A stretch of DNA of 22,179 bases from a virus. Below the pieces are notes generated by a model. The model worked only from the letters and a program-made list of their open reading frames with translations, had not been told where the DNA came from and made no database searches. Made by a program: the position numbers and the translations under genes. Of this stretch, positions 1 through 22,179 are shown piece after piece (position 1 is the first letter of the stretch; every line of letters starts with the position of its first letter). The stretch is from IMG/VR virus record IMGVR_UViG_3300030102_004719, positions 1 to 22,179 of that record; one strand, 5' to 3'.

Positions 1-210
1 TGCGATCGTGCCAGCCCTGAAGATTTTCCCAGATTCTGAGCCACGGTGTGCGGCTGGGAAATTGGCACACCATATGTCCATCAGGGCACACTCTCCGGCT
101 GATGTCCCGCAGTGCCTGCGGGTGTACAACCCCAGCAGATCCCAGCCGGTGCAAGGGTTCCCGGTCCTGCCCGGTATAGTCCCGACCCTACCGGCGCGAC
201 CCCGGCGGCC

Positions 211-254
211 ACTATTGCGAAAATTCTCAATAACTATTGCGAAAGTTCTCAATA
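211..254. repeat. 22-bp tandem direct repeat
   Basis: Two adjacent copies of a 22-base unit lie at 211-232 and 233-254. They differ at one position (A or G in the middle) and share ACTATTGCGAAA and TTCTCAATA. The array lies immediately upstream of two Fur-box-like sites. Its TTCTCAAT half resembles the half-sites seen in Fur operators, so it may be part of the same control region. The repeat is seen directly; the function is inferred. Confidence 0.8.
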
Positions 255-258
255 GCGT

Positions 259-277
259 GAGAATGAGAATCATTATC
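259..277. promoter_or_regulatory. Fur box (site 1)
   Basis: The 19 bases GAGAATGAGAATCATTATC match the classical Fur-box consensus GATAATGATAATCATTATC at 17 of 19 positions. Fur with bound ferrous iron represses promoters that carry such sites. No clear gene starts just downstream: the nearest plus-strand candidate begins at 448, and no convincing gene lies to the left. The controlled gene is therefore unknown and may lie outside the window on the minus strand. Confidence 0.65.
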
Positions 278-304
278 ACCCCCACCCAGGGGGGAGGCAT
301 TCCA

Positions 305-323
305 GAGAATGATTCTCATTCTC
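305..323. promoter_or_regulatory. Fur box-like site (site 2)
   Basis: The bases GAGAATGATTCTCATTCTC match the 19-base Fur consensus at about 15 of 19 positions and are nearly palindromic. The site lies 28 bases after site 1, an arrangement common in iron-regulated promoters with several Fur sites. A short C-run/G-run inverted repeat (279-283 with 290-294) lies between them. Function is inferred from the motif only. Confidence 0.55.
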
Positions 324-447
324 ATCCAGCTACATCGGATTTTGAAAAATATGGATTTTGCAGATTTTGGGTTTTTGTGCCATATGAGTCTTGATCTGCC
401 CTTTGTAATTTTTTAGTCTTTAGAGGAACGAGTACAGCAGGTTCCTT

Positions 448-699
448 TTGAAAAACTCTGACGTAGTTTTGACGGCTCTGATCGAATGGTTTCTGGACAT
501 TGAATCCCAGCGCCAGGGAGTACCGATGGACACCCCTGTAGCGGCAGAAAAACTCCTTCCCGACATTAAGGAAGCACTTGAGCAGAGTGCCTACGAGGCC
601 GTCGCTTACGTGGCAGATGCCAGAGACTCACTGCCTTCTTGGATTTCCCCCACGGGTGATGTCCCTTCTATGCAGGAACTGCGGGGCAGGTGCCAATGA
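448..699 (+). CDS. small hypothetical protein, first gene of the early cluster
   Basis: This open frame encodes 83 residues from a TTG start. The in-frame stop at 421-423 leaves no other ATG or GTG upstream. An internal ATG at 526 has a good ribosome binding site (AGGGAG at 515-520, five bases away) and would give 57 residues. The upstream part (VVLTALIEWFLDIE) looks like a natural amphipathic helix, so the longer form is also plausible. The protein is acidic and mostly helical, with no signal peptide or recognised domain. It is the first gene after the Fur-box region, but nothing ties it to iron. I do not recognise a family. Confidence 0.5.
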   Translation: MKNSDVVLTALIEWFLDIESQRQGVPMDTPVAAEKLLPDIKEALEQSAYEAVAYVADARDSLPSWISPTGDVPSMQELRGRCQ

Positions 700-838
700 G
701 TATCGGTTTACTAGCTTAAAACGCGCTTTCGGGACCCGTTTTCAGGTGAGTTCAGGGCATCAAATGCGACACCGCCCTTAACAGGGGGTTGCGGCCATCC
801 TGAAACCTCCTTAGAACCCGCTCAGTTCTGAAAACTCC

Positions 839-1162
839 ATGTCATCTGAGCACCCGTTGATCACCGCCCTTGGTTGGGACAACGATGGCGAGCTAAGCCC
901 CGAGGCCCGCGCCACCAAGGCCACCATCGAGCGTCTGCAGTATCAGATCCCGTCCGCCGGACTGTCGACTCAAGAGCTGAAGACGCGCATCACTAATAAG
1001 CACCGTGAAATGGCGCAAATCACGGATTGGCTTGATAGCGGTATTTGCCGCAGTAATGACGAGCTTCTCAGCTTGAAGGAAGCGATCCAACAGATCGAAA
1101 GCGAGATCGTCGTTTTGTTGGCAACAGTTCCAACCGACCAGCCTGTTTTAGGCCGTGTTTGA
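839..1162 (+). CDS. hypothetical helical protein
   Basis: This encodes 107 residues from ATG. The only in-frame codons upstream, back to the stop at 812-814, contain no other usual start. There is no clear Shine-Dalgarno sequence. The protein is soluble and predicted helical: residues 20-60 and 72-95 have heptad-like spacing of leucine, isoleucine and alanine, which would suit a coiled-coil hairpin. The 3' end overlaps the next gene by eight bases, consistent with translational coupling. No family is recognised. By position it belongs to the small-gene cluster that in many phages handles early host takeover, but that is inference. Confidence 0.6.
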   Translation: MSSEHPLITALGWDNDGELSPEARATKATIERLQYQIPSAGLSTQELKTRITNKHREMAQITDWLDSGICRSNDELLSLKEAIQQIESEIVVLLATVPTDQPVLGRV

Positions 1163-1352
1163 GCTGTACGACCGTCACCGCCGAGAGGTGATTGCAGTTT
1201 CAGAAACCAAGAAAGGCGCTGTTCGTATAGCCGCCCAGGTTCTGAAGGAACAACCCCGTCGTGTCCTGAGGGACTTCGTGATCCGAGCCCGAATCGAGCC
1301 TCCAGTAAAGATTTTCTATTTGAAAGGTTTCAAACCGCCCTCCGAGAAATGA
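1155..1352 (+). CDS. small basic hypothetical protein
   Basis: A 65-residue basic protein starts at a GTG that overlaps the previous gene by eight bases. It ends in an ATGA overlap with the next gene. It is rich in Arg and Lys throughout, with a beta-like central segment (FVIRARIEPPVKIFYLKGF). Small basic proteins of this kind often bind nucleic acid, but no fold can be named. The overlaps on both sides support it as a real translated member of the cluster. Confidence 0.55.
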   Translation: MFELYDRHRREVIAVSETKKGAVRIAAQVLKEQPRRVLRDFVIRARIEPPVKIFYLKGFKPPSEK

Positions 1353-1807
1353 AAACCATCGCCGTCCGTCACCACCTGAAAGAGCGGGCAAAACAAAAAC
1401 GCCGAATTTCATTTTCCATCCACCCCCGCAAACCCATGTCACAGGACTGGACCGAGACCCAACTTGAGGAACAACTCAAGGAATACGTCGAGCGAAAAGC
1501 ATTGTTGAAGCGTTTGACCCAAGAACACGCGACTCAGGGTGAATTGATTCGCCGCTATTACCAAGCGCACAATCTGCAGTCATGCAGTTTGGACAATGCG
1601 CGTGTAGCGGTGGTTTCAAAAACAAAGATCCAGTACAGCGATACCTATCGCCGTGACAAGGAAAAGAGCAAAAAGGAATTTGCCGACAGGGAGAAGCAAG
1701 AGATCGAGAACTTCCACGACCCGAACTACGACGGCCCTTTGCAATGCAAGAGCTACGACCCTAATCCTTACAACCACATGGAAGTGTCGTTTGGAAAAGG
1801 GGAATGA
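1349..1807 (+). CDS. hypothetical charged helical protein
   Basis: This encodes 152 residues from an ATG overlapping the previous stop (ATGA). A second in-frame ATG at 1436 would give a 123-residue protein and would remove a very basic N-terminal tail (residues 1-29). From about residue 30 the chain is strongly charged and helical (QLEEQLKEYVERKALLKRL), likely a coiled coil. The C-terminus (residues 120-152) is rich in Asn, Pro, Asp and Tyr and probably extended. There are no membrane segments. It overlaps the next gene by four bases. No family is recognised, and the start is uncertain. Confidence 0.6.
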   Translation: MKTIAVRHHLKERAKQKRRISFSIHPRKPMSQDWTETQLEEQLKEYVERKALLKRLTQEHATQGELIRRYYQAHNLQSCSLDNARVAVVSKTKIQYSDTYRRDKEKSKKEFADREKQEIENFHDPNYDGPLQCKSYDPNPYNHMEVSFGKGE

Positions 1808-1971
1808 AGTATCTATTTCCCATCTTTTCGCTGGGTGTTTCTGCCTTCGCAATCATCTGGACCCCGTGGCCCACAGCGAAGCAAATGTTCAGCCCCAGAT
1901 CCGTCGAGTGGATTCAAGACGTTCCGCCACCCTCAGCCCCAGGTCCCATCACTTTGATCGCACATCAATGA
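1804..1971 (+). CDS. small single-span membrane protein
   Basis: This encodes 55 residues starting MKYLFPIFSLGVSAFAIIW. The ATG overlaps the stop of the gene before (ATGA) and the stop overlaps the ATG of the gene after (ATGA). Residues 4-19 form one hydrophobic stretch preceded by Lys2, so the protein is either a short membrane-anchored peptide or a secreted peptide with an uncleaved signal. The rest (residues 20-55) is Pro-rich and polar. It is too short for family recognition. Tiny membrane proteins in phage early clusters can act on host membrane functions, but there is no direct evidence here. Confidence 0.55.
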   Translation: MKYLFPIFSLGVSAFAIIWTPWPTAKQMFSPRSVEWIQDVPPPSAPGPITLIAHQ

Positions 1972-2147
1972 ATTTCGACGACTTCTGCCGACGAGCCCGC
2001 ATCAACGCGACGGTTTCAAAGCATGCCCACTACGTCACTGGCGCACATGGGATGTACCAAGTGACTTCTGAGCCGAAGTACACAGAGCAGATCTTGTACA
2101 CCGCCTATCCCCAACGTCCTTTTCCTTTCCAGCCCCATCAATCATGA
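1968..2147 (+). CDS. small hypothetical protein
   Basis: This encodes 59 residues from MNFDDFCRRARINAT to the stop at 2147, with ATGA overlaps on both sides. A longer open frame extends upstream to 1653, but that part runs through the preceding genes in another frame and is very Arg/Thr-rich, so the ATG at 1968 is preferred. The protein is soluble and rich in Tyr, His and Pro, with a possible short N-terminal helix. No domain is recognised. The exact four-base overlaps with both neighbours are the main evidence that it is translated. Confidence 0.5.
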   Translation: MNFDDFCRRARINATVSKHAHYVTGAHGMYQVTSEPKYTEQILYTAYPQRPFPFQPHQS

Positions 2148-2512
2148 GCACTTACACAAAGATCACTCCTGACTACGAGGTGACCCGTGGAAAGGTTGAG
2201 CGAGTTGCAGCCACCCGTCAGATGTGCTGTGCAAAGCGTGACCAGATGCTGCTGACCAAGCACAGGCTCTCCAGCTTTATCCGCAAGCCGTATTCGGACA
2301 TGGATGAGCCCAAGTGGATCTCAGATCATTTTTCTGGACAAATTCAGCCCAGAGAGATCGTCGGAATCCTTGTCTCCAAGGTCATCGAGGGCCAAACCAA
2401 TTCTCGGACTCCGCTGACCACTGAGCAATTTGAGCAGGAGCGTTCACGGGAAGTTTTCCTGACGCTGCAAACACCCACCAGCACTGTCCAAGGTTTCGCC
2501 CTTCACCAATGA
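2144..2512 (+). CDS. hypothetical protein
   Basis: This encodes 122 residues from an ATG that overlaps the previous stop (ATGA); its own stop overlaps the next ATG. The N-terminal half is basic, with a predicted helix around residues 16-48 (ATRQMCCAKRDQMLLTKHRL, including two adjacent Cys). The second half is mixed alpha/beta and polar. There are no membrane segments and no zinc-binding Cys set beyond the pair. No family is recognised. Confidence 0.55.
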   Translation: MSTYTKITPDYEVTRGKVERVAATRQMCCAKRDQMLLTKHRLSSFIRKPYSDMDEPKWISDHFSGQIQPREIVGILVSKVIEGQTNSRTPLTTEQFEQERSREVFLTLQTPTSTVQGFALHQ

Positions 2513-2730
2513 GAAAAGGTAATTACCCCCATGGCACAGCTCACAAGGGAAGTGTTCTTGACAAAGACGAGCTATTTCAAATCCGCCAGTACGCAATGGC
2601 TGGTTACCGGACCTCAGCAATCGCAATGCGATATGGAGTATCCGTCAAAACGATTCAGCGATTCTTGGCTGGCAAGACCTACAAAAACGAGCATAAAAAT
2701 GCCCCGGTTTCTCAGGCCGAGGCACGGTGA
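2509..2730 (+). CDS. small helix-turn-helix DNA-binding protein
   Basis: This encodes 73 residues, coupled to the previous gene by ATGA. Residues 21-56 read as a classical helix-turn-helix: ELFQIRQYAMAGYRTSAIAM is the first helix and turn, and VSVKTIQRFLAG is the recognition helix. The pattern matches the resolvase/homing-endonuclease-associated class of short HTH modules. It probably binds DNA and may regulate the phage's early or late genes. It has no catalytic domain. The last bases of the gene form part of a hairpin (2729-2752). The HTH call is good; target and role are unknown. Confidence 0.7.
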   Translation: MRKGNYPHGTAHKGSVLDKDELFQIRQYAMAGYRTSAIAMRYGVSVKTIQRFLAGKTYKNEHKNAPVSQAEAR

Positions 2731-2752
2731 CATGAGTTCTCAGGCTCATGTC
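2729..2752 (+). other. perfect 8-bp hairpin at the 3' end of the HTH gene
   Basis: GACATGAG at 2729-2736 is the exact reverse complement of CTCATGTC at 2745-2752, with an eight-base loop. It is not followed by a T-run, so it is not a normal intrinsic terminator. It could be an RNA 3' structure, a processing site, or an operator for the HTH protein encoded just before it. Only the symmetry is seen. Confidence 0.55.
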
Positions 2753-2899
2753 TTCTCCGATCCACGAAGGAATGACACCTCATGGAACGACGCGACTTTA
2801 AGTCTTTCGGCGTCTTGAAGAATATAGCACTATCTTTTCCAGAACGCCACCTCAGCCAAACCAGTACACGAACACCGTCCTTTCGTTCAGGAGCTTCAG

Positions 2900-3067
2900 A
2901 TGAAACATGAAATCCGCAACGTCCGACCAGAGCAGTTCGGTGAGTTGAGCAGCCATCTTTCAAAGGTGCTTTTGGGTTCTGCTCACAGCAATGAGAAGAC
3001 ATCGCGTCAACTCAAGCGACAGAAGCAACGCAAGTGCAAAACGTCAGCCCTGAGCTGGCATATCTGA
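2900..3067 (+). CDS. small basic hypothetical protein
   Basis: This encodes 55 residues from an ATG with a strong ribosome binding site (AGGAG at 2889-2893, six bases upstream), the best in this part of the window. The second half is very basic (KTSRQLKRQKQRKCKTSA, residues 33-50), suggesting RNA or DNA binding. It follows a 169-base gap after the HTH gene and is the last gene before the structured spacer at 3068-3367. It is too short for family assignment. Confidence 0.6.
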   Translation: MKHEIRNVRPEQFGELSSHLSKVLLGSAHSNEKTSRQLKRQKQRKCKTSALSWHI

Positions 3068-3079
3068 GTGAACTACTGG

Positions 3080-3304
3080 CAGGAGAAGGGCCGTCGATAA
3101 GCCCTGATCTTTCTCCCTGATGATGCATGCCATTACTCGGGCCGGGTGATGGGGATTACCTAAGCGAGCCGAGGGATTGGCTCAACCGGGGCATGCCTCT
3201 CTCAAGAGATACGGGTCCCATCGAGGACATGCGGTGGTTCCAGGGTCTCAACCGCCTGCATAGGGCCGCATGTAAGGAAGATCTCTCTGTAAGTCCAGGT
3301 AACC
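3080..3304 (+). ncRNA. candidate structured non-coding RNA or leader
   Basis: This gene-free stretch is dense in inverted repeats. They are GGAGAA 3082-3087 with TTCTCC 3111-3116, enclosing GGGC 3088-3091 with GCCC 3101-3104; CTCGG 3136-3140 with CCGAG 3169-3173; GAGCC 3166-3170 with GGCTC 3179-3183; TCTC with GAGA at 3198-3209; and a perfect 8-bp pair ACATGCGG 3227-3234 with CCGCATGT 3266-3273, enclosing GGTT/AACC. It runs directly into an intrinsic terminator at 3305. Together these suggest either a discrete small RNA or a 5' leader with an attenuator for the gene at 3368. I cannot match it to a known RNA family. Confidence 0.4.
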
Positions 3305-3350
3305 GTTGGGTAAATGATTTTCCTTGTTTGTCAGTTTACCCAACCTTTTT
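3305..3350 (+). terminator. intrinsic transcription terminator
   Basis: A perfect 10-bp stem (GTTGGGTAAA at 3305-3314 with TTTACCCAAC at 3335-3344) carries a 20-base loop and is followed by C and five Ts. This is a good factor-independent terminator on the plus strand. It lies only 18 bases before the next possible start codon (3368), so it ends the first cluster or acts as an attenuator for the next gene. Confidence 0.8.
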
Positions 3351-3367
3351 CCTTTTGATTTGAGCCA

Positions 3368-3625
3368 ATGAACGGGCCAACTGTCACTAAACATGTTGTT
3401 AAGCATGTTTTGCATACTGACGAGATATTTGTCTCGCTGACTCACAAGATGTGTGCCAAACGATTCCGCGACTGTGTGAACAGCCGAAGCAAGGATTTAC
3501 AGAAGTGGGATGCTCGCGGACTTCTTTCAAGAAATGAGAAAGACTATCTAGAGCTGCTGCTTGTTTGGGAGGGTCGTCTCAAATACCTCGTTATCAAGTA
3601 TTGCAATTCCTGTTTCTCCCTTTGA
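3368..3625 (+). CDS. small hypothetical protein
   Basis: This encodes 85 residues from the first ATG after the terminator. There is no clear ribosome binding site, and an internal in-frame ATG at 3449 is possible. The first part is rich in His, Val and Thr (TKHVVKHVLH); the rest is a charged helix (KDLQKWDARGLLSRNEKDYLE) ending in a hydrophobic C-terminus. Bases 3389-3395 and 3404-3410 inside the gene form a 7-bp inverted repeat (AAACATG/CATGTTT). No family is recognised. It leads directly into the next small gene with its stop at 3623-3625. Confidence 0.5.
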   Translation: MNGPTVTKHVVKHVLHTDEIFVSLTHKMCAKRFRDCVNSRSKDLQKWDARGLLSRNEKDYLELLLVWEGRLKYLVIKYCNSCFSL

Positions 3626-3626
3626 C

Positions 3627-3833
3627 ATGAAAACTTTCCACCGCACCACTGGCAGATACAAGGACATCCGTGTCTTCGACCCAACGACACCTGCGTTGCG
3701 TAGTTATCTGATGAATACAGGGCAACTACCGAACCCTGCATTGAAGAAAACCGAAGAGACTAATCAAGAACGTATGGCTAGGATGAAAATTATCAGGATG
3801 CAATGGGAAAGTGTTTTACAGCAGCTCGGCTGA
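3627..3833 (+). CDS. small hypothetical protein
   Basis: This encodes 68 residues from ATG 3627, one base after the previous stop. A longer in-frame reading from 3561 would overlap the preceding gene and is not favoured. The N-terminus (residues 1-40) is polar and basic with a YKDIRVFDPTTPALRSYL segment. The C-terminus (residues 44-68) is a single charged helix. It has no known domain. It overlaps the next small gene by 23 bases. Confidence 0.55.
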   Translation: MKTFHRTTGRYKDIRVFDPTTPALRSYLMNTGQLPNPALKKTEETNQERMARMKIIRMQWESVLQQLG

Positions 3834-3969
3834 TTCAGCAGTATTTACCAACGAGTGGCTATGTGATCGGATGGTTTATCTGATCGAAAACGACCGAGCG
3901 AAGGATGCCGCCGCACTTGCCACTGAATGGGAAGAGGACGGAGGTGTTTGGAGTTGGGAGCCCGACTAA
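3811..3969 (+). CDS. very small acidic hypothetical protein
   Basis: This encodes 52 residues from GTG 3811, overlapping the previous gene by 23 bases and ending 30 bases before a clear intrinsic terminator. The chain (MFYSSSADSAVFTNEWLCDR at the start, EEDGGVWSWEPD at the end) is strongly acidic and Trp-rich, with a helical centre. It is supported by its position as last gene before the terminator and by a protein-like composition. There is no strong ribosome binding site. Small acidic phage proteins sometimes mimic DNA or block host enzymes, but nothing specific can be claimed. Confidence 0.5.
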   Translation: MFYSSSADSAVFTNEWLCDRMVYLIENDRAKDAAALATEWEEDGGVWSWEPD

Positions 3970-3998
3970 CGCCTTCTTTCCCCGCAATAGCAATCCCC

Positions 3999-4025
3999 AG
4001 CAGCCCAGTCACAGGCTGCTTTTTT
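3999..4025 (+). terminator. intrinsic transcription terminator
   Basis: AGCAGCC (3999-4005) pairs with GGCTGCT (4014-4020) around an eight-base loop, followed directly by a run of Ts (4020-4025). It separates the small-gene cluster from the late operon. Confidence 0.85.
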
Positions 4026-4171
4026 GTGTTTATTTGTTGTATTCAGTTAGCTTAGTTAATGAACAAATATAAACCTGTGTTCTTAGCAATTTTCTCCACT
4101 CTTGTATGCATAGATTTAAAGTTTGAACTCAATATTCTCGGTAAATTGAGTGTTCCCGAAGAAGCGAAAGT
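4026..4171 (+). promoter_or_regulatory. AT-rich promoter/operator region of the late operon
   Basis: This spacer between a terminator and the first late gene is AT-rich. It contains two inverted repeats: TATTTGTT 4031-4038 with AACAAATA 4062-4069, and ACTCAAT 4127-4133 with ATTGAGT 4145-4151. A TATAAA at 4068-4073 could be a -10 element, but I see no good -35 at the right distance. Its position makes it the likely late promoter; exact elements are uncertain. Confidence 0.4.
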
Positions 4172-4330
4172 ATGTACGCACCAGCCCGCATGATCAAGAC
4201 GATAGCACCCGTATTTGAATTCCCGCTGGCCGCCATTTCAGACGAAGAGCTGGAAGAGGCGAATGAAAACTTCCGCGCTCAGAACCTGCCATATGCAGTG
4301 GTCAGGGATGTTTCCGAAGCAGCCGCGTGA
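4172..4330 (+). CDS. small acidic hypothetical protein, first gene of the late operon
   Basis: This encodes 52 residues from ATG 4172; ATG 4190 in the same frame is an alternative. The centre (ISDEELEEANENFRAQNLPY) is acidic and helical. No membrane segment or known domain is seen. It sits 20 bases after the ACTCAAT/ATTGAGT inverted repeat and 33 bases before the next gene, so it is probably the promoter-proximal gene of the operon that continues into terminase. Confidence 0.55.
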   Translation: MYAPARMIKTIAPVFEFPLAAISDEELEEANENFRAQNLPYAVVRDVSEAAA

Positions 4331-4363
4331 TGTGCGTTTATATGGAATAGGCGCTTCCCATCA

Positions 4364-4756
4364 ATGGAATACATCACGGAACATGCCGTACCGTTGATAT
4401 GCCTTGATAAGGATTTCCGCCACCCATTGGCTGAGCAGTTCGAGGAGATCGATGAAGACGGCGATCTTGTGCGAAGTTACAACGAATGGGGATTAGCGTC
4501 TGTTCTTGCTTATATGTTCTGCCGGCGCGTAGAGACAAAGCGTCAATACGCGAATATCGAAATGGTCATCGGCGAGTGTCTACGGATTTCTCGCCATACG
4601 GCCTCAGAAAATAAAGCGTTGTTCCGCGCTATTAAGAGAGAGATCAAAGCAGGCGACAGAGAGAAGGTGATTGCTTGGTCAAAGATTCTGGTTTCTCAAC
4701 TCGCCCTGGCTCTGGCCGAACAGCACGAAGGCATGGAGGAAGATGAGGAAGATTGA
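4364..4756 (+). CDS. hypothetical protein upstream of terminase
   Basis: This encodes 130 residues from ATG 4364; the in-frame codons back to the stop at 4328-4330 contain no other usual start. It has a mixed N-terminal part (residues 1-35, acidic), a helical core (residues 36-110, with SRHTASENKALFRAIKREIK) and a very acidic tail (EGMEEDEED). There are no membrane segments. The 3' end overlaps the NblA-like gene by 14 bases, and that gene's ribosome binding site lies inside this one, so they are probably translated together. No family is recognised. Confidence 0.65.
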   Translation: MEYITEHAVPLICLDKDFRHPLAEQFEEIDEDGDLVRSYNEWGLASVLAYMFCRRVETKRQYANIEMVIGECLRISRHTASENKALFRAIKREIKAGDREKVIAWSKILVSQLALALAEQHEGMEEDEED

Positions 4757-4952
4757 AGCCAGCGTCAATGATCACCTGAAGTTTTCAAAGTTCGTCAAAG
4801 AGATTGAAAAGCTCGACCGTGATTCATTGATGGAGGTGACGATTGAGTTGGCGCGTCTGGCATTAGTCATGCAGCCAGCAGCAATCCGATGGGCCGCCTA
4901 CGAAGCGGCTGACAACCTTGGAGGATTTCATGGAACGACCGGACACTCTTGA
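4743..4952 (+). CDS. NblA-like small helical protein (possible phycobilisome-degradation adaptor)
   Basis: This encodes 69 residues from ATG 4743 with GGAGG at 4735-4739. Residues 7-51 align without gaps to the core of cyanobacterial NblA (as I recall the Synechococcus elongatus protein, where SVEQQ... and ISREDL... are typical). Shared features are Ser-Val at the start, the aromatic and leucine spacing, the L-x-R-(D/E)-x-L turn (LDRDSL here) and the second helix with IEL and R. NblA binds phycobilisomes and Clp protease and triggers antenna breakdown, and some cyanophages carry nblA. Identity is low (about nine in 46), so this could instead be an unrelated helical hairpin. It overlaps the small terminase gene by 23 bases. 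Confidence 0.45.
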   Translation: MRKIEASVNDHLKFSKFVKEIEKLDRDSLMEVTIELARLALVMQPAAIRWAAYEAADNLGGFHGTTGHS

Positions 4953-5367
4953 CGAGCGCCAGATCCTCGCCGCCCAATCCTTAGCGGCTGGGTGTAACAC
5001 GCGAGATGCAGCTCGACGAGCAAAATGCACGGTCGAGGCAATCCGTATGTGGCGGAAGCGCACCGACTTCATGGATTGCATCTGGCTTTACCAGCAAGAG
5101 CTATTCCAACAATCGTTTGGCATTACGTCTGAAGCATTGCCCATGGCGATTGCAAAATTGACGGAAATTGTTGAAACCGATGACCCCGATGTTGCCGTAA
5201 GCATCAAAGTACAGGCAATTAAAATCCTGATAGATTCAGCACAAAAAGCATACGAAACCCGCACGATTGAGCGTCGTATTGATCAACTAGAGAGCTATGC
5301 AAGGACGCAGCCTGTTATCGAAACTCAACCAATTAGAGAAATTACATCTGGAGCGGGTCCAGGCTGA
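4930..5367 (+). CDS. terS: terminase small subunit
   Basis: This encodes 145 residues. The start is ATG 4930, preceded by GGAGG at 4920-4924; a TTG at 4918 would add four residues but lies on that site. Residues 11-46 form a helix-turn-helix (LAAGCNTRDAARRAKCTVEA), followed by a helical oligomerisation region (residues 60-125) with heptad-like spacing. This is the usual plan of phage small terminases, which recognise the packaging site and load DNA onto the large subunit. The direct overlap with the large terminase confirms the call. The 3' part overlaps the large-subunit gene by 71 bases. Confidence 0.88.
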   Translation: MERPDTLDERQILAAQSLAAGCNTRDAARRAKCTVEAIRMWRKRTDFMDCIWLYQQELFQQSFGITSEALPMAIAKLTEIVETDDPDVAVSIKVQAIKILIDSAQKAYETRTIERRIDQLESYARTQPVIETQPIREITSGAGPG

Positions 5368-6724
5368 GGAACTACGCAAGCGTGAGTCGACTGGTGAGGC
5401 GTTCGTTGCTGGGTTTCCCGGTGCAGACCAGTGGGACAAATTTGCTGAACTGACTTGGATCCGATCTGGCGGCAAGATCAAACCGTTCAAACCCTTCCAG
5501 ATCCAGAAGGAACTGATTAAGTCGATATCCCAGCACCAGTACTCGATCATCCTGAAAAGCCGCCAGGTGGGGGCCAGTGAATCGATCTGTTCTTATCTGT
5601 TGTGTCGTGCGCTGACGGAGCCGGGTTTCAGCGCCTGTGTGTTCAGCAAGACAGCCGCTGACTCTGGGTCACTGGGAAAACGGATTCGCGCCCAGGCGGC
5701 CAGCATCGCCGACTCCGATATCGAGTTCACGACTGAATCGAACAGTGAGTTGTCCTTCAGGGGCAGGGGAACGATTCACTTCCTGGCTGCTACCGCCCGA
5801 GCCGCCCGAGGTATCCCGAGTGTTTCGGTGGTGGTGCTGGATGAGTGTGCGTTCCTCGGACCTGAAGCGGAGCAGATCTTTACCGCCGTTCAGCCCACGA
5901 TGGCAACGCTGGGCAATGACCCCGTGACTGGGGGCAAGATGATCTTGTGCTCCACGCCGAATGGTCTGGGAAACATGTTCGCCAACCTTTGGTATACCGC
6001 CGAGGATTGGAACAAGTTCAAGATCCACTACAGCGATATCCCGATCTACAACAAGGACCCAGAGTGGGCCGAGAAGACCCGTCTGAAGTCGAAGTTATCG
6101 AAGCGAAATTGGGCACAGGAATATGAATTGTCATTCGTCGCCTCTGAAGCCCAGATCTATGACCCCGAGCTGGTGGAGCTGGCGTGTAATGGTCGGACGA
6201 TTGACGACGGACTGGTCGGTAGGGAATACATCATGGCGGTGGACCCTGCCTCTTCTGTCGGCGAGGACTATTGGTGCTCGATTGTGTTGGACATCACCTG
6301 CATTCCTTACCGTGTGGTGAATGTCTTCCGTATACGCAACAAAAGTAGTGATTATTGCATAAGACAAATTGTCGAGCAGGCAGAGAACTTCGTTCCATCA
6401 AAGGTAATTGTCGAAAAGAACGGTGTTGGTCAGATCGTTTCAGAGGTTTTATCGGACAAGCTGGCTAAGTACATGGTCCTGCCATACAACACCAACAAGC
6501 AGAACAAAATCAGCAATACAGATCGCATCTCTTATTTGTTGGAACGCGAGGAATTGATGCTGCCCCGTGAACCGTTTTACCAGGAGTTGTTAATGTTCCA
6601 ACAGATGGCAAATGGACGCAGAGAAGCTGGAGAAGGAAGTCATGATGACTCAGTCATGGCACTTGGTCTGGCCCTGAGTTTGGTTGCCGAAACTCCAACA
6701 TCAGACTGGTTAGAACTGATATGA
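5297..6724 (+). CDS. terL: terminase large subunit (packaging ATPase-nuclease)
   Basis: This encodes 475 residues. It is the motor that pumps DNA into proheads and cuts the concatemer. The N-terminal ATPase has a deviant Walker A (KSRQVGAS, residues 87-94, with Lys first and no Lys after the Gly), Walker B VVVLDECAF (178-186, Asp182 and Glu183) and coupling motif CSTPNG (218-223). The C-terminal RNase H-like nuclease has Asp316 (MAVDPASS), Glu373 (VEKNG) and Asp450/451 (HDDS). All key acidic residues are present and the length is normal. The first 24 codons are read over the end of terS in another frame; ATG 5297 is the first usual start. The stop overlaps the next gene by four bases. Confidence 0.97.
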   Translation: MQGRSLLSKLNQLEKLHLERVQAEELRKRESTGEAFVAGFPGADQWDKFAELTWIRSGGKIKPFKPFQIQKELIKSISQHQYSIILKSRQVGASESICSYLLCRALTEPGFSACVFSKTAADSGSLGKRIRAQAASIADSDIEFTTESNSELSFRGRGTIHFLAATARAARGIPSVSVVVLDECAFLGPEAEQIFTAVQPTMATLGNDPVTGGKMILCSTPNGLGNMFANLWYTAEDWNKFKIHYSDIPIYNKDPEWAEKTRLKSKLSKRNWAQEYELSFVASEAQIYDPELVELACNGRTIDDGLVGREYIMAVDPASSVGEDYWCSIVLDITCIPYRVVNVFRIRNKSSDYCIRQIVEQAENFVPSKVIVEKNGVGQIVSEVLSDKLAKYMVLPYNTNKQNKISNTDRISYLLEREELMLPREPFYQELLMFQQMANGRREAGEGSHDDSVMALGLALSLVAETPTSDWLELI

Positions 6725-6918
6725 GCAGCCTGCCTCAAGATTATGTTGAGGAGATCCAAGACATGATCGACGATTCTATGGATCGACATGTCAAAACATC
6801 TTCGATCATCAGTGCAATCTTGGGGTTTAGCTTGCTGGGCCTGTATACAGAGGGACTACTCCGGCTGTTGGGCTTCATCCGACCCTTTATGGGTATCGAT
6901 ATCAACGTAATGTCATGA
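6721..6918 (+). CDS. small hypothetical protein with hydrophobic centre
   Basis: This encodes 65 residues, coupled to terL by ATGA and to the next gene by ATGA. Residues 1-24 are acidic and polar. Residues 27-53 (SSIISAILGFSLLGLYTEGL onwards) are hydrophobic and could span a membrane once, though a Glu and an Arg interrupt the stretch. Small genes between terminase and portal are common in phages and are often dispensable or regulatory. No family is recognised. Confidence 0.6.
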   Translation: MSSLPQDYVEEIQDMIDDSMDRHVKTSSIISAILGFSLLGLYTEGLLRLLGFIRPFMGIDINVMS

Positions 6919-7112
6919 AAAATGCCTACGAACAGAGGCTAAGACAAGCCTTTGAGGACGACATCTGCTCTTACATGGAGCTACCAGGCGGCGTTAATGC
7001 TGCACTAGACGATCTTATCGAAATCCTAGACGATTGGCATAGGTATTACCAAGGACAGGCGGACGATATCAAGAAAGCTCTGCTTCGACTAGGTGTAAAT
7101 AGGTACGATTAG
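6915..7112 (+). CDS. small helical hypothetical protein
   Basis: This encodes 65 residues, overlapping the previous gene by four bases. It is acidic and almost wholly helical: residues 1-20 form one helix and residues 25-60 a second with regular Leu/Ile spacing (LDDLIEILDDWHRYY). It ends 23 bases before the portal gene. No domain is recognised. Codon use is like its neighbours, and the coupling supports translation. Confidence 0.6.
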   Translation: MKNAYEQRLRQAFEDDICSYMELPGGVNAALDDLIEILDDWHRYYQGQADDIKKALLRLGVNRYD

Positions 7113-7135
7113 TTTGAAGAGTTTGGCCACAAAGT

Positions 7136-9196
7136 TTGGCGGAAGTTTCAGATAGCTCTGGATTCAGAGAAGATGGTGTTTTAGTCAATGCGATTACAGG
7201 TCTAGGCACCTCCAGGGACAAAAGTTCCTATTACTCGCTGCGAAATCAAGGTGTAATGGCCGATGCAGAGCTTGAGGCTCTGTATTTCGACCCGTTATGT
7301 CGTCGTGTGGTCGATGTATTCGCCGAAGCTGCCTTGGCTAAGCGCCCGACGATCAAGTTTGGCGAGGAACTTGAGGGCCATGACCAAATCATTCGCACTT
7401 TTGAGAAGTATCTCTCTGATACCGAGTCGTTCTTCTTTATCGAGGAGGCGCTCAAGTTGCAGCGGATCTATGGCGGATCTGTGGTGTTCATGGTTTGCGA
7501 TGACGGTCTGAGTCCTGACCAGCCCCTGGACCCCAGCAGATGTCGTCAGATCACTGATCTTGTGCCGCTATCCAAGCGAGAGATTAAGCCGGACAACTTC
7601 TCTTATTTGGATTACCGGGCACCTGAGAAATATCGGATTTCAACGTCTAAGTCGGTCATTAACGACAATGATCTTTCATATCTGTTGGTGCATTCCAGTC
7701 GTGTTCTCCGCTTTGACGGGCTCTACCTTCCTTGGAAGCAGCGGATCAACAACGATGGGTGGGGTCTTAGCTGTCTCCAAGCTTTCTATGAACCCTGGAA
7801 AAGGTATCGAGGAGCTACGGATGGACTCTCGACGATGCTCAACGAGCTTGACTTGTTCGTACATTCGATACCTGGACTGGCAAATAAAATCACAGCAGGC
7901 AAGGAGAGTGCTCTAAAAGCACGTCTTGAAGCGAATGCCCTGGCCCGATCCGTATATGGGGGCATGGCGCTCGACTCCGAGGAATCTGTGTCGTTCGCTT
8001 CTAGAAGCCTCGGAGGAGCGCAGGATCTGTTTGATCGTCTACTGGACGACATGGTTGCGGCTAGCGACTGCCCCAAGCCAGTGCTGTTTGGGATGAGCCC
8101 TGCAGGCGGTCTGAGCGAGGCAGGCAAGTTTGAGCAGAAGCTCTGGGCCAGCTCCGTTGAGCGTTACCAGCAGCACAGTCTGAAGCGTGCTCTGACGCAG
8201 TACTTCAATCTGCTGATGCAGATGCCGGGTGGGCCAACGAATGGCCAGGTGCCTGCTCCTTTCGAGGTGCATTTCCCGCCCTACTACTCAATGTCCGATG
8301 CGGACAAAGCCAACCTGCGTCAACAGGTGGCCCTGTCTGATCAGATCTATCTCAACGCTGGGGTTGTCACTCCTATGGAGGTCCGAGCCAGCAGGTTTGG
8401 CGGAACGGTATACGACATCGATACAACGCTCCATCAAGAGGAAGAAGACCGTCTAATCGCCAAGCGCGAGCTGGAGCATGAGGCCGCACTTCAGGGCTTC
8501 GAGGGACAGCGTCAGGCCCTAGAGAACAACGCCGAAGCCGCACGGGTCGAGGACCCCCAGGAAGAGGTGGTGGAGGACATGGAGGACATCATGCAGATGA
8601 ACGGGTTGACGATGCACGTCGGCCCCAGCAACGGCATCTACCGGCAAGCCTCTGTAGTACACCCAGACGGCCAGAGAAATGACTCTGAGCCGGTCGTCCT
8701 GATCGGAGGTCGGACACACGACCGGAAGCTCTACAGGGGGTATCTGAAGCGGGAAGACGAGGTGATGGTGCCCGGTCCCCTACTGATGGGGTTCTATTCG
8801 TCGAGGTCCGCTAGCCGTGCCCTGAAGCACTACTGCGAAGACGAAGAGGTATGCGGGATTGAACAGCTACAAGACGCCGACATTGCCCATCTGAAGGTCA
8901 CCTTTGACCGGTACGACAAGGCGATTGAGTATGCGGGGATGCGATTCCCTGGTGGATACAATTCGCCCATCAGAACTAAAGATCACCCCACGAAGAGCCA
9001 CGCGGTTCTTGCCAAGGAAGGCGACCAGATCAAGCTGATCCGCTTCGGTCAGCAGGGGGTCAAAGGCTCCCCAAAGCGTGAGGGCGAGTCAGAGGCAGCG
9101 CGAAAGCGACGTAAGTCCTTCATGGCTCGCCATGCCAAAAACATAAAGAAAGGCAAGATGAGTGCCGCGTACTGGTCTGCGAAATGGAAGTGGTGA
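7136..9196 (+). CDS. portal protein (DUF1073 type) with C-terminal extension
   Basis: This encodes 686 residues from TTG 7136; the stop at 7115-7117 leaves no other start. Residues 15-30 (LVNAITGLGTSRDKS) and the following ELEALYFDPLCRRVVD are typical of the DUF1073/Phage_portal_3 portal family, whose dodecamer is the DNA gate and head-tail joint. The portal part runs to about residue 465. An acidic linker (470-487) follows. Then come about 200 extra residues: a mixed segment with KLYRGYLK (531-538) and GFYSSRSASRAL (552-563), and a basic tail with RRKSFMARH (658-666) and AAYWSAKWKW (677-686). The tail motif recurs, as far as I recall, in other phage structural proteins. The extension's role is unknown. 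Confidence 0.9.
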   Translation: MAEVSDSSGFREDGVLVNAITGLGTSRDKSSYYSLRNQGVMADAELEALYFDPLCRRVVDVFAEAALAKRPTIKFGEELEGHDQIIRTFEKYLSDTESFFFIEEALKLQRIYGGSVVFMVCDDGLSPDQPLDPSRCRQITDLVPLSKREIKPDNFSYLDYRAPEKYRISTSKSVINDNDLSYLLVHSSRVLRFDGLYLPWKQRINNDGWGLSCLQAFYEPWKRYRGATDGLSTMLNELDLFVHSIPGLANKITAGKESALKARLEANALARSVYGGMALDSEESVSFASRSLGGAQDLFDRLLDDMVAASDCPKPVLFGMSPAGGLSEAGKFEQKLWASSVERYQQHSLKRALTQYFNLLMQMPGGPTNGQVPAPFEVHFPPYYSMSDADKANLRQQVALSDQIYLNAGVVTPMEVRASRFGGTVYDIDTTLHQEEEDRLIAKRELEHEAALQGFEGQRQALENNAEAARVEDPQEEVVEDMEDIMQMNGLTMHVGPSNGIYRQASVVHPDGQRNDSEPVVLIGGRTHDRKLYRGYLKREDEVMVPGPLLMGFYSSRSASRALKHYCEDEEVCGIEQLQDADIAHLKVTFDRYDKAIEYAGMRFPGGYNSPIRTKDHPTKSHAVLAKEGDQIKLIRFGQQGVKGSPKREGESEAARKRRKSFMARHAKNIKKGKMSAAYWSAKWKW

Positions 9197-9199
9197 GTT

Positions 9200-9337
9200 A
9201 TGGACAAGCACATGAAAAAGCTAGTCAAGTACTACGCCCAAGCTGAGGAGTGCATCTCAAGAAAAAAGGCTCAGAAGCTAATTAAAAAAGCCGAAAAAAT
9301 TCATTCAAAGGCATACAAAAAATCTAATCAAAAATGA
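9200..9337 (+). CDS. very small Lys-rich protein
   Basis: This encodes 45 residues from ATG 9200, three bases after the portal stop; its own stop overlaps the next ATG (ATGA). About a third of the residues are lysine, and the chain is a single predicted helix (KAQKLIKKAEKIHSKAYKKS). It could bind DNA or coat the inside of the capsid. The base composition is clearly more AT-rich than the portal gene before it. The position and coupling support it as a real gene. Confidence 0.5.
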   Translation: MDKHMKKLVKYYAQAEECISRKKAQKLIKKAEKIHSKAYKKSNQK

Positions 9338-9564
9338 TTTCTTCTTTAATTCTCAGCGGAATGCTGACAGTCAATCAAGTACCTGCATGGCATCTGTCCT
9401 GTAAGGACTGGAGTGCGCGTGTCCATTGGATCATGCGAGACGACAAGTTATCGATAGTCGATAAACAGCGATTGATTATTTACTTACGGACCAAGGTTGT
9501 TGAATCATGTCCAATTCCCGGCCAAATGGCGACGATATTGAGGTCACCTTTACCTGCACGGTAG
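9334..9564 (+). CDS. small hypothetical protein
   Basis: This encodes 76 residues, coupled to the previous gene by ATGA. The N-terminus (MISSLILSGMLTVNQVPAW) is mildly hydrophobic and could be a weak signal or anchor; the rest is basic and soluble. The 3' 58 bases overlap the next gene in another frame, so the last 19 residues are read over a second coding region. No domain is recognised. Confidence 0.5.
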   Translation: MISSLILSGMLTVNQVPAWHLSCKDWSARVHWIMRDDKLSIVDKQRLIIYLRTKVVESCPIPGQMATILRSPLPAR

Positions 9565-9713
9565 GCACTATTCGCAGTCTCCTTGGGTGCGTCGAAAAGT
9601 GCTACAAAACTTGGCCTGGGGGCCATCCGCAAGAGCAAGTCAATCTTGAAAACATGCGGGCAGGGCTCTACGTGATCCTTTACGACACGCTTCTTGAAAA
9701 CGATTTGCTTTAA
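9507..9713 (+). CDS. small hypothetical protein
   Basis: This encodes 68 residues from ATG 9507, overlapping the previous gene by 58 bases and ending two bases before the minor head gene. It looks like an alpha/beta protein: a strand (DIEVTFTCTVGTI), then helices (SLLGCVEKCYKTW and ENMRAGLYVILYDTLLE). The Cys pair at residues 28 and 32 is too little to call a metal site. No family is recognised. Confidence 0.55.
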   Translation: MSNSRPNGDDIEVTFTCTVGTIRSLLGCVEKCYKTWPGGHPQEQVNLENMRAGLYVILYDTLLENDLL

Positions 9714-9715
9714 CC

Positions 9716-10585
9716 GTGGAAGATTTCATCGAAGATAACAACCTCTCGCTGCAGGAAGAAGAAGCGTTGGCGTTGTTGGCGATTATGGGTGTGATCGAGC
9801 TGGAGTTCAATCGTCTTCTTCCTCAAGTATTTGCTCAAGTACAAAACGGTCTATCTCCGATTGCATCGAGATCAGAGGCGCTTCTTGAGCTGATTCCTGA
9901 GTTGCCGGTTGACCCATCGAAAGATCCAATTCAGAAGTCTGTTGAGCAACTTTTGACGCGATCGTCGACGCTAGGTCTGGATCTAGCGTCAGGGCTATCA
10001 GGCTCGCTAGTCCCTGCTCCAGTTGTTGCAAGCGTGTCAGCAGTACTACTTGTAGAAGCAGCAGCACGGACCCGAGGGTACATAGGGCAACAAGCACGGT
10101 CATTTTCAGAATCAGTTTCGGGGGCAGTTAGTGAGGGGTTATTTGATGATCAATCACTCGCTGATATAAAAGCCTCTATGAAACGTAGCCTAAAAGTAAC
10201 GCGAGCAAGAATAGAAACGATTTTGCTTACAGAGGCATCCCGAACAAGGTATGAAGCCGCCGATACTTACTTTGCACAGCAGGGAATAAATCTTGTTTGG
10301 TACTACGCTCAAAAAGACGAAAGAACTTGTCCGCATTGTGCTGCTATGGCTGGCAAGGTCTTCAAGAGAACTGCAATTAAACTACCTCGCCACTACAGGT
10401 GTCGTTGTACGCTTCAGCCATACAAAAAGAATGAATCAGATAGGAACAATTCAGTAATTGATAGGGAGAGAAGATTACATCGACGTGATGTTCTTCGGTA
10501 CGCTAGGAATAAGGGCGTTCAACTTAACGAAGGCCCTGCGGCTTTTGAGCACCTAAGGCCAATTCCATACGGTAAAGATGAATAG
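9716..10585 (+). CDS. minor head / head morphogenesis protein (SPP1 gp7, Mu F-like)
   Basis: This encodes 289 residues from GTG 9716. The C-terminal half holds the Mu F/SPP1 gp7 signature: a helix with LLTEASRTRYEAA (170-182), strand NLVWYYAQKDERTC, then Cys205-x2-Cys208 (TCPHC), G-x-V-F (213-216) and LPRHYRCRC (223-231). This gives four Cys and one His that probably bind zinc. Members of this family bind the portal and enter the prohead during assembly. The N-terminal half (residues 1-150) is helical with a mildly hydrophobic region near 95-115. From about base 10130 arginine is often AGA or AGG, unlike the capsid genes. It overlaps the next gene by eight bases. Confidence 0.88.
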   Translation: MEDFIEDNNLSLQEEEALALLAIMGVIELEFNRLLPQVFAQVQNGLSPIASRSEALLELIPELPVDPSKDPIQKSVEQLLTRSSTLGLDLASGLSGSLVPAPVVASVSAVLLVEAAARTRGYIGQQARSFSESVSGAVSEGLFDDQSLADIKASMKRSLKVTRARIETILLTEASRTRYEAADTYFAQQGINLVWYYAQKDERTCPHCAAMAGKVFKRTAIKLPRHYRCRCTLQPYKKNESDRNNSVIDRERRLHRRDVLRYARNKGVQLNEGPAAFEHLRPIPYGKDE

Positions 10586-10967
10586 ACCTAAGTACGACAA
10601 CCTGAAAAACGGTTATAAGAGCAAGGCAGAAGCTGAGAAAGCGGGTGTTGCTTTAGGGCTCAAGGGTTCGCATACGCATAGCACTGAGGAAGGCGAAACT
10701 ATTTTCATGCCGGGTCCAAATCATCAGGCATTTATGAAAGCAATGGAGAACAAACAGGACGGACGTAAGGTAAAGACAAAGTTCCAGCAGGCTCGCGACG
10801 AGATGTATCGCAAGCGCCTGAAGGACATGTCTTATCGGAAGTACAGCGAGAAGAAAGCTGACCATCCGCCTTCTGCTCATAAAAAAGACAAGAAGAAAGG
10901 CCCATACATGGATGGAGTCCAAGCTGACCATGGAACTATTGGCCGCGCATTCGACGAAGTGCTGTGA
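10578..10967 (+). CDS. small conserved phage protein (GLKGSHTH / MPGPNH module)
   Basis: This encodes 129 residues, overlapping the previous gene by eight bases. Residues 16-56 contain KAEAEKAGVALGLKGSHTHS followed by FMPGPNHQAFMKAM. This resembles a short module I recall from marine phage structural or protease proteins, where the pattern is about G-C-x-G-x-H...MPC...H; here the usual Cys are replaced by Leu and Gly. The spaced His residues could still bind a metal. The remainder is very basic and probably disordered. The exact role is unknown; position suggests a head-associated protein. Confidence 0.6.
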   Translation: MNRPKYDNLKNGYKSKAEAEKAGVALGLKGSHTHSTEEGETIFMPGPNHQAFMKAMENKQDGRKVKTKFQQARDEMYRKRLKDMSYRKYSEKKADHPPSAHKKDKKKGPYMDGVQADHGTIGRAFDEVL

Positions 10968-11473
10968 GCAAATTTCGCGACAAGGCACTGCATGCTCAGG
11001 CTGTCGCGTCGGCCAAGCGTAAGTTCAAGGTATGGCCGTCCGCCTATGCCAGTGGATATGTAGTTCAGCAGTACAAACGCCTTTACAAGAAGAAGCACGG
11101 TTCCATGAGCGGTGCTTTTCGTGGCGACGACCTGGGCAAGTGGTTTAACGAGAGCTGGGTCAGGATCACATCTACAGGCAAGATCGCTGGTCCCTGTGGT
11201 GGCCGCTCAGGTAAGGAAGGCAAGCCGAAATGTCTGCCAAAGGCCAAGGCTCAGTCATTGACTACGGAGCAACGAAAACGTCTTGTTGCGCGTAAACGTG
11301 CTGCAGATCCAAATCCAAATCGACGAGGGAAAGCAATCATGACCAGTAGTAAAACGCAAAACGATGCAACAAAGCTGGCTCGGATGATGAAAGATAAGAG
11401 TAAGAAAAATGTTAAGGTCCGAGATCGGCTGGCAAAACTAATGGATGGGTACAAAAAGCGAAACAGCTACTGA
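10964..11473 (+). CDS. basic conserved phage protein (DUF5872-like)
   Basis: This encodes 169 residues from a GTG that overlaps the previous stop. Residues 18-40 (KRKFKVWPSAYASGYVVQQY) and 59-69 (KWFNESWVRIT), then PCGG (77-80) and KPKCLPKAKA (87-96), match a conserved set I recall from phage and algal-virus proteins, sometimes listed as DUF5872. The two Cys (78, 90) are kept. The C-terminal third is extremely basic and suits DNA contact. An internal ATG at 11339 with an upstream GAGGGA could give a separate basic 44-residue product. Function is unknown; a head or packaged-DNA role is inferred from position. Confidence 0.65.
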   Translation: MSKFRDKALHAQAVASAKRKFKVWPSAYASGYVVQQYKRLYKKKHGSMSGAFRGDDLGKWFNESWVRITSTGKIAGPCGGRSGKEGKPKCLPKAKAQSLTTEQRKRLVARKRAADPNPNRRGKAIMTSSKTQNDATKLARMMKDKSKKNVKVRDRLAKLMDGYKKRNSY

Positions 11474-11509
11474 TTTTTTGCGATAGACAGGAACAACTGG
11501 ACTTAGATA

Positions 11510-11917
11510 TTGCCAGCGGCCACTGCAGCACTAACGGGTGCCTTAGGGGAGACTGCTTTTCAGCAGTACTTCCTGCAGCAGGGCTGTTTTGTTGCAGCGC
11601 CAGTTTTTGATTTATGGAAGACAGACTTTGTTATTGAGTGGGAAGGGCGTCTAAACAAGGTCAACGTCAAGACGATGTCGAAGGCACCTAACGCCTATCA
11701 CGTACAACTTCAAACGGGAGGTGCAGTACGTCGTCGTCTATACAGAGAAGGTGAGATTGACTATTTCGGTGTAGTCAATTTGGATTACGACAAGATCTGG
11801 ATGATCCCGTTAGCTGATGTGCAGGGCCGCACGTTGATTTCTTGGATACCGCCTGAACGACGTAAAAATAAATTGTCTAAGCGAGCAATTAATTGGGATC
11901 AGTACCGCATAAAATAG
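11510..11917 (+). CDS. PD-(D/E)XK-family nuclease-like protein
   Basis: This encodes 135 residues from TTG 11510 (in-frame stop at 11504, no ATG available). The layout fits small PD-(D/E)XK nucleases of the PDDEXK_5 type: ALGETAFQQYFLQQG (Glu14), then DLWKTDFVIEW (Asp39), then KVNVKT (Lys54 after a two-residue step), then GEIDYFGVV (Asp84) and IWMIPL. The usual acidic or Gln residue two before the Lys is Asn52. It likely cuts or binds branched or double-stranded DNA. Its site within the head operon suggests a part in packaging or trimming, but a stand-alone selfish or defence role is possible. Confidence 0.65.
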   Translation: MPAATAALTGALGETAFQQYFLQQGCFVAAPVFDLWKTDFVIEWEGRLNKVNVKTMSKAPNAYHVQLQTGGAVRRRLYREGEIDYFGVVNLDYDKIWMIPLADVQGRTLISWIPPERRKNKLSKRAINWDQYRIK

Positions 11918-11929
11918 AGTTTGGGGTGC

Positions 11930-11970
11930 ATCTAAGTACTGAATACTTAATTTTCGGTAGTATCTAAGTA
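11930..11970 (+). repeat. 9-bp direct repeat before the protease gene
   Basis: ATCTAAGTA occurs at 11930-11938 and again at 11962-11970. The second copy runs into the start codon of the protease gene. Between them ACTTA at 11945-11949 is an inverted partial copy. The region is AT-rich and lacks a normal ribosome binding site for the gene at 11970. It may be an operator or an internal promoter; only the repeats are seen. Confidence 0.5.
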
Positions 11971-13211
11971 TGGGACAAGTTTCTCGCTACGATTACGGAC
12001 AAGTAACCAAGTCTGAAAAAACGGACGAAGGTTATTTGAAAGTTTGGTGTAAGGCTGCCCGTGTGGGCACTCAGCTTTACACCCGTGGCGATGGCTCGCA
12101 AGTTCGTGAGTATCGCCCTGAAGAAGAGGTTTCTGATCCAGATTCTCTCGCTTCATTTGGGATGAAAGCAGTCACCCTTAATCATCCAAAGGTGCTGCTG
12201 GATTCAAAAACCACGAAACTCCATCAGGTTGGGCATGCGGGTTCGCATGTTCGTTTCTCCGATGGCTTTGTTGAAGTTGCTCTTGTGATTACTGATCAAG
12301 AAGCGATCGATTCAATTGAGCGCGGAGATACACAAGAAGTCAGTGCGGGTTACCGCGTTGACTATGACCCAACCCCTGGTGTGACCCCTGAAGGTGAGTC
12401 TTACGACGGCATCCAAAGAAACATCCGCGTTAATCACATCGCCGTTGTTTCTAAGGGTCGTGCCGGAAAAAATGCTCGCCTACTTCTCGATTCCTGTGAT
12501 CGCAATGATGCGGTGGCAGAGATCGAACCCCCGTCGAATTCCGCCTCTAAATCCATGGCACGAATCACTCTGGACGGGCTGGAAGTTGAGATTCCTGCAG
12601 ATTCTGCAACAGCCGTGAAGTCCTTCGTGAAGGATACGGAGCGCGGTATGGCAGAACTCCAGCAAAAGCTGGACGCGCAGGTAGAAGAATTCCAGGCCGC
12701 CACCAACGAAAAAACCGAACTCCAAGAGCGTGTAGACAACGCTACTGGACGTATTGAAGAACTTGAAAAGCAACTGGCTGAGGCCGTCGCTGCTTCCGAA
12801 CAACGCTCTGACGCTGAGGAGATCAATTCAGCCGTTAATAAGCGTATCGAGGCTCTGAACAAGTTCGCACCAATTCTTCCCGAGGACTACAAGTTCGACG
12901 GTGAAGATGAAGCGCAGATTATGGCGCTTGCTTATCAGAATGTTTTCGAGAAGGAAGCACGCGAAGATGCATCTGCAGATTATCTGCTAGGTGTACTTGA
13001 TGGTGTGCTCGCCGCTATGGAGGACATCGAGGAGGACCAAGAAGAGATCAAAGCTGACGCTGAGTTCGCCCCTGAAGAGGATGGCAGCAACGTCGCTGAA
13101 GTCCGCGCTGCTTTGAGTGCAGTTCAAGCCTCTGAGAAGTTCGATGCCCAGGATGCCTACCGCGAGCGACTGCTCAACGGTTGGAAGTCCGATCTCTCTG
13201 CCAACGCTTGA
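11970..13211 (+). CDS. prohead protease with C-terminal scaffold (DUF2213 type)
   Basis: This encodes 413 residues. Residues 1-175 fit the DUF2213 prohead-protease family: a beta-rich fold with KAVTLNHP (66-73, His72), QEVSAGYRVDYD (122-133, Ser125 likely catalytic) and VNHIAVVSKGRAGKNARL (154-171, His156). The rest is acidic and helical, with a long coiled coil (about 217-285, MAELQQKLDAQ... LEKQLAEAV), as expected for an internal scaffold that the protease later removes. A Met at residue 197 (ATG 12558) begins the scaffold part and could be an internal start like lambda C/Nu3, although no clear binding site precedes it. The gene ends in two in-frame stops, TGA then TAG. Confidence 0.85.
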   Translation: MGQVSRYDYGQVTKSEKTDEGYLKVWCKAARVGTQLYTRGDGSQVREYRPEEEVSDPDSLASFGMKAVTLNHPKVLLDSKTTKLHQVGHAGSHVRFSDGFVEVALVITDQEAIDSIERGDTQEVSAGYRVDYDPTPGVTPEGESYDGIQRNIRVNHIAVVSKGRAGKNARLLLDSCDRNDAVAEIEPPSNSASKSMARITLDGLEVEIPADSATAVKSFVKDTERGMAELQQKLDAQVEEFQAATNEKTELQERVDNATGRIEELEKQLAEAVAASEQRSDAEEINSAVNKRIEALNKFAPILPEDYKFDGEDEAQIMALAYQNVFEKEAREDASADYLLGVLDGVLAAMEDIEEDQEEIKADAEFAPEEDGSNVAEVRAALSAVQASEKFDAQDAYRERLLNGWKSDLSANA

Positions 13212-13226
13212 TAGGAGAAATTATCA

Positions 13227-13817
13227 ATGACCGTTTCTTACACCGATACAACCGTATCGAATCCAGAAGGCGCTCAGGGTTCGTACCCCCTCGCCCAGAC
13301 CAAAGGCCATGAGGGCATGCTTGCTGATCTGCAAGCTTATGTTTCTCGTTCATACCGGAACGAAACCGGCGCTGTCGTTCCTTTCGGCCACCTGCTGATC
13401 CAAAACGGATCCGGCACTGTTGATGCATCAGGCAAACTGCTTGCTGGTGCTTCCGCCACCGATGTAGTCGGACTGGCACTCGACTCCAACACCTTCACCA
13501 TCGATGCAGACGCCAAGACTGCTGATGGCCGAGTTGGCTACAAAGCCAAAGGCACGATGAATGTGCTGACCAAGGGTGTTGCATACGTCTTCAGCAAAGA
13601 TGCAATCGCAATGGGCGATGCCGTTCGCGTTTATCACACTGACGGTGCATCTGCTGCAAGCACAGGCGCATATGCAGGCCGCTTCGGTAAGACCGCTGCT
13701 GCTGGCAAAACCTTCGAGGTGACCGCTGGTGCTCGTTGGCTGAGTTCCTGCGCCGCTGGTGGCATCGCTGCACTTGAGCTTGATGTCAACGCACTCGCAG
13801 TTTCCGCTGATACTTGA
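13227..13817 (+). CDS. head cement / decoration protein (DUF2190 or Gp24-like)
   Basis: This encodes 196 residues from ATG 13227 with AGGAG nine bases upstream. It is a Gly/Ala-rich beta protein. The order of segments fits the structural cement family found just before phage major capsid genes: an early DLQAYVSRSYRN, then VPFGHLLIQ, DVVGLALDS, GYKAKGTMNVLTKGVAYVF and DAVRVYH. Such proteins bind the mature capsid surface and stabilise it. No signal peptide or membrane segment is present. It ends with tandem stops TGA and TAG and a second AGGAG, nearly the same junction as the one before it, which suggests high and matched expression with the capsid protein. Confidence 0.8.
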   Translation: MTVSYTDTTVSNPEGAQGSYPLAQTKGHEGMLADLQAYVSRSYRNETGAVVPFGHLLIQNGSGTVDASGKLLAGASATDVVGLALDSNTFTIDADAKTADGRVGYKAKGTMNVLTKGVAYVFSKDAIAMGDAVRVYHTDGASAASTGAYAGRFGKTAAAGKTFEVTAGARWLSSCAAGGIAALELDVNALAVSADT

Positions 13818-13832
13818 TAGGAGTTCTAACTA

Positions 13833-14747
13833 ATGTCTAACAACCAAGTAAGGACCGATGATGTCGGTCTGTTTTTGGCGAGAGAGCTGGAGACAATCCT
13901 TTCAAGGGTTCTCGAAACTCAGTACGCCGATCTCAAATACGCGCAAATTTTGCCCGTGAGCACCGAGGTGGCGGCGACCTCCGAGGCTTACACGTACCGC
14001 GTGTTCGATGCCCAGGGCAAGATGAATGTCATCCAAGACAAAGCATCTGACCTGCCCCGCGCTGACGTGCTCCGTAAGGAAATCACCCTGCCTGTTCGTT
14101 CACTTGGTGGTTCCTTCGCTTACACCGTCCAGGAAGTCCGTCAGGCTGCAACTGTCCCCGGAATGAACCTGGAGACTCGTCGCGCTGCTGCTCTGCGTCG
14201 TGCTGCTGAAGAAGCCGTAAACGACATCGCATTGTTCGGCGATGGCCCTTCTGGAATGAAAGGCTTCCTGAACAGCGACCAAATCGACAAGACGGTGCCT
14301 AACAAGTGGTTCGATGGTGCATCCACCACCACTGACGAGATGCTGGAGATCCTCAACGAGGCTCCTACTCGCATCGTTCAGGGCTCCAACATGAAGGAGA
14401 CTCCGAACACGATGCTCGTCCCTTATGACGTGTATCGCATCATCTCGACCACAGCTCGCTCTGCCAGCTCTGACGAGACTGTTCTCAGCTTCTTCCTGAA
14501 GACCAACCCCTTCATTCGTTCGGTTGAACCGATCAACGAATTGGCCGCTGCTAACTCCAGCCTGTCCAAGGATCGGATCGTCTGCTACGACCGCAGCCCC
14601 GAGAAGCTGCAACTGCACATCCCCCGCACTCTGGAGCTGCTGCCCCCTGAGCGTAAGGGTCTTGAGTACAGCGTGGCTGGTCACATGCGTATTGGTGGCA
14701 CCGCCATCTACTACCCCAAGTCTGTTCTCTACGTAGAGAAGGCTTGA
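13833..14747 (+). CDS. major capsid protein (DUF2184 type)
   Basis: This encodes 304 residues from ATG 13833 with AGGAG ten bases upstream. The chain matches the DUF2184 capsid family, a version of the HK97 fold: an N-terminal arm with LARELETILSRVLETQYADL (15-34) and KYAQILPVS, then EAYTYRVFDAQGKMNVI, the helix with RRAAEEAVNDIALFGD, and the C-terminal LELLPPERKGLEYSVAGHMR followed by a strand at the end. It forms the icosahedral shell. Codon use is the most regular in the window (CGT/CGC arginine, CTG leucine), as expected for the most abundant virion protein. Long minus-strand reading frames across it are composition shadows. Confidence 0.92.
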   Translation: MSNNQVRTDDVGLFLARELETILSRVLETQYADLKYAQILPVSTEVAATSEAYTYRVFDAQGKMNVIQDKASDLPRADVLRKEITLPVRSLGGSFAYTVQEVRQAATVPGMNLETRRAAALRRAAEEAVNDIALFGDGPSGMKGFLNSDQIDKTVPNKWFDGASTTTDEMLEILNEAPTRIVQGSNMKETPNTMLVPYDVYRIISTTARSASSDETVLSFFLKTNPFIRSVEPINELAAANSSLSKDRIVCYDRSPEKLQLHIPRTLELLPPERKGLEYSVAGHMRIGGTAIYYPKSVLYVEKA

Positions 14748-14772
14748 TCGCTTTAAATTTATTCTTCAGAAA

Positions 14773-15183
14773 ATGATTGTTACTTATTCTCCGCAACTGG
14801 AAAATCCGCCTCGCGATAAGGAAGTCACTTTGGGCTTCAGCTTTATCGGAGAGCGGTCTGGTTCATCCGAGTACGTGCAGTTCAAGTCCGGTGTCAATCG
14901 CGATATTGATGCCGAGACTTGGGCAAAGGTGAAGGAGATGCCCCTGGTTGCAGATCTACTGCAACTGGGTGCTCTCACGGTCACCGAGGACGTTGAGGTC
15001 GTAACACCGGCTCCTGCTGGTAAGGGTGGTCTAGGGACCATGACTGCCAAACAGGCATTGGATGCCATCAACACGACCTTTGATATTGACCTGCTCAAGG
15101 AGTTTGATTACGCCGAGAACAGGGTCCGCATCAAGAACGCGATCCAAAAACGCATCCGAGCAATCACTGAAGGTGAAGGTTAA
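14773..15183 (+). CDS. head completion / connector-region protein
   Basis: This encodes 136 residues from ATG 14773; a Gly-, Pro- and Thr-containing linker near residues 74-90 separates two parts. The N-terminal part (1-75) is beta-rich; the C-terminal part (90-136) is helical (TAKQALDAINTTFDIDLLKE) and resembles a small helix-extended-helix tail that phages use to dock on capsid or portal. The stop overlaps the next ATG by one base. The position between capsid and head-tail adaptor suggests a head-completion role, but no family is clear. Confidence 0.6.
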   Translation: MIVTYSPQLENPPRDKEVTLGFSFIGERSGSSEYVQFKSGVNRDIDAETWAKVKEMPLVADLLQLGALTVTEDVEVVTPAPAGKGGLGTMTAKQALDAINTTFDIDLLKEFDYAENRVRIKNAIQKRIRAITEGEG

Positions 15184-15512
15184 TGGCCGTCGACAGTACA
15201 AGCTTCCTGGAGAGATTTCCTGAGTTTTCAAACCAGGAGGCTGCTGTCATTACTGCGACTATTAACGAAGCTAAGCGCCAAAACGACGAGGATATTTGGG
15301 GCGATCAATACGATGACGCCGTCAACTATATGGCGGCGCATCTGTTGGCTGGTCGCACACAAGCGATCGGCTCACAGATTGGTATTGCCAATTCGCCCAG
15401 GACTACTAAGTACATCGGTGCCGCTGGATATACACTCGCCGATACTCAGTACGGTGCAACCTATTTGTTCCTGCGGGAGGGTTTGGTAAATCTCACGGGA
15501 TTTAGTTACTGA
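15183..15512 (+). CDS. head-tail connector (DUF4054-like adaptor)
   Basis: This encodes 109 residues. It is helical, starting SFLERFPEFSNQEAAVITAT and containing DDAVNYMAAHLLAGR (45-59), typical of the DUF4054/gp6-like head-tail adaptor group, which forms the ring below the portal. The C-terminal half (GYTLADTQYGATYLFLREGL) is the pattern seen at the end of this family. It joins the preceding gene at a shared base and the next at another, so all three are probably translated in series. Confidence 0.75.
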   Translation: MAVDSTSFLERFPEFSNQEAAVITATINEAKRQNDEDIWGDQYDDAVNYMAAHLLAGRTQAIGSQIGIANSPRTTKYIGAAGYTLADTQYGATYLFLREGLVNLTGFSY

Positions 15513-15889
15513 TGGGTGCATACTCTCCTTTTGACAACGCGACGTTGACTTTTCAGGTCTACGGATCGTATTCGGTTGACCCATCTACTGGAAATGCTGT
15601 GCAAAACAACATTGCAGAGCAATATACATGTAATATCCAACTCAACGGTCCATTTGAAGAGCAAAAAGAGGGTGTCAACAAAACTACAGCTAGCTGTTCA
15701 GGCAAGTTGTTGAATCCTGCTATTTTCTCGTCAAAGATCAAGATCGGCATGGAAGCTGCTGCAACCATCAATGGTGCGGCGGGTACATTCCGCGTCTTGG
15801 ATTTAGGCACAAATATTTTACCTTTTGCTCGTAAGACGCAATTCCAGAGTTTCTCTGGTGTATTTGAACAAACAGGTGGTGCGGGGTAG
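15512..15889 (+). CDS. head-tail joining protein
   Basis: This encodes 125 residues, almost entirely beta strands and turns, with many Gly, Thr and Asn. No strong motif is seen. Its size, beta-rich plan and location between the adaptor and the gp10-like protein are those of neck or head-closure proteins (stopper or SPP1 gp16-like). It ends two bases before the next gene. The call rests mostly on synteny. Confidence 0.6.
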   Translation: MGAYSPFDNATLTFQVYGSYSVDPSTGNAVQNNIAEQYTCNIQLNGPFEEQKEGVNKTTASCSGKLLNPAIFSSKIKIGMEAAATINGAAGTFRVLDLGTNILPFARKTQFQSFSGVFEQTGGAG

Positions 15890-15891
15890 TT

Positions 15892-16311
15892 ATGGCCAAG
15901 TCTCGACGTGTGGGCAAGCAACCCAACGACCTAACTAAAGACCTCAGGCGAGCCGCTAACAAAGCATTAGACGCGGTTGTTCCTTTAATGGATCGTGAAT
16001 TCACCGTTCAGATTCAAAGCAAGGTGTGGGGCTGGCCCAAAGAGACGAAGCGTAAGAATGGCAGCACTGCTGAGACGATCAGAGACATTGTTGATACTGG
16101 CGAGCTAATGCGTAGTCAAAAGAACAGCAGAATTAAGGATACAGTCCACCGCTTTATTTGGGATGTTGAGTATTCCTCTGTTGTTCATAACGGCGCGAAT
16201 TTAAAGCAAGGCGGCAATTATCCAGGCCGCCCTTGGACGCAAACTGCTGAAAAAGAGGTTAATCCACAAAAAAGACTTTCAGATATTATTAGTAGAGAGT
16301 TAGATGGCTAG
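15892..16311 (+). CDS. HK97 gp10-like tail completion / neck protein
   Basis: This encodes 139 residues. The motif VVHNGA (97-102) followed by PGRPWTQTAEKE (111-122) is the hallmark of the HK97 gp10-like family, which joins the tail end to the neck. The N-terminal part is basic with an amphipathic helix (LRRAANKALDAVVPLMDREF). The length is normal for the family. It overlaps the next gene by eight bases. Confidence 0.82.
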   Translation: MAKSRRVGKQPNDLTKDLRRAANKALDAVVPLMDREFTVQIQSKVWGWPKETKRKNGSTAETIRDIVDTGELMRSQKNSRIKDTVHRFIWDVEYSSVVHNGANLKQGGNYPGRPWTQTAEKEVNPQKRLSDIISRELDG

Positions 16312-16705
16312 TGCTTCTGAACTACGCTTTATAGTTGACTCCACAATAGGGGCTTTATTGGGAAACTACACGCTTCCTAATTCAGCTCAGATCCCCGCAC
16401 TTTGGGTTCGGGGTACACAGCAAGTTCCGAAAGACTGGACTGTAACCGGCACCGAATGTGTGATCGATGAAGTTCCAGAACTTAGGAATAGTCCGACGAT
16501 GTCTAGAGCTGTTGTTCTAACTAAATTTTGGAACATCACGCTTACATCTTTTGATGAAGGCGAAACTCTAGAACAACCAAGGTTGCTACTTTTCCGTGCT
16601 TTTCCCGATATTGAAACTGCGGTGTATACACCACAAACAGACATTTCGTTTGAAACACTGAAAATCACAGTCCCCGATTATTCGATTCACTCTGAGATAG
16701 GCTAA
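16304..16705 (+). CDS. tail terminator-like protein
   Basis: This encodes 133 residues of alpha/beta type. It has an N-terminal helix (SELRFIVDSTIGALLGN), a strand-rich middle, and RLLLFRAFPDIETAVYTPQT near the end. Size, composition and place directly before the tail tube gene fit the lambda gpU/Gp37-like tail terminator class, which caps the tail tube and sets its end. There is no diagnostic residue pattern, so the call is mainly by synteny. Confidence 0.65.
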   Translation: MASASELRFIVDSTIGALLGNYTLPNSAQIPALWVRGTQQVPKDWTVTGTECVIDEVPELRNSPTMSRAVVLTKFWNITLTSFDEGETLEQPRLLLFRAFPDIETAVYTPQTDISFETLKITVPDYSIHSEIG

Positions 16706-16710
16706 TTCCG

Positions 16711-17295
16711 ATGGCACAGCTACCCGGTGGTGCGTTTGCAAAGGGCAGGGACCGCATTGTGCGGATCGCTGACCCAGGCGGCACCCGACTCGAACCCGCT
16801 TCTCATGGCAGCGGCGTTATTTCCAGCGCATACACCAGTCCTTCTGGTGCAACGATGCTGAACTTTAAAGGCTTGACTCAAGCTGAGTACACACCTTCAC
16901 CAAATAGCCAGGAGTTTTTCCTGTTGGGTGACAGCGGTTATAGAGACTCCGTTGGTGTTACCCAAGCTGGCGAGCTTTCCTGCACCAGCTTCTTTATCAA
17001 CAGCCTGGCTACTGGAACTCCTCAGGCAGATGTTGATCCAACTTTGACCTTGGTGTTGAACGCTGAGTCTGATCCCGACGTTGAGATCTTCGTTGAGATG
17101 CTCACGCTGCTTGGTCAGGACAACAGCTCCAACTTCCTGTATTTCGTTCGTGCATTCCAAGCATGCGTCACTGGTGTGAGTGAAGCTGCTCCAAGTGACG
17201 GCCTAATTGAGTATTCATGGACGTTCCAGTCTAGAGGAGAAATCTACGTCGGTACGCTGAACAACAGCACATCTGAGATCGACGTTTACGCCTGA
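16711..17295 (+). CDS. major tail (tube) protein
   Basis: This encodes 194 residues. The protein is beta-rich with alternating hydrophobic residues and many Gly, Ser and Thr. It contains LNFKGLTQAEYTPSPNSQEF and, near the end, EAAPSDGLIEYSWTFQSRGE, which matches the last strand pair of siphovirus tube proteins. It sits between the tail terminator and the G/GT chaperones, the fixed position of the tube gene. Polymerised rings of this protein form the tail shaft around the tape measure. The stop shares one base with the next ATG. Confidence 0.82.
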   Translation: MAQLPGGAFAKGRDRIVRIADPGGTRLEPASHGSGVISSAYTSPSGATMLNFKGLTQAEYTPSPNSQEFFLLGDSGYRDSVGVTQAGELSCTSFFINSLATGTPQADVDPTLTLVLNAESDPDVEIFVEMLTLLGQDNSSNFLYFVRAFQACVTGVSEAAPSDGLIEYSWTFQSRGEIYVGTLNNSTSEIDVYA

Positions 17296-17525
17296 TGGAA
17301 GCTGATCTGCTTACCACCGAGGATAAGCAGTCTTTCTTTATTAACTGCAAGGTTAAAGGTGATTTGCTTCAGGTTGGCGCTGTTTTTATCGCCTCCGGAT
17401 GCAAGTCTCCTTTGACACTTGTAGGAGAAGAAGGTGCTAATTTGGCTGTAGAAATTCCTAATGATGCTGTTGACAAGCCCGAGGGTGTTGTTGCGGCAGA
17501 TACATCTTTTTACATAGTTTCATGA
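17295..17525 (+). CDS. small tail-region hypothetical protein
   Basis: This encodes 76 residues, linked to the tube gene by a one-base overlap and to the chaperone gene by ATGA. It is acidic and beta-rich (SFFINCKVKGDLLQVGAVFI, residues 13-32; LTLVGEEGANLAVEI). It might be a small tail tube accessory or decoration domain. No family is recognised. Confidence 0.6.
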   Translation: MEADLLTTEDKQSFFINCKVKGDLLQVGAVFIASGCKSPLTLVGEEGANLAVEIPNDAVDKPEGVVAADTSFYIVS

Positions 17526-18031
17526 GCAAGTATTCAAAGATCTTTTTTGGCCAGAAAAAGTACCACGACATCAAACCATTCCGATTCCCGATCTATAACG
17601 ACCTTGTAGCTGGGGAGATTGAGGGTATTGAAGAGACCGCCAAGAAGCAGGCGAACAATACGTACTCAATGCTGAAGATTGCCAAGTCAGTGGCGACGAA
17701 GCAGGACATCCCTGTCCAGGAGGCACTAGAGGCACTCAGTGACATGGAGAACAACCAGGAGCTGCTGTTCGACTATGTGGACGAGCTTGCTGAGATCCAG
17801 TCACAGGGGCAGTCCGTCAGTGAGATGAAGATCGAGACCGTGACCCTGTTCATGCGTTATCGAGGTGAACTAAAAGACAAGGGCAAGTGGATCCAGCTTT
17901 CTGACTGGGAGTTGGACGACACCCGAGAAATGCCTCGCAAGCTGTTGGACGATATTTTTGAATTCGTCGATTGGGAGCGTAACGGCTGGCCCGAAGACAA
18001 AGACTCAGACGAGGACTCTGAGGGAAACTAA
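17522..18031 (+). CDS. tail assembly chaperone, short product (lambda G-like)
   Basis: This encodes 169 residues, mainly helical and acidic, ending in a charged tail (DKDSDEDSEGN). The counterpart lambda gpG coats the tape measure protein during tail assembly and is not in the mature virion. The gene ends at TAA 18029-18031 directly after a slippery heptamer, so a minor fraction of ribosomes should continue into the -1 frame. Location between tube and tape measure genes agrees. It starts at an ATG overlapping the previous stop (ATGA). Confidence 0.85.
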   Translation: MSKYSKIFFGQKKYHDIKPFRFPIYNDLVAGEIEGIEETAKKQANNTYSMLKIAKSVATKQDIPVQEALEALSDMENNQELLFDYVDELAEIQSQGQSVSEMKIETVTLFMRYRGELKDKGKWIQLSDWELDDTREMPRKLLDDIFEFVDWERNGWPEDKDSDEDSEGN

Positions 18032-18462
18032 CAGATGAGGCAGCCACAGAACGTATTGCCTTTTTAAGGGAGTACCTGGCTACCTCGCCACTCGATCTAC
18101 TTAATTTATATACGGAGTTTCGTGCCACTCCTGCGGGGGCTGACATCGGTGTAGATGCCTTTGTGCGGATGCCGTTAAAGCTGATTCACGAACTTATCCG
18201 TCTCGGAGGTGAGCGTGAAAAAAGAGTTGCAAACATAGGTTCAATCACTACGGCAAAGCTGACCGGGATAATCTTGACGATTGCCCAAAGTTTCAGCAAG
18301 AAGAAAGCCGTCCCTCCGTCAATTGATGCGTATTTACCCTTCCCGATTGAGGAAGATAATGCATTTATGATTGAAACTAAGGAGATTTATAAACGGTTAA
18401 TTGCTCAAAGAAAACTGCCGCTGCACGTTATTGCTGATTTAAACAAAGTAGTTAGTCCTTGA
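17522..18462 (+). CDS. tail assembly chaperone, -1 frameshift fusion (lambda GT-like)
   Basis: Ribosomes that slip at GGGAAAC (18022-18028) leave the G frame and enter a frame open from 18022 to the stop at 18460-18462. The fusion is 313 residues: 169 from the G part and 144 from the T part (starting LTDEAATERIAFLREY). The T frame has no good start codon of its own before 18163, and a -1 frame stop lies just upstream at 18019-18021, as expected for a programmed fusion. In lambda, GT bridges tape measure and tube protein. The T part is helical and ends 31 bases before the tape measure gene. Confidence 0.88.
18022..18062 (+). promoter_or_regulatory. programmed -1 frameshift signal
   Basis: GGGAAAC at 18022-18028 fits the X XXY YYZ rule and is in phase: the zero frame reads GAG GGA AAC TAA, and after slipping GGG AAA CTA. 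A possible stimulatory hairpin pairs GAGGCA 18037-18042 (wobble at the base) with TGCCTT 18057-18062, starting nine bases after the heptamer. A zero-frame stop lies directly after the slip site. Confidence 0.85.
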
Positions 18463-18493
18463 CGATAAACTTAAATTAAGGCGAGGAATGTAA

Positions 18494-21400
18494 GTGGCTG
18501 ACAACAGGTTTGAATATGACATTGTTGTCAACGTCAGTAAGGCGATAAGGGAGACTGCGAAATTTACGCAAGCGCAGCAGAAAAGTATTCAGCGGATTGA
18601 GAAGGCAAATAGAAAGCTTGATCGTAAATTAGTAACGCAGCGAAAGGAGCTTTCAATAGCTCGCCGTGAGCTTGCAAAATATTCTGCGGGTAAGCATAAA
18701 GATGCTTTGGCGGCAGAGGCTGCTGCTCACAAGCACGATCAGCTTTCCAAGTCGATTGCTAAGACGACAGACAAGATTCGTCGAGGCAAGCGCCAGATTG
18801 CCGAGCACCGTAGGGAACTAGAGAAGCTCCAGAGAACAGCGGAAAAAGGTATAAATATTAAGGCAAAGCCGCTTGCCAATCAATATCGTGGCCGAATAGG
18901 CCCCATGCCTGCTGATGCCCCAATGATGGGGCCTGGATTTGATGGCAGGCGGGGGTTCCTTGGACAAGAAGGAAGAAGAGCGGCTTTAGGCCGTAATGTC
19001 CAAAATCTGAGTAGGCAAGCTTCGGCAGGATTCTCAGCACTAGGGGGTGCTGCTGGTGGTGGGGGACTATTAGCGCCTCTGGCATCTGGATTTGCTGTGC
19101 AGCAATCCGTATCTGGTGCTCTTGATCTGGATTCCCAGCGTAAAAAGCTCAAGCTGCTCAGCGAGCAGTATGGCGAGTACGATCAGATTCTGAAGATTAT
19201 TGATAATAGTGCTGATACATTCAACAAATCCCAAAGAGAAGCGACCACTGAATTCGCCAACGTCTTTGCTCGACTTAGGCCATTAGGCGTAGAGCTGCAT
19301 CAGATTAAGGGTGTCTACGAGGGCTTCAACAGCGTTGCTATTGCGAGTGGTGCCACGTCGAACGCCTCCAGGATCGCGTTCATGCAGCTCGCCCAGGCCA
19401 TTGGTTCTGGCCGCTTAGCTGGGGACGAATTCCGCTCCGTTTCTGAGCAGATTCCCGGTGTATTGATTCCCATCGCCGAGACAATGGGTGTAACGGTCGG
19501 GGAACTGAAGGAACTGGGATCTGAAGGCAAGATTACCTCCGATGTCCTTATTAATGCTTTAAGTAATGGTGTCAATATCTCCAAAGAACAGATTAAAGCG
19601 TTCCTTGCAGAGCAGCCCGCTCAAAAATTCAAAGCATTCAGCAATGCGGTATCAGATTTGGGTGATGCTGTAGGTACGGCTCTGTTGCCTATACTTACAC
19701 CCCTTCTTGAGGGGCTCACGGAGGTTGTCAAGTTCATTACTGAGCTGCCTACACCGATTAGAAATGTTGTTTTAGTTGCTGGTACGGTTGCAATAGCAAT
19801 CACAGCACTTGCAGCAGCATTTAAAACCCTAGGTTTAGGCATCGGCGTCAAATTCGTAGGTAGTTTGGCGGCAACCGCCTTAGGAATTAAAGGGCTGGGG
19901 ATCGCATCTGCATTGGCAATGCCCAAGCTTCTCCTGTTGAAGAAAACAATGCTGGCGCTTGCTCGTATTGGATTTATTGCCATTGGTGTAAATATCATTA
20001 TCAATGGGCTTGATAAACTCAAACAACTAGAGGCTCGTTTTGATACTCTCGGTGGTGGAACAAAAGAGTTCATCAACAGTATTGGTGGCTCTGCACTTTC
20101 TGTGCAGGAGATTGATGCCAACTTAAAAACTAATCGTCAGGCACAGACTGACCTTCAATCGGAAATTGATAACATCCGTTTCGGATTTTTAACTGGCAAC
20201 GACGAGGCCGCAAGGGGCCAACTTCTTCAGGTGCAAGCCCGAGAGCAAGCTTTATTGAATCTTAGAAAAAACGCTAGGTTCAAAACCCCAGAAGATCGTC
20301 AAAAGTCAGATGCAGCGCGGGCTCAGGCCAAACTTGAGGCTCAACTCAAAGACAAAGGCAAGGACATCGAACGTCAACTCGCCAAAGCAAACGCCAACAA
20401 TGCTCTTCGCTTAACACAGAAGAATGCTCAGGTTGCTCTACAAGTTGCGCGTGACGAGTACAAGCTTCGTGCAGAGCTTGAACAATCCAACCACCGGCTC
20501 CAGGAAGCCAATCTTGTCGGTATCGCCCGCGAAACACAGGGGATCCTGAACGCTCGAATTGCAGGCTTTCGGGAATTAGAGCAGCGCGAAACGCAGCTTA
20601 AAGATGCGGAGACCGCAGCAAAACAAAGGCTGGAAGCAGCAGAGCTTCGTTTGTCCCAAGCGACGGGGCCGGTCGATGCAGCGAGAGCACAGGGTGGTGT
20701 CTCAATCGCTCAGGCAGAACTTTCAGGAGCACAAACAAGGCTCGGAAACTTCCGACGCGCAGCCCCGCAGATGATCGAAAATCTGCAGGCGGGCACAGGG
20801 GCTCAACTTACCGAGTCTTTCAGGCAACAGACCCAGCAGACAATGATTCAGGTTCAAGCACTTCGCAAACGCAATGAGCTGATTGCACAGGGTGCTTCTC
20901 CTGAAGTCATCGAGGGGGAGCTGGCGAAGTTTGAGATTGACCGAAGGGCCGGTATTCAGCTCCAACAGTTGAACGTCGATCAAAACCTCAATGCAGACGC
21001 AATCGCTAGGGTCAAGACCGAGGCACAGAATGCCAAAAACGCTATCGATGAAATGACGGCTGCACAGCAGACGAGTTCAACGGCGATTCAGGACTATATC
21101 AAAGCGTCAGAGACTTTCGTGACGGATATTCAGGCCAGAATTGTCGATATCGCTTCAACGATTGAGCAAGGCATCGGTACTGCAATTCAGGGTGTCGTCG
21201 ACGGCACACTTACCGCTTCTCAGGCGTTCGGTCAGTTCTTCGAGAATGTAGGCAAGGCGTTCCTGCAGATGGCAGCGCAGATCATCGCGAAGTTGATTGT
21301 TATTAACCTGCTTAAGGCCGCCTTGGGCTTTATGGGCGGCAGTGGCTTCGGAGGAATGCCTAGCGGCGTTGGGTTAGGGGACGGCACTAATGGAATTGTA

Positions 21401-21751
21401 CAGAACGCTTTCGGCTCGAAGTTCGGCACGTTTGGCCCCAACTTCGGGATACCTCAAAAATTTGCTAAGGGAGGCATCGTGACAGGCCCCACAGCCGCCC
21501 TGATCGGCGAGGGAGGCATGAATGAAGCAGTTGTACCTTTGCCTAACGGAAGGGCTATTCCTGTCGATATGAAAGGTGCCTCAGGAGGCAATGTAGTTAG
21601 CAACGTCACTGTAAATGTCACTAACGAGGGCGACGGAGGTAATTCTGATTCTGACGGCCCCGCTAAACTCGGTAGAGCTATTGATACCGCTGTCCGTAAG
21701 GTGATTATGGATGAGCGCCGCTCTGGTGGGCTTCTTTATTCAGGACGATAA
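18494..21751 (+). CDS. tape measure protein (tail length)
   Basis: This encodes 1085 residues from GTG 18494 with GAGGAA at 18483-18488. Residues 15-118 form a basic coiled coil; 140-200 is Gly-rich. Residues 205-400 match the tape-measure N-terminal domain (KLLSEQYGEYDQILKIIDNS, GSGRLAGDEFRSVSEQIPGV). Hydrophobic segments follow at about 424-443, 450-475 and 485-505, possibly used for passage through the host membrane. A long Gln/Ala-rich coiled coil spans about 540-900, then a hydrophobic helix. The Gly-rich end has GEGGMNEAVVPLPNGRAIPV, a common tape-measure ending. At about 1.5 angstrom per residue the tail would be near 160 nm, an estimate only. Confidence 0.95.
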   Translation: MADNRFEYDIVVNVSKAIRETAKFTQAQQKSIQRIEKANRKLDRKLVTQRKELSIARRELAKYSAGKHKDALAAEAAAHKHDQLSKSIAKTTDKIRRGKRQIAEHRRELEKLQRTAEKGINIKAKPLANQYRGRIGPMPADAPMMGPGFDGRRGFLGQEGRRAALGRNVQNLSRQASAGFSALGGAAGGGGLLAPLASGFAVQQSVSGALDLDSQRKKLKLLSEQYGEYDQILKIIDNSADTFNKSQREATTEFANVFARLRPLGVELHQIKGVYEGFNSVAIASGATSNASRIAFMQLAQAIGSGRLAGDEFRSVSEQIPGVLIPIAETMGVTVGELKELGSEGKITSDVLINALSNGVNISKEQIKAFLAEQPAQKFKAFSNAVSDLGDAVGTALLPILTPLLEGLTEVVKFITELPTPIRNVVLVAGTVAIAITALAAAFKTLGLGIGVKFVGSLAATALGIKGLGIASALAMPKLLLLKKTMLALARIGFIAIGVNIIINGLDKLKQLEARFDTLGGGTKEFINSIGGSALSVQEIDANLKTNRQAQTDLQSEIDNIRFGFLTGNDEAARGQLLQVQAREQALLNLRKNARFKTPEDRQKSDAARAQAKLEAQLKDKGKDIERQLAKANANNALRLTQKNAQVALQVARDEYKLRAELEQSNHRLQEANLVGIARETQGILNARIAGFRELEQRETQLKDAETAAKQRLEAAELRLSQATGPVDAARAQGGVSIAQAELSGAQTRLGNFRRAAPQMIENLQAGTGAQLTESFRQQTQQTMIQVQALRKRNELIAQGASPEVIEGELAKFEIDRRAGIQLQQLNVDQNLNADAIARVKTEAQNAKNAIDEMTAAQQTSSTAIQDYIKASETFVTDIQARIVDIASTIEQGIGTAIQGVVDGTLTASQAFGQFFENVGKAFLQMAAQIIAKLIVINLLKAALGFMGGSGFGGMPSGVGLGDGTNGIVQNAFGSKFGTFGPNFGIPQKFAKGGIVTGPTAALIGEGGMNEAVVPLPNGRAIPVDMKGASGGNVVSNVTVNVTNEGDGGNSDSDGPAKLGRAIDTAVRKVIMDERRSGGLLYSGR

Positions 21752-21753
21752 TT

Positions 21754-22122
21754 ATGGCTGTCCCTTTAGCTCTTGATTTAGTTTTAGACGTTCAAGAAAA
21801 ACACACTCATAGAGTTCGGAAGTTTGGCTATGGGGATGGCTATGAACAAATGCAGCCGGATGGGATTAATACCCGTTCCCGCGAGTACAACATCACCACG
21901 ACTCCGTTCAGCCAATCTTCTTACATTAATTTCAAAAGAAATCTAGACGAAGTCTGCGTCGGGGAAACTTTTCTCATCGAATCGTTAGAGCCATTTATTC
22001 CCAGAACCTCTTTAGAGAACGCGCATTTCCGCCTTGCTGATAATACTTATAGTGTTAGTTATCTGCCCTCGTCTGATAAGTATAGATTTACATTTGTTTT
22101 GCAAGAAGCTTTTGTCAGCTAA
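21754..22122 (+). CDS. minor tail protein (lambda gpM-like)
   Basis: This encodes 122 residues, beginning two bases after the tape measure stop. FGYGDGYEQMQPDGIN (24-39) is the signature of the Phage_min_tail family that includes lambda gpM, and the following TRSREYNITTTPF and the DKYRFTFVLQEAF end are the usual beta strands. It is placed at the tail tip, at the end of the tape measure. The length is normal and the gene looks complete. Confidence 0.85.
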   Translation: MAVPLALDLVLDVQEKHTHRVRKFGYGDGYEQMQPDGINTRSREYNITTTPFSQSSYINFKRNLDEVCVGETFLIESLEPFIPRTSLENAHFRLADNTYSVSYLPSSDKYRFTFVLQEAFVS

Positions 22123-22133
22123 CAGTTAGTGAT

Positions 22134-22179
22134 ATGGGACGTTATTACGACGAAAAAATCAGTCTAGATGGGCTTGATC
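22134..22179 (+). CDS. start of a further tail gene, cut by the window end
   Basis: An open frame starts at ATG 22134 and runs off the window (MGRYYDEKISLDGLD so far). No clear ribosome binding site precedes it. In lambda-like tails gene L follows gene M, but 15 residues are too few to tell whether this is an L-like tail tip protein or something else. Confidence 0.4.
   Translation, partial: MGRYYDEKISLDGLD

Follow-up and report, generated by a model that had tools for sequence, protein, structure and literature searches.

A conserved small gene overlapping terS in phages related to Synechococcus phage S-CBS4, with weak similarity to NblA in the first half of its product

The window analyzed here is the whole of a 22,179-nucleotide stretch of viral DNA, taken from IMG/VR record IMGVR_UViG_3300030102_004719. 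On its plus strand at positions 4743-4952 lies an ATG-initiated open reading frame of 69 codons (the ORF) encoding a protein of 7.7 kDa, embedded in a string of overlapping genes on the same strand. Upstream is gene U (4364-4756), which ends at a stop codon at 4756, 14 nt into the ORF. Searches of Pfam, PHROG and NCBIfam placed its 130-amino-acid product in no significant family. At its other end the ORF shares 23 nt with terS (4930-5367), the probable terminase small subunit gene, which has weak PHROG terS matches (E = 0.016 and 0.059) and precedes terL. The latter (5297-6724) overlaps terS by 71 nt, and encodes the terminase large subunit, matching Pfam Terminase_6N (E = 9e-13) and Terminase_6C (E = 4e-11). 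The ORF thus lies directly 5' of the terminase genes and overlaps terS, exactly as an earlier note on this DNA had described. The overlaps suggest that its translation may be coupled to that of its neighbors. Following terL is a small membrane-protein-like gene (6721-6918; phrog_7360/phrog_1096), whose homologues in genomes G007 and G008 occupy a different location near a lysozyme gene, as a holin might. The head module contains a PD-(D/E)XK nuclease-like gene (11510-11917; PF11645, E = 2.4e-9) that is kept in four long relatives.

The ORF is a real gene, because there are relatives in many viral loci and substitutions outside the overlaps fall mostly at third codon positions. Relatives of its product were found in 48 viral (IMG/VR) loci and one metagenome-assembled genome (MAG). 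Where dS could be computed, dN/dS outside the overlaps is mostly about 0.02-0.15, indicating strong purifying selection. The gene order U-ORF-terS-terL, with overlapping genes, is found in all 49 loci including the window, where protein identity to the window copy is about 52-97%. A search based on terS, with the loci examined by hand, gave five further loci with enough upstream sequence, and all five have the ORF in the same order; in total, 53 related phage loci contain it. Among the sampled phages the ORF is invariably placed and never lost. In an alignment of 38 members the invariant residues are E5, S7, D10, L36, A37, L39, A40, Q44, P45, A46, R49, W50, A52, E54, A55, A56 and N58. The strongest constraint is on a C-terminal block, residues 36-59 (4848-4919, plus strand), with the sequence LARLAxxxQPAxxRWAAxEAAxNL.

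Among the matches listed for the major capsid protein of the window (13833-14747, plus strand), the one to Synechococcus phage S-CBS4 stands out with 53% identity; none of the others exceeds about 33%. Four long relatives have roughly 30-40 proteins in common with S-CBS4, the structural module included, in syntenic order, and their capsid proteins are 54-59% identical to that of S-CBS4. The packaging module of S-CBS4 differs in having a more divergent terminase, which lies on the opposite strand, and in lacking a homologue of the ORF. The phages carrying the ORF form a marine S-CBS4-like group, and their synteny with a Synechococcus phage makes a cyanobacterial host likely. The ORF had been taken as a marker that would identify such a host; a cyanobacterium is indeed probable, but this comes from the other genes, and the ORF itself is no identifier. 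A search of the relatives for psbA and hli found neither.

Some relatives contain a putative attP site corresponding to the 3' half of tRNA-Ala(GGC), matching exactly over 40-59 nt and lying beside a gene for a tyrosine integrase. The site is at G005:57608-57647 (L243, minus strand) in a 63.5-kb relative and at G004:7809-7848 (L244, plus strand) in a 57.9-kb relative; L260, L262 and L263 are further examples. Since the integrase adjoins the tRNA-Ala(GGC) segment, the S-CBS4-like marine siphophages look temperate, at least in part. MAG CAJXNF01, labeled as a proteobacterium, includes such a phage on two contigs. A further contig of 5603 bases (L246, G018:C216) opens with a tRNA-Ala that matches attP over 59 nt and 1.7 kb downstream of which lies a phage-capsid remnant. 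This contig is probably a true attB neighborhood that has been binned into an unrelated MAG. We considered the proteobacterium as host. The tRNA-Ala 3' half is missing from 57 relatives of the MAG even with up to three mismatches allowed, and by tetranucleotide profile the phage and tRNA contigs fit the bin worse than most of its other contigs, so that a mixed bin is likelier. No phycobilisome or psbA genes were found in the MAG.

The earlier note proposed that the ORF is a divergent nblA expressed with structural genes. Curated models do not recognize it as such. None of the 38 family members matches the Pfam NblA family (PF04485) even at E = 10, and searching the record that contains the window and nine related ones gave no PF04485 match either, whereas an NblA from a podophage (locus L069) matches at E = 5e-5. 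The window protein has no match in NCBIfam, and a PDB sequence search with the ORF family returned no NblA structure. Overall, nothing significant was found for the protein in Pfam, PHROGs, NCBIfam or PDB sequences. Formal membership of NblA as judged by curated models thus fails; as far as these models go, the lack of a match by sensitive profile methods, which the earlier note named as a refutation, is what is observed. The most frequent weak match, PHROG 3983 of unknown function (E = 0.03), was missing from all the phage records searched and was dropped. The top tblastn matches in phages, to mycobacteriophage lysin B, have E = 2 or worse and were attributed to chance, and a Treponema match to the ORF protein spans only 15 residues.

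The protein could nevertheless be a highly diverged NblA-type adaptor, with an N-terminal hairpin that dimerises and a rewritten C-terminal half, delivering phycobilisomes to ClpC or otherwise dismantling the antenna late in infection. We consider this unlikely, although several comparisons point towards it. Using HHalign, residues 4-42 of the window protein (P0001) align without gaps on residues 8-46 of Synechococcus elongatus NblA, with a score of 23.9 and a probability of 46%. A mixed profile of cyanobacterial and podophage NblA raised these to 26.3 and 66%. Podophage NblA aligns in the same register as the cyanobacterial match (score 17.7), and so does myophage NblA apart from a one-residue gap (score 15.8 over 38 columns). 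The gapless alignment extends over residues 4-43 (4752-4871, plus strand), with 7-9 identities in 40. With 400 column shuffles for each, the score was never reached for the cyanobacterial or the mixed set. Column shuffles break helical periodicity, and for that reason reversed or rotated profiles and windows of real proteins were added. The former peaked at 12.8 with the cyanobacterial set and at 14.7 with the later mixed set. For the latter, 425 windows were taken from proteins of the same phages and of S-CBS4, representing 91 families; with each of the three NblA profiles tried, the ORF family came out on top, 5-10 points ahead of the next. Reciprocal HMM searches agree, in that the best non-self sequence for the family HMM is podophage NblA L069 (E = 0.002) and members of the ORF family come to the top of the reverse search with an NblA HMM, both directions being weak. 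A useful yardstick is provided by accepted myophage NblA of the S-SCSM1 ORF237 type, which scores only 8 against cyanobacterial NblA compared with 24 for the ORF family. NblA ancestry is therefore compatible with a failure to match Pfam. Furthermore, no second NblA was found when the phages carrying the ORF were searched for one, and S-CBS4-like phages probably infect Synechococcus.

Against this, about 1-2% of shuffles equal or beat the podophage-only and myophage-only matches. The P value of 2e-4 for the cyanobacterial match counts it as one comparison and so flatters the alignment, as do single-test P values in general here, since NblA was picked post hoc by an earlier reader who had inspected the sequence. 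Moreover, the similarity extends no further than residue 43. Over residues 44-54 there are no identities in 11 with three NblAs, and so the ORF protein does not conserve the C-terminal segment that in NblA makes the contact with the phycobilisome (PMC7760959). At the positions of Leu51 and Lys53 in Anabaena NblA the ORF protein has Trp50 and Ala52. In work by Bienert in 2006 those two NblA residues were reportedly found to matter for binding. We conclude that the similarity of residues 4-43 to NblA is weak but reproducible, and more than noise. The gapless superposition on NblA originally drawn for residues 7-51 holds as far as residue 43; the signal noticed there is real in the N-terminal half but had been over-extended to the whole protein. 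The L-x-R-(D/E)-x-L turn, also offered as an NblA feature, is present at residues 24-29 of the window copy. Within the family its third position may be R, H, P, A, K or L, with only L29 nearly invariant, and most of the NblAs examined lack the motif too. It is therefore not diagnostic.

The AlphaFold2 monomer, calculated with the family alignment (mean pLDDT 80), is predicted to have three helices, comprising residues 8-22, 26-43 and 45-62, with a break at Pro45. The lengths of the helices and turn in the N-terminal hairpin are NblA-like, the same as those in the model of podophage NblA. In the latter, however, helix 11-25 is followed by one continuous second helix (29-56), whereas in the ORF protein the second helix is broken and a third follows. 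Foldseek found nothing for the ORF model in the PDB and nothing useful in BFVD. Podophage NblA as a control likewise found nothing in the PDB, and since a genuine NblA relative fails equally the search gives no verdict. On present evidence the protein cannot be called NblA. What survives of the divergent nblA claim is a weak similarity of the N-terminal hairpin, while the curated models, the C-terminal half and the broken second helix go against it. In its most specific form, which we regard as rather doubtful, this reading would place the ORF in an additional, fourth branch of phage NblA, a very divergent one whose C-terminal half is new. The ORF would then be a core late gene fixed immediately 5' of terS in S-CBS4-like Synechococcus phages that are temperate, and would time antenna disassembly with DNA packaging. 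If the protein were of NblA type, one more cyanophage lineage would have antenna dismantling among its core, late-timed functions, and the curated models would have missed a whole NblA branch.

The best single reading is that the ORF encodes a core accessory protein of the packaging operon of S-CBS4-like phages, to which we give a little under an even chance. It follows from the universal presence and fixed position of the gene, its overlapping frames, and the conserved C-terminal helix that is not that of NblA. The product would be a small three-helix protein expressed from the run of overlapping genes that also includes terS and terL; its invariant QPAxxRWAAxEAAxNL helix might bind, for example, the TerS ring or TerL, and so help the assembly or specificity of the terminase. 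The invariant linkage to terS and terL, the purifying selection and the failure of any member to match PF04485 are all in accord with this. We infer a role in packaging, the most likely one, from linkage only. Linkage is not function, and unrelated small genes can become fixed in a late operon. The lack of an ORF homologue in the related S-CBS4, with its divergent terminase, argues against a universal role in packaging, and chance, or convergence on a helical hairpin, would have to explain the N-terminal match to NblA. If the protein is a packaging accessory only, it comes from an ordinary core gene, so far unnamed, in a marine phage group that is widespread.

A gene fixed in a late operon might also have nothing to do with either packaging or NblA. 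Phage genes of this size often act on the host, and the ORF could encode a small host-interaction or regulatory protein, such as an anti-host or anti-defence protein or a modulator of transcription. The product is small, predicted to be all-helical and without annotated relatives, and it occurs in temperate phages with an integrase and attP. Yet such genes usually turn over fast, whereas the ORF occupies a single position in all members sampled, and we think this explanation rather unlikely.

Phage nblA genes, which the earlier note gave as known in a few freshwater cyanophages, are not limited to these; marine podo- and myophages carry them widely (PMC9602691). The other examples examined here lie elsewhere in their genomes, which speaks against the NblA reading of the ORF. 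The nblA of myophages and picocyanobacteria, such as S-SCSM1 ORF237, encodes a protein of 54 amino acids with a KQQE motif and has other neighbors than the ORF, being flanked in S-SCSM1 by a virion gene and a helicase gene. Its assignment to NblA was made only through HHpred (PMC9602691). The nblA of T7-like podophages (e.g. S-TIP37, S-RIP2 and IMG/VR locus L069) adjoins an exonuclease gene and encodes an L-x-x-EQ(E/Q)F motif, both unlike the ORF, with which it shares N-terminal helix lengths. In the deposited records of S-RIP2, S-RIP1 and S-TIP37 (L107, L113 and L106) the NblA-type ORFs are unannotated. NblA/Ycf18 (PF04485) is the cyanobacterial adaptor for phycobilisome proteolysis. The ORF protein resembles it in size, in a 15-residue helix, a 3-residue turn and a second helix, and in a shared gapless register over residues 4-43 that retains the hydrophobic positions, with an S/T-h-x-x-Q-F/L start. 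It differs in the helix break at Pro45 and in the invariant QPA..RWAA.EAA.NL, which stands in place of the C-terminal helix of NblA.
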